From Bacteroidota bacterium (GTDB lineage Bacteria; Bacteroidota; Ignavibacteria; Tepidaquicellales; Tepidaquicellaceae): DNA of 64,000 nucleotides. The position numbers and the translations under genes are program-made. The notes beneath the pieces are model-generated. The model searched no databases. It saw nothing but the letters and a program-made list of their open reading frames with translations, and was not told the DNA's origin. The first letter of the stretch is position 1. Every line of letters begins with the position of its first letter. Positions 1-64,000 of the stretch are shown here, in pieces. The DNA lies in assembly GCA_018266895.1 (NCBI GenBank), contig JAFDZQ010000022.1, positions 1 to 64,000 of the forward strand, written 5' to 3'.

Positions 1-384
1 AGATTCCTCAAGATTTTTCTGCGTGCTTTTAGAAGTAGTTACATAGTCGTTTATAGATTCGTTCACCACTGTTTCATCGGATGAATTGGTAATTTTAATA
101 ACATAATTTACACTGGCATCATACAGTTTTGTACTGTAGTTTTTCTTGAACTGGAGATTTTCCAGAGGAATTTCGAAATAGGCATCAAGACGGGCTTTCT
201 CTTTTTCGCTGCTGTAAAATACAAGCGGATCAAAAAAGAAAAATTCCTTTACTTCGGATTTTATGGATTTATCAACTAGCTGTGAAAATGCAGATACTGA
301 GGGAATCACGGAAATGAATAAAATCAAAAACAACGATTTCATGAATTGGTTGCTGCAAATAATATTTAGTATGAATTTTTTCAT
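1..384 (-). CDS. Secreted protein, N-terminal part only (GWxTD-like)
   Basis: The gene runs off the left edge of the window, so only its first 128 codons are visible. It starts at an ATG ending at 384, preceded by a good ribosome binding site (AAGGGAG). The N-terminus has a hydrophobic stretch ending in SVSAFSQ, a likely signal peptide. The mature part contains RLDAYFEIPLENLQF, which recalls the N-terminal half of GWxTD-domain secreted proteins common in Ignavibacteria. That is a family impression only, because the diagnostic GWxTD region lies outside the window. It sits 42 bases downstream of rimO on the same strand and may be co-transcribed with it. Confidence 0.6.
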   Translation of the reverse strand, partial: MKKFILNIICSNQFMKSLFLILFISVIPSVSAFSQLVDKSIKSEVKEFFFFDPLVFYSSEKEKARLDAYFEIPLENLQFKKNYSTKLYDASVNYVIKITNSSDETVVNESINDYVTTSKSTQKNLEES

Positions 385-426
385 GACTAACTCCCTTAAA
401 AATTAAAAAACTTTGCGGATTAATGA

Positions 427-1746
427 TTATTTATTTTCTTTATCTTCAACTTCTGCAAAAAGATCAAACTCTTCAGTGTCAAATATTCTTACATCATAAA
501 ATTCACCTGTCATAAGACTGTTATCATTTATATATATCTCCTGATCTATCTCTGGAGCATCTTTATAGCTTCTGCCGACTGAATAGCCGTTTTCTTTTCT
601 GTCAATAAGAACTTTCTCTTTTTTGCCGACTGAACGGTTATTATTAGTAAGTGATATCTCTTTCTGTGCATCGAGAATCAATTTTTGCCTCAGGAGCTTT
701 TCTTTTAACGGAATTCTGTCGGGAATAGTTGCTGCATAAGTCCCTTCCTCATTTGAATATGTAAATACGCCGAGCCTGTCAAATCTGAAATCCCTGACAA
801 AATCCAGCAGTTCAGAGAATTCATTTTCGGTTTCATCAGGATAACCTACAATAATGGTCGTCCTTATTGCAATTCCGGGGATTTCTTTTCTGAGTTTTTC
901 CAGAAGACTGATCAGAGAAGATTTAGTAATCCCTCTTCTCATGGATTTTAGAACTTTATCAGATACATGCTGAACAGGAATATCAATATACCTGCAGATA
1001 TTTTCAAATCTGTTAAAAGTATCAATCAGATCGTCAGGAAATCTCGAAGGATATGCATACATTAATCGTATCCATTCAATGCCATTTATCCCTGATAACT
1101 CAGAAAGGACAAGAGATAAATTCCTTTTTCTTTCAGCAAGGTCAAAACCCCAGTATGTCGTATCCTGACCTATGACTATAAGTTCCTTTACTCCTTTTGA
1201 TGCGAGAATCTGAGCTTCAGTCATAATTTCCTGAAGAGGTTTGGATCTGTGATTACCTCTCATGATCGGGATAGCGCAGAATGAACAGGGATTATCACAG
1301 CCTTCGCTTATTTTCAGATATGCAAAATGCGAAGGAGTCGTTAAAGTCCTCTCCCCAACCAGACTGGTTTTGTAATCAGCGCCGAGTTCGTTAAGAATCC
1401 CTTTTATTGTATTCGGCTTGTCGGTAGCTCCGAAATACATATCGACTTCCGGAATGCTTTTTTCAAGATCTTTTTTATACCTGTCGGAAAGACAACCCGC
1501 AACGTAAACATTTTTCAGTTTTCCTTTTGATTTCAGATCTACTGCCCTGATAATAGTATCAATAGATTCCTGCTTTGCGGATTCTATAAAACCGCATGTA
1601 TTAATAATTACATTTTCAGCTTTGGTTTCATCATCCGTAATTTCAATATCATTGGATTTAAGCTGTGAAAAAATGAACTCCGAATCCACGAGATTTTTTG
1701 AACAACCGAGCGTAATCAGCATTACTTTATCTTTCTTAACTTTCAT
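427..1746 (-). CDS. rimO: Ribosomal protein uS12 methylthiotransferase RimO
   Basis: RimO is a radical-SAM enzyme that adds a methylthio group to a conserved aspartate of ribosomal protein S12 in the cytoplasm. The 439-residue length is normal for the family. The N-terminal methylthiotransferase domain has its three cluster cysteines at about residues 15 (LGCSKN), 51 (NTCGF) and 85 (AGCLSDR). The radical-SAM motif C-x3-C-x2-C is at about 150-157 (GCDNPCSFC). The C-terminal 70 residues fit a TRAM RNA-binding domain. LGCSKNLVDSE favours RimO over the tRNA enzyme MiaB. It lies downstream of the SulP transporter and upstream of a truncated secreted protein. Confidence 0.93.
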   Translation of the reverse strand: MKVKKDKVMLITLGCSKNLVDSEFIFSQLKSNDIEITDDETKAENVIINTCGFIESAKQESIDTIIRAVDLKSKGKLKNVYVAGCLSDRYKKDLEKSIPEVDMYFGATDKPNTIKGILNELGADYKTSLVGERTLTTPSHFAYLKISEGCDNPCSFCAIPIMRGNHRSKPLQEIMTEAQILASKGVKELIVIGQDTTYWGFDLAERKRNLSLVLSELSGINGIEWIRLMYAYPSRFPDDLIDTFNRFENICRYIDIPVQHVSDKVLKSMRRGITKSSLISLLEKLRKEIPGIAIRTTIIVGYPDETENEFSELLDFVRDFRFDRLGVFTYSNEEGTYAATIPDRIPLKEKLLRQKLILDAQKEISLTNNNRSVGKKEKVLIDRKENGYSVGRSYKDAPEIDQEIYINDNSLMTGEFYDVRIFDTEEFDLFAEVEDKENK

Positions 1747-1876
1747 CTTTATAATAATTAACCCTCCAATCCCTGCTGAACAGAGGGAAATAAGAGGGCT
1801 GGTTTTTATCTGAACTTACTTTAAAAATAGTTAACATTAAATATAAATCTGAAGCAATGCATGATGAAAGAAAAAA

Positions 1877-3541
1877 TTAAACCGCATTTAGAATTTCCCT
1901 TGCCCTTATCAATGCATCTTCAATGCTTCCCTTGACATTTTCTTCTCCGATTTTGTTTATAAGTCCTGCTTTTTCGGCGGCAAACAAGGGCTGTGCGTGA
2001 ATTCCGGACAGGACAAGAAATGTCTTTGATTTTTTGCAGCCGTCATGAATATCATCAATGGTTGCAATTCCGGTGGCATCAATTGCCGGTACGTTTCTCA
2101 GCCGGAGAATAAGTACTCTGGATTTTGTTTCAGTGGCTCTAAGAGTATCCTTGAACTTACTTGCAGCACCGAAAAAAAACGGACCATTCACTTCATAAAT
2201 AACAACTCCATCCGGAATATTCATTTCATCAGCCGGAAAAGCCGCAGGAACATCTTTGTCAGACAGGTTTTCATCAAATTCTTTTGATATTATCCCTACA
2301 TTAGCAACGGCAGCCATTCTGTGCATAAATAAAAATGCAGTCATTATCATTCCGATCTCAATGGCAATAGTCAGATCAAAAATTACAGTAAGAAAAAATG
2401 TTGTCAGTAAAACGGCCACATCGCTTTTAGGCATTTTCAGCTGAGATTTGAATTCTCTCCATTCAAACATATTGTATGCAACGACTGTAAGTATTGAAGC
2501 AAGGACGCATAATGGAACCATACCTGCGTACTGACCAAAGAAAAGCAAAATTAAAAGTAATACGAGAGAATGTATTATTCCCGCTACGGGAGTTTGTCCG
2601 CCGTTTCTGATATTTGTAACCGTTCTTGCTATAGCGCCTGTCGCGGGAATTCCTCCGAAAACAGGTGAAGCAATATTTGCAATGCCGTTGGCTATAAGTT
2701 CCATATTGGATCTGTGTCTCCCTCCTGTCATACCGTCCGCAATAACGGCTGATAACAATGATTCGATAGATGCAAGAACAGCTATCGTAAATGCTGGTCC
2801 CAGTAAATCATATACTTTTGAATATGTGATCTCAGGAAACGACGGTGCCGGAATTGAGTTCGGTATGCTGCCGAATTTTGAACTTATAGTTTCTATGTTA
2901 AGATTAAAAAAGTAAGCAATAAGTGTCCCTGCTATTAAAGCGGCAAATGGGGAAGGAATTCTTTTTGTCAGAAAAGGAAAGAAAATTATTATAAGTAAAG
3001 TAACGGCAGACAGAATTACTGTATGAATATCCGCAGTTCCGATGTTTTCAATATAGACAGGAATTTTTTCAAGAAATTCCGGCGGAATATTCTGAAACTT
3101 TAAACCGAGGAGATCCTTTATCTGTGTAGTGAAAATTATCAGGCCGATACCGGATGTAAAACCCGTTATAAGCGGAAGAGGAATGAATTTTATAAGAGTA
3201 CCGAGCTTCAGAAGTCCCATTATAATCAGAATAATCCCCGCCATAATTGTCGCAAGCATCAGTCCGTCCAGTCCGAATTTCTGAACAATCCCGTACACGA
3301 TTACTATGAAAGCGCCTGTGGGACCGCCAATTTGAACTTTACTGCCGCCTAATGCTGAAATAATAAATCCTGCAACTACAGCAGTAAACAATCCTTTTTC
3401 AGGAGATACTCCCGAAGCGATCCCGAAAGCAATTCCGAGAGGCAATGCGACAATGCCGACAATTATCCCTGCTGTCAGGTCTTTGAAGAATAAATGTCTG
3501 CTGTATGACTTAAGAGATGTAAAAAGTTTAGGAACCAGCAT
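1877..3541 (-). CDS. SulP-family inorganic anion transporter with STAS domain
   Basis: This is a 554-residue inner-membrane transporter of the SulP (SLC26) family, which moves sulfate, bicarbonate or other anions. The first 430 residues are a long series of hydrophobic helices, starting with the family-typical DLTAGIIVGIVALPLGIAFG near residue 22. The last 115 residues form a cytoplasmic STAS domain (VIYEVNGPFFFGAASKF through LILRLRNVPAIDATGI). The substrate cannot be read from sequence. It is 130 bases upstream of rimO on the same strand. The region upstream of the gene holds tandem palindromic repeats. Confidence 0.9.
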   Translation of the reverse strand: MLVPKLFTSLKSYSRHLFFKDLTAGIIVGIVALPLGIAFGIASGVSPEKGLFTAVVAGFIISALGGSKVQIGGPTGAFIVIVYGIVQKFGLDGLMLATIMAGIILIIMGLLKLGTLIKFIPLPLITGFTSGIGLIIFTTQIKDLLGLKFQNIPPEFLEKIPVYIENIGTADIHTVILSAVTLLIIIFFPFLTKRIPSPFAALIAGTLIAYFFNLNIETISSKFGSIPNSIPAPSFPEITYSKVYDLLGPAFTIAVLASIESLLSAVIADGMTGGRHRSNMELIANGIANIASPVFGGIPATGAIARTVTNIRNGGQTPVAGIIHSLVLLLILLFFGQYAGMVPLCVLASILTVVAYNMFEWREFKSQLKMPKSDVAVLLTTFFLTVIFDLTIAIEIGMIMTAFLFMHRMAAVANVGIISKEFDENLSDKDVPAAFPADEMNIPDGVVIYEVNGPFFFGAASKFKDTLRATETKSRVLILRLRNVPAIDATGIATIDDIHDGCKKSKTFLVLSGIHAQPLFAAEKAGLINKIGEENVKGSIEDALIRAREILNAV

Positions 3542-3606
3542 TTCGGTAACTTAGTCAATTTAAAATAAATATCAAAATATTTAAAACTCCTCTTTTTTTG
3601 AAACTG

Positions 3607-3708
3607 CCTCAAAACTTATTTGTCAACACAGAGACGCGGAGCCACAGAGGGAAAACGGGAATAAAAACTAAGTTCTCTGTGTTCCAAGAATTGTGATAGT
3701 TTTGAGAC
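3607..3708. repeat. Palindromic intergenic element, copy 1
   Basis: The left arm reads CTCAAAAC then AACACAGAGACGCGGAG. The right arm carries the inverse, TTCTCTGTGTTCC then GTTTTGAGAC. The two ends can therefore pair into one long imperfect hairpin of about 100 bases. A tail containing GCCGAAGTCGGGCTTGCC follows. It is a near-duplicate of the element starting at 3746, about 140 bases away. Confidence 0.8.
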
Positions 3709-3745
3709 AAGTGCCGAAGTCGGGCTTGCCTCGCTGAAGGATTCA

Positions 3746-3846
3746 GTCTCAAAACTTATTTATCAACACAGAGACGCGGAGGCACAGAGGAAAAAGGAAT
3801 AAAAACTAAGATCTCTGTGTTCCAAGAATTGTGATATTTTTGAGAC
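3746..3846. repeat. Palindromic intergenic element, copy 2
   Basis: This is a second copy of the element at 3607 with only scattered differences, such as GGAGGC for GGAGCC and AAGATCTC for AAGTTCTC. It has the same arms (GTCTCAAAAC and GTTTTGAGAC). It is followed at 3851-3878 by GCCGAAGGCGGGTTTGCC, then GTCTCAAAT at 3885, which looks like the broken start of a third unit. The tandem spacing of about 140 bases suggests a duplication of element plus tail. Confidence 0.8.
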
Positions 3847-3957
3847 AAGTGCCGAAGGCGGGTTTGCCTCGCCGAAAGAAGGAGTCTCAAATCTAGAAAT
3901 ATTTTTTTAACTTAAAGACCCTGATGCACAAAAGCATTCTAATTATAAAACATTTCC

Positions 3958-3983
3958 TTAGTGTCCTCATGACTTAGTGGTAA
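3958..3983 (-). repeat. Degenerate half copy of the intergenic repeat
   Basis: CTTAGTGTCCTCATGACTTA followed by GTGGTA reads, on the minus strand, as a mutated version of the ACCACxAAGxCACxAAG core also seen at 28791 and 32640. It has no paired second arm. The resemblance is short and could be coincidental. Confidence 0.35.
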
Positions 3984-4080
3984 ATAAAGACTGCTTAGTC
4001 TGAAATTAGCATTATGCTTCACTGTATGACTTTAATATCAGTATCAATTTAAGTAATTTTAAAAAACTGAAAATATAAGA

Positions 4081-5367
4081 TTGGAAGAAACCCGCAAAGA
4101 AATAGAAAAGACAGTACTGGTTTGTTATTCTAACCGAAGGGATAAAAAAAATTATCATTCCGAAGATTCGCTTGAAGAACTGAAATTTCTTGCTGAAACA
4201 GCCGGAGCCGAAGTTGTCAAAACATTTTTTCAGCAAAATGACATTTATGATTCAAGATTTATGATCGGCAAGGGGAAAGCAGAGGAAATTTCAGAATATG
4301 TTACAGACAACGATATTAAACTTGTGATTTTTGAAAATGAACTTGCCTACACACAGTTAAGAAATCTGGAGCAAAAAATAAAATGCAAGATAATTGACAA
4401 ATCAAATCTCATACTTGATATCTTTGCTTCAAATGCAAGAACAGCGCAAGCAAAGCTTCAGGTAGAACTCGCGCAGCTCGAATATACTCTGCCCAGACTT
4501 ACAAGACAATGGACTCACCTTTCTAAACAGCTCGGCGGAATTGGCACAAAAGGACCCGGTGAAACACAGATTGAAACTGACAGAAGGCTTATTAAATTAA
4601 GGATTTCACTTTTAAAAGAAAAACTTTTAAAAGTAGATGAACAAAGAAAGACCCAGTCAAAAGAGAGAAAAAATTTTTTCAGAATTTCACTTGTAGGTTA
4701 TACAAATGCGGGTAAATCAACTTTGCTGAATACACTCACAAATGCAGGCGCCTATGTCGAAAATAAATTGTTTGCGACACTTGATACTTCGACGAAATCG
4801 CTCGATCTTCCCGTAAATGAGAAAGGAAGCGCCGTTACAAAATTTCCGAAGAAAGTGCTGATCTCTGATACAGTCGGATTTATAAAGAATCTTCCTCATG
4901 ATCTGATTGAATCATTTAAATCAACTTTATCGGAAGTGGTCGAATCAGATCTGCTGCTTCACGTGATAGACGCATCAAATCACAGATTTACGGATCAGAT
5001 GGAAATAGTTAAAAAGACTCTTGATGAAATAGGTGCGGGAGAAAAGGTCATAATAAATGTTTTCAACAAGGTGGATAATCTTGAGAATACGGATATGATC
5101 AAACATCTTAAGTCAGAGTTTAAGGATTCAGTCTTTATTTCAGCAGCAAAAGGGATGAACATAAAATCCCTTTTGGAAAAAATCAAAGAAGAACTGAGTA
5201 AGGAAAATCATGAAAGGACATTAAAGCTCCGTCCTGATGATCATAAAACCGTTAGCATGATATATAAACTTGCAGAAGTAAGTAAGGTAAAATATCTTAA
5301 GAACAGCATAAAGGTAACATTCAGGACAAATGATAAAAATTACTCATATCTCGAAAAAATAATTTAG
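4081..5367 (+). CDS. hflX: Ribosome-splitting GTPase HflX
   Basis: HflX binds stalled or stress-inactivated ribosomes and splits them using GTP. The protein is 428 residues. The N-terminal HflX domain (about 10-180) includes FMIGKGKAEEI and the highly conserved GGIGTKGPGETQIETDRR near 152-169. The GTPase domain follows, with P-loop GYTNAGKS at about 206-213, G3 DTVGF and G4 NKVD. The start is TTG at 4081. No upstream ATG is in frame, and the first in-frame ATG (4261) would remove conserved N-terminal sequence. No strong ribosome binding site precedes the TTG. Confidence 0.93.
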   Translation: MEETRKEIEKTVLVCYSNRRDKKNYHSEDSLEELKFLAETAGAEVVKTFFQQNDIYDSRFMIGKGKAEEISEYVTDNDIKLVIFENELAYTQLRNLEQKIKCKIIDKSNLILDIFASNARTAQAKLQVELAQLEYTLPRLTRQWTHLSKQLGGIGTKGPGETQIETDRRLIKLRISLLKEKLLKVDEQRKTQSKERKNFFRISLVGYTNAGKSTLLNTLTNAGAYVENKLFATLDTSTKSLDLPVNEKGSAVTKFPKKVLISDTVGFIKNLPHDLIESFKSTLSEVVESDLLLHVIDASNHRFTDQMEIVKKTLDEIGAGEKVIINVFNKVDNLENTDMIKHLKSEFKDSVFISAAKGMNIKSLLEKIKEELSKENHERTLKLRPDDHKTVSMIYKLAEVSKVKYLKNSIKVTFRTNDKNYSYLEKII

Positions 5368-5405
5368 AAAATATTATTTAATTTAAACAGAAAGAGGTTA
5401 ATAAA

Positions 5406-6584
5406 ATGCAAACAGTAGGAACATTCAAAGGTGTTGATTATTATGCAATTGATGACATGCTGACGGACGAAGAAAAATCGATAAGAGATACAGTCAGGGA
5501 CTTTGTCAACGAAGAAGTAATACCAATAATCGAAGAGTATAATCAGGAAATGCATTTTCCGACGCAGCTCATTCCTAAAATGGCTGAACTCGGAATTTTC
5601 GGTCCGACTCTTCCGGTCGAATACGGAGGCATGGGAATAAATAACATTGCTTACGGACTGATTATGCAGGAGCTTGAAAGAGGCGACAGCGGCGTAAGAA
5701 GTTTTGCATCCGTACAATCCGGTCTTGTTATGTATCCGATCTACGAATTCGGCAGTGAAGATCAGAGGAAAAAGTATCTTCCGAAACTTGCCAAAGGTGA
5801 ACTGATTGGTTGCTTCGGTCTTACCGAACCGGATTTCGGAAGTAATCCGGGAGGTATGATAACAAAAGCGGAGAAAGTTGACGGCGGGTATGTTCTGAAC
5901 GGAGCCAAGATGTGGATTACAAACGGAACAATTGCCGATGTAGCAATTGTATGGGCTAAGCTTGACGGCAAGGTCAAAGGGTTTCTTGTGGATAAAGGGA
6001 CAAAAGGTTATTCTGCTCCGGAAACAAAAGGAAAACTTTCCCTGAGAGCTTCAGTGACATCCGAACTTGTTTTTTCGGATTGTTTTATTCCCGATGAAAA
6101 TCTCATGCCAAACGCCAACGGACTTAAATCTCCTCTGATGTGTCTCACACAGGCAAGGTATGGAATCGCCTGGGGAGTCGTAGGACTCGCAATGGAATGT
6201 TACAATACAGCTTTGAATTATTCTTTATCAAGAATTCAGTTCGGCAAACCGATCGCGGGATTTCAGATCACTCAGGAGAAATTAGCTTATATGATTACGG
6301 AAATAACAAAAGCCCAGTTACTTTGTTATCAGCTTGCAAAGCTGAAAGATTCAGGTAAGATGAGACCGCAGCAGGTTTCCATGGCTAAGAGAAATAACTG
6401 TGAAATTGCCAAGAACATAGCAAGTATGGCGAGGGAAATGCTCGGAGCAAACGGGATTCTGGATGAATATCCGATAATGAGACATCAGAATAATATTGAG
6501 TCAGTAAAGACTTATGAAGGCACACACGAAATGCATACGCTGATACTGGGCGAAGATGTTACGGGTTTGTCTGCTTTTGAATAA
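5406..6584 (+). CDS. Acyl-CoA dehydrogenase, glutaryl-CoA dehydrogenase type
   Basis: This FAD-dependent acyl-CoA dehydrogenase has 392 residues. The best subfamily match by eye is glutaryl-CoA dehydrogenase, from RSFASVQSGLVMYPI, IGCFGLTEPDFGSNPGGM, KLSLRASVTSELVF, SRIQFGKPIAGFQ and the catalytic-base motif TYEGTHEMHTLILG near residue 370. If that is right it converts glutaryl-CoA to crotonyl-CoA in lysine or aromatic degradation. Other short-chain acyl-CoA substrates are possible. AAAGAGG lies upstream of the ATG. It follows hflX by 38 bases and may be co-transcribed. Confidence 0.85.
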   Translation: MQTVGTFKGVDYYAIDDMLTDEEKSIRDTVRDFVNEEVIPIIEEYNQEMHFPTQLIPKMAELGIFGPTLPVEYGGMGINNIAYGLIMQELERGDSGVRSFASVQSGLVMYPIYEFGSEDQRKKYLPKLAKGELIGCFGLTEPDFGSNPGGMITKAEKVDGGYVLNGAKMWITNGTIADVAIVWAKLDGKVKGFLVDKGTKGYSAPETKGKLSLRASVTSELVFSDCFIPDENLMPNANGLKSPLMCLTQARYGIAWGVVGLAMECYNTALNYSLSRIQFGKPIAGFQITQEKLAYMITEITKAQLLCYQLAKLKDSGKMRPQQVSMAKRNNCEIAKNIASMAREMLGANGILDEYPIMRHQNNIESVKTYEGTHEMHTLILGEDVTGLSAFE

Positions 6585-6600
6585 TTCTGATTCATACAGA

Positions 6601-6795
6601 ATGGAAAACAAAATTATCAAAAAAGTTTTTTTTAAAGGGCTGATAAAAGACGCGCCTTCTGATTACAGCTACTGGATTACCAGAAGTCATGAACAAAGAA
6701 TTGCTTCAGTCGAAATATTAAGAAAACAATTTTATGAAAAGCCTGCACCAAGATTACAGAGAGTTTATAGAATTATTAAACGCAAACAAAGTTGA
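6601..6795 (+). CDS. Small conserved protein overlapping a nucleotidyltransferase gene
   Basis: A 64-residue basic protein read from the ATG at 6601. It contains DYSYWITRSHEQRIASVEIL then RLQRVYRIIKRKQS. From memory, small proteins with a YW...R...R...LR...RLQR pattern often precede nucleotidyltransferase-like genes in bacteria, and that arrangement is seen here. Its last 62 bases overlap the next gene in another frame, implying translational coupling. No function is assigned. An antitoxin-like or accessory role to the neighbour is a guess. Confidence 0.65.
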   Translation: MENKIIKKVFFKGLIKDAPSDYSYWITRSHEQRIASVEILRKQFYEKPAPRLQRVYRIIKRKQS

Positions 6796-7177
6796 ATATC
6801 TTGTAGTCGGTGCATTTGCACTGGCATTTCACGGACATCCGAGATATACAGGTGATATAGATTTCTGGGTGAACAATAACGAAGAAAATTCAAAAAGGGT
6901 TTATGCATGCATAAAAGAATTTGGATTCCCAACATCCGGTTTATCTGAGAACGATTTCATTTCGGATGATTTAATTTTTCAAATCGGTTATCCACCTGTG
7001 AGAATTGACATTATAACTTCACTTGATGCATTAAATTTCGAGGAAAGTTATAAGGACAGAGTTGAAGAATTCATTGATGATTTAAAAATCAGTTTTTTAT
7101 GCCTGGAAGATTTTAAAAAAAATAAAAAAGCAGTGGGAAGATTTAAAGATCTGGCTGATTTGGAAGGATTAGAATAA
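6734..7177 (+). CDS. Nucleotidyltransferase-fold protein
   Basis: This 147-residue protein has the minimal nucleotidyltransferase signature: a Gly-rich helix start (YLVVGAFALAFHGHPR, residues 18-33) followed by two acidic residues (TGDIDFWV), and a third candidate acid in VRIDII near residue 91. Such stand-alone proteins are known as toxin, antitoxin or resistance nucleotidyltransferases, and the substrate here is unknown. It overlaps the upstream small gene by 62 bases. Its stop codon overlaps the ispH start by one base (TAATG), so all three look co-translated. Confidence 0.75.
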   Translation: MKSLHQDYREFIELLNANKVEYLVVGAFALAFHGHPRYTGDIDFWVNNNEENSKRVYACIKEFGFPTSGLSENDFISDDLIFQIGYPPVRIDIITSLDALNFEESYKDRVEEFIDDLKISFLCLEDFKKNKKAVGRFKDLADLEGLE

Positions 7178-8397
7178 TGAAATCCTTCGACATACCGCAG
7201 TTTTACAACAGCCCTGTAATTTCAAGAATTAAAAATTCCAGAAAGGCGAATGATCCGAAAAAAAAGAATTATTCGCCTACTCTTCTTGATTTCGGTCCGG
7301 TGCAGTTTTTTATTGCAAGACATTTCGGATTTTGCTACGGAGTAAAAAATGCCATTGAAATATCCTATAAAGCAATTGAAGAAAACCCGGATAAACGGAT
7401 TTTTCTTTTAAGTGAAATGATACATAACTCCGAGGTTAATAATGATCTTAAAAACCGCGGCGTGGGTTTTATAATGGATACATCGGGTAATGAAATAATA
7501 AGCTGGGACGAACTGAAAAATGATGATGTGGTAATTATTCCTGCATTCGGCACCACACTTGAGATCGAAAAAAAACTGAATGATATCGGTATTGATCCTC
7601 TGAAATATAACACTACCTGTCCGTTCGTCGAAAAAGTATGGAACAGGGCGGAATCTCTCGGCAGATCGGATTTTACAATTGTTGTTCACGGCAAGTACAG
7701 ACACGAAGAAACCCGGGCTACTTTTTCTCACAGCAAGGAATCAGCTCCTACGGTCATTATCCGTGATATGGATGAAACCATAAAACTCGGTAAAATTATA
7801 TCCGGAGAAACCGGTATTAATGAGTTTTATAAAATATTTCACGGAAAATATTCCGAAGGGTTTGATCCGGAAATACATCTGAACCGGATCGGAGTCGTTA
7901 ATCAGACAACAATGCTGGCTACTGAGACCACGGCTATTTCAGAATATCTGAAGAATATTATGATAAATAAATTCGGGCTGGAAAATATTGATGAACATAT
8001 TGCAGATACAAAAGACACGCTTTGTTATGCAACTCACGATAATCAGAATGCCACTTACGGACTGCTTGAGCAGAATGCAGATCTGGCAATTGTCGTCGGA
8101 GGGTACAACAGTTCGAATACTTCTCACATAGCAGAGCTGTGCGAAGAGAAACTTCCGACTTATTTTATTTCTTCCGCCGATAAGATTCTTTCCCGGAATT
8201 TAATCAGCCATTTTGATTTTCATAATCAGACTGAAAAAGTAACGGTAAATTATTTACAGGAAAAAAGTCCTCTGAAAATAATTCTCACAAGCGGAGCTTC
8301 CTGTCCTGATTCTGTGGTAGATGACGTATTGCATAAAATACTTTCTTATTTTGAAAACACAAAAAGCATCGGGTCAGTTTTGATTGATATTGATTAG
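7177..8397 (+). CDS. ispH: 4-hydroxy-3-methylbut-2-enyl diphosphate reductase (long form)
   Basis: IspH is the last enzyme of the MEP pathway and makes IPP and DMAPP using a [4Fe-4S] cluster. The three cluster cysteines are visible: FGFCYGV at about 53, NTTCPFV at about 148 and SGASCPDS near 375. GVVNQTTMLATET is the conserved substrate-binding stretch. At 406 residues it is the longer type with an N-terminal extension of about 45 residues, unlike the roughly 310-residue E. coli form. It is translationally coupled to the nucleotidyltransferase before it and followed by a terminator. Confidence 0.92.
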   Translation: MKSFDIPQFYNSPVISRIKNSRKANDPKKKNYSPTLLDFGPVQFFIARHFGFCYGVKNAIEISYKAIEENPDKRIFLLSEMIHNSEVNNDLKNRGVGFIMDTSGNEIISWDELKNDDVVIIPAFGTTLEIEKKLNDIGIDPLKYNTTCPFVEKVWNRAESLGRSDFTIVVHGKYRHEETRATFSHSKESAPTVIIRDMDETIKLGKIISGETGINEFYKIFHGKYSEGFDPEIHLNRIGVVNQTTMLATETTAISEYLKNIMINKFGLENIDEHIADTKDTLCYATHDNQNATYGLLEQNADLAIVVGGYNSSNTSHIAELCEEKLPTYFISSADKILSRNLISHFDFHNQTEKVTVNYLQEKSPLKIILTSGASCPDSVVDDVLHKILSYFENTKSIGSVLIDID

Positions 8398-8429
8398 ACG
8401 TTTTTAAAAAATGTAATTCAAACAAAAAA

Positions 8430-8457
8430 AACAGCGCCGGATTATCCGACGCTGTTT
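8430..8457. terminator. Bidirectional terminator between ispH and the DHS-like gene
   Basis: AACAGCGCCGGA and TCCGACGCTGTT form a GC-rich stem around an ATT loop with one mismatch, flanked by A and T runs. It lies between convergent genes and could serve both. Confidence 0.85.
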
Positions 8458-8481
8458 TGTTATTAAAAAGATTAAATAATA

Positions 8482-9519
8482 TTAAGCTTCAGCTTGTTCC
8501 TTAAGAAACATCTTCTGAAATTCCCTCTTGGTCCGGTTTTTCCAGTTACCTTTGTGATAAGCGTATCCGGCTATCAGAGGCATTGCAATAGTCGCTTCGC
8601 AGTAAACCATCTGTTCATAAGTCATATCAACCTTCCCCCACGAACTTGCTTCCTTCAGAGTAGATCCGGATAACGCTCCGTCTCTGTCATCTGCTACAGT
8701 GATCTGAATTGCATATTTATGCATCGGTACTTCCTTATTGAGGATTTCAGCAGCAACGACAGTATCCTGTGCAAAATTCTTCGGAACGCCGCCTCCTACC
8801 ATAAAAAGTCCGGATTCAAATGCTTCAAGCTTGATCTTTGTGAGTTCGAGAAAATCCTTTGCCGAATCCAGAGAAACATTTAGATCGGGATTATTGAACT
8901 GATGATGAACGAAACCGAATCCCGCGGAGCAGTCTGAAAATGCAGGTACAAAGATAGGAACATTGTTTTCATATGCGGCAAGAACCACAGAATCCTTGTT
9001 CTTCCCGTTCTTTGAAAGATACTCGCCCATATGCCATATAAATTCTCTCGAGGAATAAGGTCTCTTTTCAAGAGTATCACAGATCCGGGCTATTGTCATG
9101 TCGCATTCTCTAAGATCTTCTTCGTCAATATAAGTATCATAAATTCTGTCGATCATAAGCTCTCTCATTTCATTGTCATCTACAAACTGCGAACCTTTGT
9201 AATGCTTGTATCCGAGCCCTTCAAAAAAATCCTGATCCACAATGATCGCACCGGTTGAAACTATTGCATCAACCATATTATTGCGGACCATATCAACCAC
9301 TACATTCTTCAGACCGGCTGAAAACAAGGAACCTGCAAGGCATAGAATCACAGAACAGTTTTTATCGGAGAGCATCATATCATAATAAGCCGCAGCATTT
9401 GCCAGATCTCTTGAAGAGAAAGCCATATCTTTCATGTCTTCTACAAGAGAAATCACGTTATGCTTTTTTATGTCAATATGCTTTATTGTTTCTTTCAGAT
9501 AATCTTTTTTTGTTTTCAT
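8482..9519 (-). CDS. Deoxyhypusine synthase family protein
   Basis: A bacterial member of the deoxyhypusine synthase (DHS) fold, an NAD- and spermidine-dependent aminobutyl transferase family. Read from the ATG ending at 9519 it has 345 residues. An upstream TTG at 9552 would add 11. Conserved features include ILCLAGSLFSAGL, VDAIVSTGA and ASSWGKV, the last matching the catalytic-lysine region of true DHS. Bacteria lack eIF5A, so the substrate should be a small polyamine; homospermidine synthesis or another polyamine-related activity is the likely role, not protein modification. No other polyamine gene is adjacent. Confidence 0.85.
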   Translation of the reverse strand: MKTKKDYLKETIKHIDIKKHNVISLVEDMKDMAFSSRDLANAAAYYDMMLSDKNCSVILCLAGSLFSAGLKNVVVDMVRNNMVDAIVSTGAIIVDQDFFEGLGYKHYKGSQFVDDNEMRELMIDRIYDTYIDEEDLRECDMTIARICDTLEKRPYSSREFIWHMGEYLSKNGKNKDSVVLAAYENNVPIFVPAFSDCSAGFGFVHHQFNNPDLNVSLDSAKDFLELTKIKLEAFESGLFMVGGGVPKNFAQDTVVAAEILNKEVPMHKYAIQITVADDRDGALSGSTLKEASSWGKVDMTYEQMVYCEATIAMPLIAGYAYHKGNWKNRTKREFQKMFLKEQAEA

Positions 9520-9584
9520 CAGAGTATTGTTAAGTTTTATTTTGTTGTTCAATATAAAAAAATTACATTCCTTATAAAATGAAA

Positions 9585-9623
9585 AAGCCGGATTAAATCA
9601 TTAAGGCTGATTCCGGATGGCTT
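9585..9623 (-). terminator. Probable terminator of the T9SS-exported protein gene
   Basis: On the minus strand AAGCC...GGA and TCC GGCTT pair with a small bulge and are followed by TTTTTCATTTT. It sits immediately after the stop codon at 9629. Confidence 0.55.
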
Positions 9624-9628
9624 GAAAA

Positions 9629-11497
9629 TCATTTCAGCAGAATCATTCTTATTACATCTTCAGACCCCCCTGAATTTAATTTGCAGTAATAAACTCCGCT
9701 GGCAAGTTTTCCGGAAGCGGAAAATTCATACGAGTAGTATCCTGCTTCTTTAAATTCATCTACTAATGTTGAGATCTCTGAGCCGGAAGAATTATAAATT
9801 TTAAGAGTTACATTGTTTCCTTTTGAGATCTGAAAATTAATTACAGTAGATGGATTAAACGGATTCGGATAATTCTGTGATAGTGAAAACCTGTCAGGAG
9901 TTCCGATTATCACCTCGTTTGTAAGATTGTAATAACGATAATTTCCGTTGAAGTCAGTTTGCTTAAGTCTGTATTCATACTTTCCTGTATTGAGATTTCT
10001 GTCTTCAAAGGTGTATGTATTCCGGACATTTGAACTTCCTTTACCCTTTACAAATCCTGTTTTCATCCAGTCTGTGTTTATGTTGTCAGAGACCTTCCTT
10101 TCAATTTCAAATCCGGAATTGTTTTCTTCGTTAGAAGTTACCCAGTTAAGTAAAACACTGCTTCTGATTACGGAAGAACTGAAAGATAACATTTCAACCG
10201 GTAATGGAAAATCAGGAGTAATGTAGACTTTCAGAATATATTCGGAAGGAAAACTCGAACCGTTATTCGGAAGAAGAGCTCTTATACCTCCGTAAACATA
10301 ACCTGCAAGCGTTCTTCCTGTGATCTGATTTAAGTTAATTACATCGTTATCATAATGAGGAACTGAATCGCTTAGAATAAATTTTGCATTTGTTCCCAGA
10401 AGAGCGGGCATTTTTTCAGTGGAAATAATTTCTCCGGAGGTGCCGTCCTGATTTCTTGTCAGTGTTGTAATGTCATCTATAAAAGGAACTAATGAATCAT
10501 ATTCAAGAGCCTGAGTAATTTCATTGAAAGTATGAAGACTCATTCCGCCAAAAAAAGTCGTATGCATTTTTCCTGCTGCAGAGTTGTAAGCTGACAAGTA
10601 AGCAGTCGTGTACTGATTCATTACTTGTTCATAACCGTAATCAACAGTTATGCTGTTGTCTTCTATGTAAATCGGATTCAGATACGGCAGATCTATATTC
10701 CTTTTAAAAACGCCTCCGTACATTATGAGATATTTCGTTAAACCGTTATCCTTAAGTGCAGGAACAAGATTAAGATCACGTCTGTGATATTCAATTGTAT
10801 CTGTCGAAGCGCTGTAGTCCGAGATCGAAATATTTATGCCGTCATCATTAATTTTGAATTTTCTTATCTGATCGGTATAAATCTGATTATTGACAGTTCT
10901 TCTGTAACCTCCCGTAAATATATGTCCACCGGTTAAATAAAAATAATCTCCGAGTTTTTCCAGCTCGCCGCCGGTTACCTGCATTCTGCTGTCAGTGATT
11001 TGTCTTACAAAAGGAGCAATGGAATTTCCGTTAATAACAGCCTGTATAATTTCGTTCACATCAACTACTGTCAGGAGGGGAAAAGTTTTCAGACTGTTTA
11101 CGGTGCTGTCGTAACCGTATCCTCCGGCTATATAAAGTTTATTTCCGCTCTGGACTGATTCCATATTGGATGACCTGAACTGATCAGTCACGGTATACGG
11201 CAGGTCGAGAAATATATTTCTTGACCATGTCTGAGTTGAACCCGGATCGACAACGAATATATTTGTGTTAGAAAACTGTTTCGGGAATGCGGTTGCGGGT
11301 GTGAATCCGTGAAGTCCGTTTGTCCTTCCTCCTATAAAAAGCCATTTGCCGCCTGACTGTGCAAAAGCAAATGAATGTATTGCCGGCGTACCGGGCATGC
11401 TGACCTGTTCAATTTCTATAGTGTAAGGATCAGAGGAATATGCCTGAGAATTCAAAGAAAATAAAATGAACAAAAAAGCAATAAAAGTTTTAATCAT
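9629..11497 (-). CDS. Secreted protein with T9SS C-terminal sorting domain (kelch-like)
   Basis: This 622-residue protein starts with a clear signal peptide (FIAFLFILFSLNSQAYSS). Residues 40-420 contain repeated stretches such as GGKWLFIGGR, GNKLYIAGGYG, GDYFYLTGGH and KYLIMYGG, spaced like the blades of a kelch-type beta-propeller. A fibronectin-like segment follows (VLLNWVTSNEENNSGFEIER). The last 80 residues are a canonical type-A T9SS sorting module beginning at NYPNPFNPSTVINF and ending in VIRMILLK. It is expected to be exported and either released or surface-attached. No enzyme motif was found. Confidence 0.85.
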   Translation of the reverse strand: MIKTFIAFLFILFSLNSQAYSSDPYTIEIEQVSMPGTPAIHSFAFAQSGGKWLFIGGRTNGLHGFTPATAFPKQFSNTNIFVVDPGSTQTWSRNIFLDLPYTVTDQFRSSNMESVQSGNKLYIAGGYGYDSTVNSLKTFPLLTVVDVNEIIQAVINGNSIAPFVRQITDSRMQVTGGELEKLGDYFYLTGGHIFTGGYRRTVNNQIYTDQIRKFKINDDGINISISDYSASTDTIEYHRRDLNLVPALKDNGLTKYLIMYGGVFKRNIDLPYLNPIYIEDNSITVDYGYEQVMNQYTTAYLSAYNSAAGKMHTTFFGGMSLHTFNEITQALEYDSLVPFIDDITTLTRNQDGTSGEIISTEKMPALLGTNAKFILSDSVPHYDNDVINLNQITGRTLAGYVYGGIRALLPNNGSSFPSEYILKVYITPDFPLPVEMLSFSSSVIRSSVLLNWVTSNEENNSGFEIERKVSDNINTDWMKTGFVKGKGSSNVRNTYTFEDRNLNTGKYEYRLKQTDFNGNYRYYNLTNEVIIGTPDRFSLSQNYPNPFNPSTVINFQISKGNNVTLKIYNSSGSEISTLVDEFKEAGYYSYEFSASGKLASGVYYCKLNSGGSEDVIRMILLK

Positions 11498-11669
11498 GTA
11501 TTTGTTTATTGTTATAGTTTTAATTTTAAATCAATACTATGAATACTAAAGAAAGATATTAATTTACTGTTATTTTTAATTTTTAAATTTTAATTCCCCG
11601 GATTAGTCAGATTAAGCGGATAAAAATTGCAGACACACATTTTGTGCTTTGAGGAACAATTCAAAATTG

Positions 11670-13637
11670 TCAGACTTTCTTTTCTGTCCAGTCACCATTG
11701 TTTTTTATAAGTTCTATAAGTTCATCAACAGATGTTTCAGCGCTGATATTCTTCTTCATCACTTCTCTGCCTTTGTAAAGAGTGATTTTATCCGGACCGC
11801 TTCCTACATATCCGTAATCGGCATCAGCCATTTCCCCCGGACCGTTTACAATGCATCCCATGACGGCGATTTTCACGCCTTTAAGATGATCAGTTCTGTT
11901 CCTGATATTTGCCGTTGTGATCTGCAGATCAAAAAGTGTTCTTCCGCAGGAAGGACAGGAAATATATTCAGTGCGTGAAATTCTTGTACGTGCCGCCTGA
12001 AGTATTCCGAAACTCACGCTGTTCAGAGTTTTCAGATCAGAAGGGGCAGAGTCTATCCAGATCCCGTCTCCGAGTCCGTCAAGCATAAGTCCGCCGACAT
12101 CAGTCGCAGAATAAAGCATCAGAAGCTCATCGTCGGTTTTATATTTTCCGTCAAAAATCTTTTTGACTATAACGGGGCAGCGGATTTCTCTGTTTATAAT
12201 TTCAATGAATACTCTTCTCAGCTCTGCCATGGCATGTTCATTACTGCTGCTCAATATCAGCACACAACTTTTATCTTTACTTATTTCATTTATCAGATTT
12301 TCATTCAGATCATCAATTGTTACTGAAAGAAAATTTATTCTTTCCGATCTGATGCTTTCTGATAAATACTGTGAAGTATTAAAAAGAGGAAAACTGTCTT
12401 CTCTTGCGGCTGAGGATTTCCAGAAATCGTATTCAAAAATTTTTCTTAACGTGCCCGGAAGTTTGTACTGAATATCCCTGTTTCCGAGAAAAAGAAAATC
12501 AGGAGCAATATCTCCTATATTCCATTTATCAAGAGATTCACTGTAATAATATCCGAGTTCTTTCAGGCCGTCATGACTTTTAAAAATGCTTTCATCAGCT
12601 GAGATGACCACAACCGGTACATTATGTCCTCCGATTTTGTCAACTTCAGAAGTATCTCTTCTTTTAAAATCAAAAGGGTCAAGCGGATTGCTGATTACAG
12701 CCGGAATTTCAGTGTGGGCTTTCCTGAGAACCGAATAACGGTTTACAAGATTGAGAGCGACAGGAATTTCGAATTCAGGATCTTCAGTAAGGGAAACTCT
12801 TACCGTATCGCCGAGACCGTCTTCAAGGAGAGTTCCAATTCCTACAGCGGATTTGATTCTCCCGTCTTCGCCGTCTCCGGCTTCCGTCACACCGAGATGA
12901 AGCGGGTAATTCATTTTCTCTTCTTCCATTTTATTTACAAGCAGTCTGTAAGCTTCGACCATTACTTTCGGATTGCTTGCTTTCATGGAAAGTACAATTT
13001 CATAAAATCCCAGATCTTCGCAGATCCTTACAAACTCAAGCGCAGATTCCACCATGCCGACAGGAGTATCTCCGAATCTGCTCATAATCCTGTCTGATAA
13101 TGAACCGTGATTAGTGCCTATCCTCATGGCAGTTCCGTATTCTTTGCAAATTTTTACAAGCGGGGTAAATTTATTTCTTATCCTTTCAAGTTCCGTATTA
13201 TAAGCATCATCATTGTAGTCTATAAATTCAAATTTCTTCCTGTCCGCATAGTTACCCGGATTGATCCTGACTTTTTCAACAATTCTTGCAGCCATTTCAG
13301 CGGCGTTGGGAGTGAAGTGAATGTCGGCGATTAAAGGAGTATCATAACCTCTTCTCCTTAATTCATTCTTTATGTTCTCTAAATTTTTTGCTTCGTTGAG
13401 ACTCGGAGCTGTAATTCTGACATAATCCGAGCCGGCTTCGATAATTCTGATCGACTGTTCCACTGTTGCAACAGTATCCATAGTATCAGTTGTCGTCATT
13501 GACTGAACGCGGATGGGATTATCACCACCCAGAGGAATATTGCCGATTTTAACTTCTCTGGTGGTATATCGTGAATATGAAGTAAGACTGTTGCAGTATT
13601 TTTTTGACAATGTATCAGTATTCATCTTATCGGTCAT
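11670..13637 (-). CDS. ispG: 4-hydroxy-3-methylbut-2-enyl diphosphate synthase (long form)
   Basis: IspG converts the cyclic MEcPP intermediate to HMBPP in the MEP pathway. At 655 residues it is the long form with a central insertion, as in plants and Bacteroidota, rather than the roughly 370-residue form of proteobacteria. The N-terminal TIM-barrel is recognisable (RVQSMTTTDTMDT, PLIADIHFTPNAA, KVRINPGNYADRK, RIGTNHGSLSDRI). The C-terminal iron-sulfur domain carries CPSCGR and MGCIVNGPGEMADADYG. Its start overlaps the stop of the rhomboid gene by 4 bases, making it the last gene of the kup-initiated run. Confidence 0.93.
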   Translation of the reverse strand: MTDKMNTDTLSKKYCNSLTSYSRYTTREVKIGNIPLGGDNPIRVQSMTTTDTMDTVATVEQSIRIIEAGSDYVRITAPSLNEAKNLENIKNELRRRGYDTPLIADIHFTPNAAEMAARIVEKVRINPGNYADRKKFEFIDYNDDAYNTELERIRNKFTPLVKICKEYGTAMRIGTNHGSLSDRIMSRFGDTPVGMVESALEFVRICEDLGFYEIVLSMKASNPKVMVEAYRLLVNKMEEEKMNYPLHLGVTEAGDGEDGRIKSAVGIGTLLEDGLGDTVRVSLTEDPEFEIPVALNLVNRYSVLRKAHTEIPAVISNPLDPFDFKRRDTSEVDKIGGHNVPVVVISADESIFKSHDGLKELGYYYSESLDKWNIGDIAPDFLFLGNRDIQYKLPGTLRKIFEYDFWKSSAAREDSFPLFNTSQYLSESIRSERINFLSVTIDDLNENLINEISKDKSCVLILSSSNEHAMAELRRVFIEIINREIRCPVIVKKIFDGKYKTDDELLMLYSATDVGGLMLDGLGDGIWIDSAPSDLKTLNSVSFGILQAARTRISRTEYISCPSCGRTLFDLQITTANIRNRTDHLKGVKIAVMGCIVNGPGEMADADYGYVGSGPDKITLYKGREVMKKNISAETSVDELIELIKNNGDWTEKKV

Positions 13638-14602
13638 CTCAGTTTTTTGCTTTCCTGAAACAGAATTCTTTTTTCTTCCGGTGTCAGATTCTGATATCCG
13701 CCTTCGCTTAGTTTGTCAAGAATGGCATCGATTTTTTCCTGAGCGGACCGCTCCTGATTTTCCATTTGTTTCTTGTAATCTGTGACTTCTATTTCCTGAT
13801 AATGAGCATCCGCAATATTCTCGTTCATTTTGATTTTACTTTTTAGCAAAGATTCTTTATCCGGGTTGTTTTTAGACGAGTAATAAGATGTGAACCTGTT
13901 TTTAAGTATATCCGAATTACCGAAAAAATCAGATGAGGATTTTTTGTAAAAGACAAGAAGATAAATCAAGCCTATCACTCCGCCTCCGAGATGAGCAAAA
14001 TGGGCAATACCGGACTGAGTACCGCCTGCAACGGAGAAAACTTCAATCAGCATATAGAAAATAACAAGATACTTTGCTTTGACAGGCAGTATGCCGTAAA
14101 TGTATATATTTCTGTCAGGGAAAAGATAACCGAAAGCTACGAGTATACCGTAGATAGCGCCGGACGCTCCGACAGTCGGACCGACAGAAGTAAATAAAGG
14201 AGCGATAAAAAGATTGCATAAACCTGCGCCGATTCCGCACATCATATAATACATCAGAAATCTGTTTTGTCCCCAAATATTTTCGAGTTCAGCGCCAAAC
14301 ATCCAGAGAGCAAACATATTCAGAAGCAGATGAAAGAAACCTCCGTGAAGGAACATATATGTGATGAGCTGCCAGGGATAAAAACTCAGCTCTATCTGTC
14401 CCATTGACACTCCGGAAAGCGGATTTAAAGCGAAATATTTATATACAATAACTTCAAATGACATATTTCCCACCTTGAATCCGGTAAGAATCAGATTAAA
14501 AATTATGTATATGACGACATTTGATAAAAGAAGCAGTTTTATTATCGGAGGAAAAAGTGAAAATCCTCCGAAGAAACCCGGTCTCCTGTATGAATTATTC
14601 AT
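13634..14602 (-). CDS. Rhomboid family intramembrane serine protease
   Basis: A polytopic inner-membrane protease that cuts transmembrane segments. The catalytic serine lies in GASGAIYG and the catalytic histidine in AHFAHLGGG, as in GlpG-type rhomboids. HGGFFHLLLNMFALWMFG is the conserved loop and helix 2. About six membrane helices are followed by a 90-residue soluble tail ending in DAILDKLSEGGYQNLTPEEK, a tail commonly attached to rhomboids of this phylum. The gene overlaps its neighbours on both sides by 4 bases, so it is translated within an operon. Its substrate is unknown. Confidence 0.92.
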   Translation of the reverse strand: MNNSYRRPGFFGGFSLFPPIIKLLLLSNVVIYIIFNLILTGFKVGNMSFEVIVYKYFALNPLSGVSMGQIELSFYPWQLITYMFLHGGFFHLLLNMFALWMFGAELENIWGQNRFLMYYMMCGIGAGLCNLFIAPLFTSVGPTVGASGAIYGILVAFGYLFPDRNIYIYGILPVKAKYLVIFYMLIEVFSVAGGTQSGIAHFAHLGGGVIGLIYLLVFYKKSSSDFFGNSDILKNRFTSYYSSKNNPDKESLLKSKIKMNENIADAHYQEIEVTDYKKQMENQERSAQEKIDAILDKLSEGGYQNLTPEEKRILFQESKKLR

Positions 14603-15345
14603 TTATTAATTATTAATCTTTGTGCGTTTTCGAAATCCTGGAGAGTATCTATTTCCATGCACCTGAATTCCGAAACATCAACTGCATAGATACTGTTCCT
14701 TTTATCCTGATTTATTTTGCCGGTGTCAATTAATTCCTGAAATGATGCTTCGTAAAACTCGTTAACATTGTTTTCCTGCGTAATTTTCCTGTCTAATATA
14801 GCAAACAGACCTTTCATAAAATACTGAGAAAACCTTTCGATTCCGATCGATTCACCGGCTGAATCAGGAATCGAAATATCTTTGCCTATATTCAGAATTT
14901 TACTGTCAGTGTCAAGTATGACTTTTATCTGTTCCTCATCAAGTGAATCTGTATAATTAACCGCAAGGCAGTTTTCTTTTTCCGAAAGCAATAACTCTCC
15001 GATGATTTTTTCATCAAACAGAATATCGCTGTCAAGCAAAAGAATATCGCCTTTGACATAATCCTTAGTCATCCAGAGTGAATATGAATTGTTATTATTC
15101 TCATAATCCGGATTTGATATAAATGTTTTACCGATACCGGGGAAAAATGCATCAACAAAATCCCTGATCATATTTTCCCTGTAACCTGTAACGAATATGA
15201 ATTCACTGATCCCGTTTGAAAGTACATTTTCAATGGTTCTCTGAAGCAGATTTTTATCGCCGATATTTAACAGGCATTTTGGAGTTGTGTCTGTTAAAGG
15301 TCTCAGTCTTCTTGAAACTCCGGCTGCCAGTATTATTGCCTGCAT
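14599..15345 (-). CDS. Sugar/alcohol-phosphate nucleotidyltransferase
   Basis: A 248-residue enzyme of the NTP_transferase family. The N-terminus MQAIILAAGVSRRLRPLT with PKCLLNIGDKNLLQRTIENV holds the nucleotide-binding loop and catalytic lysine. LLLDSDILFD supplies metal-binding acids. It most resembles the LicC and inositol-1-phosphate cytidylyltransferase group. The gene directly downstream of a CDP-alcohol phosphotransferase suggests that it makes the CDP-activated alcohol used by that enzyme. The alcohol (inositol, choline or other) is not known. It overlaps the rhomboid start by 4 bases. Confidence 0.8.
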   Translation of the reverse strand: MQAIILAAGVSRRLRPLTDTTPKCLLNIGDKNLLQRTIENVLSNGISEFIFVTGYRENMIRDFVDAFFPGIGKTFISNPDYENNNNSYSLWMTKDYVKGDILLLDSDILFDEKIIGELLLSEKENCLAVNYTDSLDEEQIKVILDTDSKILNIGKDISIPDSAGESIGIERFSQYFMKGLFAILDRKITQENNVNEFYEASFQELIDTGKINQDKRNSIYAVDVSEFRCMEIDTLQDFENAQRLIINK

Positions 15346-15355
15346 TTAAATTAAA

Positions 15356-16216
15356 TTATTTATCGGAAAATTTTTTATTAACTGATTTCTGGCGGAGAAG
15401 AAGCAGGACGAAAATCAGATTCCCAAGCGTGACAGTCAGTATAAGGTAAAGATCTATTCTGTTTAAGAGAGAGAAAACAATCAGAGCTACCATGTGAGTA
15501 GTCGAACCGATCCAGCTCCATAATCTGATCAGAAGCTTGTTCCCGGATTTATAAGCTTCGGGAGTTACTCTGAGTACTGAATGCTTTGACATATTCTTCT
15601 GAAATGCCGAATAAGAAAGATACAAAGAGATCAGAAGTTTCTCAAAGTATCTTCCTTTGATATCTTTAAGTCTTTCTTTTTCAGCAGAATATTCCTCAAT
15701 CTCATCGTCAAGTCCGGAAGCTTTCTGATAAACATATTCGAGATATAAATTCCTGTACTGGTCAAAAAACATATTCTGCACTGCCTTTGAAACGCCTGCA
15801 GCTATTGTAAGAAGCCAGCTGTACAGCGGATCTCCGGTAATGTATGTCATTGCCACACCGAGACCCAGAAAAACAGAGATTGAGGTCAGATAATCAATAA
15901 ACCCGTCTATAACCCTTCCTATCTTTGTTCCGTTTTTCTTAAGTCTTGCAAGCTGACCGTCCATACAGTCCAGTGTATTGCATATAAAAAAACTTGCGGA
16001 AGCAAGAATAAAGAATCTGTATTCGGAAAAACCGTAAAGAACACCCGACATAATCCCGAAAAACAGAGCAACAACAGAGATCTGATTCGGAGTAATTGAA
16101 GTATTATAAATCAGTTTGACAAACACAAAAGACAACGGTCTGAATATAACCAGATCAAGTATTTCTTCTGTATCAACGGTCTTGAGAGATTCTTTAAACT
16201 CGGACGAAAGAGACAT
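15356..16216 (-). CDS. CDP-alcohol phosphotransferase
   Basis: A 286-residue inner-membrane enzyme that transfers a phospho-alcohol from a CDP donor. The complete family signature D-x2-D-G-x2-A-R-x8-G-x3-D-x3-D is present (DCMDGQLARLKKNG... then GRVIDGFID), spanning about residues 83-108. Several membrane helices follow. It lies 10 bases upstream of a cytidylyltransferase-like gene, so the two probably act in sequence to make a phospholipid head group or a compatible solute such as an inositol phosphodiester. A charged insertion (EEYSAEKERLKDIKGRY) lies between helices near residues 170-190. Confidence 0.87.
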   Translation of the reverse strand: MSLSSEFKESLKTVDTEEILDLVIFRPLSFVFVKLIYNTSITPNQISVVALFFGIMSGVLYGFSEYRFFILASASFFICNTLDCMDGQLARLKKNGTKIGRVIDGFIDYLTSISVFLGLGVAMTYITGDPLYSWLLTIAAGVSKAVQNMFFDQYRNLYLEYVYQKASGLDDEIEEYSAEKERLKDIKGRYFEKLLISLYLSYSAFQKNMSKHSVLRVTPEAYKSGNKLLIRLWSWIGSTTHMVALIVFSLLNRIDLYLILTVTLGNLIFVLLLLRQKSVNKKFSDK

Positions 16217-16239
16217 TGATTATTATTTTCTGAATGAAA

Positions 16240-18147
16240 TTATAGTTCAACCTGCGTCCCGACTTCATAAACCCTTGTCGGAGGAATATTGAAAAAGTCA
16301 GTTGCCCTTTGTGAATTATTTGACATTAAAATAAAAATCTTATCTCTTATCATGCCAAACAGATTTTTATTTGTTGGAATAAGCGTTTCCCTTCCGAGGA
16401 AAAAAGTTGTTTTTTCCATTTTGATCTTCACGCCCTGTTTATCGAGCAGATCTATTATCTGCTGAATATTCGTTTTATCCATAAACCCGTAATTTGCAAT
16501 AACTCTGTAAAAGCCTTCCGTAGGCTGTTCGATCTGAATTCTTTCTTCAGTCCGTATGTGAGGCACTTTCTGAAATTTTATTGTCAGGATCACAACCTGT
16601 TTGTGCAATAACCTGTTGTGAGTAATATTTTTAATTAACGGCGGAGGCGTTCCTGTGGTACTGCTTGACATATAAATAGCAGTTCCCGGAATTGCTATCA
16701 TTCTTATGCTTAGAAATTCAGTAACGAAATTTTCAATTGACAGTGTCTGTTCATGAATTTTCTCGAGCAGGTTTTTCCTGCCGTTGTGCCATGTAGTCAT
16801 AAAGAAATATATCACGGCGCCCATTGTAAGCGGAACCCATCCGCCGTGTAAAATCTTCAGAATGTTAGCTCCAAGGAAGGAAAGATCAATAAACAGGAAG
16901 AATGAAATTACGATAAAAACAATCGGCTTGCTCCATTTCCATAATTTTACCATTGCAACAGAAAGCAAAACTGTTGTTATCACCATTGTGGATGTTACAG
17001 CTATTCCGTATGCAGCAGCAAGATTACTGGATGATTTGAAACCAAGAACAAGAGCAACAGTCGAAATAAGTAAAAACCAGTTAAGCTGCGGAATATATAT
17101 CTGTCCTCTTTCATCTTCGGACGTATGTAAAATTCTTATTCTCGGAAGAAAACCCAGCTGCAGCGCCTGAAATGTTATAGAATATGCTCCTGAGATAAGT
17201 GCCTGTGAAGCAATTACAGTTGCAACAGTCGCCAGTAAAACCAGAGGATAAAGAGCCCAGTCAGGAGCAAGATAATAAAATGGATTCTCAATAGCTTTGG
17301 GATTGCTTAGTATGAGAGCTCCCTGTCCGAAATAATTTATAAGAAGGCACGGAAGAACAAGATAAAACCACGCTAATTTAATCGGAGTTTTTCCGAAATG
17401 ACCAAGATCAGCATACAAAGCTTCCCCTCCTGTTACAACAAGGAAAACTGAACCTAGTATAACAAATCCCTGGAATCCGTTTTCAATAAAAAAATTAACT
17501 GCGAAATAAGGATTAATTGCCATTAAAACATCCGGGTGTTTGAAAACAGATGAAAAACCAAGAACGGCAATTGTAAGAAACCAGATCAGAGTAATAGGTC
17601 CGAAAATCTTCCCGACGCCTGCAGTACCTTTACTCTGCACAGAAAAAAGAGAAACCAGAATAACAACCGTCAGCGGTATAATATATGGTTCAAATAAAGG
17701 AGAAGCTCTTTTTAATCCTTCAACTGCACTAAGAACTGATATTGCCGGAGTAATTATTCCGTCTCCGTAAAGCAATGCAGCTCCGAAAAGTCCTATAGTA
17801 ATTATAAAAATATATTTAAAACTCGTTTTTTTCTCGTTTGCGCTTACAAGGGACATAAGGGCAAGAATACCTCCTTCACCGTCATTATCAGCCCTCATTA
17901 CAATCAGAATATATTTTACGGATATTATGATAATAAGAGACCAGAATATCAGGGATAATATTCCGAGTACATTCGCTTCGTTAGCAGTTATGGCATGAGG
18001 ACCGTGAAAACATTCCTTCATTGCATACAGCGGACTTGTTCCTATATCCCCGTAAACTATTCCTAAAGCGCTTAATGTAAGTAACAGTAAATATTTTTTG
18101 CTGGATTTGTCGTGTTCACTGTGAGTTTCTGTCATCTGAGCATTCAC
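16240..18147 (-). CDS. kup: Kup-type low-affinity potassium transporter
   Basis: KUP/HAK family potassium-proton symporter of the inner membrane, 635 residues. The signature GIVYGDIGTSPLYAMKECF is near the N-terminus, followed by about twelve membrane helices, including ALLYGDGIITPAISVLSAVE and VTGGEALYADLGHFGK. A cytoplasmic C-terminal domain of about 170 residues ends the protein (VEL). It is the first gene of a tight minus-strand run. No c-di-AMP riboswitch-like structure could be recognised upstream. Confidence 0.95.
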   Translation of the reverse strand: MNAQMTETHSEHDKSSKKYLLLLTLSALGIVYGDIGTSPLYAMKECFHGPHAITANEANVLGILSLIFWSLIIIISVKYILIVMRADNDGEGGILALMSLVSANEKKTSFKYIFIITIGLFGAALLYGDGIITPAISVLSAVEGLKRASPLFEPYIIPLTVVILVSLFSVQSKGTAGVGKIFGPITLIWFLTIAVLGFSSVFKHPDVLMAINPYFAVNFFIENGFQGFVILGSVFLVVTGGEALYADLGHFGKTPIKLAWFYLVLPCLLINYFGQGALILSNPKAIENPFYYLAPDWALYPLVLLATVATVIASQALISGAYSITFQALQLGFLPRIRILHTSEDERGQIYIPQLNWFLLISTVALVLGFKSSSNLAAAYGIAVTSTMVITTVLLSVAMVKLWKWSKPIVFIVISFFLFIDLSFLGANILKILHGGWVPLTMGAVIYFFMTTWHNGRKNLLEKIHEQTLSIENFVTEFLSIRMIAIPGTAIYMSSSTTGTPPPLIKNITHNRLLHKQVVILTIKFQKVPHIRTEERIQIEQPTEGFYRVIANYGFMDKTNIQQIIDLLDKQGVKIKMEKTTFFLGRETLIPTNKNLFGMIRDKIFILMSNNSQRATDFFNIPPTRVYEVGTQVEL

Positions 18148-18477
18148 AGACTCTGATGATTGATTGTCGGTATTGATTTGATTCAGAATCTATCCTTTTT
18201 TGATTTACTGTCTGTATGCAATGTTATTTAAACGTATAAAAACCATTTTACTTTATTTAACAGATCAAAAAACCACAAGACAGTTAAATTGATTTTACTT
18301 TTCAAAAATAAATTATTAATACTTAAATTACAATTTATATTAGTTAAATCAATTGAATCTCTGTGTGCGAAAGCGAGCTGAACTGATGATTTGTAAATAT
18401 TTTCAATTGATTTTATTTCATATAAAAGTTAGTTTAAATCCGTAATTTTAATTAACTGTTTTAACCGAATCGAATTA
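18148..18477. other. Divergent intergenic region, kup and glycosyltransferase
   Basis: This 330-base, very AT-rich gap separates two divergent genes and should hold both promoters. A weak match on the plus strand, TTG at 18391 and TATTTCAT at 18414 with a 20-base gap, is the best candidate for the glycosyltransferase. Nothing convincing was found for kup. There is no open frame or repeat. Confidence 0.4.
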
Positions 18478-19614
18478 ATGACACATATAAGAAAAAGGTA
18501 TTATCATAAAAAAAAGAAACCAAATCCTGAGATAACCGCTAATGATCAGCCTGTTGCGATTTCCCCCAATATTCCTGTTCCGGTACCTCCTCCTGCAAGT
18601 CAGCCGATAAAATCTCTTCAGGAAAGGAGACCCGTTCAAAAGGAAAATAAGAAAGAAATTCATTTTAAGCCCAGGATAATGCATTCAAATCAGACTGTCT
18701 CAGTGATAATTCCTCTGCTGAATGAAGAAGAATCTCTGAATGAACTTACATCTTCGCTCGAGAAAGTTTTTGCTGAAATGAACTGCAATTATGAAGTCTT
18801 ATTCATCGATGACGGCAGCACTGACAGATCATTTTTAAAAATCAGGGAGATCAGCAGACGCAATAATAAAGTTCACTGCATTAAACTGCGAAGAAACTAC
18901 GGAAAATCAGCAGCATTATCAAAAGGATTCAAGGCAGCCAAAGGAAATATCATTATTACCATGGATGCAGATCTGCAGGATGATCCTTCAGAAATTCCCG
19001 AAATGGTGAAAATTCTCAATTCAGGTTATGATCTTGTATCAGGATGGAAAAAAGTAAGATATGATCCGTTTATAAAGAAGCACACTTCAAAGTTATTCAA
19101 TTTTGTAACTTCAAAACTTTCCGGAATTAAACTTCATGATTTTAACTGCGGACTGAAAGCTTATAAAAAAGAAGTTGTAAAATCCCTTCACATTTACGGC
19201 GAAATGCACAGATACATCCCTGCACTTGCTTACATGTCAGGATTTAAAGTTACCGAAAAACCGGTAAAGCATCATGCAAGAAAATACGGAGTAACGAAAT
19301 TCGGAGCCAGCAGGTTTGTAAACGGATTTCTTGATCTTCTCACGGTGGTTTTTACAAATAAATATATAAAAAGACCCCTGCATTTTTTCGGAAGCCTGGG
19401 AATAATAACTTCTTTTATTGGATTTATAGTAACTTTATATCTGACTTTGCTGAAATTTCTGGAAAACAAGCCCCTGAGTGACAGACCATTGTTTCTTGTA
19501 GGTATATTTCTGATAATTGTAGGTGTGCAGTTTCTTTCACTCGGCCTGATAGCGGAAATGATAACAAAGTCCAATATTAAAGATGATGATATATTAGTCG
19601 AGCAGACATTCTGA
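18478..19614 (+). CDS. Family 2 glycosyltransferase, polyprenyl-phosphate type
   Basis: A membrane-anchored GT2 enzyme related to dolichol/undecaprenyl-phosphate sugar transferases. The catalytic domain begins at VSVIIPLLNEEESL and carries DDGSTD, the DAD metal motif in MDADLQDDP, and FNCGLKAY. Two C-terminal membrane helices follow, as in the GtrB/ArnC group. It likely loads a sugar onto undecaprenyl phosphate for envelope glycan modification. An unusual 67-residue N-terminal extension is rich in Lys, Pro and His. An ATG at 18679 would give a normal-sized protein, so the start is uncertain. lpxA follows after 51 bases. Confidence 0.85.
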   Translation: MTHIRKRYYHKKKKPNPEITANDQPVAISPNIPVPVPPPASQPIKSLQERRPVQKENKKEIHFKPRIMHSNQTVSVIIPLLNEEESLNELTSSLEKVFAEMNCNYEVLFIDDGSTDRSFLKIREISRRNNKVHCIKLRRNYGKSAALSKGFKAAKGNIIITMDADLQDDPSEIPEMVKILNSGYDLVSGWKKVRYDPFIKKHTSKLFNFVTSKLSGIKLHDFNCGLKAYKKEVVKSLHIYGEMHRYIPALAYMSGFKVTEKPVKHHARKYGVTKFGASRFVNGFLDLLTVVFTNKYIKRPLHFFGSLGIITSFIGFIVTLYLTLLKFLENKPLSDRPLFLVGIFLIIVGVQFLSLGLIAEMITKSNIKDDDILVEQTF

Positions 19615-19665
19615 CAGGTTAATCAGATTTCATAGGAAATAAAATTTTAAAAAATCCGGATTTTA

Positions 19666-20430
19666 ATGACAAACAGTTTAATAAGCAAAAAAGCAAAAAT
19701 CGGAATTAATTTTTCAATCAGTAATTTTTCAATCATAGAAGATGATGTGGTCATTGGTGATAATGTTGAAATCGGTTCAAATGTTCTTATTGCAAACGGC
19801 GCGAGAATTTCAGATAATGTCAAAATACATCACGGTGCCGTTCTGGCTACTGTGCCGCAGGACCTTAAATTCGGCGGAGAAGAAACGACTCTTGAAGTAG
19901 GCGAAGGAACTGTCATCAGAGAATATTGTACATTAAACAGAGGAACAAATCACAGCAAAAAATCGGTTGTCGGAAAAAATTGTTTCCTGATGGCTTATGT
20001 ACACGTTGCCCATGACTGTTATGTGGGGGATAATGTGATTCTTGCAAACAGCGTGAATATGGGTGGTCATGTGGAAATAGGAGATTATGCGATTATCGGG
20101 GGACTGGTGCCGATACATCAGTTCACAAAAATCGGAGCTCATGTTATGATTGGCGGAGGATTCAGAACAGTCAAAGATGTACCTCCTTACGCTCTTGCCG
20201 GCGGCTTCCCGCTGAAATTTGAAGGTATAAATTCAGTCGGGCTTAGAAGAAGGGGATTTACGTCAGATCAGATCAAAAATATCAAAGATGCTTATGAAAT
20301 AATTTACCGGTCGGGTTTAAACGTAAGTGACGCAGTATTAAAGATCAAAGAGAATTCCGAAATTCCTGCAGAGGTGAAATTAATAATTGATTTCATTGAA
20401 AAAAGCAAAAGAGGTCTTGTAAGAGGATAA
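19666..20430 (+). CDS. lpxA: UDP-N-acetylglucosamine acyltransferase LpxA
   Basis: LpxA adds the first acyl chain to UDP-GlcNAc in lipid A synthesis, in the cytoplasm. The 254-residue length is typical. The N-terminal half is a left-handed beta-helix built of hexapeptide repeats (VVIGDN, VEIGSN, VKIHHG). LKFGGEETTLEVGEG and VHVAHDCYVGDNVILAN contain the catalytic histidine region. The C-terminal helical part includes GLRRRGFT. Its presence implies a lipid A-containing outer membrane. The stop codon is only 5 bases from the next start. Confidence 0.94.
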   Translation: MTNSLISKKAKIGINFSISNFSIIEDDVVIGDNVEIGSNVLIANGARISDNVKIHHGAVLATVPQDLKFGGEETTLEVGEGTVIREYCTLNRGTNHSKKSVVGKNCFLMAYVHVAHDCYVGDNVILANSVNMGGHVEIGDYAIIGGLVPIHQFTKIGAHVMIGGGFRTVKDVPPYALAGGFPLKFEGINSVGLRRRGFTSDQIKNIKDAYEIIYRSGLNVSDAVLKIKENSEIPAEVKLIIDFIEKSKRGLVRG

Positions 20431-20435
20431 GCTTA

Positions 20436-20942
20436 TTGCCGAAAAATTATGAGATAAAATGCAGAATCAGCAGCCTGTCGGGTATTAAGAAAAAATTATT
20501 ATCTGATAGTAAGTTTAAATATTCCGTTGAGAAGCAAAAAGATATTTATTACAAAGTAAAATCCGGAAGACTTAAGCTTCGCATAATAAATGATAAAAAC
20601 TCTGACCTGATTTATTACAGAAGAAATGAGAGGAACAGGGAACGGGTATCGGAATTCATTATTTCATCAACATTAAATTTCCGGGAACTCGATTTTATAT
20701 TGACCGAACAGTTTGAGGTTCTGGTAACTGTAATAAAGAAAAGGGAAATTTTCATAAAGGATAATATAAGGATACACCTTGATGATGTGAATAATCTGGG
20801 TAAATTCCTTGAAATAGAAATTATGTTTGAAGAAATAAATAAGGCAAAGAAGCTGATGAAAGAGCTGACGGAATTTCTGAATTTAAAAACAAAAGATTTT
20901 ATAAAATCATCATATTCTGATTTACTAATCAATAAAAATTAA
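20436..20942 (+). CDS. CYTH domain protein
   Basis: A 168-residue protein of the CYTH superfamily (class IV adenylyl cyclase, thiamine triphosphatase and polyphosphate hydrolases). The N-terminal acidic/basic strand reads YEIKCRI, followed by GRLKLRI, DLIYYRR and LDDVNNLGKFLEIE, matching the order of the triphosphate tunnel strands. The first motif is E-x-K rather than the full E-x-E-x-K, so activity is uncertain. The start is a TTG with AGAGGA eight bases upstream, inside the lpxA stop region. panB begins immediately after its stop, so it is part of the lpxA-panB run. Confidence 0.75.
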   Translation: MPKNYEIKCRISSLSGIKKKLLSDSKFKYSVEKQKDIYYKVKSGRLKLRIINDKNSDLIYYRRNERNRERVSEFIISSTLNFRELDFILTEQFEVLVTVIKKREIFIKDNIRIHLDDVNNLGKFLEIEIMFEEINKAKKLMKELTEFLNLKTKDFIKSSYSDLLINKN

Positions 20943-21764
20943 ATGTCCTCACAGGTAAAAGATTCCGAAAAACACATTACCACAAAAGTGTTGTATGCTA
21001 TGAAGCAGAAAGGCGAAAAGATTTCGATGCTTACTGCTTATGATTTTCTTACTGCGAAGTTCCTTGATGCTGCAGGCATAGATATAATATTAGTGGGGGA
21101 TTCTCTCGGAAACGTAATTCAGGGAAATGAAACTACTCTTCCGGTCACGCTTGAGGATATGATATATCACACAAAGATTGTAAAACGTGCGGTCAGCAAT
21201 GCACTGGTTGTCGGCGATATGACATTTATGAGTTATCAGGTTGGTGTCAAGGAGGCGATTACAAATTGCGGAAGGCTTATGAAAGAGACGGGCTGCGACG
21301 CCGTTAAGATGGAAGGAGGCGATTACATTGCCGAGACAGTCAGACGGGTGGTGGAAATCGGTATTCCCGTAATGGGACATCTCGGACTTACACCTCAATC
21401 GATAAATAAATTCGGAAGCTACAAAACCCGCGGAACTGAAAAAGAAGAAGCGGATAAAATTTTCAAGGATTCTCTTCTGCTTGAAAAATCCGGATGCTTT
21501 GCAATTGTACTTGAAAAAATTCCGGCTAAACTCGGAACAAAGATTTCTAAAGCTTTAAAGATCCCTACGATAGGCATTGGAGCCGGTCCTTCCTGTGACG
21601 GTCAGGTGCTTGTAACACATGACATGCTTGGATTCATCGAAGATTTCAAACCAAGATTCGTAAGAAGATACGCAAATCTCGCAGCTGATACTAAAGATGC
21701 ATTCAGAAGATACATCAAGGATGTCAGAGAAAAAAAATTCCCCGCTGACAAAGAAAGTTATTAA
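20943..21764 (+). CDS. panB: 3-methyl-2-oxobutanoate hydroxymethyltransferase PanB
   Basis: PanB makes ketopantoate from alpha-ketoisovalerate and methylenetetrahydrofolate, the first committed step to pantothenate and CoA. The protein has 273 residues. Visible family motifs are ISMLTAYDFLTAKFLD, ILVGDSLGNVIQGNETTLPVT (metal-binding Asp), VKMEGGD, GHLGLTPQS and IPTIGIGAGPSCDGQVLV. Its ATG follows the stop of the CYTH gene with no gap. glyA, whose product supplies methylenetetrahydrofolate, is elsewhere in the window. Confidence 0.96.
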   Translation: MSSQVKDSEKHITTKVLYAMKQKGEKISMLTAYDFLTAKFLDAAGIDIILVGDSLGNVIQGNETTLPVTLEDMIYHTKIVKRAVSNALVVGDMTFMSYQVGVKEAITNCGRLMKETGCDAVKMEGGDYIAETVRRVVEIGIPVMGHLGLTPQSINKFGSYKTRGTEKEEADKIFKDSLLLEKSGCFAIVLEKIPAKLGTKISKALKIPTIGIGAGPSCDGQVLVTHDMLGFIEDFKPRFVRRYANLAADTKDAFRRYIKDVREKKFPADKESY

Positions 21765-21790
21765 ACAGAAACCTGTTCTTTAGTTTAATT

Positions 21791-22501
21791 TTAATACGGT
21801 TTCATAACAGCTTCAAAAATCATTTTTTCCTTTGACAAGGATTCCTTCAGTGAATACTTCCATGTAAGTTTATTTCCTTCAGTCAAAGTAGCGTTTGAAG
21901 ATATGATTTCGTAAGGGAATTCAATTTCAAAAATCACTTCTCCTTCCTTAAAAAGATCAGTAATACTTTCGGACAAAGCTGAAGAAAGCGAATCTCCGTT
22001 TTCCCCTGATTCTCCTGATTTTGCGTTATCGTAAATGTAACTGAACAGAATTTTTCCGTCTGAATTGTTGAAAATAATTTCGGGCTCTGAATTGTTTATT
22101 CCGGTTGTTTCGAATCTGTTCAGCACTGCTGATTTTATTTTACTCAGACTGTCGAATTCGTATTTTATCGTAAAACTGTTTGACAGATCTTCATTCTTAT
22201 GAGAATAAATTTCAAGAAGCTTAATACCCGGAATTGAATCATATTTAGCTCTTGTTTTGTTGATGAAATCCTCATCCTTATACAATGAATCCATGTAATC
22301 TGCGGATTTAGCCGAATCCATAAGCGATGAAAAAGTACCCATCATATCATAAAAAACTTTATCGAATTTAATTATCATAGTTTCAGTTCCGGAACCGTCA
22401 TAGTTGACTTTGATTTCCCTTTTTAAGGAGAGGCATGATGATAAGGAAATTGACAGGATTATAACTGCGGCAATATTTATCAGGATTTTATTTGATTTCA
22501 T
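21791..22501 (-). CDS. Lipoprotein of unknown function
   Basis: A 236-residue protein with a lipoprotein signal (IILSISLSSCLSLKRE, acylated Cys at about residue 23). The mature part begins REIKVNYDGSGTETMIIKF, a pattern seen in bacterial lipoproteins that carry a beta-rich DUF-type domain, and ends in EGNKLTWKYSLKESLSK. No enzyme motif is visible. It stands alone, convergent with panB and divergent from the M1 peptidase gene, 68 bases away. Confidence 0.75.
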   Translation of the reverse strand: MKSNKILINIAAVIILSISLSSCLSLKREIKVNYDGSGTETMIIKFDKVFYDMMGTFSSLMDSAKSADYMDSLYKDEDFINKTRAKYDSIPGIKLLEIYSHKNEDLSNSFTIKYEFDSLSKIKSAVLNRFETTGINNSEPEIIFNNSDGKILFSYIYDNAKSGESGENGDSLSSALSESITDLFKEGEVIFEIEFPYEIISSNATLTEGNKLTWKYSLKESLSKEKMIFEAVMKPY

Positions 22502-22569
22502 AGATTTTTGTTTTTAATAAACTGTGTTTCAATTTAATTAATAAATTTAAATATTAAGAGGAATAATTA

Positions 22570-24399
22570 ATGCCGCTATGCAAAACTTTTTTTGATTTAA
22601 ATTGTTCTCAAAGTAAATTCCACATAAAAATCTTAATGAAAATATCCCGTGTTGTTTTATTAGTGACTGCAGTTTTGTTAGTCTCTGCCGCTTACTGGAT
22701 ATTTACAGCTTCTTTCCTGTTTTCAAAAGCTGTGAAGGAGGAAAAATTCATCAGATGCATAACTGCTTTATCATCAAAGTATCAGCAGTTTGTGTATTCA
22801 GATTACAGAAGGAATGAGGACAACGGGGAAATTTCATATCAGAGTTTGTACGATGTAAAGAATTACGATTTAAAATTATCATTTGATATTCCTTCGAAAT
22901 ATCTGTACGGCACGCTTGAAATGAATTCCGCAAGCATTTCCGATACTTTAAGAAAAATTTACATCAACCTGAGTCAGGATATGAAAGTACTGTCAGTGAG
23001 ACTGAACGATAATCAGGCGGACTTCATACACAAAGATAATTTCCTGATAATATCCGTAAACGGATCTATCAGGAATAATGAGGAATTTAAAGCCGAAGTA
23101 AAATATGAAGGTTCTCCTAAAAATTACGGCTTTGATTCTTTCAGTTTTAAAACTTTTTCCGGAGATGCGGCTATTTATACTCTGAGCGAACCGGAATACG
23201 CTTCCACCTGGTGGCCGTGCAAGGATATTCCAAGCGATAAATTTACAATTGATATTTCAATAACAGTACCTTCACAGCTAACTGCCGTGTCTAACGGACT
23301 TCTGAAAGAAGTCAGAGACGAAGAAAACGGTGAAAAAACTTTTGTCTGGAAATCATCTTATCCTATCGCTACATATCTGGTTTCACTTGCAATAGGCAAG
23401 TATGACAAATGGACCGATACTTATTATTCTAAAGACAGTTTGCAGAAAATGCCGGTTGAATATTATTCATATCCCGAATATACAGAGAATGCCAAAGCGG
23501 ACTGGAAAAATACTGTCAGAATGATAGGATTTTTTTCTGATAAGTTCGGCGAATATCCTTTTATAAAAGAAAAATACGGAATGGCAATGTTCGGATGGGT
23601 TGGAGGCGCAATGGAGCACCAGACAATCTCAAGCATGGGCTATACACTTGTTAAGGGAAATGGCCAGTATGAATACATCTCGGTTCATGAGCTGGCTCAC
23701 CAGTGGTTCGGAGACGCAGTCACTCCGGAATCCTGGAAGGATATCTGGCTTAATGAAGGATTTGCTTCGTACTCCGAGGCCCTGTGGATTGAAAATGAAA
23801 AAGGAACGGAAGCATACAGAAAATATTTAAAGAATGAAGATTACGGTTTTTTTCAGGGCACAGTTTATAATCCCGAAGGATTTATCTTCGGACCGACTGT
23901 TTACAATAAAGGTGCCTGGTGTCTTCATATGCTGAGAGGAACAGTCGGGGATTCCGTATTTTTTGAAATTCTGAGAAAGTATTATGACAGGTATAAATAC
24001 AAGAATGCGAATACTTATGATTTTCAGAAGATCTGCGAAGAAGTTTCGGGAACTGACTTGAAATATTTTTTTGATCAATGGATATTTACCGGAACAGGAA
24101 GACCTGATTACAGATATTCCTGGAAAGCAGATGATTTTCAGGATCAGACAGGTACCGGAATTTATACACTCCGTATAAAACTAAGACAGGTTCAGGAAGA
24201 CAGCTCAGGAGTTTATAAAATGCCGGTTCGGTTTACGGTAATTACTGATAACGGCAGTCAGGAAATAAAATTCTTCAATGATATGAAAGTTCAGCAGTTC
24301 GAACATCCCGTTCGCGGAAAACCCGTCGAAGTTTTAATTGATAATGAAAACTGGATTTTAAAAAAATCTCAAATAGAGGAATATAAAGATACTTACTAA
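22570..24399 (+). CDS. M1 family zinc aminopeptidase
   Basis: A membrane-anchored or exported gluzincin of 609 residues. The zinc motif H-E-x2-H is at about 373-377 (HELAHQWFGD) with the third ligand Glu in NEGFAS near 396. The exopeptidase motif reads GGAMEH at 345-350, where GxMEN is usual, so the final Asn is His. An N-terminal hydrophobic segment (ISRVVLLVTAVLLVSAAYWI) lies at 25-45. The start at 22570 is backed by AAGAGGAAT. A second ATG at 22636 would give a more usual signal sequence but has no ribosome binding site. The role is probably degradation of peptides outside the cytoplasm. Confidence 0.88.
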   Translation: MPLCKTFFDLNCSQSKFHIKILMKISRVVLLVTAVLLVSAAYWIFTASFLFSKAVKEEKFIRCITALSSKYQQFVYSDYRRNEDNGEISYQSLYDVKNYDLKLSFDIPSKYLYGTLEMNSASISDTLRKIYINLSQDMKVLSVRLNDNQADFIHKDNFLIISVNGSIRNNEEFKAEVKYEGSPKNYGFDSFSFKTFSGDAAIYTLSEPEYASTWWPCKDIPSDKFTIDISITVPSQLTAVSNGLLKEVRDEENGEKTFVWKSSYPIATYLVSLAIGKYDKWTDTYYSKDSLQKMPVEYYSYPEYTENAKADWKNTVRMIGFFSDKFGEYPFIKEKYGMAMFGWVGGAMEHQTISSMGYTLVKGNGQYEYISVHELAHQWFGDAVTPESWKDIWLNEGFASYSEALWIENEKGTEAYRKYLKNEDYGFFQGTVYNPEGFIFGPTVYNKGAWCLHMLRGTVGDSVFFEILRKYYDRYKYKNANTYDFQKICEEVSGTDLKYFFDQWIFTGTGRPDYRYSWKADDFQDQTGTGIYTLRIKLRQVQEDSSGVYKMPVRFTVITDNGSQEIKFFNDMKVQQFEHPVRGKPVEVLIDNENWILKKSQIEEYKDTY

Positions 24400-24438
24400 T
24401 TCGAAAAACTATTCGTTGTCAATTAAAAGCACTCTTTA

Positions 24439-27400
24439 ATGAACATAAATAAGTCGTACATTATTTTAATAATATTTTTTATTTTGACGGGAACTGCTTT
24501 TTCCCGTCCGAAGAATGTTATTATTAAATTCAAATTCAATGCTCCTGCCGAAGTTATCAGCAATTTCAGCAGAAATACCCCGGGATCGGGAAGCAGTTCC
24601 GTTTCCGGATTAAGCAGAAGTTTTAATTTGCAAAACAGCAGGGAAGTTTTCGCTAATTTAAACAGAAGATTTCCCGGTAATGAAGATTATAAAAAGGCGG
24701 GGCTGGACAGGATTTTTACAGTTGAAGCTGATGAAAGCATTTTACCTCAGTTTATTGAACTTGCAGCTAAGAATGAATACATAGAATACATTGAACAAAA
24801 CAAAAGTCTGAAGCTGGAAAATATTTCCGGAAGAAGTTTCACACCGAATGATCCTTACTTCGGAAGTCAGTATTATCTGAACCTCATTGGACTGCAGAGT
24901 GTATGGGATATTACAAAAGGCGACTCGGCAGTTGTGATCGGAGTAATTGACACAGGGCTTGATTTCCTTCATCCCGATCTTCAGACAAGCTTTAAAATAA
25001 ATTACGGTGAATACGGCAACGGAAAAGAATCAAACGGAATTGATGATGACCACAACGGTTTTGTTGATGACTGGAGAGGCTGGGATTTTACTGATGAGCC
25101 TCTGACAGGTGATCCGAGAAGAGGTGATTACCTTGATCCTGATAATGATCCCACAGATGATAACAGACAGTCTCACGGTACGGCAGTTACCGGAATTATT
25201 AATGCATCGTTCAATAATAATACCGGAATTTCTTCCGTGGCTCCGGACTGCAAAGTGCTTGTTTTGAGAGCATTTGATGCAGAAGGTTTCGGTGAGGAAG
25301 ATGATGTGGCTAATGCAATACTTTACGGCATTTCAAACGGAGTGAGAATTTTTAATTTCAGTTTCGGAGATTATATTTTCAGCAACCTTTTAAGAGACGT
25401 CATAAAGTTTGCATATTCCAGAAATGTTCTTATTGTCTGCTCTGCGGGAAACGACGGCAGCGACCGGCTGCATTATCCGTCAGCTTATGATGAAGTAATA
25501 TCCGTAGGCGCTTCCGACAATAATGATTTAAAAGCGGGATTTTCTTCTTTCGGTGAGACGGTAGATATTTTTGCACCCGGGTATCAGAATATTACAACAG
25601 TCAGGAGAGGAAAAGGGAGTTCACAGTTTAACGGAGATTATGATAAACTTAACGGAACTTCATTCGCCGCGCCGGTAGTGGCGGGAGTAGCGGGATTATT
25701 GCTTTCCGGAAATCCTTCACTTACAAACGAAGAAATAAGAGGCATACTTGTTTCCACAACTTCTCTGATGCCGGGTCAGAACGGATGGGATCATGTAAGA
25801 TCTTCCGGAAGAGTTAACGCATTAAGTGCAATTCACAATTTCAATAATCCCGCAATTTCAAGAATAAATTATCCGTTTCAGGATTTCACATTCGAAAGAG
25901 ACACTGTTCCTGTAGTTGTTTCCGCCGCTTCACCTCTGTTTCTGTCATATTCGGTTTATTATGGCGTCGGTCAGAGACCTTCAGAATGGATTCCGCTTCT
26001 GCTGAATCAGTCGTCACAGGTATTGAATGATACTGTGGCTTTTTGGAATACATCAGGTCTTCCCGATACTTCATATACGTTAAGACTTGCAATAAACAGT
26101 AATTCCGGCAGGACAATTGAACACAGAATGATAATATTTAAGGACAGAAATCCGCCTGTAATAACGGATATATCATTCGGAACGGTCATTGACAAAAACA
26201 GTTATTCACAGCTGATTTTATTTGCGACCAATAAAAGGACACTTGGAAAAATATTTTATAAAAGAAAAAATGTAAACGAACCTTACGATTTTATTCTTGC
26301 AGATGTTGGAACGCCAAATACCGGATTCGTGACTGAAGCCCATTTCGGTATACTCAACGGCAGTGATCTGGTTCAGAATACGGAATATGAATTTTACATA
26401 GAAGCTGTTTCTCTGAACGGAAAGAGTACCGCTGTCAGCGACACTGCTTTTTATTTTTATACATTTCCGCAGATAAATAATTACGGATATAACAAAAAAA
26501 ACTATTCGCTAAGTTATTCCCAGTCAAGCAGCACAATATCTGATATTAACAATAACGGATTGAATGACATAATGCTGAATGATATTAAAAATAATCTTAA
26601 AATGAATATTTATGAATTCAGCGGAGGTAATTTCAGTAAAATATCAAATGACAACTGGGGAGATTTCAGAATAGCGCGTGACATCTCCGATATAGACGGC
26701 GACGGTAAAAACGAAATTCTGTTTTCAAAGGAAAGGAACGGATATGTTTATGAAGCGCCTCAGACTGGTCAGCTCCCTACTGATCTGATCTGGAGTGATA
26801 CTGAAAACGGAAATTTCTGGTCTGCCAGAATTGCTGATACGGATAATGACGGCAAAAAAGAAATTCTGGGATTCGGTAAATCCGGACTGAGAATTCTTGA
26901 GGCAAACAGTAATAACACATTCAGCCAGACAGCCACATTAAATTATTTCGGAAATGATTCAGTTGCAAATTCACAGAATGTGCTTGTGGAGGATTTTGAC
27001 AATGACGGGAAAAAAGACATCGTGTTTATCAATCTTTATTATGAGACAAGAGGATCTGCGCTTCCGAAGATCGGATTATCAGTCTATGAAAACACTTCGG
27101 ATAATTCATACAGCAGAGTTTTCAAAGACAGTATAGACAGATTTATCAGAGGCGATAATATTGTTACCGGAGATTTCAACGGCGACGGAAAAAAAGATTT
27201 TGCGCTCGGCGTTGTCAGTAAGGACGGAGACCTGATACAGTATTACAGTCTCATTGCATTTACTTCGACAGGTAACAATACTTACGAAGTAATGGGAATA
27301 TCGGATATTTACAATTACAAACCCTATACTGAAACTTCCACCAAGTCAGCCGATATTGACAATGACGGAAAAGATGAAGTACTCATAAATACCGGTACTT

Positions 27401-28743
27401 TATTTTACATAATGAAGTATGACAGCGGAATCGGAAGATTTATTCCGGAATTTTACATGCCAGATATAAATACTCTTAATCAGATAGTTTATGATTTTGA
27501 CGGAAACGGTGTCAGAGAAATCGGGTTAAACACGGTTAACGATACTCTGCTCTTCTTTGAAAAAAATACCGCATTCACAGGACCTTTAACGCCGCTCAAT
27601 TTTACAGGGTACAGTCCTGATTCGAACATGATCCGGCTTAACTTTGATAATGTGCCGGGAGCAGAAAAGTACCTAGTTTACAGAAGTGATACTTTACAGA
27701 ATTTTATTCTGATTGATTCCGTAAACACAAACTCTTACCGGGATCTGAATGTAATCAACAGAAAAAATTATTACTACAAAGTATCGGCAGTTGACGAACA
27801 GAACCCCGTAAGAGAAAGTCAGCTGACAAATGCTGTAAAAGTCTACTGTCACAATAAATCGAAACTTCTTTCGGCTGTTTATGAGAATAACGGATTTTTA
27901 TCCGTAAAATTCTCGGAAAGAATATCTTCGGTAATTCCCAATATGAATTCATTTGTAATCAGCAACAACGCGGGTTTTCCCAAAAACATAGCGATAAAAA
28001 ATAATTTTGAGTATCTGCTGATTCTTGAAAAGCCGCTGCCGAACGGAAATTATACAATAAAATCAAAAGCGCTTAAGGATATTTATAACGCTGAAGCTGA
28101 TTCAAACGAAGTGAGTTTTGCTGCAGATCAGATAGACTCTGCAAAATTTTTCATAAGCAAACTTGCTCTGACAGGAAAATACAGACTGAAACTTGAATTC
28201 AATCTTGAAGCAGACTCAGTTACTGCACTGAATCCCCGGAATTATTCATTTGAACCCTTTGACATAAAAATTATCTCTGTTGAAAAAGACATCATAAACC
28301 GGAACACAGTATATCTGAATCTTGAAAACAAATCTGTTATAGGCGCTACCGGGAAAAATTATCTGCTTAAGGCAACTGATGTTTATTCAACAGGAGGAAT
28401 TAAAATAGTAGAAGGCGCAGGGAGCAGTTTCGGATTGATATTCAATAAAGAAAATCTGGATGAAATGTACGTTTACCCGAATCCGTTCAGCATACAGAAC
28501 AAGCAGGACTATATTACATTTGCAGGCATTACAAGGGAAACTTCCATTGAGATTTATGATCTGACGGGAAAATTTATTATTGAAATTACGGAAACGAACG
28601 GTAACGGCGGAGCAGAGTGGGACCTTAAAGATAAAAACGGTAACAGGATCAATACAGGAATATATATTTACAGAGCACGAGGGAAAAATTCTTCCGGAAC
28701 GGAAGTTGCTGAAAAGTCAGGGAAGTTTGCAGTAGTCAGATGA
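24439..28743 (+). CDS. Large S8 (subtilisin-like) protease with FG-GAP-like repeats and C-terminal sorting domain
   Basis: A 1434-residue exported protease. A signal peptide (IILIIFFILTGTAFS) and a propeptide-like region of about 110 residues precede the catalytic domain, whose triad is Asp171 (GVIDTGLD), His246 (SHGTAVTG) and Ser408 (GTSFAAPV), with oxyanion Asn338. Residues 670-1060 hold six Asp-rich repeats of the FG-GAP/VCBS type (DIDGDGKNEIL, DTDNDGKKEIL, DFDNDGKKDIV, DFNGDGKKDF, DIDNDGKDEV, DFDGNGVREIG), probably calcium-binding. Fibronectin-like modules follow, and the end (YVYPNPFS ... EIYDLTGKFI ... GIYIYRARGK) is a T9SS-type sorting domain. It is 39 bases after the M1 peptidase gene, which may work with it in protein degradation. 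Confidence 0.9.
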   Translation: MNINKSYIILIIFFILTGTAFSRPKNVIIKFKFNAPAEVISNFSRNTPGSGSSSVSGLSRSFNLQNSREVFANLNRRFPGNEDYKKAGLDRIFTVEADESILPQFIELAAKNEYIEYIEQNKSLKLENISGRSFTPNDPYFGSQYYLNLIGLQSVWDITKGDSAVVIGVIDTGLDFLHPDLQTSFKINYGEYGNGKESNGIDDDHNGFVDDWRGWDFTDEPLTGDPRRGDYLDPDNDPTDDNRQSHGTAVTGIINASFNNNTGISSVAPDCKVLVLRAFDAEGFGEEDDVANAILYGISNGVRIFNFSFGDYIFSNLLRDVIKFAYSRNVLIVCSAGNDGSDRLHYPSAYDEVISVGASDNNDLKAGFSSFGETVDIFAPGYQNITTVRRGKGSSQFNGDYDKLNGTSFAAPVVAGVAGLLLSGNPSLTNEEIRGILVSTTSLMPGQNGWDHVRSSGRVNALSAIHNFNNPAISRINYPFQDFTFERDTVPVVVSAASPLFLSYSVYYGVGQRPSEWIPLLLNQSSQVLNDTVAFWNTSGLPDTSYTLRLAINSNSGRTIEHRMIIFKDRNPPVITDISFGTVIDKNSYSQLILFATNKRTLGKIFYKRKNVNEPYDFILADVGTPNTGFVTEAHFGILNGSDLVQNTEYEFYIEAVSLNGKSTAVSDTAFYFYTFPQINNYGYNKKNYSLSYSQSSSTISDINNNGLNDIMLNDIKNNLKMNIYEFSGGNFSKISNDNWGDFRIARDISDIDGDGKNEILFSKERNGYVYEAPQTGQLPTDLIWSDTENGNFWSARIADTDNDGKKEILGFGKSGLRILEANSNNTFSQTATLNYFGNDSVANSQNVLVEDFDNDGKKDIVFINLYYETRGSALPKIGLSVYENTSDNSYSRVFKDSIDRFIRGDNIVTGDFNGDGKKDFALGVVSKDGDLIQYYSLIAFTSTGNNTYEVMGISDIYNYKPYTETSTKSADIDNDGKDEVLINTGTLFYIMKYDSGIGRFIPEFYMPDINTLNQIVYDFDGNGVREIGLNTVNDTLLFFEKNTAFTGPLTPLNFTGYSPDSNMIRLNFDNVPGAEKYLVYRSDTLQNFILIDSVNTNSYRDLNVINRKNYYYKVSAVDEQNPVRESQLTNAVKVYCHNKSKLLSAVYENNGFLSVKFSERISSVIPNMNSFVISNNAGFPKNIAIKNNFEYLLILEKPLPNGNYTIKSKALKDIYNAEADSNEVSFAADQIDSAKFFISKLALTGKYRLKLEFNLEADSVTALNPRNYSFEPFDIKIISVEKDIINRNTVYLNLENKSVIGATGKNYLLKATDVYSTGGIKIVEGAGSSFGLIFNKENLDEMYVYPNPFSIQNKQDYITFAGITRETSIEIYDLTGKFIIEITETNGNGGAEWDLKDKNGNRINTGIYIYRARGKNSSGTEVAEKSGKFAVVR

Positions 28744-28790
28744 TACTCTGAAGTGATAAAATAAATCCGGATTTCTCATCAGAGCTTTTT

Positions 28791-28825
28791 AACCACGAAG
28801 ACTCAAAGACTCAAAGACACAAAGG
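28791..28825 (+). repeat. Half copy of the intergenic repeat (CCACGAAGACTCAAAG type)
   Basis: AACCACGAAGACTCAAAGAC followed by TCAAAGACACAAAGG carries an internal CTCAAAGA duplication. It matches the core of the palindromic element at 32616. A weak inverse (CACTTTGCGTTTAAA near 28888) may be the remnant of the other arm. Confidence 0.6.
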
Positions 28826-28938
28826 GTTTTAGAGAAAATTGAATTGTATGAAAATATTCTGTGCGAGAATTTAAAAAGTATTTTTCGCACTTTGCGTTTA
28901 AATGTTATTTTAAATTTTGAATAATTTGGGTTAAAATA

Positions 28939-28969
28939 AAAAAGGCATCATAACTTATGACGCCTTTTA
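28939..28969. terminator. Terminator between the S8 protease and HU genes
   Basis: AAAAAGGCATCATAA and TTATGACGCCTTTT form a stem with one mismatch and flanking A/T runs. It lies 25 bases after the HU stop and can act on either strand. Confidence 0.85.
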
Positions 28970-28993
28970 TTTAAACAAAGATTTTCAGAAAAT

Positions 28994-29266
28994 TTATTTT
29001 ACGTGATCTGCAAGACCTTTACCAGCTTTGAACTTGGCAACTTTCTTTGCAGCAATTTTAATTTCTTTGCCTGTCTGAGGGTTTCTTCCTATTCTTGCTT
29101 TTCTTTTGGAAATAGAAAATGTTCCGAAACCAACCAATGAAATCTTTCCGCCTTTTTTAAGAGTTCTTTTAACTGCATCCATTAATGATTCTAATGCAGC
29201 TCTTGCCTGAACTTTTGTGGTCTTGGCATCAGCTGACATTTTGTCAATGAGTTCTTCTTTTGTCAT
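28994..29266 (-). CDS. HU family DNA-binding protein
   Basis: A 90-residue nucleoid protein that binds and bends DNA as a dimer. It has the usual HU layout: an N-terminal helical dimer half (MTKEELIDKMSADAKTTK), GKISLVGFGTFSISKRKAR, and the DNA-binding arm RIGRNPQTGKEIKIAA with the intercalating Pro. It is transcribed alone from a consensus promoter at 29300-29330 and ends at the terminator at 28939. Confidence 0.96.
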   Translation of the reverse strand: MTKEELIDKMSADAKTTKVQARAALESLMDAVKRTLKKGGKISLVGFGTFSISKRKARIGRNPQTGKEIKIAAKKVAKFKAGKGLADHVK

Positions 29267-29299
29267 TTTGATTATTAATTGATTAATAAAATATTATTA

Positions 29300-29330
29300 C
29301 AAAAATAACATAGCTTATTGTTAAAAGCAA
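29300..29330 (-). promoter_or_regulatory. Promoter of the HU gene
   Basis: On the minus strand TTG, exactly 20 bases, then TATTTTTG. This matches the Bacteroidota -33/-7 consensus TTTG and TAnnTTTG at all core positions. It ends 34 bases before the ATG. Confidence 0.75.
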
Positions 29331-29383
29331 CTTTGAATTATTATTGCAGTTTCCCTTTGAATAACAATTGTCACCATGTCTTG

Positions 29384-29470
29384 CGGAGAAGGAGGGATTC
29401 GAACCCTCGATAGCGTTACCGCTACAACAGTTTTCGAGACTGCCGCATTCAACCACTCTGCCACCTCTCC
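29384..29470 (-). tRNA. tRNA-Ser (CGA)
   Basis: An 87-nucleotide class II tRNA. The acceptor stem is GGAGAGG with CTTCTCC and discriminator G. The anticodon stem-loop is GCAGT-CTCGAAA-ACTGT, giving anticodon CGA (codon UCG). A long variable arm (TGTAGCGGTAACGCTA) and the T arm GAGGG-TTCGAAT-CCCTC confirm serine identity. CCA is not encoded. Confidence 0.96.
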
Positions 29471-29503
29471 GGAAATTCTGTATGCACTGTCTGTTACTTT
29501 TAT

Positions 29504-29534
29504 ATAAGTTAAGTCTGTTAAACTTTTGTTTCAA
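29504..29534 (-). promoter_or_regulatory. Candidate promoter of tRNA-Ser
   Basis: On the minus strand TTG, 20 bases, then TAACTTAT, two mismatches from TAnnTTTG. It ends 34 bases upstream of the tRNA. The spacing matches the other promoters in the window. Confidence 0.4.
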
Positions 29535-29604
29535 TTGCAAAAAATAACTGTCCGTAAATTAACAGATATATAAATAACGAATCTTGCAAAAACATCAAAC
29601 AACA

Positions 29605-30003
29605 TTAATCAGTCAGATCTTTGCAAAAGACTATTTCTCCCTGCTCCTGCAATTCTTCAATGATCCCGGCAATTCTGTATTTTCGTTTTTCCAGTAATCT
29701 TATCATCGCTAAATTATCAGTTTCAGTAGATATAAAAATTTTTTTGCCGGTGCAATTATTCTCAATATAATTTATAAGTCTGTCTGCAATTCCTTTTCTG
29801 CGGAATTCTTTTCTGACATTCAGGAACTGAATGAACGGTTTAAGATAGAATGAATGATTGAAGGTGATATATCCCGAAACTGTACCGTCCTGAACAGAAA
29901 CCCAGATCTCATTTCTTTTAATTTCATTCATCCTGTCTCCGGCAAATACATCAAATTTGTCAATCTCCCTCAGATCATCCGGGACTGCAAGCCTGATTTC
30001 CAT
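29605..30003 (-). CDS. GNAT family N-acetyltransferase
   Basis: A 132-residue acetyl-CoA-dependent transferase. It shows the GNAT order: N-terminal MEIRLAVPDDLREID, a central strand GTVSGYITFNH, and the acetyl-CoA pyrophosphate-binding motif RRKGIADRLINY (Q/R-x2-G-x-G/A) near residues 88-99, then a late strand in KIFISTE and MIRLLEKRKYRIAG. The acceptor is unknown. It is a single gene between tRNA-Ser and the acyl-CoA synthetase on the same strand. Confidence 0.85.
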   Translation of the reverse strand: MEIRLAVPDDLREIDKFDVFAGDRMNEIKRNEIWVSVQDGTVSGYITFNHSFYLKPFIQFLNVRKEFRRKGIADRLINYIENNCTGKKIFISTETDNLAMIRLLEKRKYRIAGIIEELQEQGEIVFCKDLTD

Positions 30004-30083
30004 AATTCAGAGTTTAAATTTTTATTAATTACGGTATTATAAATTTAAATTTTCCAAACACATAAAAGTTTACATCCGGTTTC

Positions 30084-31865
30084 TCAGATTTTCGGATACA
30101 TCTGTTCAATTTCATCCCTGAATCTTTCTTCAATAAATTTTCTTTTTACTTTCATGGTAGGGGTAAGCTCGCCGCCTTCAATTGTAAAATGTATTTCAAG
30201 CAGACTGAATTTTCTTATTCTTTCATAAGGAGCAAGATCAGACTGAAGTCTGTCAATATCATTTTTTATTATCTCGCATATTTTTTTATTTTTTAAAATG
30301 TCAGAGTAAAGATGATATTCAATATTGTTCTTTTGAGCCAGTTCTGTCAGCTGATCACGGTCGGGTACAATCAATGCAGTCACATAAAGTCTTTCGTTTC
30401 CGATAATGACAACATTTTCAATATAGCTTAAACCCGATATCAGGTCTTCTATATGAGCCGGCGCAATATATTTCCCGCCTGAAGTTTTTATCAGGGACTT
30501 TTTGCGGTCGGTAATCCTGATATAACCTTCCGGATCAATTTCCCCGATGTCACCCGTATGAAGCCAGCCGTCTTTTATGGTTTCATCTGTACTTTTCTTA
30601 TCCTTATAATATCCTTTCATTACAAGATCACCGCTTACAAGAATTTCATTGTCGTCAGATAATTTAACGCTTACACCGAATATAGGTATTCCGACAGTTC
30701 CGTATTTATTTTTAGTAGGCGGATTAACTGAAATTACGGGTGATGTTTCTGTCATGCCGTATCCTTCAAGAACGGTAATGCCCGTAAATTCAAAGAATTC
30801 ACCCGTCTCTTTATTCAATGCGCCCCCTCCTGAAACAAAATATCTGATATTGCCTCCGGTTTTTTCTCTTATCTTTTTATATACTAGAGCATCCGCAATT
30901 TTCCATTTAATGCTGCTACGGGAAAAAGATTTTTTGTGAGCGGAATCAACAGCCCATCTGAAGATTTTTTTACGGATGCCTTCATCCATATCCGAACCGG
31001 TTTTTATGATCCTGTTATAAAATTTATCAAGCAATCTCGGGACAGTAATGACAAATGTGGGTTTTACTTCCGCAAGCTGAGCGGGAATGGTTTCAAAACT
31101 CTGAGCATAATAAATTTTTGCTCCGCAGAACAATGCCAGATAATATCCGGCCATCCTTTCATAACTGTGGGAATAAGGAAGATAGGAAAGAAATATGTCT
31201 TCATTATTTATGGATAAAACTTTCTGGCAGGCTGTAATATTAGTGCAATAATTGTTATGAGTAAGCATAACTCCTTTCGGATTTCCCGTGGTACCGGATG
31301 TATAGACAATTGTTACGAGATCAGAACTGACAATTCCCGATGAAAATTCTGTAAGTTGATTTAATATATCTTCTTCCCGGAGATTCGTTTCCGGATTAAT
31401 TATTTCCGTAAAGTGAGAAACTTTGCCTCCTTCAAATTTAGATGTGTCAGTATCCTGAAAAATAATAATTTCTTTAAGAGTTGACAGTTCTTCCCTGATC
31501 CTGGATACTTTATCAAGCAAATGCAGGTTAGACAGGAAGCAAACTTTCGACTCAGAATTTTCAATTATGTATTTTATCTGTGAGGTTGAGAGGGAAGTAT
31601 AAACGGGAACCGAAACCAGACCGTAAAACATACAGGCAAAATCAGTTACGACCCATTCATTTCGATTTTCGGATATAATGGCGACCTTATCCCCGGGCTT
31701 AAGATTTAATTTACGGAAGTAAGTTATCAGACTGCTGATCTGTTTTATAAGAAGCCGGTTGCTGAAAGGAATATACTCGTCATCTTCCTTAGTATAAAAA
31801 GATACATTATCCAAACCTGTTCTCAGTATGTGATCAAGCAGAAACGAAGTTAAGGTATTTTTCAT
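30084..31865 (-). CDS. Long-chain fatty acid-CoA ligase (AMP-forming)
   Basis: A 593-residue adenylate-forming enzyme of the FAA1/FadD-like group that activates fatty acids to acyl-CoA. The AMP-binding motif is TIVYTSGTTGNPKGVMLTHNN near residue 186, followed by LPYSHSYERMAGYYL, VLEGYGMTETSPVI, WLHTGDIGEIDPEGYI and the C-terminal lysine region SGGKYIAPAHIEDL. It may feed beta-oxidation together with the acyl-CoA dehydrogenase at 5406, but the genes are not linked. It is not in an operon. Confidence 0.9.
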   Translation of the reverse strand: MKNTLTSFLLDHILRTGLDNVSFYTKEDDEYIPFSNRLLIKQISSLITYFRKLNLKPGDKVAIISENRNEWVVTDFACMFYGLVSVPVYTSLSTSQIKYIIENSESKVCFLSNLHLLDKVSRIREELSTLKEIIIFQDTDTSKFEGGKVSHFTEIINPETNLREEDILNQLTEFSSGIVSSDLVTIVYTSGTTGNPKGVMLTHNNYCTNITACQKVLSINNEDIFLSYLPYSHSYERMAGYYLALFCGAKIYYAQSFETIPAQLAEVKPTFVITVPRLLDKFYNRIIKTGSDMDEGIRKKIFRWAVDSAHKKSFSRSSIKWKIADALVYKKIREKTGGNIRYFVSGGGALNKETGEFFEFTGITVLEGYGMTETSPVISVNPPTKNKYGTVGIPIFGVSVKLSDDNEILVSGDLVMKGYYKDKKSTDETIKDGWLHTGDIGEIDPEGYIRITDRKKSLIKTSGGKYIAPAHIEDLISGLSYIENVVIIGNERLYVTALIVPDRDQLTELAQKNNIEYHLYSDILKNKKICEIIKNDIDRLQSDLAPYERIRKFSLLEIHFTIEGGELTPTMKVKRKFIEERFRDEIEQMYPKI

Positions 31866-32147
31866 ACATTAAAGTTTAAATTCTTATGTCCTTTAGAATC
31901 AAAAATATAATTATTCTGTCTGACATTTTTTTAAAGAATCAGGTCAAATTACCAAAATCATATTAAATAAATAATGTCAGTTAAATTCTGTCAGCAATAA
32001 ATCATTTAATTCAGGACCCGCATTTTCTGAATTTGCAGCTTACACAATAACTGAATTGTGTTAATACTAAAAATTTCTGTAAGTCAAATCCCGGTGCAGG
32101 ATTCAAAGTTTACTTGTTTACGTTCAAAAGGTTTTTATTTCACATCT

Positions 32148-32488
32148 GTCCAAAACGTTATCAAAGTTTAGACTAAATATTTTAAACGCTTTTCTTTTGA
32201 CAGATCAAAAGAAAAGCTTTGCAAAAGAAAAATCTCCCGCCCGCCTAGCCCGCCTTCGGCGAGGCATACCGGCGAGGCTGGCTGACGAAAAATTGCCTAA
32301 ATTCTCTGCGCAATTGCGGCAAAAATTAAACTCGCCTTCGGCTCGAACAGAAATTTTTGCTTATCGCAATTGCTTCGAGAATTTTTAACGTCAATTTTTC
32401 GTAGGCGGGTTCTTTTTTCCAAATTAAAAAATAAATCTAATTTTGTGATTTAAATAAAGATTAATTTAATTTCAAAATGGTTTTGGAC
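32148..32488. repeat. Large imperfect palindrome with 9-bp terminal inverted repeats
   Basis: The ends are GTCCAAAAC (32148-32156) and GTTTTGGAC (32480-32488), perfect inverted repeats. Inside, ACGAAAAATTG (32285) pairs with CAATTTTTCGT (32392), CAATTGCG (32311) with CGCAATTG (32365), and CCCGCC with GGCGGG near the shoulders. The centre is CGCCTTCGGC-like. The whole is much more GC-rich than its surroundings. It is MITE-like in form but encodes nothing. Confidence 0.75.
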
Positions 32489-32597
32489 GGTAGTGTTTTT
32501 ATTTATTAAAATAATATTTAATTCAATTGAAAAAAAATAAAATAAAGTTTAAGCTTTTTTAACAACCCAACCAGCCCGCTTTCTGCTAGTCAGGCAC

Positions 32598-32752
32598 TCC
32601 CCTTTGAAAGAGTCTGTTTCAAAACTTTCATTTTGCCATTAAGTCACCAAGTCACAAGGGAAAAATTTTAATAGTAACAATCTTTGAGTCTTTGCGGCTT
32701 GGTGGTAAAATTTTTTAAACGGTTTTGAGAAACTCTCGGAAAAGGGCAGGGA
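32598..32752. repeat. Palindromic intergenic element, third locus
   Basis: Left arm: CCCCTTTGAAAGAGT, GTTTCAAAAC, AAGTCACCAAGTCACAAGG. Right arm, inverse: CTTTGAGTCTTTGCGGCTTG GTGG, GGTTTTGAGA, AACTCTCGGAAAAGGG. The arms pair imperfectly over about 60 bases each. It has the same outer TCAAAAC/GTTTTGA ends and CACxAAGxCAC-type core as the pair at 3607 and 3746, but a different core sequence. Confidence 0.7.
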
Positions 32753-32878
32753 TTGGGAGGAATTTTGTAACAATTCATTATTTACTGCACATAATTTTGG
32801 GTTTAAAAAAATTCCATGATTACTGTTCACTTCGTATTGACTTAGTTGAAGTTTATTAAATATATTTTAAAATCTGAC

Positions 32879-32909
32879 TTGTCAGGAAAAGACAAATTAG
32901 CTATTTTTG
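32879..32909 (+). promoter_or_regulatory. Promoter of the gntR-hydrogenase operon
   Basis: TTG (32879-32881), 20 bases, TATTTTTG (32902-32909) matches the Bacteroidota -33/-7 consensus. Transcription should start near 32915, at the edge of the palindrome at 32916. Confidence 0.7.
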
Positions 32910-32915
32910 TATAGC

Positions 32916-32933
32916 AAAATACTATAGTATTTT
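32916..32933. promoter_or_regulatory. Probable GntR operator, 18-bp perfect palindrome
   Basis: AAAATACTATAGTATTTT is a perfect palindrome lying at the predicted transcription start and 25 bases before the regulator's ATG. The position suits an autorepressor that blocks initiation. Confidence 0.65.
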
Positions 32934-32958
32934 AACTGACCGAATTAATGCAAAAATT

Positions 32959-33633
32959 ATGAACACATCAAGCATTGAAGTGAATAAAACGAAAGCGAGC
33001 ATGATTTCCGTATCCCTTCGCAACGCCATTATTTTCGGGGATCTGAAACCCGGGGAAAAAATCACCGAGAGCAAAATTTCAAAGAAATTCAATACCAGCC
33101 ATATTCCCGTAAGAGAAGCGTTAAAACAGCTTGAGAGAGAGGGATTTATAGAAAGCAAAGCATATTCCGGAAATAATGTCCGGAAAGTCAGCGATAATAA
33201 TCTCAGAGAGTTTAATCTGCTCCATAAAATGTTTATAAGGAATTTTCTGAAATTTGCCATTCCGCTTTATACTGCGGCAGATTATAAACAATTCAGTATT
33301 ATTCTTAAAAAAATCGAATCAAGCAAGGATTACAGGGAAGCGAGTCTCCTTTTGATTGAACTCAATACAAAACTTTATGCTCCTGCAAATATGCCTTACA
33401 TGTCGTCTCTTCTCAAAAAACTTTTTTATGACAACCTTATATATCTCAGCGTATTTTTCAAGGAAATCTCAAAAGGAAAGATCAGCATCGGATACATTAA
33501 CAAATTTCTTAAACTTTGCAGAAACGGAAAAACAAAGGAAGCAACAGCTTTCTGGATCAGAAAGCAGGATCAGGGTATAAAAATACTCATTAAACATTTT
33601 AAAAAAGAAAAAGAAAACAATTATTTTAATTGA
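32959..33633 (+). CDS. GntR family transcriptional regulator
   Basis: A 224-residue DNA-binding regulator. The N-terminal winged helix-turn-helix is typical of the GntR/FadR group (LRNAIIFGDLKPGEKITESK, SHIPVREALKQLEREGFIES). The C-terminal 150 residues are helical and fit an effector-binding FCD-like domain, though its usual metal-binding histidines are not obvious. It is followed after 35 bases by the hydrogenase genes and has a palindrome over its own start site, so it probably controls the whole operon. The effector is unknown. Confidence 0.87.
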   Translation: MNTSSIEVNKTKASMISVSLRNAIIFGDLKPGEKITESKISKKFNTSHIPVREALKQLEREGFIESKAYSGNNVRKVSDNNLREFNLLHKMFIRNFLKFAIPLYTAADYKQFSIILKKIESSKDYREASLLLIELNTKLYAPANMPYMSSLLKKLFYDNLIYLSVFFKEISKGKISIGYINKFLKLCRNGKTKEATAFWIRKQDQGIKILIKHFKKEKENNYFN

Positions 33634-33668
33634 TTAGCATTAACAAAAAAATTTAAATCAAAAGAATT

Positions 33669-34139
33669 ATGGCAACCAATGAAATTTTAATAAAGGAACT
33701 TGCAGATCAGTACGGAAGAAAAAGGACTTCATTACTGCCCGTACTTCAGGGAGTTGCGGATAAGAATAATTTTTTAACTGAAGAAGATCTGACAACGATA
33801 GGCAGAGAGCTCCATTTATCGGGCGCTCAGGTATTCGGCACGGCAACTTTTTATTCTTTCCTTAATGTAGTTCCCCGCGGGAAATATGTGATAAGGGTCT
33901 GCAAGACTATCTCATGCGACATGAAAAATAAAGATGATGTTGTGAGAGAAATTGAAAATATGCTTAAAATAAAAACAGGTGAGACGACTGAAGACAAAAA
34001 ATTCACACTGCTTTATACAAACTGCATGGGATGGTGTGATAAAGGTCCGAGCATGCTGATTAATGAAATGCCTTATTCGGATCTTACTCCCGACAAAGTT
34101 CACGGAATAATTAAGCAGTATTCTGATACAGCAGACTGA
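33669..34139 (+). CDS. NADH-linked [FeFe]-hydrogenase subunit, NuoE-like
   Basis: A 156-residue thioredoxin-fold [2Fe-2S] protein, equivalent to NuoE or the HydC/HndA subunit of multimeric hydrogenases. The four cluster cysteines appear as C-x4-C (VCKTISCDM, about residues 78-83) and C-x3-C (TNCMGWCDKGP, near 120-124). GRELHLSGAQVFGTATFYSF is the conserved NuoE stretch. It carries electrons to or from the NuoF-like flavoprotein encoded 46 bases downstream. Confidence 0.9.
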   Translation: MATNEILIKELADQYGRKRTSLLPVLQGVADKNNFLTEEDLTTIGRELHLSGAQVFGTATFYSFLNVVPRGKYVIRVCKTISCDMKNKDDVVREIENMLKIKTGETTEDKKFTLLYTNCMGWCDKGPSMLINEMPYSDLTPDKVHGIIKQYSDTAD

Positions 34140-34185
34140 AAAAAGCAATATTATTTTTTAACAAAATTTTTTAACAGGAGTTACA

Positions 34186-35355
34186 ATGAATGACGGAATA
34201 AAAATCAACAGAATTGATTCCATATTTAAGGACTATGTTGATAATAAATTTGACTATCTGAAAAAAATAATGACGATGTCAAATGAAGAGATCATAAAGA
34301 ATCTCACAGAATCGGGATTAAAAGGCAGAGGCGGAGCGGGATTTCCGACAGGGAGCAAATGGAAATTTGCAGCGGAGCAGTCTTCAGATGAGAAATTTGT
34401 AGTCTGTAACGCTGACGAAGGCGAGCCCGGGACATTCAAAGATAAAGAAATACTATTAAAAGTCCCTCACAAAGTACTTACCGGAATGACTGCCTGTTCA
34501 AAAGTCACCGGCGCAAAGAAAGGATACATCTATCTGAGGTGGGAATATAAGTTTATGAAAAATGATCTTCAGAAATCGGTTGATGAATTCAATGAAGAGC
34601 TTGAGAAAATGAAAATAGATTTTAAAATTTATATTGTACTCGGAGCGGGAGCTTATGTATGCGGTGAGGAGAGCGCTTTGTTTGATTCAATGGAAGGTAT
34701 GCGGGGAGAGCCGAGGAATAAACCTCCTTTTCCGACGGAAAGCGGATTCATGGGCAAGCCTACCGTGATAAATAATGTGGAAACATTTGCAACATCCACA
34801 ATGATCCTGTCTTTCGGAGGAGTAAATTATGCAAAATTAGGAACGGATGTTTCGCACGGCTCAAAGTTGTTTTCAATTTCGGGAGATACTGCAATTCCCG
34901 GGATATATGAACTTGAACTCGGAATGACGCTTCATGATTTTGTGGAAAAATTCGGTGACGGGGATACAAAAGCCGTTTCAGTCGGAGGTGTTTCTGGAGC
35001 GCTTGTGCCGAGGAAAAAATTCAAGGATACAATCATTGGCTGGGAAGGCGTTCCTACAGGAGGCGCGATGATATTGTTCAACAGCACCAGATCAATATAC
35101 AGAATACTTCATAATTACCTTGAGTTTTTTGAGGAAGAGTCTTGCGGTCAGTGCACTCCGTGCAGGATCGGATGCCAGCAGCTTAAGAAGGGAATTGAGG
35201 CGGTTAAAAAAGGCGAAGAAGATCCGTCTTATCTTGATACACTTGCCAGTCTGAGCAAAGTTATGAATGTATCCGCAAAATGCGGGCTCGGTCAATCGGT
35301 TATGAATCCGGTATTATCTGCCGTTAATAATTTCAGAGAAGAATTGATTTACTAA
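34186..35355 (+). CDS. NADH-linked [FeFe]-hydrogenase flavoprotein subunit, NuoF-like
   Basis: A 389-residue FMN and NADH-binding subunit. GRGGAGFPTGSKWKF (about 47-61) is the NADH-site loop and NADEGEPGTFKDKEIL the FMN site. An SLBB-like stretch follows, then the [4Fe-4S] ligands CGQCTPCRIGC near residue 320 and the fourth Cys in SAKCGLGQS. Compared with Thermotoga HydB or Desulfovibrio HndC, it lacks both the N-terminal thioredoxin-like [2Fe-2S] domain and the C-terminal ferredoxin-like domain. AGGAG precedes the ATG. The operon order is NuoE-like, NuoF-like, HydA. Confidence 0.92.
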   Translation: MNDGIKINRIDSIFKDYVDNKFDYLKKIMTMSNEEIIKNLTESGLKGRGGAGFPTGSKWKFAAEQSSDEKFVVCNADEGEPGTFKDKEILLKVPHKVLTGMTACSKVTGAKKGYIYLRWEYKFMKNDLQKSVDEFNEELEKMKIDFKIYIVLGAGAYVCGEESALFDSMEGMRGEPRNKPPFPTESGFMGKPTVINNVETFATSTMILSFGGVNYAKLGTDVSHGSKLFSISGDTAIPGIYELELGMTLHDFVEKFGDGDTKAVSVGGVSGALVPRKKFKDTIIGWEGVPTGGAMILFNSTRSIYRILHNYLEFFEEESCGQCTPCRIGCQQLKKGIEAVKKGEEDPSYLDTLASLSKVMNVSAKCGLGQSVMNPVLSAVNNFREELIY

Positions 35356-35376
35356 TAATCAAAAATTTTTTATACT

Positions 35377-37173
35377 ATGAAAAAAATAATAAATCTAACT
35401 ATTGATGATCAGAAAATTGCAGTAGATGAAGGTACCACTATTCTTGAAGCTGCACGTAAATCAGGAATAAAAATCCCGACACTGTGTTATCATGATGATC
35501 TTTGTATTGCAGGTAACTGCAGAATTTGTGTGGTGGAACAGGAAAACATGCGGACACTTCCTGCATCCTGCGCCACTCCCGTAGCTGAAGGAATGGTAAT
35601 AAATACAAACAGCACCAAAGTAAGAAATGCAAGAAAATTCCTGGTGGAGCTTCTGTTATCGGAACATAATGCGGACTGCACAGCATGTGTGAAAAACAAA
35701 CACTGCGAACTTCAGACGCTTGCAGAACAAAATCACATAAGAGAGCATACTTTTATTGACTTAAAAGATGACAAAAATTATACGATTGATAAACTGAGTC
35801 CGGCTATAATCATTGATTACAGCAAGTGCATAAGGTGTCAGCGCTGCGTAAGAACCTGCGAGGAAATTCAGTCAATAAGCGCTCTGAGCGCTGCATACAA
35901 AGGCAAGGATATGAAGATCACAACCTTTTTTGAAAAGCCGATCAACACAGTTGTCTGCTCTACATGCGGTCAGTGTGTAGCTCACTGCCCTACCGGTGCG
36001 CTCACGGAACATTTTTACATTGATGAAGTATGGGATGCAATCAATGATCCGGACAAACATGTCGTAGTTCAGACTGCTCCTTCAGTCAGAGTGGCTTTGG
36101 GAGAGGAATTCGGCTTAAAACCCGGGACGATTGTAACCGGAAAAATGGTTGCTGCTTTAAGAAGACTTGGTTTTGATGAAGTGGAAGATACAGACTTTAC
36201 CGCTGATCTGACAGTAATAGAAGAAGGGAATGAATTACTGAGAAGACTTAAAGCGAAACTGGTTGATAAAGATGAATCAGTCAAACTGCCGATGGTTACT
36301 ACTTGTTCGCCTGCCTGGGTAAAATACTGCGAACATGCTTTCTCGGATCAGCTCGGACATTTGTCAACCTGTAAATCGCCTATGTCAATGTTCGGAGCAT
36401 TATCCAAGACTTATTATGCGGAAAAATTTAAGATTGATCCTGCGAAAATCGTATCCATAGCAATTATGCCGTGCATTGCAAAGAAATTCGAAAACAACCG
36501 TCCTGAAATGAGAGCGAGCGGATATAAAGATACTGATTATGTGCTGACAACCCGTGAGCTTGCAATAATGATCAAGCAGGCAGGAATTGACTTTAATTCG
36601 CTTAAAGACAGTTCATTTGATTCACTCATGGGAGTGGCTTCAGGAGCAGGTCTGATATTCGGAAATTCCGGAGGCGTTATGGAAGCGGCTTTAAGATGCG
36701 CATATATGATCGTGGTCGGGAAGGATATTCCATTTGAAGATCTGTCAATTACACCTTTGCACGGAAGCGAAGGTGAAATAGTGGAAATGTCAGTAAAATT
36801 TACGGGAACAAAGCCCGAATGGAGTTTCCTTGAAGGAGTTACTGTCAATGTTGCACATGCAAACATGCTGAGCAATGCCTATAAAATTATGGATGAGATA
36901 AAAAACGGAACATCAAAATATCATTTTGTCGAGATAATGTCCTGTCCGGGAGGCTGTATCGGAGGTGCCGGTCAGCCGTTGCCAACAAATAAGGCAAAAC
37001 GAACTGCACGTAAAGAAGCAATTTACACAGGAGAAAAGATGATAGAGATCAGAAAATCACAGGATAATCCGGAAATTATTAATATATATGATGACTATCT
37101 GGGCAAACCGCTTGAAGAAAAAGCGCATAAACTTCTTCATGTTCCGGGATTTACTCCAAGAAAGAGATATTAA
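35377..37173 (+). CDS. hydA: [FeFe]-hydrogenase catalytic subunit HydA
   Basis: A 598-residue cytoplasmic hydrogenase that makes or consumes H2. Domains in order: [2Fe-2S] ferredoxin (Cys 37, 48, 51, 65), His-Cys3 [4Fe-4S] (His97, Cys 101, 104, 110), two [4Fe-4S] clusters (CIRCQRCVRTC near 151-161; CSTCGQCVAHC near 194-204), then the H-cluster domain. H-cluster motifs are L1 TTCSPAW (309-314), L2 MPCIAKKFE (Cys366) and L3 EIMSCPGGCIGGAGQP (Cys523, Cys527). L1 is normally TSCCPxW, so the second Cys is Ser311 here. No HydE, HydF or HydG maturase lies in the window. An intrinsic terminator follows. Confidence 0.93.
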   Translation: MKKIINLTIDDQKIAVDEGTTILEAARKSGIKIPTLCYHDDLCIAGNCRICVVEQENMRTLPASCATPVAEGMVINTNSTKVRNARKFLVELLLSEHNADCTACVKNKHCELQTLAEQNHIREHTFIDLKDDKNYTIDKLSPAIIIDYSKCIRCQRCVRTCEEIQSISALSAAYKGKDMKITTFFEKPINTVVCSTCGQCVAHCPTGALTEHFYIDEVWDAINDPDKHVVVQTAPSVRVALGEEFGLKPGTIVTGKMVAALRRLGFDEVEDTDFTADLTVIEEGNELLRRLKAKLVDKDESVKLPMVTTCSPAWVKYCEHAFSDQLGHLSTCKSPMSMFGALSKTYYAEKFKIDPAKIVSIAIMPCIAKKFENNRPEMRASGYKDTDYVLTTRELAIMIKQAGIDFNSLKDSSFDSLMGVASGAGLIFGNSGGVMEAALRCAYMIVVGKDIPFEDLSITPLHGSEGEIVEMSVKFTGTKPEWSFLEGVTVNVAHANMLSNAYKIMDEIKNGTSKYHFVEIMSCPGGCIGGAGQPLPTNKAKRTARKEAIYTGEKMIEIRKSQDNPEIINIYDDYLGKPLEEKAHKLLHVPGFTPRKRY

Positions 37174-37194
37174 TCAAAACATTAGAATTAAGCT

Positions 37195-37226
37195 AAACGG
37201 AAAATTCATTCGTGAATTTTCCGTTT
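37195..37226 (+). terminator. Terminator of the hydrogenase operon
   Basis: AAACGGAAAATTCA and TGAATTTTCCGTTT form a perfect 14-bp stem closed by a TTCG tetraloop, 22 bases after the hydA stop, followed by TAAAT. Confidence 0.88.
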
Positions 37227-37311
37227 TAAATATCAGTCTGAAAATCCCGGCTAATTCAGGGGAAAAATTCAAATTGATTCATAAGTCATATAATCCGAAC
37301 TTATAATAACA

Positions 37312-37342
37312 TTGCTAATCAATGACATTATAATTATTTTTA
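37312..37342 (+). promoter_or_regulatory. Promoter of glgA
   Basis: TTG (37312-37314), 20 bases, TATTTTTA (37335-37342), one mismatch from TAnnTTTG. It ends 17 bases before the glgA ATG. Confidence 0.55.
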
Positions 37343-37359
37343 CATAAAACAAATCCTTA

Positions 37360-38838
37360 ATGGCTAAAGGTTTTAACGTTCTATTTGTTACAAGTGAAGT
37401 TTTTCCATATTCAAAGACAGGCGGACTCGCAGATGTTTCAAATTCCCTACCGCAGGCATTAAATTCATTAGGAAACGACGTTCGGATTATAAGTCCTAAA
37501 TACGGACAACTTGATGAAAGGCGTCTTCAGATTCATGAAATCAAACGTCTTAAAGAATTAAAGATAGATGTTAACGGTAAAGATACCAAATTCAGCATTA
37601 AATCTTCTTTCATCCACGGAAAAAACACTAAAGCACAGATGTATCTTCTTGAAAGCAATGATTATTTCAAGAATAAAGGAATTTATCAGAATTCAAAGAC
37701 CAAAAAAGACTTTCCCAATAATGATGAAAGATATTTATTCTTCTGTAAAGCTGTAATTGAAATTCTTGAAATACTTCAATGGAAACCTGATGTCATACAC
37801 TGCAATGACTGGCAGACAGGACTTATACCGGCTTTTATCAAAACCATTTACAAAAATAATCCGTATCTGAACGACATCAAAACTGTCTTTACGATACATA
37901 ATCTTGCTTACCAGGGAAATTTCCCGAAAACTTCTTTTGCAAAAACCGGAATGCCGGATTCTGTTCTGACAGAAAAAGGAGGACTTCATTTCGGACAGTT
38001 CAGCTATCTGAAAACAGGTTTAAATTATGCCGATAAGATAAGCACTGTCAGTCAGAAATATTCTGAAGAGATAAGAACTGACAAAGAATATGGCTGCGGA
38101 TTAGAAGAAGTGCTTAATTCAAGGAAGAAAGACCTTGTGGGAATACTGAACGGAATTGATTATTCTGTCTGGAATCCTACAGTTGATAAATTAATACCTT
38201 ACAGATACACATATCAGGAAGTGCCTCTCAAATATGAAAACAAGAGAGAGCTTCTCGAAAAATTTAAATTAGAGTATGATGAAGAAATTCCGCTCATAGG
38301 AGTAATAAGCAGGCTCGTTGACCAGAAGGGGTTTGATCTTATTGAAAAAATTATTCCTCAGCTGATGAAAGAAAATGTAAAACTTATAATACTCGGCGTC
38401 GGTGAGGAAAAGTATCATAAATTTTTAAAGAACATAGAAAAAAAATACAGTACCAAATTAGCTGTTCACATTGGATTCGATGAAGAATTAGCTCACCATA
38501 TTGAAGCTGCTTCTGATATGTTTTTAATGCCTTCAAAATATGAACCGTGCGGACTTAACCAGATGTACAGTCTTAAATACGGTACGGTGCCAATCGTCAG
38601 GAACACGGGAGGACTTTCAGATACAATTGTCGATTACAGAAAACCTAAAGGAAACGGATTCCTGTTTGATAAATACGATCCGAATGATCTGATGAAAGCA
38701 ATTAAATCTGCTTTGGTCCTGTTCAAAGACAAGAATAAATGGAATAAACTTGTAAGAGAAGGAATGTCACTCGATTTTTCATGGAAAGTATCTGCTCTGA
38801 AATATATGAAACTTTATAAAGAGGTTTCATCAAAATAA
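37360..38838 (+). CDS. glgA: Glycogen/starch synthase GlgA
   Basis: GlgA is a GT5 glycosyltransferase that extends alpha-1,4-glucan from ADP-glucose (or UDP-glucose). The 492-residue protein has the N-terminal SEVFPYSKTGGLADV loop with the K-x-G-G motif, HCNDWQTGLIPAF, FTIHNLAYQG, VSQKYSEEI and LNGIDYSVWNP. The C-terminal Rossmann half has SRLVDQKGFDLI and PSKYEPCGLNQMYSLKYGT with the catalytic Glu. It is preceded by its own promoter candidate and followed after 32 bases by a phosphatase gene. No other glycogen gene is in the window. Confidence 0.94.
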   Translation: MAKGFNVLFVTSEVFPYSKTGGLADVSNSLPQALNSLGNDVRIISPKYGQLDERRLQIHEIKRLKELKIDVNGKDTKFSIKSSFIHGKNTKAQMYLLESNDYFKNKGIYQNSKTKKDFPNNDERYLFFCKAVIEILEILQWKPDVIHCNDWQTGLIPAFIKTIYKNNPYLNDIKTVFTIHNLAYQGNFPKTSFAKTGMPDSVLTEKGGLHFGQFSYLKTGLNYADKISTVSQKYSEEIRTDKEYGCGLEEVLNSRKKDLVGILNGIDYSVWNPTVDKLIPYRYTYQEVPLKYENKRELLEKFKLEYDEEIPLIGVISRLVDQKGFDLIEKIIPQLMKENVKLIILGVGEEKYHKFLKNIEKKYSTKLAVHIGFDEELAHHIEAASDMFLMPSKYEPCGLNQMYSLKYGTVPIVRNTGGLSDTIVDYRKPKGNGFLFDKYDPNDLMKAIKSALVLFKDKNKWNKLVREGMSLDFSWKVSALKYMKLYKEVSSK

Positions 38839-38870
38839 ATGACCGGAAGATATTTTTATTTTTTTATTGA

Positions 38871-39455
38871 ATGACTAAAGCCATTTTTCTTGACAGAGAC
38901 GGTACAATCAACGAAGAAGTAAATTATTTAAGGAATATAAAAGACATCCGAATTTTTCCCGGTACACTTGAAGCTCTTCAAAAGTTCAAATTCTTAGGAT
39001 ATATTAATGTAATTATAACGAATCAGTCAGGAATTGCAAGAGGATTTTTAACTGAAGAAGATCTTGGTATTATACATAACAAATTCAGAAATCTTCTTAC
39101 AGCCGGCGGTCAGGAACTAATAGACGACATTTTTTATTCTCCGTTTCATAAAGAAGGCATCATTGAAAAATATAAAATTAACTCAGCCGACAGAAAACCG
39201 GATATCGGAATGATACTAAAAGCAAAGCAAAAACATGACATAGATATTCCGTCGTCATTCCTTATCGGTGACAGTATAACGGACATGAAATGCGCAGAAA
39301 AAGCCGGTCTTAAAAAAATTCTTGTAAAGACAGGTTATGGAAAAGATAGTTTAAATGAATGCATTAAAGAAAATATCTTTATTGATTATCTGGCTGAAAA
39401 TCTTTACGATGCTTCAGGGTTTATAGAAAAAAGCATTACGCAAAACCAAACATAA
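38871..39455 (+). CDS. HAD-family phosphatase, GmhB-like
   Basis: A 194-residue HAD-IIIA phosphatase resembling D-glycero-D-manno-heptose-1,7-bisphosphate 7-phosphatase (GmhB), which acts in LPS inner-core heptose synthesis. Motif I is FLDRDGTIN (nucleophile and acid Asp), motif II TNQSG, and motifs III/IV RKPD and LIGDSITDMKCAEKAG. The zinc-binding Cys/His loop usual in GmhB is absent: the region reads FYSPFHKEGIIEKYKINSAD without cysteines. It could instead be a related histidinol-phosphate or other sugar phosphatase. Confidence 0.8.
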   Translation: MTKAIFLDRDGTINEEVNYLRNIKDIRIFPGTLEALQKFKFLGYINVIITNQSGIARGFLTEEDLGIIHNKFRNLLTAGGQELIDDIFYSPFHKEGIIEKYKINSADRKPDIGMILKAKQKHDIDIPSSFLIGDSITDMKCAEKAGLKKILVKTGYGKDSLNECIKENIFIDYLAENLYDASGFIEKSITQNQT

Positions 39456-39485
39456 TTCTAAATCAGCATAAATATGTTTTAATTG

Positions 39486-40682
39486 ATGAATAAACAAAGT
39501 CTTGCAGCAAAAAAATATCTGAAAAAATCAGCATTTATAATTCCCCTTCTGATCCTGCTTTTGTTTCAGAGCTGTGAAAATGATCCTAATGATCTGGGGT
39601 TGAATTATATTTCAGTTAATGACACGACAGGCGTCAGGTTTCTGGATTCTCAGGCGGATACTATGTTCGTTTCAAGTACTAATTACCTGAATCACATAAA
39701 CAACTATTTTGCCGATCTTATTCTTGCCGGAAAATACCAGAGCTATGATTCAAAAGCTCTTCTTAAATTTTACAATCTCCCCCGGGACAAAGACAGCGCA
39801 GTTATTATTTCAGCCGTGCTTACGCTCAGATACGGCAATTATTATTTTAAGGATAAAAACGGACTGACGGATTTTAACGTGTATAAAGTTATCTCTGATC
39901 TCAATTACAATACTGTAACCTATGATTCCGTTTCGTCTTCGGATTTCGGAACATCCGTCCTTGGAAATTACAGCGGCGTGGTTGCAGACTCTTCATCAAT
40001 AAACATTACTCTGAACAATGATCTTGTAAATGACTGGTTTAAGTTTGCCGCAGACACATCTTATGCCGTTAAGAACAACGGTATCGTTTTAATGCCGAAT
40101 GCGGGTTCATCTTCAATAAAAGGTTTTTTCCTGAAAAATGTTGATGAAAGTCTGCAGCCGGTAGTAAAAGTAATTCTTTCAAAAAATAATGTGACGGATA
40201 CTGTATTGGTAAATACATCAGTCGGACTGACGCTTTCTAATGCTCCGGCATCAGTAATACCTGCTGAAAGATTTTTGCTGCAGAACGGTATTGCTTACAG
40301 GAATATTCTTAAGTTTGATCTGACCAAACTCCCGGCAAATGTGATTATTAATAACGCTAACCTGCAGTTCACGCTTGATAAGTCAGCTTCATTTATTTCC
40401 GAAAATACTGATAAAAGAATTGTCATAGGCATGGTAACTGACAGCATAACAAGGAAAGACAGTATTTATACTAACGCTTCTCTTCTTGATACCATAACTT
40501 ATTCGGTTAATCTCAATCCGGTTTTTCAGAGATGGAATTCCGGAACAATGCCCAACCTTGGCATAACTTTAAAAAATATATTCGAACTTCAGAATCTGGA
40601 TAATTTTGTTTTTTATACTTCTGCTGCCGCAGATATTTCAAAAAGACCCAGACTGAAAATTACATATACTTTAAGAAACTAA
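39486..40682 (+). CDS. Lipoprotein of unknown function (DUF4270-like)
   Basis: A 398-residue protein with a lipoprotein signal (IIPLLILLLFQSCENDPN, Cys near residue 30). The ATG at 39486 is preferred over the TTG one codon earlier. The beginning of the mature protein (CENDPNDLGLNYI) is reminiscent of DUF4270 lipoproteins of Bacteroidota. The rest is rich in beta-strand patterns, with two DSQAD/DTV-type stretches and repeated LKFYNLP/LKFDLTKLP elements that look like duplicated DNRLRE-type modules. Its stop overlaps the start of the next gene by one base (TAATG), suggesting the two act together at the outer membrane. Confidence 0.7.
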   Translation: MNKQSLAAKKYLKKSAFIIPLLILLLFQSCENDPNDLGLNYISVNDTTGVRFLDSQADTMFVSSTNYLNHINNYFADLILAGKYQSYDSKALLKFYNLPRDKDSAVIISAVLTLRYGNYYFKDKNGLTDFNVYKVISDLNYNTVTYDSVSSSDFGTSVLGNYSGVVADSSSINITLNNDLVNDWFKFAADTSYAVKNNGIVLMPNAGSSSIKGFFLKNVDESLQPVVKVILSKNNVTDTVLVNTSVGLTLSNAPASVIPAERFLLQNGIAYRNILKFDLTKLPANVIINNANLQFTLDKSASFISENTDKRIVIGMVTDSITRKDSIYTNASLLDTITYSVNLNPVFQRWNSGTMPNLGITLKNIFELQNLDNFVFYTSAAADISKRPRLKITYTLRN

Positions 40683-41938
40683 TGAAGAGATATTCAGCTG
40701 TAATATTGTTTTTACTGATATCAGTCTGCGGGGACTTTGTGCATTCACAAAGTGAAACTTCCGGCGGATCCGCATATTCCGTATTCGGCATAGGTGATTT
40801 AAGTTATTATTCAAGCACGAGGACTTATTCAATGGGAATTCTCGGAACTTCACTGACCGGCAATTACATTAATTCATTCAATCCCGCATCGGTTTCCAGA
40901 CTCAGATCGACAATGATCTCTACCAATTTCAATTACGGGTTTTTGAAATCCGCTAATGAAGTTTCGGAAAACAAGGTATCAAACGGAAATGTGCTTGGAG
41001 TTAATATCGGAATTCCGATTGATCAGGACAAAGGATGGGTTCTTGCTCTGGGTTTTAATCCTGCTAGTTTAGTGAATTATAAGATTCGCATTCAAAACAG
41101 TATCGGCGGGGCAAATTATAATCAGACTTATTCCGGAAGCGGCGGACTTTCCAGAATTAATCTTGGAATGAGTTACAGACTTTTAAAGTCTGTAAATATT
41201 GGTCTTGAATACAATTATTCTTTCGGGGAAATAAAAAATCTGAACTTTATAGATTTTGGCAACTCTGCATATACAAATTCTCTTATTAAAAAGGAAACTG
41301 ATTTTCAGAAATCATACATTAAAACCGGAATAATACTGGAGGCAGGAAAATTGTTTAAAAGCTCTTCACTTCGGAATCTTAGTCTGGGTTTTGCCTATCA
41401 GTCCGGATTTAATTTGAACTCGACACTTGACGGAATTTACATTTCTTCTACCAGCGTTGATACAGTAAGACTAAATGAAGGTGAAATTGTTATTCCTGAA
41501 GCATACAGTTTCGGAATTACAAATAATTTCGGTGGGAAGTACATACTCAGCGCCGATATTGTTGTTCAGGACTGGAATAAGTTCAGAGAATTCGGGAAAA
41601 AAAGGGATAACTTCGGTTCATCTTACAGAGCAGGATTAGGAATTGAAATCCTTCCGAGTAAAACAAATAATTCTTTCTGGGGAAGAAATACATACAGAAT
41701 CGGCGGGTTTTATGATAAAGCCTATTACACCGTTTCAGGACAGGACATTCTTACATACGGAATCAGAGCAGGGCTTAACATTCCGATCAGCAAATTTAAT
41801 TCAATAGATTTCGGCGTAAATTATTCAGTAAAAGGAAAGAAAGGCGAAGGACTGATCAAAGATGAATTTCTTAATCTTACAGCAGGCATAAACTTCGGGG
41901 AACTCTGGTTTCTCAGACCAAAGGATGAGGATAAATAA
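40682..41938 (+). CDS. Outer-membrane beta-barrel protein
   Basis: A 418-residue protein with a signal peptide (AVILFLLISVCGDFVHS, then QSE). The mature part begins GGSAYSVFGIGDL, continues with SFNPASVSRL and alternating aromatic/polar strands (LALGFNPASLVNY, NIGLEYNYSFGE, YRIGGFYDKAYYT, YGIRAGLNIPI), and ends in LWFLRPKDEDK. This matches the FadL/OmpP1-like porins frequent in this group. The cargo is unknown. It is translationally coupled to the preceding lipoprotein and followed by glyA. Confidence 0.75.
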   Translation: MKRYSAVILFLLISVCGDFVHSQSETSGGSAYSVFGIGDLSYYSSTRTYSMGILGTSLTGNYINSFNPASVSRLRSTMISTNFNYGFLKSANEVSENKVSNGNVLGVNIGIPIDQDKGWVLALGFNPASLVNYKIRIQNSIGGANYNQTYSGSGGLSRINLGMSYRLLKSVNIGLEYNYSFGEIKNLNFIDFGNSAYTNSLIKKETDFQKSYIKTGIILEAGKLFKSSSLRNLSLGFAYQSGFNLNSTLDGIYISSTSVDTVRLNEGEIVIPEAYSFGITNNFGGKYILSADIVVQDWNKFREFGKKRDNFGSSYRAGLGIEILPSKTNNSFWGRNTYRIGGFYDKAYYTVSGQDILTYGIRAGLNIPISKFNSIDFGVNYSVKGKKGEGLIKDEFLNLTAGINFGELWFLRPKDEDK

Positions 41939-41971
41939 ACTCATTTACGGGTAAAATAAATTAATAATACT

Positions 41972-43285
41972 ATGGATACATTAAAACATAATCTTAAGGA
42001 ATTCGATCCTGAAATTTTTTCGCCTGTTGAAATGGAAACAAGGAGACAGTCGGATAAGCTTGAGCTGATAGCGTCAGAAAATTTTGTCTCTTATGCAGTT
42101 ATCCAGGCACTGGGATCCACGCTTACAAATAAATATGCAGAAGGTTATCCGGGAAAAAGATATTACGGAGGGTGTGAGTATGTCGACATTGCCGAAGATC
42201 TTGCCAGAGACCGCGCTAAAAAGTTATTCGGAGCTGAGTATGTAAACGTGCAGCCTCATTCAGGAAGTCAGGCGAATATGGCGGTCTATTTTACTTTTGT
42301 AAATCCGGGTGATAAATTAATGGGGATGGATCTTTCACAGGGCGGGCATCTTACACACGGTTCGCCGGTTAATTTCTCGGGTCAGCTTTACAATTTCACT
42401 CAGTACGGTATTAATCCGGAGACAGAACTTCTGGATTATGATATGATTGAACAGGTTGTATTAAAAGAAAAACCGAAAATGATCACTGTAGGAGCAAGCG
42501 CTTATTCGAGAAATATTGATTATAAGAAATTCAGGGAAATAGCGGACAAAGCCGGAGCTTTTCTCTGGGCTGATATTGCTCATCCGGCGGGACTGATTGC
42601 CAAAAAACTTCTTAATGATCCCGTTCCTCACTGTCATGTGATAACTACAACAACTCATAAAACCCTTCGCGGTCCCAGAGGCGGAATGATACTTATGGGA
42701 AAAGATTTTGAGAATCCTTTCGGGAAAAAAGCTCCGAAATCCGGCAGGGTGAAGATGATGAGCGAACTTATAGATTCAATGGTAATGCCCGGTATACAGG
42801 GAGGACCTCTGATGCATGTAATCGCTGCAAAAGCAGTCTCATTCAAGGAAGCCCTTGAAGATAATTTTCTGGAATATGCCAGACAGGTAATTAAGAATGC
42901 TCAGGCAATGGCAAATAAGCTCATCTCAATGGATTATAAGGTCATTTCAGGCGGAACAGACAATCATCTCATGCTTATCGATCTCAGGAATAAAAATATT
43001 TCGGGAAAAGCCGCTCAGGAAACTCTTGATGAAATAGGAATCACATGCAATAAAAATTCAGTTCCCTTTGACGATAAAAGCCCGCTTATAACAAGCGGCA
43101 TAAGGATCGGAACTCCCGCACTTACAACAAGAGGAATGAAGGAAAACGAAATGGAAAGAATTGCCGTCATGATTAATAGTGTATTATCAGCTCCGAAAGA
43201 TGAAAGAATAAAAAAGGAAGTAAGCGAGGAAGTGAAGAACCTGACATCGGGATTCAGACTTTATGATGATCTTAAAATCGGTTAA
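41972..43285 (+). CDS. glyA: Serine hydroxymethyltransferase
   Basis: GlyA is a PLP enzyme converting serine and tetrahydrofolate to glycine and methylenetetrahydrofolate. The 437-residue protein has [55 protein letters not shown] and the PLP-binding Lys in [14 protein letters not shown]. The C-terminal [14 protein letters not shown] is also standard. It follows an outer-membrane protein gene by 33 bases and precedes tatC by 24. Confidence 0.97.
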
Positions 43286-43309
43286 AGATCAATTAATGCG
43301 GAATTAATT

Positions 43310-44074
43310 ATGATCACGGATCCGGAAAATAATATTGAAGGAAATAAGACGGATAATGAGGCAGAGATGACATTTCTGGAACATCTCGAGGAACTGAGAT
43401 GGAGAATCATCAAATCAGCAGCCGGCATTATTATAGGCGGTATTATAGCAGGTATATTTATAAATTACATAATGGATGATTTACTGCTTCTTCCGGCTAC
43501 CAGGACAGTTCCTCCGCTGAAACTTCAGAATATAAAACCCTTCGGACAGTTTACTCTGTATATGGAAGTAATTATTTTCGGCGGAGCGATTCTCAGTTTC
43601 CCGAATATACTTTTTCAGTTCTGGAAGTTCATTGAACCTGCATTAAAGCCAAATGAACGGAAATATATTTCATCCATAGTTCTTTTCTCAACTTTCTGTT
43701 TCCTGTCCGGTGTTGTATTTTCTTATTTTGTTCTGCTTCCTACTGCTTTAAATTTTTTCTCAACGTTTGGTTCTTCAGCAATTGACAACATCATAGCCAT
43801 TGATGAATATTTCAGTTTTATAATTTCAACAATGCTTGCTGCAGGACTTGTATTTGAACTTCCCATGGTTTCTTTTTTCCTGTCAAAGATAGGAATACTG
43901 AAACCCGAATTTATGAGGAAATACAGAAAACATTCTATAATCCTTATACTTTTAATTGCCGGAATATTAACGCCGAGTCCGGACGTGACAAGTCAGCTTC
44001 TTCTTGCCGGTCCATTGTTTATTCTTTATGAAATAAGTATAATTATCTGCAAAATTTTCCAAAAAAAATCTTAA
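43310..44074 (+). CDS. tatC: Twin-arginine translocase subunit TatC
   Basis: TatC is the inner-membrane receptor for folded Tat substrates. The 254-residue protein has the conserved cytoplasmic N-terminal motif MTFLEHLEELRWRI, six hydrophobic helices, and FWKFIEPALKPNERKY in the first cytoplasmic loop, FELPM in helix 4 and RKYRKHSI in the next loop. TPSPDVTSQLLLAGPLFILY matches the last helices. No tatA or tatB is seen nearby. Confidence 0.95.
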   Translation: MITDPENNIEGNKTDNEAEMTFLEHLEELRWRIIKSAAGIIIGGIIAGIFINYIMDDLLLLPATRTVPPLKLQNIKPFGQFTLYMEVIIFGGAILSFPNILFQFWKFIEPALKPNERKYISSIVLFSTFCFLSGVVFSYFVLLPTALNFFSTFGSSAIDNIIAIDEYFSFIISTMLAAGLVFELPMVSFFLSKIGILKPEFMRKYRKHSIILILLIAGILTPSPDVTSQLLLAGPLFILYEISIIICKIFQKKS

Positions 44075-44112
44075 GCGCTAATTAAAATTAATATATTTAC
44101 AATAATCAGATT

Positions 44113-45081
44113 TTGAATTTAAAAAAAATATCAGAACCGATAACAGAAGAATTAAAAGAATTTGAAAATCAGTTTTCAGATGTCCTGAAATCAAAAGTTG
44201 CACTGATTGATCTAATCACAAAGTATATCCTCCGGCAAAAAGGGAAAAAAATCCGACCTATACTTGTACTTTTATCAGCCAAACTCTGCGGAGAGATCAA
44301 CAACAGGACGTATATCGCCGCGAATCTGGTTGAACTTCTTCATACTGCCACTCTGATTCATGATGATGTCGTAGATGATGCCAAGACCAGAAGAGGAATT
44401 GCTTCAATCAATGCCGTCTGGAAAAACAAAGTTTCCGTTCTGATCGGGGATTATCTGCTTTCAAAAGGGCTTCTCATTTCACTGGAAAATAACGAATATG
44501 GCTTTCTTCAGCTTACTTCCGAAGCGGTAAGAAGAATGAGCGAAGGCGAACTATTGCAGATCCAGAAGGCAAGAAATTTTGACGCTACGGAAGAGACTTA
44601 TTTCAGGGTAATATCGGACAAGACTGCTTCATTAATTAAAACCTGCTGTAAGCTCGGCGCTTTAAGCACTGCAGAAGATATGTCCAATGTGGACAAACTC
44701 GGAGTATTCGGTGAAAACATCGGCATTGCATTCCAGATCAGAGATGATATACTCGATTATACAGGAAGGAAAAAATTACTCGGAAAATCAACCGGCAATG
44801 ATCTGAAGGAAAAAAAATTCACTCTGCCTTTGATTGTCGCTCTTCGAAATTCCCCTAAAAAAAGATCAGCTGAAATAATGAAGCTTATCAAAAGCGACAG
44901 GACAAGGAAGTTTGATGAAGTATATGAGTTTGTTATGAATAACGGAGGTGTTGAGTATGCAGCCGGTAAAGTAAGAGAATTTTCGGATAATGCAAAAAAC
45001 TCCCTTAGGGATTTTAAAGAAAACAATGTAAAGGATTCATTGCTTGAGTTTGCGGATTTTGTAAGTAAAAGAGATTACTAA
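44113..45081 (+). CDS. Polyprenyl diphosphate synthase
   Basis: A long-chain trans-isoprenyl diphosphate synthase of the heptaprenyl/octaprenyl group, making quinone side chains. The first Asp-rich motif reads LIHDDVVDDAKTRRG near residue 80 and the second FQIRDDILDYTG near 210. KGKKIRPILVLLSAKLCG is the substrate-binding N-terminal stretch. The start is TTG at 44113; no ATG lies in frame upstream and the N-terminus aligns well. It draws on the IPP made by IspG and IspH in this window. Confidence 0.92.
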   Translation: MNLKKISEPITEELKEFENQFSDVLKSKVALIDLITKYILRQKGKKIRPILVLLSAKLCGEINNRTYIAANLVELLHTATLIHDDVVDDAKTRRGIASINAVWKNKVSVLIGDYLLSKGLLISLENNEYGFLQLTSEAVRRMSEGELLQIQKARNFDATEETYFRVISDKTASLIKTCCKLGALSTAEDMSNVDKLGVFGENIGIAFQIRDDILDYTGRKKLLGKSTGNDLKEKKFTLPLIVALRNSPKKRSAEIMKLIKSDRTRKFDEVYEFVMNNGGVEYAAGKVREFSDNAKNSLRDFKENNVKDSLLEFADFVSKRDY

Positions 45082-45098
45082 AAAAGTTAACTATTAAA

Positions 45099-45138
45099 AA
45101 AAAAGCATGAACTGTTTAATCAACGGTTCATGCTTTTT
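45099..45138. terminator. Bidirectional terminator, polyprenyl synthase and ccmF
   Basis: AAAAAGCATGAAC and GTTCATGCTTTTT (13-bp stem, about 13-nt loop) flanked by A and T runs lie between convergent genes. It would end both the plus-strand run from glgA and the minus-strand gdh-ccm unit. Confidence 0.88.
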
Positions 45139-45154
45139 AAGTAAATCAGTAAAG

Positions 45155-47428
45155 TTATTTGAGTAATTCTTTTCTTCTTCTTAGTATGGAAATAAAAAAT
45201 CCCGTCACAAGTATTACCGTACCTGCCCAAAGAACATTTATAAAGGGCTTTATCGATGCAGTAAGAACAAGTGTTTCGTCTGCTTTCGGTTTCTGAGAAG
45301 TAAGTTTATTGTTCACCACGGCAATTGTTGCAGTAGCTCCGCCTTCAGCTTCTCCCTTAACGGACATTTTTACAAAATAGAAACTGTAAGTATCATTACC
45401 GCTGATATTAGAAGCTAAATATTCCGGGTTTCCGTCTGTATATTTTATTTTTGGTTCAAGCGTTTCGGTAAATTTACTGTCTTTTACTTTTATCTTAGCT
45501 CCGATGACATAATTTCCGCTCTGCATTTCAGATCCTCCCATTTCAACATTACCGAAATCAAAATCACTGAACATAACTGAAACGTCTCCTACTGTCTTCT
45601 CTTCGCCTTTCTTTAATTCAAGCATTTCATTTTCGGAAAAAGCTTCTGGCTCTACGAGTCCCATCGGCGAAAGATACAGATCTTTTGTGGCAAAGTTTGC
45701 TATGTCAGGATTCTTCATTACGCCTTTTGAGTATTCACTGTAATACATTACCGGCTGAAGCAGCATTTCTTTATTGTCCTTTTCAATCTTGACATTGAAA
45801 TGATACTTTGTATCCCGTTTATTATTCGGATCCTCAAAAGGAGTTGCTCCGATGTATGTCAGAGTATATCCGAATGCTTCCTGAGGCTTGTTAAGTTCAA
45901 GAGAAATATTTTCTTCTTCACTGTATTTTGAAGAACCTATGATTCCGAGAAAAACCAGCGCAATTCCAATGTGAGCGATATATGCTCCTATTGATGTTTT
46001 ATTTTTTCTGAAAGCGTTTACGGCAAGTTCGGCATTTACAAAGAAAGTAAACAGTGAAGCAAGGGCAAATAAGGCTATCAGAAAGTCCTGGACGCCGATA
46101 AAAACAAGTCCGAGAGTTACTATTATGGCAAGTGTCAGGGGAAATATCAGACTTTTAAAAAATCTTTTCTCGTCATTCTGTTTCCATTTGAGCAATAAAC
46201 TGATGCCGTTTATAAGTGCTATCATTATTGCTATGGGAAGATTCATTTTATTATAAAACGCCGCGTCTATTGTGCCTTTCTGAAAGATCGGCCATGTAGT
46301 CCCGGCAAGCACCACCAGAGCCGCTGCGCATAATGTTACCGAACCAATAAACAGAGTTGATTCCCGCGAAAGCATTTTATTTGGTTCAGCATTAAGCGCT
46401 TTAAGTTCTTTAAGTCTGTAAATTATGGCTGCAACGGAGATCAGTGTAAATAATGAAATGAAAACAATTAATGCCAGATATACTTCATATCCGGGATCAA
46501 CAAATGAATGAACCGAAGAGTCTCCGAGTATACCGCTTCTTGTGAGGAATGTTGAGTATAATACCAGAAGATAAGCAGCTATGCAAAGAATCAGATTCAT
46601 CTTTTTATATCCGCCCGTTCTTTTCTGAGCTATCATTGTATGAATACAGGCTACAACTACAAGCCATGGAACAAAGGAAGAATTTTCAACCGGATCCCAT
46701 GCCCAGTATCCGCCCCATCCGAGAATTCCGTAAGCCCAGTATCCGCCCATCATTATTCCCAGTCCGAGTATCATTCCGGAAAATAAAAGCCAGGGCAGGG
46801 AAAACTTAATCCAGTCATTATATCTGTTTTTCATAAGCGTGCCGATGGCAAAACAAAATGGAGCTGCAAGAGATGAAAATCCTAAGAACAGCGTCGGGGG
46901 ATGTATCACTATCCAGAAATTCTGAAGGAGGGGATTCAAACCTCTTCCGTCTTCCGGCATAAATCCTGCCTCTACTTCACCGGGAAATTTTTCCCAGATG
47001 TAAAGGAAAGGAGATTTTAAAATAAGTATCAGTCCGAGAAATGAAATTATCAGTGTAAAAATACTCATCACCTGAGGTTCGAGTCTATCTCCTTTTGAAA
47101 CATAATTTAAAAGAAAGATCCCGATGATACCGGTCATTGTAGTCCACAGCATAAAGCTTCCTTCCTGACCGGAATAAAACGTACTCATAAGCAGCGGAAG
47201 CTGCAGCTCGGAATTACTCTGTTCCCAGACATATGCTAACTGATACTGATGAGTCAGTATCGAATACATCAGAAATGCAGCCGTGGAAAGAATACCAATT
47301 GCTGTCAGATGAAAAAACAGTCTTCCGGCTTTAAGAAATTTTTCTTTGCCAAGATGAGTAAGGTAGTAACTTAAACTCGAAAGTAACGCTGTGGTAAAAA
47401 ATGCATAAACAAGAAACTTACCGATCAT
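45155..47428 (-). CDS. ccmF: Cytochrome c maturation heme lyase CcmF
   Basis: CcmF takes heme from holo-CcmE and, with partners, attaches it to apocytochrome c outside the inner membrane. The 757-residue protein has about 14 membrane helices. The WWD heme-handling motif is present as GWGGYWAWDPVENSSFVPW, and GQEGSFMLWTTM and TFLTRSGILGDSSVHSF are family-typical. A periplasmic domain of about 200 residues precedes the last helix. It is the last gene of the ccm operon, 3 bases after ccmE. CcmG and CcmH partners are not in the window. Confidence 0.93.
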   Translation of the reverse strand: MIGKFLVYAFFTTALLSSLSYYLTHLGKEKFLKAGRLFFHLTAIGILSTAAFLMYSILTHQYQLAYVWEQSNSELQLPLLMSTFYSGQEGSFMLWTTMTGIIGIFLLNYVSKGDRLEPQVMSIFTLIISFLGLILILKSPFLYIWEKFPGEVEAGFMPEDGRGLNPLLQNFWIVIHPPTLFLGFSSLAAPFCFAIGTLMKNRYNDWIKFSLPWLLFSGMILGLGIMMGGYWAYGILGWGGYWAWDPVENSSFVPWLVVVACIHTMIAQKRTGGYKKMNLILCIAAYLLVLYSTFLTRSGILGDSSVHSFVDPGYEVYLALIVFISLFTLISVAAIIYRLKELKALNAEPNKMLSRESTLFIGSVTLCAAALVVLAGTTWPIFQKGTIDAAFYNKMNLPIAIMIALINGISLLLKWKQNDEKRFFKSLIFPLTLAIIVTLGLVFIGVQDFLIALFALASLFTFFVNAELAVNAFRKNKTSIGAYIAHIGIALVFLGIIGSSKYSEEENISLELNKPQEAFGYTLTYIGATPFEDPNNKRDTKYHFNVKIEKDNKEMLLQPVMYYSEYSKGVMKNPDIANFATKDLYLSPMGLVEPEAFSENEMLELKKGEEKTVGDVSVMFSDFDFGNVEMGGSEMQSGNYVIGAKIKVKDSKFTETLEPKIKYTDGNPEYLASNISGNDTYSFYFVKMSVKGEAEGGATATIAVVNNKLTSQKPKADETLVLTASIKPFINVLWAGTVILVTGFFISILRRRKELLK

Positions 47429-47431
47429 ATT

Positions 47432-47833
47432 TTAACCTCCTTTTTTTTGTTGAACTTCTTTTCCGTCCGCTTCATATTTTGAGGGACATTTTGTGAGAAC
47501 TTCCTTTGCCTGAAAATAACCGTCTTTCATTTTTCCTTTCGCAACAACAGCTTCAGCCACATCAAAATTGTTCGGTTTGGCGCCGTCGAGAACAACTTTC
47601 ATTTCGTTGTTGAAATCATCTTTCATGTAAAATGTAAAGGTATTGGTTGATCCGTCAAATCCGGAATCTTTATCCTTAAGCCATTGTCCTTTTACTTCCA
47701 CAGTCCTCATTCTTTCCTTTGCTTCTGCAAAATTAACATATTCAATTTTGCTGTCCATAAAAGACATAAACCCTATAATGAGGAATACAAGGATTATAAG
47801 AGTTCCTGTGATTGTTTTTGATTTTTTTGACAT
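47432..47833 (-). CDS. ccmE: Cytochrome c maturation heme chaperone CcmE, CxxxY type
   Basis: CcmE carries heme covalently to CcmF. The 133-residue protein has one N-terminal membrane anchor and an OB-fold domain (VEVKGQWLKDKDSG, FTFYMKDDFNNEMKVVLDG, VVAKGKMKDGYFQAKEVL). The heme-binding motif is CPSKY (residues 115-119), that is C-x3-Y, where E. coli has H-x3-Y. The Cys variant is known from Desulfovibrio and archaea. The C-terminus is short and lysine-rich. Confidence 0.9.
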   Translation of the reverse strand: MSKKSKTITGTLIILVFLIIGFMSFMDSKIEYVNFAEAKERMRTVEVKGQWLKDKDSGFDGSTNTFTFYMKDDFNNEMKVVLDGAKPNNFDVAEAVVAKGKMKDGYFQAKEVLTKCPSKYEADGKEVQQKKGG

Positions 47834-47887
47834 AATAATTAATTAAATGATATTGTAAAATTTATTGACTGTAATATACAGATAAAT

Positions 47888-48031
47888 TTAAACCGGCGAA
47901 TCCTGTTCAAGTTTTTTAATTTTGCCGTCCATGCTTCTGAGATAAGCGAAAATGCCGATCCAGATTATAAGCACTATCAGCAAAACGACATACATAGAGT
48001 TTGTTTCCAGAAAATCATATAATGAAGTCAA
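47888..48031 (-). CDS. ccmD: CcmD-like small membrane protein
   Basis: A 47-residue protein between ccmC and ccmE. A single membrane helix (MYVVLLIVLIIWIGIFAYL) is followed by a charged tail RSMDGKIKKLEQ, the layout of CcmD, which helps release holo-CcmE from CcmABC. The start is TTG overlapping the ccmC stop (TTGA). A downstream ATG ending at 47995 would shorten it by 12 residues. Confidence 0.8.
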   Translation of the reverse strand: MTSLYDFLETNSMYVVLLIVLIIWIGIFAYLRSMDGKIKKLEQDSPV

Positions 48032-48693
48032 TTTTCAGAATTTTTTAATTTTTTAAATTGTAATCTTTCGAGTCTGAATTTCATATTTAAAATCCAGAGA
48101 TAAAGCATTGTAAAACCTACGAGTGAAGTCAGGAATACGGTTAACATTGTACTGTCCATGTGAATTTTCCCCTGACTGTTAATTATCGGATCCGGATGCA
48201 GACTTTCCACAAGCCGGGGCATTATGAATACGAAGAACGGAACAGTAACGCCGGCGATTATTGAATATACGGAAGATAACTTAGCCCTCTGTTCATCGGA
48301 ATCAATAGCCGATCTTAACGCAAAATAAGCTCCGTATATCATCAGTAAAATGAATATTGAAGTCTGCCTCGGATCCCAGTTCCAGAATGATCCCCAGTTA
48401 AATTTAGCCCAGAGAGATCCTGTTGCTGTTGCCAGAATGCAGAATAAAAATCCAAGCTGAGCTGATGAATATGATTTCAGATCGTAATCAGCTTCCCGTG
48501 TTTTCAGATATCTGATCGAATACCACATTGACATGAAAAAGGCAAGTACTGATATCCATGACATCGGAACATGGAAATAAAGCACTCTTGCCTTGTCGCC
48601 AAGAGCGGGAATATCCGGGATGGGCAATACTATTCCGGTGATTATTACAAAAGTAATTAAAACAAAGGTCAGTCCCGTAAATATGTTTTTCAT
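48028..48693 (-). CDS. ccmC: Heme exporter/handling protein CcmC
   Basis: CcmC delivers heme to CcmE. The 221-residue protein has six membrane helices and the tryptophan-rich WWD motif WGSFWNWDPRQTSIFIL. Histidines likely to ligate heme are in YFHVPMSW near residue 40 and ESLHPDP near 167. It overlaps the CcmD-like gene by 4 bases at its stop. It belongs to the ccmABCDEF run. Confidence 0.93.
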   Translation of the reverse strand: MKNIFTGLTFVLITFVIITGIVLPIPDIPALGDKARVLYFHVPMSWISVLAFFMSMWYSIRYLKTREADYDLKSYSSAQLGFLFCILATATGSLWAKFNWGSFWNWDPRQTSIFILLMIYGAYFALRSAIDSDEQRAKLSSVYSIIAGVTVPFFVFIMPRLVESLHPDPIINSQGKIHMDSTMLTVFLTSLVGFTMLYLWILNMKFRLERLQFKKLKNSEN

Positions 48694-48770
48694 GAAGATT
48701 TAAAATTAAATTTTCCGTGAATATTCTGTACCAGAAATAAATATAATATAGCTAATTTTCACTGACATTA

Positions 48771-49220
48771 CTATTGAGGTATCGGCATTCCCATGCTTTC
48801 ATAAATATCTTCGATCTGTTTCTTGTTCTTAAGAGCTTCTTCGTTCTTAGGATCCGCTTTCAGCACTTCCCTGTAATACTTCAGAGCAGGTCTGTACTTT
48901 TCTCTCGGCGGAAGTCCTGCTTCAAACATAAGATAATTTCCTGCGGCAAGACAGGTGGAAACGACATTTTTTTTATTGCTTTCTGATTTATCAGAAGCGT
49001 ATTTTGTAACGGCTTCATCTGCGCTTTTGGTAAGGGTTTCCGCTTTTTCATCTTTCTGACCTGCGGAATTACTTTCATTTTTGGATGTGTTATCCGAACC
49101 CGGCATCTTTGAATTTTCTTTACCGGGCATCTTGGAATCACCGGTTGGTTTTTTTTCTTCCATTTTTGAACATCCGGATATCATTACGGATAAAAGTATT
49201 GCAGTTAAAATATACTTCAT
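48771..49220 (-). CDS. Lipoprotein with TPR-like tail inside the ccm operon
   Basis: A 149-residue protein with lipoprotein signal LLSVMISGCSKMEEKK (Cys17). A low-complexity linker follows, with three KMPG or MPG motifs and many Ser, Asn and Lys. The C-terminal 60 residues (YRPALKYYREVLKADPKNEEALKNKKQIEDIYESMG) look like one or two TPR helical pairs. It lies between ccmB and ccmC with about 80 bases on each side. TPR proteins (CcmI/NrfG type) assist apocytochrome delivery in System I, so a similar role is plausible but unproven. One lone cysteine is in VVSTCLAAG. Confidence 0.7.
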   Translation of the reverse strand: MKYILTAILLSVMISGCSKMEEKKPTGDSKMPGKENSKMPGSDNTSKNESNSAGQKDEKAETLTKSADEAVTKYASDKSESNKKNVVSTCLAAGNYLMFEAGLPPREKYRPALKYYREVLKADPKNEEALKNKKQIEDIYESMGMPIPQ

Positions 49221-49300
49221 TTGTTTAATCAGTTTGTTTAAGGTTATTATTATTAAAGTTTAAAATTAATTTAAAAATTCCATTAAGCCAATACAAATTG

Positions 49301-49975
49301 CTAATCTTCCCAGACAAATCTGAACAGCATATAAGATACTACAGTAATCACTATTGTATACGAAACAAGAATTGTAATCTCTCCGTAAAGCTTTTCCGTT
49401 CCGACTCCGAGACTCGCAAGTTTTGTAGCGTTTATAACTGTAATCAGAAGCGGAAGCAGCACAGGAAATGAAAGCACAGGATACAGAGTGCCTTTTGAAT
49501 TCGCCTTAGAAATTATCGCTGCTATGATAGTGGAAGCCGCTACAAGACCGAAATTGCCTATAATCACAGTAATCAGAAACCCGGTGACATTTTTTACTGA
49601 ATAATCCGTAATAAGTATGAACAGAATCAGAATCAGGATATTCAAAGCAAATGAAAGAACTAAGTTGAATAATATTTTACCTGTCAGTACGGCTGTAGAA
49701 TCCGAAGACAGTTTCAGAACAATTGAAGTTTCCCGTTCCTCTTCTTTTACAAATGTCCTTGAAAGTCCGTTTGACGTGGAAAAGAATATTGATATCCACA
49801 GAAGCCCGGTTAACAGTTCGTTTTCAGTCTTCTCGTCTCCGAGAGCAAATCTTATGACGGAAATGGTTACCAGTACAAACATCAGAAGGGAATTTATGAC
49901 ATACCTCGTCCTCAATTCGGATTTCAGATCTTTCTTAAAGATCAGCAAAGATGAATTAAGAATATTTCCCTTCAT
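49301..49975 (-). CDS. ccmB: Heme exporter permease CcmB
   Basis: CcmB is the membrane subunit of the CcmAB transporter needed to free holo-CcmE. The 224-residue protein has six hydrophobic helices and family-typical FKKDLKSELRTRYVIN at the N-terminus, FVKEEERETSIVLKLS in the first loop, and PVLSFPVLLPLLI near residue 170. Its start overlaps the ccmA stop by 4 bases. Confidence 0.88.
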   Translation of the reverse strand: MKGNILNSSLLIFKKDLKSELRTRYVINSLLMFVLVTISVIRFALGDEKTENELLTGLLWISIFFSTSNGLSRTFVKEEERETSIVLKLSSDSTAVLTGKILFNLVLSFALNILILILFILITDYSVKNVTGFLITVIIGNFGLVAASTIIAAIISKANSKGTLYPVLSFPVLLPLLITVINATKLASLGVGTEKLYGEITILVSYTIVITVVSYMLFRFVWED

Positions 49976-50613
49976 TTATAATCTTCGATGTTTAAAGAAT
50001 TATCGCAGAGCTGCTTGTCTTCTTCATCATTAGTCGCTATGATAAGAATGCCTCTTTCCTTATGCTGAAGAGCAATCCTGTTCATTATCTCAATGCCGTA
50101 CTTGTCCAGATTTGACCTCGGTTCGTCCATAAAAAGAATATCGGGCTTGTTTATTACTGCAAATGCAAGTTTAAGTCTTTGTTTCATTCCGGAAGAATAA
50201 TTCTTCACCTGTTCATTTCTTTTGTCAAAGAGATTAACCTCCTGAAGAAGCGAATTCACCGTTTCCGGATTTTCGTTCTCATCTTTTACATCTGATTTTA
50301 ATCTGTAAAAGAAATCCAGATTTTCAAATCCGGTAAGTTCATCATAAAGATTAAAGTAAGGAGAAAGAAGTCCTGTCTTAGCGAACCAGTTTTCCCTCCG
50401 GAGGGACACATTATTTTCATTGATTGAAATACTGCCTTTGGATTGCAGCAAAAGACCTGCAAGGACTTTAATAAGAGTTGATTTTCCCGTACCGTTTCTT
50501 CCGGTTACTGTCAGGGATTCCTTAGCTGAAATTTTCAGATCCAGATTTTTAAAAATGGATTTACCTGAAAAGGATTTTGAAAGTTTATTGCAGACTATTT
50601 CGACATTACTCAT
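49972..50613 (-). CDS. ccmA: Heme exporter ATP-binding protein CcmA
   Basis: An ABC ATPase that partners CcmB. The 213-residue protein has Walker A GRNGTGKSTLIK near residue 39, ABC signature YSSGMKQRLKLA, and Walker B ILFMDEPRSNLD. The length is normal for a single ATPase domain. It is 38 bases downstream of the thioesterase gene and overlaps ccmB. Confidence 0.9.
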   Translation of the reverse strand: MSNVEIVCNKLSKSFSGKSIFKNLDLKISAKESLTVTGRNGTGKSTLIKVLAGLLLQSKGSISINENNVSLRRENWFAKTGLLSPYFNLYDELTGFENLDFFYRLKSDVKDENENPETVNSLLQEVNLFDKRNEQVKNYSSGMKQRLKLAFAVINKPDILFMDEPRSNLDKYGIEIMNRIALQHKERGILIIATNDEEDKQLCDNSLNIEDYK

Positions 50614-50651
50614 TTATATAATAGAATATTTGCGAATGAAAGGAAGCGGGA

Positions 50652-51134
50652 TCATGACTGAATAATACCGTGGGTTTCCGAAAGTCTCTGCTGTCTTCTC
50701 TTTAAAGCCTGATCAAATCTTCTTTTTTCATCATCTGTTTCGGGAATAATTTCAGGAACTTTCATTGTCTTCTTTGTAACAAAGTCTACACTTACAAATG
50801 TCAGATATGCGCTGTTTGAATGAGTGACTTCTCCGGTTGTAATGTCTTCGATCTCAACCCTTACACCTACTTCCATGGATGTGTTGAACGCTCTGTTAAC
50901 GGATGCCTTAAGTCTTACAATATTTCCCAGATGTATGGGTTTGTGAAAATTAAGATTATCAACTGCTGCCGTAACTGCAACAGTATTGCAATGCCTTGCG
51001 GCAGCAAGCGCGGCTGATATGTCAATCCAATGCATCAGTCTTCCGCCAAGAAGATTACCGAGGATGTTAGTATCATTCGGCAATACAAGTTCTATCATTT
51101 CCACCTGGGAAACTTTTACCTTTTTACTGGTCAT
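50652..51134 (-). CDS. Acyl-CoA thioesterase, hotdog fold
   Basis: A 160-residue thioesterase of the YciA/BFIT group that hydrolyses acyl-CoA. NILGNLLGGRLMHWIDISAALAAARH (first helix of the hotdog, with the catalytic Asp) and VDNLNFHKPIHLGNIVRLKASV are typical, as is VGVRVEIEDITTGEV. It sits 3 bases after bamD in an envelope and cytochrome operon, perhaps only through shared transcription. Confidence 0.88.
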   Translation of the reverse strand: MTSKKVKVSQVEMIELVLPNDTNILGNLLGGRLMHWIDISAALAAARHCNTVAVTAAVDNLNFHKPIHLGNIVRLKASVNRAFNTSMEVGVRVEIEDITTGEVTHSNSAYLTFVSVDFVTKKTMKVPEIIPETDDEKRRFDQALKRRQQRLSETHGIIQS

Positions 51135-51137
51135 AAT

Positions 51138-51953
51138 TTACGCCGGAATTTGGGATTTAATGGATTTTACTTTTGAAATAAACGGACTTGATGAAAATTT
51201 CTTTTCGAATCTTTCAATTTCCTTTTTTGCATCTTCGTATTTTTTCTTTATAATAAGAACCTGTATTTTTCCGTAAAGAGCATCATCCGCATAATCCGTA
51301 TCAAAGAATTCTTCAAGCAGGTTATCATAATATATGATCGCTGATTTGTAATTATCCATTTTGTAATATAGCTCAGCGCTTTTTAAAATTTTATATGCAA
51401 GCTTGTTCTTGAGTTCGTTTAATTTCTTTTCAGCTTCTCCGGCATTTCTGCTTTTAGGGTAAAGCTCAATGAAATTCTGAAACTCGGAAATTGCATATCT
51501 TGTATAGGTCTGATCAAGATTATATCTCGGGGAAAGATTATAATAACACATGGCAAGCATATATCTGGAATCTTCAGTGAAAGTGCTGGCAGGATAACTT
51601 TTCAGGAGATTTTCGAATTCATAAACCGCGAGAATATATTCTTCTCTCTTGTAATAACTCATTCCCAGATAATATGCGGCTTTGTCAATAATGCTGCTTC
51701 CCGAAAACCTGAGTTTGATCAGATTGAAATCATCAATTGATTCAAGATAATCCTGTTTATCGTAATGAGACTTTGCAATGAAATATGCTTTTTCCGGGTC
51801 ATCGGTAATTATACCGCTTCCCTTTGATGAACCGCAGGAGCTGAAAATCAATGGAACTGAAATTAGAACAGCAATTGCTGCAAGATTTTTAAACAATCCT
51901 CTGTCTTTTCTGAAATTTTTTCTCAAACTCTCCTGTCTTAAATTTATTTGCAA
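51138..51953 (-). CDS. bamD: Outer membrane assembly lipoprotein BamD
   Basis: BamD is an essential BAM-complex lipoprotein that helps insert outer-membrane beta-barrels. The 271-residue protein has a lipoprotein signal ending IFSSCGSSKG (Cys near residue 40, so the N-region is long). Five TPR repeats follow, for example SHYDKQDYLESIDDFNLIKL, KAAYYLGMSYYKREEYILAV and SRYMLAMCYYNLSPRYNLDQ, which is the BamD signature region. It is packed within 3 bases of both neighbours. Confidence 0.92.
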   Translation of the reverse strand: MQINLRQESLRKNFRKDRGLFKNLAAIAVLISVPLIFSSCGSSKGSGIITDDPEKAYFIAKSHYDKQDYLESIDDFNLIKLRFSGSSIIDKAAYYLGMSYYKREEYILAVYEFENLLKSYPASTFTEDSRYMLAMCYYNLSPRYNLDQTYTRYAISEFQNFIELYPKSRNAGEAEKKLNELKNKLAYKILKSAELYYKMDNYKSAIIYYDNLLEEFFDTDYADDALYGKIQVLIIKKKYEDAKKEIERFEKKFSSSPFISKVKSIKSQIPA

Positions 51954-51956
51954 TTG

Positions 51957-52592
51957 TTAATTGCTTCTTATGGTAAAAAATAAAATTATGGCTGCTGCCG
52001 TGGATAAAATAATTACGGCAGGATACAAAACATGGTTTAATATATTTTCTTCGGGAATCGCCGATCTGGTAAAATTATAGTTCCTGTCTTCAATAAGACT
52101 CTTTTCATCAAGATTAAAACTGTCATTATGTTTATTGCTGAATTTATGCCTGAAAACTTCAGATAAGCTTTTTTTATCGGTTATTATCAGTTCATACTTC
52201 AGTGTAATTTCTCTTTCTGCTTTTTTCGTTCCGATTAAATCATCAACAGAAATCTTTTTATACAAAGTTTTAATTGAGGGTCCTGCGATTTTTATCAGAT
52301 AATCAGCGCTGTCAGAAAAATCCGATTTTCCTGTATGTAAAAGCATTTTATATCCCGGAAAACTTCTCTTAATGAACTTTGAAATATAACCGCCCTGAAT
52401 GCTGCTGCTTTCATCAGTAAGAAGATACAGCCTGTCTTTGCCGAGCAGGATTAGTTTGTTCTCTAATGGAACAATACTTTCTTCTATAAGCTTGTTGATC
52501 TCACTTAAATTCGAACTGCTGCTCTCCTGACAAAAAGAAATACCTCTTATTGTAAAAAAAATTAAAAAAAATAAGAGGTATCTGATATTCAT
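51957..52592 (-). CDS. Membrane-anchored protein of unknown function
   Basis: A 211-residue protein with an N-terminal signal (LLFFLIFFTIRGISFCQ) and a C-terminal membrane helix (ILNHVLYPAVIILSTAAAII) ending FFTIRSN. The central part has beta-rich patterns (NKLILLGKDRLYLLTDE, ADYLIKIAGPSIKTLYKK, REITLKYELIITDKKSL), which suggest a domain exposed outside the cytoplasm. No family was recognised. It lies between gdh and bamD with 2 to 3 base gaps, so it is co-transcribed, and an envelope role is an inference from that. Confidence 0.7.
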   Translation of the reverse strand: MNIRYLLFFLIFFTIRGISFCQESSSSNLSEINKLIEESIVPLENKLILLGKDRLYLLTDESSSIQGGYISKFIKRSFPGYKMLLHTGKSDFSDSADYLIKIAGPSIKTLYKKISVDDLIGTKKAEREITLKYELIITDKKSLSEVFRHKFSNKHNDSFNLDEKSLIEDRNYNFTRSAIPEENILNHVLYPAVIILSTAAAIILFFTIRSN

Positions 52593-52594
52593 TA

Positions 52595-53878
52595 TTAACC
52601 GTATATTCCTCTGAGCTTTAAGACTCTGGATACTTTATCGATAGCGTGTATATAAGCTCCGAGCCTGAAAGATGTTTCGTATTTTACTGCAGTATTATAA
52701 ACCGAGTCAAATGCTTCCGTCATCATTCTGTTAAGACGGTTGTTAACATCATCTTCATCCCAGAAGTATCCTATTCTGTCCTGCACCCATTCAAAATATG
52801 AAACTATGACACCGCCGGAATTTGCAAGTATGTCAGGAATTACCCTGATGCCGTTATCGTAAATTATATCATCTGCATCAGCCGAAATAGGTCCGTTTGC
52901 GCCTTCTACAATAAGCTTTGCCTTTATTTTGCCGGCATTACGAGCGGAAATCTGATCTTCTTTAGCAGCCGGTACAAGTATATCGCATTCTATTTCAAGC
53001 AGTTCTTCGTTTGTTACGGGTTCACCGAAATTTCCGCCTTCAAGAGTTATGTTCTTTGCAACATATTCGATGGCTTTGTTTACATCTATGCCGTTCTTAT
53101 TGTAATATCCTCCGGTAACATCGCTGATTGCAATTATCTTAACGCCTTTTTCATTGAGCAGCTGTGCGCTGACCGATCCCACATTTCCAAAACCCTGAAC
53201 TACGCAGGTTGTGGATGTCGGATCTATTGATTCGGTTTTCAGAGCTGCCATAGTGGCGATCATAACGCCTCTGCCGGTAGCTTCTCTTCTGCCTCTGGAA
53301 CCGCCGATTATTATAGGTTTTCCTGTTACTACACCCGTAACGGTTTCCTTTTTATGCATGCTGTATGTGTCCATTATCCAGGCCATAATCTGTTCATTTG
53401 TATTCATATCCGGAGCCGGTATATCAGAATCAGGACCGAAAATTTCAAGCAGGTTTACTGTGTATCTTCTTGTGATAAGTTCTAATTCTCTCTGTGACAA
53501 TTTTCTCGGATCGCATTTTACTGCTCCTTTTGCTCCGCCGAACGGAATATTTGCAATAGCGCATTTCCAGGTCATCCATGACGCAAGAGCTTTTACTTCT
53601 TCAATATCTACATCAGGTGAATATCTAACTCCGCCTTTTGACGGACCTAAAATATTATCATGAATAACTCTGTAACCTTCGAAAACTTCAAGTTTGCCGT
53701 TATCCATTGTTATCGGAATGGAAACTATAATTTGCTTTACCGGAGCCGCAAGATATTTGTATAGTCCTTCATCGAGCTTGTAAAGTTCGCATGCTTTATC
53801 GAATCTTATCATCATTGATTCGAACGGATTTGCCTCGCCTCGTCTGTATGGAGCAGGTTCTTTGTATTCTTCTGGCAT
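52595..53878 (-). CDS. gdhA: Glutamate dehydrogenase (Glu/Leu/Phe/Val dehydrogenase family)
   Basis: A 427-residue amino acid dehydrogenase, most likely glutamate-specific, linking 2-oxoglutarate and ammonia to glutamate. GPSKGGVRYSPDVD and IPFGGAKGAVKCDP (catalytic Lys) define the substrate domain. PAPDMNTNEQIMAWIMDTYS and the nucleotide motif VQGFGNVGSVSAQLL follow. An acidic Asp in AISDVTGG after the Rossmann strand suggests NAD preference. It is the first gene of the unit ending at ccmF, with a consensus promoter at 53921-53951. Confidence 0.93.
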   Translation of the reverse strand: MPEEYKEPAPYRRGEANPFESMMIRFDKACELYKLDEGLYKYLAAPVKQIIVSIPITMDNGKLEVFEGYRVIHDNILGPSKGGVRYSPDVDIEEVKALASWMTWKCAIANIPFGGAKGAVKCDPRKLSQRELELITRRYTVNLLEIFGPDSDIPAPDMNTNEQIMAWIMDTYSMHKKETVTGVVTGKPIIIGGSRGRREATGRGVMIATMAALKTESIDPTSTTCVVQGFGNVGSVSAQLLNEKGVKIIAISDVTGGYYNKNGIDVNKAIEYVAKNITLEGGNFGEPVTNEELLEIECDILVPAAKEDQISARNAGKIKAKLIVEGANGPISADADDIIYDNGIRVIPDILANSGGVIVSYFEWVQDRIGYFWDEDDVNNRLNRMMTEAFDSVYNTAVKYETSFRLGAYIHAIDKVSRVLKLRGIYG

Positions 53879-53920
53879 ATTCTTAAGATTTAATATTTAG
53901 TGGAATATTGTGAATGTATT

Positions 53921-53951
53921 CAAAATTAGCATAATGCATTTGTATATTCAA
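53921..53951 (-). promoter_or_regulatory. Promoter of the gdh-bamD-ccm unit
   Basis: On the minus strand TTG, exactly 20 bases, then TAATTTTG, a full match to the Bacteroidota core. It ends 42 bases before the gdh ATG. Confidence 0.75.
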
Positions 53952-54137
53952 GTTAGTATAAAGCAGCTATTTTGATTTTCAGCTTTTCTCTAAAAGATGA
54001 CACAGATTTTTACAGATGCACATTTATACTCTTACCCTGTTGTTCAAAATTGAAAGAAAAATTCAGAGTCTGATATACAATAAAACCTAACAGATTACTT
54101 ATACTGATAACAGAAAAATCTTAATTTAAAAATTATT

Positions 54138-54821
54138 TCATTCTTTTGAAAAAATAATTTCCAGTCCAGTTTCATCAGAATAATAACCCATTGATAATCG
54201 GCAGAGTATTTTTATTGAAAGAGGAAAAATTTCAGCTTCGGGACAGTCGGGATACCATTTCCTTCCTTTATTCACTATAATGAATAAACCGTTGTTATTC
54301 CCCATTGCTGAAAAAGTATCATTGTCTCCGCTGAAATAAGGTATCCCGTAAGTATCATTCAGTAATCCGGAAAATTCACTCACGCTTTTTACGGGAACTC
54401 CGATCTCACTGATGTTCAGAATATTTCTTTCCGTAAATTCGCCGTCAGTACCGTTCTTTAAATTATGTCTTGCGATAAACTCAAGTATGTTTCCTGCTGG
54501 ATCATAAAAGAATACTGAATGAGCATTCCAGGATTGAAAATCAAATTCATCCGTTCCGTCATCAGGCGATTTTATAAGAAGGGTTCTCGGCTTCAGCCAT
54601 TTTTTAGCAGAACTTAAACTGTTTTCAGGTATGTTAAATGCAAAATGATAGAACGGTTTTACATCCCCTGCGGATTTTTCAAAACGGACCAGCGAATCTC
54701 CGGTATTGAATGAGAACGATTCAGGACTTTCTTCCTTAATATTTAAATCAAGAACATTCCCGTAAAAATTTTTTAATTCATTAATCAAATGAGTTTGAAG
54801 AATAATTTCCTTAATTTGCAT
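54138..54821 (-). CDS. VOC (glyoxalase) superfamily protein
   Basis: A 227-residue protein with a vicinal-oxygen-chelate fold. The first module shows LINELKNFYGNVLDLNIKEE, FYHFAFNIPENSL and the metal-ligand strand HSVFFYDPAGNILEFIARH. The second half (GVPVKSVSEFSGLLND, LFIIVNKGRKWYP) looks like a degenerate second module. Substrate unknown. It stands alone on the minus strand; the 259 bases between it and gdh hold only the gdh promoter. Confidence 0.78.
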   Translation of the reverse strand: MQIKEIILQTHLINELKNFYGNVLDLNIKEESPESFSFNTGDSLVRFEKSAGDVKPFYHFAFNIPENSLSSAKKWLKPRTLLIKSPDDGTDEFDFQSWNAHSVFFYDPAGNILEFIARHNLKNGTDGEFTERNILNISEIGVPVKSVSEFSGLLNDTYGIPYFSGDNDTFSAMGNNNGLFIIVNKGRKWYPDCPEAEIFPLSIKILCRLSMGYYSDETGLEIIFSKE

Positions 54822-55046
54822 AATTAAAGTTTATTTAAAATTTTTTATAACTCATTAATTTTACCGCTTTGACTATGAAGATTGTTTTTAAATACGAATT
54901 CATACAAATATTTTAAAATTATCTTTTCAGATTTACGCTATTCAGCGAAATCAAACGGGAAATTCATTTTCAATCCATGAACGTTAAGCCGGGTAATTTT
55001 TATTAACAGTTAAACATTCTGAATTAAAAATTAAATAAAAAAATTC

Positions 55047-55478
55047 ATGAACATTTATCAGAAAGAAATTTTGCTTGATCAGAAACCCAGAGTTTTCCAC
55101 CTGATAACCGAAGAGATAAAATCAGCAATTCCCGAACTGAAACTGATCAGGACAGGTATTCTGAATGTGTTTATCTGCCACACTTCAGCTTCCCTGACTG
55201 TAAATGAAAATGCTGATCCGGATGTAAGAAAGGATTTTGAGACGCATTTCAATTCAATGGTACCTGAGAATTCAGCTGACTACCTGCATACCTCCGAAGG
55301 TCCGGATGATATGACATCACACATAAAGTCATCAATATTAGGATGCAGCCTTAACATTCCCGTTACCGACGGCAAATTAAATAAAGGGATCTGGCAGGGA
55401 ATTTATCTGTGCGAACACAGAAACAGCGGAGGACGGAGAAAGCTTGTTCTGACTTTATCCGAAACAGAAAAAAACTGA
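55047..55478 (+). CDS. YjbQ family protein (UPF0047)
   Basis: A 143-residue protein of the YjbQ/UPF0047 family; some members have thiamine phosphate synthase activity but the true role is unsettled. The conserved stretch FICHTSASLTVNENADPDV, the central HTSEGPDDMTSHIKSS and the end GIWQGIYLCEHRNSGGRRKL carry the family's histidines and glutamates. It is followed after 99 bases by a secreted protein gene on the same strand. Confidence 0.9.
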   Translation: MNIYQKEILLDQKPRVFHLITEEIKSAIPELKLIRTGILNVFICHTSASLTVNENADPDVRKDFETHFNSMVPENSADYLHTSEGPDDMTSHIKSSILGCSLNIPVTDGKLNKGIWQGIYLCEHRNSGGRRKLVLTLSETEKN

Positions 55479-55577
55479 CAACTCCGAATTTATAATTTAC
55501 AACATTACACTTTAGAGTATCAATTTTACACTGCATATTTTATTTTTCTGAAAAATTCTGAAAATAAAATTGTAACT

Positions 55578-57962
55578 ATGAATTTTTATATCCGTCAAAA
55601 TATGAAAAATCAAAATTATTCTATGAATAAAACTTTTACACTTTTTATTCCATTTTTATTTTTTTTCCTGATCTCGGAATCCTTATCGCAGACTGCGGAA
55701 GTAACTGATTCATCTCAGAAAAAAGATTCGGCTGCAGTTACATTCAAACCTAATCTTGTTCCGGAGCTTAACATTCCCAAACTTGCAGGTACAATTAGTA
55801 TCGACGGTGAGCTGAATGAGGATGTATGGGAAAATGCAGGAATCGCGGATAACTTCACCGAAATAAGTCCCGGGGATAATGTAAAACCCGAAGTGGAAAC
55901 AACAGTAAAGATTTTTTATGATGATGACAATATATACTTCGGTTACATCTGTTATGAAAAAGACATGGAAAGCGTCAGAGCTTCTCTTTCTGACAGGGAC
56001 AGAATGTTCGGCGATGACTGGGTTGGTCCGTTCATAGATACTTATTCGGATCTTAAGCAGGGCTTTGAGATGTACGTTAATCCAAAAGGCATACAGGGTG
56101 ATCTTCTCTGGACTCCCGGCAATGAGGATTCGAATTATGACATAATATTTGATTCCGAATCAAAAATGTATAAGGACAGATGGACTGCTGAAATCAGAAT
56201 TCCCTTCAAAAGTCTCCGTTTCCCGGACAAGAAAGAGCAGAAGTGGAGAATTCATCTTCTGAGGAACAGACCCAGAGGGGCACGGCAGGAAATTTACTGG
56301 GCTTCAGTATCAAGGGACAATCCCAATTTTATGGGACAGTCAGGAATTCTTAAAGGAATAAAAAATGTAAAACGCGGGACTGACATTCAGTTGATGCCTT
56401 ATGTACTCGGTACACAAAACAGCACTCTTGAAGATCTTTCGGATCCCGATTCTAAATTTATTAACGGAAAAATAAAAGGTGAGATCGGTTTAAGTGCGAA
56501 ATACGGTTTAAGTTCGACACTCACTCTTGACGGTACATACAATCCGGATTTCAGTCAGGTGGAAGCTGATGCTCCAAAAATAAATATCAATTCGCCTTTT
56601 GCATTATTTTATCCTGAAAAAAGACCTTTCTTTCTTGAAGGCATTGATCATTTTTCCACACCTGTAAATGTTTCATATACCAGATCAATAAACAATCCGT
56701 TATTTGCCGTTAAACTTTCCGGAAAAGTTAAAAAACTTGATATCGGATTTATCTCGGCATATGATGAAAACACTCCCTTTATCATTCCTCTGACAGAAAG
56801 AAGTTTCTTCTTTTCAAGCAATAAAAATTCTATATCAAATATACTGAGACTTAAATACGATATGGGAGGTGAAAATTATCTGGGATTTATTTTTTCGGAC
56901 AGAGAGGAAAGCGCTGACAGTTCAAAAGCTTTCGGCTTTACGGGGTTTAACAGGAACTACGGCCTTGACGGAAAATTTAATTTTTCTTCAAATTATTATC
57001 TCACATTTCAGGTACTCGGCAATAACACAAAAGAAATAAATGATACAAATTTCAGATACAATGCCCTGAAAAATTACAGATTCGATGAGAATAAATATTC
57101 GGCTTTGTTGGACGGTGAAAGTTTTAATGGTTCGAATGTATATCTTTCATTCAACAGAAATGCACGCGGATGGAGTTTTTATACAGAATATTTTTATCAG
57201 GCTCCTACGGTAAGAAGGGATAACGGATTTATTCAGAGAAATAATTTTCATCAGCTTTATATGCTGCAGGAATATAATTTCTATCCCGAAGGAAAACTTT
57301 TAAGAAGATTAAATCCCGAACTTAATTTCGAAATAATACATGACGTTGAGGGAAGACTTAAAGAGCAGTATGTCGATTTGAATCTTGTCACTGACTGGAC
57401 GAACGGATTATGGTCTGCGGCAGGATATATCGCAGTCAATAACGAAAACTACGGCGGAATATTTCATAAAAACATCAACCGTTGGCATTTCAACCTGGAA
57501 GCGAATAACTTAAGCAAATACATCACAGGCGGCTTATATTATGAACTCGGAAAATTCATCGTAAGATTTGAAAATCCGACATACACTGGTTTCGGACAAA
57601 ACCTTGATCTTTGGGCTACCATAAAGCCCTTTGACAGGTTAAGGAATGAAATAAACTACAGCTATTCGGAACTTTCAAAATCAGCCGGAGGAGAAAAACT
57701 TTTTGCTGGTTATGTGATAAGCGATAAAATATCATATCAGTTCAATAAAAATTTTTTCCTGAGAGTCTTGCTTCAGTATGACCTCTTCAGCAAAAATATC
57801 TCTGTTGATCCGCTGCTGAGTTATAAATGGAATCCGTACACTATTTTGTTTTTAGGATCCTCACATGACATCAGCGAGATTTCTGATGTTAAGGGATTCG
57901 GGAAATTTACCGAAACAGACAGATACTTCTATTTGAAATTTCAGTATCTGTGGAGTCTTTAA
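55578..57962 (+). CDS. DUF5916-type outer membrane protein with CBM9-like domain
   Basis: A 794-residue exported protein. Internal ATGs at 55602 and 55623 lead straight into the signal peptide (FTLFIPFLFFFLISESLSQ), so one of these may be the real start. Residues 60-260 form a family-9 carbohydrate-binding-like domain (KLAGTISIDGELNEDVWENA, IYFGYICYEKD, WTAEIRIPFKSLRF). The rest is a long beta-rich DUF5916 region (NPDFSQVEADAPKININ, FALFYPEKRPFFLEGI) ending in Phe/Tyr-rich strands (YFYLKFQYLWSL), consistent with an outer-membrane barrel. The function of the family is unknown. Confidence 0.85.
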   Translation: MNFYIRQNMKNQNYSMNKTFTLFIPFLFFFLISESLSQTAEVTDSSQKKDSAAVTFKPNLVPELNIPKLAGTISIDGELNEDVWENAGIADNFTEISPGDNVKPEVETTVKIFYDDDNIYFGYICYEKDMESVRASLSDRDRMFGDDWVGPFIDTYSDLKQGFEMYVNPKGIQGDLLWTPGNEDSNYDIIFDSESKMYKDRWTAEIRIPFKSLRFPDKKEQKWRIHLLRNRPRGARQEIYWASVSRDNPNFMGQSGILKGIKNVKRGTDIQLMPYVLGTQNSTLEDLSDPDSKFINGKIKGEIGLSAKYGLSSTLTLDGTYNPDFSQVEADAPKININSPFALFYPEKRPFFLEGIDHFSTPVNVSYTRSINNPLFAVKLSGKVKKLDIGFISAYDENTPFIIPLTERSFFFSSNKNSISNILRLKYDMGGENYLGFIFSDREESADSSKAFGFTGFNRNYGLDGKFNFSSNYYLTFQVLGNNTKEINDTNFRYNALKNYRFDENKYSALLDGESFNGSNVYLSFNRNARGWSFYTEYFYQAPTVRRDNGFIQRNNFHQLYMLQEYNFYPEGKLLRRLNPELNFEIIHDVEGRLKEQYVDLNLVTDWTNGLWSAAGYIAVNNENYGGIFHKNINRWHFNLEANNLSKYITGGLYYELGKFIVRFENPTYTGFGQNLDLWATIKPFDRLRNEINYSYSELSKSAGGEKLFAGYVISDKISYQFNKNFFLRVLLQYDLFSKNISVDPLLSYKWNPYTILFLGSSHDISEISDVKGFGKFTETDRYFYLKFQYLWSL

Positions 57963-58054
57963 TGAATTCATTTTCGGAATTTAAACAACTCATTGTATAT
58001 GATAATTGATATTTTAAAAGAGTATCTTTAATTTAATAAAAAAAATAAAGTTAT

Positions 58055-58528
58055 ATGAAATCTGTTTACTTTACAAAAAATAAAATCCTTATCGCTCTGA
58101 TACTGATCTCTCTTTCATTGTCAGGAAGCGACTGTGAAAAATTAATTCAGAATAATGAAGTTATCCCGCAGGATCTGGCAGGAAACTGGAAGCTTTCGGA
58201 ACAGACAGGCGCATTGCAGGATATCTGCCCGAATGAAACCGTGAACTTTCAGCTTAACGGTGTTGCTCAGCTTACCTGTCCGAATTCACAAACCATATCC
58301 AGATATTACACCGTGCAGGATAACTCACTTAAGTATACTCAAACATCAGTTTCTTATAAAATTCAGACTCTGAACAATGATACACTTTATCTGTTAGGAC
58401 AAAATGTTTCAAGAAATCTCATTTATCTGAAAATATCAGCTGATGAAATGAATGTACCCGGAAGTACAAAAAACGATTCCTTTAATTCATCCGAAATAAA
58501 AGCTAAGGAGAATTTCAATGAAAACTAA
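58055..58528 (+). CDS. Exported lipocalin-like protein
   Basis: A 157-residue protein with an N-terminal hydrophobic signal (ILIALILISLSLSGSDCEKL). The cysteine at about 27 is not in a standard lipobox (GSDC), so lipidation is doubtful. The mature part has LAGNWKLSEQTGALQD and NDTLYLLGQNVSRNLIYLK, a spacing seen in small lipocalin-like domains of Bacteroidota. Its end overlaps the protease gene that follows by 11 bases. Confidence 0.65.
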   Translation: MKSVYFTKNKILIALILISLSLSGSDCEKLIQNNEVIPQDLAGNWKLSEQTGALQDICPNETVNFQLNGVAQLTCPNSQTISRYYTVQDNSLKYTQTSVSYKIQTLNNDTLYLLGQNVSRNLIYLKISADEMNVPGSTKNDSFNSSEIKAKENFNEN

Positions 58529-60236
58529 AATAAACTTTATTGCAATTCTTATTCTGTTCTCCGCTTTTATCGGATCTTCAAATCAATACACCGTTTCTGA
58601 AAATACTGCCGGGTCTGATTCTTATAGTCAAAAGCCGGTCAGAAATATCAGTAAAATGATAAATGAGAAAAAACTCAATAACCGTTTTCAAACTGTTGAT
58701 GTTTTTTCATTTGAAAGGAACACCGGTGAGAATGATAATACTGCATCGGTGATAAGATCTGCTTCACTGATGAAATTAAACAAAGCTCAGCTTAAGAATT
58801 TAATCCGGAATCCGGATGATAATATTGTTTTCAGAATTCCGGTTTCGGGAAATAATTATATGGAACTCGAACTCACAAAATCTTTTCCTGTCAGCAATGA
58901 CTTTAAACTGTTCAGCATTGATAATTCAGGTAAAAGATCCGTGCCGTTCAGTTACGGTCTTCATTACAAAGGTAAAATAAAAGATAATGATAATTCAATC
59001 GCTTCGGTCAGTATTTTCGAAGATTTCATTATGGGAATAATATCTGATGAAAGCGGAAATTATATTCTCGGCAGCATAAAGAACGATGATAAGTCTTATT
59101 CAGACAATTATATTTTTTACAATGACAATGACCTGAAAGTAAAAAATAATTTCAAATGCGGAGTTGACGGGAATGAAGAGCATTTTATAAAAGCCGTTAA
59201 TGAAGCCGTAAAAAGATCGGATGAAATAAATGCAAATGATGACATATCTGCGCTTCCGGTTAAAGTTTACTTCGAAGCGGATTTCAAAATGTATCAGGAT
59301 AATCAGAATAATCTGCAGAATGTATATAATTTTATCACCGGAATGTTTAACTCTGTTCTGGCCATTTATCAGAATGAAAGCATTCCTGCTGTTGTATCTT
59401 CTGCGGGAGTATGGACTGTAACTGATCCTTACGCAAATTTGAATGATTCATATGTAATACTTCAGACGTTCGGACAAAGAACACAGGATGACTTTCAGGG
59501 TAATCTTGCTCATCTGCTTTCCACAAGAAATGCAGGACTGGGAGGGATCGCCTGGATAAGGACTCTCTGCGCTGATTACAATCAGCAGGATCAGTCAGGC
59601 AGATATGCATTCAGCAATATTGATCCGGCATACAGTAATCTTCCTACTTATTCCTGGACGGTAAATGTAGTGACTCATGAAATGGGACACAGTCTCGGAT
59701 CAAGGCACACTCACTCCTGCTCCTGGCCGATTGGCGGAACAATAAGGGCTATCGATTCGTGTTACACTGCCGAAGGCAATTGCTTTACGACTACAAGACC
59801 GAGAGTCGGAACTATAATGAGTTACTGCCATCTCTGGCCTGTAAATCAGGGAGGCGGAATAAATCTGTCCCTCGGGTTCGGCCAGCTCCCGGGTGATACC
59901 ATAAGATTAAGATACAGTCAGGCTCACTGTCTTGAAAGAGAACTTAATTCCTCCGAAGCTCCGGTTGCTTTTGATCTGGATCAGAATTACCCAAATCCTT
60001 TTAATCCGGCAACTATCATTAGGTTTGCACTGCCAAAGGAAAGTATTGTAACGCTTAAAATTTATGATGTTAACGGAAGACTCATAACCGAGCTTATACG
60101 GAACAGATTCTACGATCCTGGATTTTATGAAGAGAGTTTCAATTCATCTGATTATTCTTTATCAAGCGGTATTTATTTTTATAAACTCGAAAGCAAAGAA
60201 TATACACAGACAAGGAGAATGATCCTTGTAAAATAA
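58518..60236 (+). CDS. Secreted metzincin metalloprotease with T9SS sorting domain
   Basis: A 572-residue exported protease. The start has AAGGAG seven bases upstream and leads into a signal peptide (FIAILILFSAFIGSSNQ). A propeptide-like region precedes the catalytic domain, which carries the metzincin zinc motif H-E-x2-H-x2-G-x2-H (THEMGHSLGSRHTHSC) and the Met-turn GTIMSYCH, as in reprolysin-type (M12B-like) enzymes. The C-terminal 80 residues are a type-A T9SS module from NYPNPFNPATIIRF to TRRMILVK. The gene overlaps its predecessor, so the small lipocalin-like protein may be functionally tied to it. Confidence 0.9.
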   Translation: MKTKINFIAILILFSAFIGSSNQYTVSENTAGSDSYSQKPVRNISKMINEKKLNNRFQTVDVFSFERNTGENDNTASVIRSASLMKLNKAQLKNLIRNPDDNIVFRIPVSGNNYMELELTKSFPVSNDFKLFSIDNSGKRSVPFSYGLHYKGKIKDNDNSIASVSIFEDFIMGIISDESGNYILGSIKNDDKSYSDNYIFYNDNDLKVKNNFKCGVDGNEEHFIKAVNEAVKRSDEINANDDISALPVKVYFEADFKMYQDNQNNLQNVYNFITGMFNSVLAIYQNESIPAVVSSAGVWTVTDPYANLNDSYVILQTFGQRTQDDFQGNLAHLLSTRNAGLGGIAWIRTLCADYNQQDQSGRYAFSNIDPAYSNLPTYSWTVNVVTHEMGHSLGSRHTHSCSWPIGGTIRAIDSCYTAEGNCFTTTRPRVGTIMSYCHLWPVNQGGGINLSLGFGQLPGDTIRLRYSQAHCLERELNSSEAPVAFDLDQNYPNPFNPATIIRFALPKESIVTLKIYDVNGRLITELIRNRFYDPGFYEESFNSSDYSLSSGIYFYKLESKEYTQTRRMILVK

Positions 60237-60255
60237 GTCCGCTTAATTGTCAATT

Positions 60256-60295
60256 CAGTCCTTTACAGAGACCATGTGTATCTGTAAACGGACTG
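60256..60295 (+). terminator. Hairpin after the metalloprotease gene
   Basis: CAGTCCTTTACAGA and TCTGTAAACGGACTG pair over 14 bp with one bulged G and an 11-nt loop. There is no T run after it, so it may stabilise the 3' end rather than terminate. Confidence 0.5.
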
Positions 60296-60370
60296 ATGGC
60301 AAATATGATTAAACTATATTTAATTGATTTTGTCTTAAGGGAATAATTTACATTATTAAATTTATTTCTG

Positions 60371-61885
60371 ATGAAAATTAATACAACTCCTTTAAGAAAT
60401 TTATTTCCTTTCTTTATCATATTATACTTTTTAAATACACCCCTGCATTCGGAGACAGTAAAACCTGTCTCTCTTACTTTTGTAACCCATAACGAAGAAA
60501 ATGAAAATTATACAAATTTTAATTATTATATTTTACGAAGAAATATAATCGTTCAGCTTGCTGAATATGTTCAGCTGAAAGGAGTTAAGTGGGATTTTCA
60601 ATCCGACTGGAAATTTTTAGTTGCTGTCAAAAACTTTGACACGGGAAGTGTAATTATTAATACGAACGGAAAAAATTTAATAAAGTGGCTTGTAGAAGAT
60701 AAAGGAATTAGTTGCGATCCTCACGCACACGAAAGTCAGTACAACTATGCTGATGTAGCTTATCTTCATACTCAATTGGGGATTACGCCTGCGAAAATCG
60801 TAGGAGGATTTCTTTATGATACAATAGTTGGAGGCAACAACTGGGAAAATCTTGAAACAGGAATTTACGGAAGAGTTTATACTTCATTTTTCTGGAAACC
60901 GGATATACTCTGGGGCGGAGGAACACAGAACCATCTCGATGATCCGCAAAATTATGGCATATGGAAACCTAAGGACATGGCAAATTTTTATGTTCACGAT
61001 TCTTCAAAACACCTGACTCTGATCGGAAACGGATGTACAAATAAAATTTTTGATACAACTTCGGTTACAACCGCTCTTAACAGGGTTAAATTTTTAGTGG
61101 ATGCAATAAAATATAATTTAATTCCGGATTCAGGATATTACACTTCAACTGTTTTTATGAGTGTGGGACAGTTCGGTACAAGTCAGCTGAATAAGATGAA
61201 ACAGTTCATAGATTCTGTCGGGGTATATGTTTCACAGGGAAGGATTCAATGGAAAAGCATAAAGGATAATTATGATTACTGGAATACAAGTTACGGAAAG
61301 AATCCCTTCCGGCTTCAATGCTCAGATCTTCCAACACAATTCAGTAAATTAGAAATGACGGCGGCTCCTCAGGGATTTTATAAAGAGAGTGTAAACAGAC
61401 TAAATATGAATGATACATTCCGGATCTGTCTTAGAAATATTTCTTCACCTTATAATATTGTAGATTCATCAAAGGCATTAATTGATTCTACTTCTTTAAC
61501 CGGATATTTTGCTTTCAAAAATGCGCCTTCAGGCACTTATTACATTTCACTTAAACACAGAAACAGCATAGAGACATGGAGCAAATCCGGAGGGATAGCT
61601 TTTACGGTTAATTCTCTCATGAATTATGATTTTACTTCCTCATCATCACAGGCTTATGGAAACAATCTCATTCTCAAGGGAATGAAATACTGTACTTACA
61701 GCGGGGACACGGATCAGGACGGAACAATTGACGCTTCAGATATAAGTATTATTGACAACGATGTCATTCGTGCATTATCGGGTTATCTGATTTCAGATCT
61801 TAACGGGGATTTTATTACTGATGCAGATGATATGTCAATTGCAGAGAATAACAGTCTGAACAATATTATTAAAATTATTCCGTGA
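60371..61885 (+). CDS. Secreted protein with C-terminal dockerin-like domain
   Basis: A 504-residue exported protein (signal FFIILYFLNTPLHSE). The first 330 residues resemble no family I can name with confidence. VSLTFVTHNEENENY, ISCDPHAHESQYNYADVAYL and the later VFMSVGQFG give a polysaccharide-deacetylase or barrel-hydrolase impression, with His/Asp candidates in DPHAHE. A beta-sandwich part follows (FRICLRNISSPYN, GTYYISLKHRNSIETW). The last 60 residues contain two EF-hand-like repeats, DTDQDGTIDASDISIIDND and DLNGDFITDADDMSIAENN, a type I dockerin pattern. No T9SS module is present. Confidence 0.75.
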   Translation: MKINTTPLRNLFPFFIILYFLNTPLHSETVKPVSLTFVTHNEENENYTNFNYYILRRNIIVQLAEYVQLKGVKWDFQSDWKFLVAVKNFDTGSVIINTNGKNLIKWLVEDKGISCDPHAHESQYNYADVAYLHTQLGITPAKIVGGFLYDTIVGGNNWENLETGIYGRVYTSFFWKPDILWGGGTQNHLDDPQNYGIWKPKDMANFYVHDSSKHLTLIGNGCTNKIFDTTSVTTALNRVKFLVDAIKYNLIPDSGYYTSTVFMSVGQFGTSQLNKMKQFIDSVGVYVSQGRIQWKSIKDNYDYWNTSYGKNPFRLQCSDLPTQFSKLEMTAAPQGFYKESVNRLNMNDTFRICLRNISSPYNIVDSSKALIDSTSLTGYFAFKNAPSGTYYISLKHRNSIETWSKSGGIAFTVNSLMNYDFTSSSSQAYGNNLILKGMKYCTYSGDTDQDGTIDASDISIIDNDVIRALSGYLISDLNGDFITDADDMSIAENNSLNNIIKIIP

Positions 61886-61911
61886 ATATAATAGTTCGGT
61901 TACGATGAACA

Positions 61912-63408
61912 TTATTTTATCTCTCCGAATTTTTTCTTCAGCCATTTTCTGCCGGCGGTATTTGAACCTTCAGTAAGTTTTGTGATCCTGAAAATAAGTG
62001 TATCGTCTTTTCCAAGTCTGTACTTCACAAGAAGATCAAGAGTCCTTAAAAAATTTCTGAATTCTTCCCTGTAATTGCCGCTGACAATTTTGTTTTTGTT
62101 AATAAAGTGTGAAAAGGAATCAGCCGCATAATAAAGCGAGTCATAATCTTCCGTCTCATAATAAATTTTCAGAGCAAGCACTTTCAGGTGGTATTTAAAG
62201 TTTGAAAATTCAGTGTCTGTTCTGCTTATAAACTCAAGTGATTTTCCATATTGTTTTTTATAAAAACACAGCTGAGCATAACTGTAATTTACGGCATCTT
62301 CCCTGTGTTCAGGATTAAGCCTGCCCGAATAATTTTCAATGAAGTTTTCAATTTCATCATAATTTTCCGAAGCAAGACCCGTGTTTAGAATTGCGGTATA
62401 TGTGGTCATTGAGAAGTAACCCGGATACGAGTCGAATAATTTATTCCGGAACATTAGCTTGTAAACCTCAAAACATTCCTTATTAAAATATTCTTTTCCC
62501 AGATCAATTTTCCGGACACAGCAGTTCGTCAGGCATATATAAAGTCCGTATTTTTCAAGAGAGGAAAACACGCTGTCATTTTCCGTCAGAATATTTTTAT
62601 AACTGAAATATTTTTCATCGTTTAAGGGATCCGTAAGAGCTGAATACATTCTGATATACACTGTAATAACTTTACAATCATATGATGACCCTGATTTTAA
62701 CTTTTTTTCAATTTCTTTTAAATTCACTCCCCTTAGTAATTCATAAGCCAGACTTGAAGTATGGTCAATATTGTATTGTTTCTGCCATTCGAAAAAATTG
62801 ATCATTTTAAAAATTCTGATCAGATAATAGTATGTGAGATTATCCGACGCTTTTAAAATATAATTGCTTCTATGAAGACTGAGATTGTCGATGTACTGAC
62901 TGTTTGTGGATTTTGATTCTTCCAGAATGAATTTTTTGTAATAGTCTTCTTCTCCCCTGAATACGTTTTCTGACAGAAGACTTTCTGCAGTCTTCAGTCT
63001 TTTTTCATAAATGCCGGTAAGTTTCCTTTTTCCGAGTTCTTTCAGACTTATTTCACTGAACAGGAATTTATTTTTTTCTATCTCGGTGCATACGAGAAAT
63101 TTTTCCGCAAGTATCATCAGGTCGGACAAAAGATTCCTGACTGATGCATCACTGAATGATGCATACTTATCAGAACCTGAAAATATTAATGTGAATAATT
63201 TTTCTTTTGTAAGATTTTTATGACCGTAATGCGGATGATACTTAGAAAGGATTTCAAACAGCTGAATTACTTTTTTGTTTTTATTGTGAAATGGAGAAGA
63301 AAGAAAACCGGAAAACTTTCTGATTTCTTCCACTGAAAAACTCTTAAGAATATCAATTACTTTTGAATTAAGCATAAATCTGCAGCTTAAAATTTCTACA
63401 AATCTCAT
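61912..63408 (-). CDS. Uncharacterised helical protein
   Basis: A 498-residue protein without signal peptide. The ATG at 63375 (MLNSKVIDILKSFSVEEIRKF) is a likely alternative start 11 codons in. It is rich in helix-forming Leu, Lys and Glu with regular aromatic residues. The N-terminal part includes FSGFLSSPFHNKNKKVIQLF and SVRNLLSDLMILAEKFL, which I associate with unnamed proteins repeated in Ignavibacteria genomes. The remainder looks like TPR- or HEAT-style helical pairs (AVNYSYAQLCFYKKQYGKSL). No catalytic motif was seen. Confidence 0.65.
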   Translation of the reverse strand: MRFVEILSCRFMLNSKVIDILKSFSVEEIRKFSGFLSSPFHNKNKKVIQLFEILSKYHPHYGHKNLTKEKLFTLIFSGSDKYASFSDASVRNLLSDLMILAEKFLVCTEIEKNKFLFSEISLKELGKRKLTGIYEKRLKTAESLLSENVFRGEEDYYKKFILEESKSTNSQYIDNLSLHRSNYILKASDNLTYYYLIRIFKMINFFEWQKQYNIDHTSSLAYELLRGVNLKEIEKKLKSGSSYDCKVITVYIRMYSALTDPLNDEKYFSYKNILTENDSVFSSLEKYGLYICLTNCCVRKIDLGKEYFNKECFEVYKLMFRNKLFDSYPGYFSMTTYTAILNTGLASENYDEIENFIENYSGRLNPEHREDAVNYSYAQLCFYKKQYGKSLEFISRTDTEFSNFKYHLKVLALKIYYETEDYDSLYYAADSFSHFINKNKIVSGNYREEFRNFLRTLDLLVKYRLGKDDTLIFRITKLTEGSNTAGRKWLKKKFGEIK

Positions 63409-63514
63409 TTTGAATCCGTTATAAAAATAGCTCTTTTAGTTAGTATTAGCAACTTTTATCAGATCCGGAGATCTTCATTTGCATGCTTTTGCTTTGCAAA
63501 CAGGAAAATCTTTC

Positions 63515-63546
63515 TTTGAAACAAGAAATACTTAGTTTTAATTTTG
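63515..63546 (+). promoter_or_regulatory. Promoter of the Ycf48-like gene
   Basis: TTTG (63515-63518), 20 bases, TAATTTTG (63539-63546) is a complete match to the Bacteroidota -33/-7 consensus. The predicted start near 63553 leaves a leader of about 137 bases, which contains the structured element at 63572-63658. Confidence 0.72.
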
Positions 63547-63571
63547 AACAATTGTAAATTATAATCATCAA

Positions 63572-63658
63572 TGGCAGTGTAACCTGATGTCAGATATGAG
63601 ATCCGGACTCGTTCTGAAACATCAAAAATACAGAATGCAACTGTAAGTTATACTGCCA
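63572..63658 (+). promoter_or_regulatory. Structured 5' leader, candidate three-way junction RNA
   Basis: Three helices can be drawn. P1 is 12 pairs (TGGCAGTGTAAC at 63572 with GTTATACTGCCA at 63647, one G-U). P2 is TGATGT-CAGA (63585-63594) with TCTG-AA-ACATCA (63613-63624). P3 is TACAG (63629-63633) with CTGTA (63641-63645). Linkers are 1, 4 and 1 bases. The element lies between a consensus promoter and the AAGGAG ribosome binding site at 63675-63680. No known riboswitch class was recognised. Confidence 0.55.
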
Positions 63659-63689
63659 GATAAATTTAATTAAAAAGGAGAATACTCAA

Positions 63690-64000
63690 ATGAAAAATCT
63701 AAAAATAAATTTTAGTTTTATTTTCATCTTCATACTGATTTCAGCGAAATGCAGTATTTCGTTTTCACAGTCCGGCTGGATTTTAAAATCAACAGGAATA
63801 AATATTAATTCCGTATTCTTTATAAGTCCGTCGCAGGGATGGATGGCGGGAGATTCTGGATTAATGTATGCAACTTACGACGGAGGAATGAGCTGGTCAG
63901 GGCTGGAAAGCAAGACCACCGAAAGACTGAATTCGGTTTTCTTCAGAAATGAATCAACCGGCTGGGTTGCAGGTGATAACGGAACCATAATCAAAACAAC
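63690..64000 (+). CDS. Secreted Ycf48-like repeat protein, N-terminal part
   Basis: The gene runs off the right edge; 103 codons are visible. It starts at ATG 63690 with a strong ribosome binding site (AAGGAG, 9 bases upstream). The signal peptide reads FSFIFIFILISAKCSISFSQ. Two repeats follow with the Ycf48/BNR pattern: NSVFFISPSQGWMAGDSG then DGGMSW, and NSVFFRNESTGWVAGDNG then TIIKTT. Such beta-propeller proteins are common T9SS cargo in this group; the sorting domain would lie beyond the window. A promoter and a structured leader precede it. Confidence 0.85.
   Translation, partial: MKNLKINFSFIFIFILISAKCSISFSQSGWILKSTGININSVFFISPSQGWMAGDSGLMYATYDGGMSWSGLESKTTERLNSVFFRNESTGWVAGDNGTIIKT

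Follow-up and report, generated by a model that had tools for sequence, protein, structure and literature searches.

The window analysed here, a 64,000-nucleotide stretch from an uncultured member of the Ignavibacteria (genome G000), ends inside a gene for a secreted repeat protein. Between the promoter of this gene and its start codon lies a segment whose letters can be paired into three helices. Is the segment a genuine structured leader RNA, and, if so, what might it do for the single mRNA that it opens? The parts of the locus, in window coordinates, are:

61912-63408, minus strand: divergent neighbouring gene, 498 aa, of no known family, kept beside the leader in all five genomes that carry it
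63515-63546, plus strand: promoter of the Bacteroidota type (TTTG, 20-nt spacer, TAATTTTG), a pattern common to all five genomes
63572-63658, plus strand: the whole structured leader RNA, an 87-nt three-way junction, from folding, covariation and covariance-model searches
63572-63583, plus strand: 5' arm of helix P1, partner of 63647-63658, from folding; six P1 pairs are changed on both sides in the alignment
63585-63624, plus strand: helix P2, with a basal helix, a 2-nt internal bulge on the 3' side, a middle helix, a single bulged U and a 5-bp distal helix containing a U-G wobble
63601-63607, plus strand: P2 loop AUCCGGA, whose core UCCGGA is identical in five of five genomes
63629-63645, plus strand: helix P3, 5 bp from folding, with the 7-nt loop AAUGCAA (63634-63640; consensus NNYGYAR)
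63647-63658, plus strand: 3' arm of P1, from folding
63659-63689, plus strand: A/U-rich linker with the ribosome binding site AAGGAG (63675-63680); 21-34 nt long across the five genomes
63690-64000, plus strand: start of the 811-aa gene (ending at G000:C51:66125), with signal peptide, YCF48-like BNR propeller and type IX secretion sorting tail

The leader folds as a compact three-way junction

Free-energy folding of positions 63572-63658 yields a three-way junction with a minimum free energy of -32.4 kcal/mol (z -6.2), a value that none of 200 shuffles of the 87-nt segment matched. P1 closes the structure with 12 bp, one of them G-U, and linkers of only 1, 4 and 1 nt join the helices, exactly the architecture that the original prediction had drawn. 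The junction is retained in the longer predicted transcript (z -5.3). Ranked by GC-corrected energy within the 64-kb window, over which all ranking statistics were computed, the segment stands third among 15,981 87-nt windows on both strands. Long simple hairpins make up most of the other extreme windows; the leader RNA stands among these windows as a branched, multi-helix fold in a 5' leader. Two very stable long hairpins elsewhere in the window (45049-45175 and 28890-28999) have z-scores about as extreme as the leader's and resemble simple long inverted repeats.

The antisense strand folds with nearly equal energy, slightly better in two of the relatives introduced below (G001 and G013), so the strand is not fixed by folding energy alone.

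The fold is preserved by compensatory change

The gene downstream of the leader extends beyond the window and encodes an 811-aa product that carries BNR repeats of the YCF48-like kind and has a sorting tail for type IX secretion. A protein search of 29 family genomes returned full-length orthologues of 57-64% identity in G001 (same genus), G010, G013 and G022, and none of comparable score beyond these and the window's own genome. In all four relatives, an element of 87-94 nt occupies the place between promoter and start codon. The G001 homologue was found by its DNA similarity to G000, and those of G010, G013 and G022 were located by looking upstream of the orthologous genes, not by structure. 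Apart from G001 and a weak match in G022 (95242-95290) that proved to be the real homologue, DNA similarity returned only A/G-rich ribosome-binding regions or chance matches.

Single-sequence folding produces the same three-way junction in four of the five (G000, G001, G010 and G022); the lowest-energy fold of G013 alone keeps P1 and P3 and rearranges P2. RNAalifold, applied to a structure-blind MAFFT alignment, also arrived at P1, P2 and P3, and both partners have changed in 14 of 29 pairs. None of 500 shuffles attained the observed pairing percentage, double-change counts or covariation score, and sliding the pairing partners gave at most five double-change pairs. To avoid circularity, we also took the structure from the window sequence alone and scored it in the other four sequences. 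There, 104 of 127 cells pair, where a tree-based null gives 78 ± 5, and compensatory cells number 21, where 7.6 ± 3.1 are expected; neither the pairing count nor the compensatory count was attained in any of 5,000 tree-based simulations. The covariation rests on five sequences in all, and compensatory changes occur in all three helices. The inner part of P1, for instance, reads GUGUAAC/GUUAUAC in G000, GCGUAAC/GUUACGC in G010 and GCGCAGC/GCUGCGC in G013, and P3 changes from UACAG/CUGUA in G000 to UGCAG/CUGCA in G010. In line with this pattern, covariance model R2, which contains only G000, G001 and G010, recovers the two remaining homologues (G022 at E 8.8e-9, G013 at 6.7e-8).

These changes also bear on whether the element acts as DNA, namely as an operator, a cruciform or a mobile inverted repeat, a reading that draws on the near-equal folding of the antisense strand. 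The arm sequences change while their complementarity is kept, unlike in a sequence-specific operator. Each genome holds one copy with no repeats elsewhere, which speaks against a mobile element; the P2 U-G wobble, a valid pair on the sense RNA only, is retained in four of five genomes; and the site lies between promoter and ribosome binding site. We therefore regard a DNA-level element as very unlikely. Because matching mutations on both sides of the stems keep the same three-armed fold, we conclude that the segment is a real leader RNA.

Promoter, leader and start codon keep a constant geometry

The pattern TTTG-N20-TAATTTTG ends 25 nt upstream of P1, where a promoter had been proposed, and AAGGAG begins 16 nt downstream of P1, again as anticipated, followed by the ATG at 63690. 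Promoters of the kind TTTG-spacer-TAnnTTTG are used in Bacteroidota, and all five genomes carry TTTG-N20/21-TAnnTTTG 13-25 nt upstream of the leader RNA. Conserved throughout the five are the promoter spacing, the promoter-P1 gap (13-25 nt), the linker from P1 to the start codon (21-34 nt) and the position itself, after the promoter and before the start codon of one gene. The promoter spacer belongs to the least conserved segments, and in nearly every genome pair the leader RNA is more similar than the spacer and the 5' single strand. The G022 linker has a small hairpin of its own (ATCCG-GATTT-CGGAT) just 5' of GGAGG.

The divergent 498-aa gene accompanies the leader gene in all four orthologue-bearing genomes. 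It belongs to a large paralogous family that matches nothing in Pfam or NCBIfam and whose copy number is about 20-47 per genome in many family members and low in others; in four genomes none was found. Two secreted-type proteins near the leader gene, at 60371-61885 and L003:6339-9338, have related C-terminal parts, of a type met again in the neighbouring regions of the relatives' genomes. On the 3' side of the leader gene, genes for HIUase and OHCU decarboxylase (urate degradation) lie in convergent orientation at G000:C51:69473-70314 on the minus strand, and likewise in G001 and G022. Urate degradation genes were not found beside the leader gene in G010 and G013, two of the five genomes, and for this reason we dropped a link between the leader and urate catabolism.

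One gene in one clade carries the leader

Covariance model R1 places the leader RNA as a single copy in each of the five genomes and gave no other significant match in 29 family, 44 order and 294 sampled class genomes, although very diverged copies could be missed since its first-look filter scores only some candidates per genome. The window's own genome holds no further copy. A scan of 84,980 GTDB genomes for the loop-plus-P3 pattern produced 31 matches, of which the covariance model scores only the four known homologues, and a search of viral contigs gave no match. Such a leader is absent upstream of the distant protein homologues in G157 and G178 (35-37% identity, different gene context) and upstream of weaker paralogues within the family. 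The original prediction had made its case depend on homologues upstream of other genes: homologues do exist, but solely before orthologues of the same gene and never before a different one.

Rfam returned only chance-level matches, all far below the gathering threshold. Our literature search found no paper that treats Ignavibacteria together with structured RNA and covariation; the papers mentioning riboswitches together with Ignavibacteria have, by their titles and abstracts, a subject other than such RNAs. The leader RNA is an uncatalogued addition to a known kind, the structured leader RNAs, and fits no named family in the features that were tested. Its distribution is narrow, comprising one gene in a single clade within an Ignavibacteria family. 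Compensatory changes in three helices, four homologues, the conserved order of promoter, RNA and start codon and the absence from Rfam together uphold the structured leader RNA first proposed from the letters, and we put the probability that a conserved leader RNA exists in these five related uncultured Ignavibacteria at roughly 95%.

The leader shows no visible mark of a ligand-driven switch

How could such an RNA act? A simple consensus scan detected no terminator after the element. In fold predictions under energy models, preventing P1 neither hid nor freed the Shine-Dalgarno region consistently. An expression platform, either a terminator or a sequestration of the Shine-Dalgarno sequence that excludes the aptamer, was accordingly not found. 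Nor does conservation of the short open reading frames in the leader extend beyond G000 and G001.

The last of these results bears on translation of a leader peptide, with attenuation or translational coupling as the function and the fold as a by-product. A 16-codon frame, MRSGLVLKHQKY..QL (MRSGLVLKHQKYRMQL; 63596-63646), does lie inside the element and differs little between G000 and G001. It has no Shine-Dalgarno sequence, however, and its counterparts disagree: G010 has a different frame of nine codons, G022 only a TTG with a long open frame, and G013 none. We rejected a leader-peptide attenuator, as no conserved short frame with start codon and ribosome binding site runs through the five genomes, and consider translation of the element as its function hardly credible.

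A metabolite-binding riboswitch of a new class, in which the junction would bind a small molecule and alter gene expression, has more in its favour: a compact junction, conserved terminal loops, a position in the 5' untranslated region and covariation in every helix. The urate/allantoin degradation cluster near the gene in G000, G001 and G022 would even hint weakly at a ligand related to purines. Yet the cluster is convergent and is missing from this place in G010 and G013, the 1/4/1 linkers leave little room for a pocket, and the single target is a secreted repeat protein rather than an enzyme or transporter. With no terminator, no Shine-Dalgarno switch coupled to P1 and unconserved reading frames, a classical riboswitch is not supported, and we think a new one unlikely. 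Ligand sensing, one of the functions first suggested for the element, likewise finds no support, as no expression platform was found.

The self-complementary UCCGGA, identical in all five genomes and placed in a terminal loop, could instead be the seed, or a kissing or dimer site, of a small RNA that acts in trans, either processed from the mRNA or made separately. Against this stand the lack of a terminator past P1, the absence of other copies and of any identified target, and a short, fixed spacing to the start codon in five of five genomes, which fits a role in cis; a trans-acting RNA therefore appears doubtful to us.

The same evidence favours a module that does not switch. Blocking P1 has no consistent effect on the Shine-Dalgarno region and no terminator follows, and the constant 5' gap and linker, together with the lack of a visible expression platform, point to a constitutive 5' module. 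Transcription would begin a few bases downstream of the promoter, so that the mRNA would open with 9-21 unpaired bases and pass directly into the three-way junction. The junction would present two conserved loops, UCCGGA and NNYGYAR, most likely for protein binding. It may cap the 5' end, shielding the mRNA from 5'-end-dependent decay, and may keep the A/U-rich ribosome binding site accessible in an open state. On this model no ligand would drive a switch, and the module would constitutively set the stability or the translation of a single mRNA. Our confidence in this model, in which the constitutive module is probably bound by a protein and protects the mRNA or holds its start site open, is moderate. 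Far more tentative is the idea of a new, lineage-restricted class of leader RNA that senses a small molecule or a protein and regulates cargo of the secretion system through its mRNA; the UCCGGA loop would then join RNA molecules into dimers or make a specific contact with a protein.

The leader RNA adds a well-supported and uncatalogued structured RNA to a phylum in which RNA regulation has hardly been studied, and it is a compact object for structure probing. What it guards is also unusual: one gene for type IX secretion cargo and not a metabolic gene. Its effect on general knowledge will be modest unless a ligand or protein partner emerges.

Comparison with known systems

Purine-type riboswitches combine a three-way junction, a P1 closing helix and two arms with 7-nt loops around a long conserved junction core. 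The leader RNA shares the junction, the closing helix and the two arms with 7-nt loops; in place of the core it has linkers of 1, 4 and 1 nt, and it has no expression platform. Membership in this class was rejected on those short linkers and on the absence of an Rfam match even at E 10.

The ompA and aprE leaders are 5' stem-loops that stabilise their mRNAs. Like them, the leader RNA folds stably close to the 5' end and is followed by an exposed ribosome binding site; they are plain hairpins, whereas it is a three-way junction with conserved loops. Protection of the ompA type is most effective where hardly any 5' bases are unpaired, and the 9-21 predicted here are a point against the stabiliser mechanism.

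Within the same wider phylum, the Flavo-1 RNA motif of Flavobacteriaceae is also structured, and it is widespread and occurs in both orientations (PMC9723704, PMC2864571); the leader RNA, in contrast, is single-copy and leader-specific, and has no match in Rfam. Comparative genomics has produced 104 candidate structured motifs (Weinberg et al., 2010; PMC2864571), and 64 structured 5' regions are described in Flavobacterium psychrophilum (PMC9723704). The leader RNA differs from the orphan 5' leader motifs of these collections in its absence from Rfam and in its restriction to one secreted protein gene in five genomes of one family, and it is, like them, an orphan with a covarying 5' untranslated fold in a Bacteroidota-type promoter setting.
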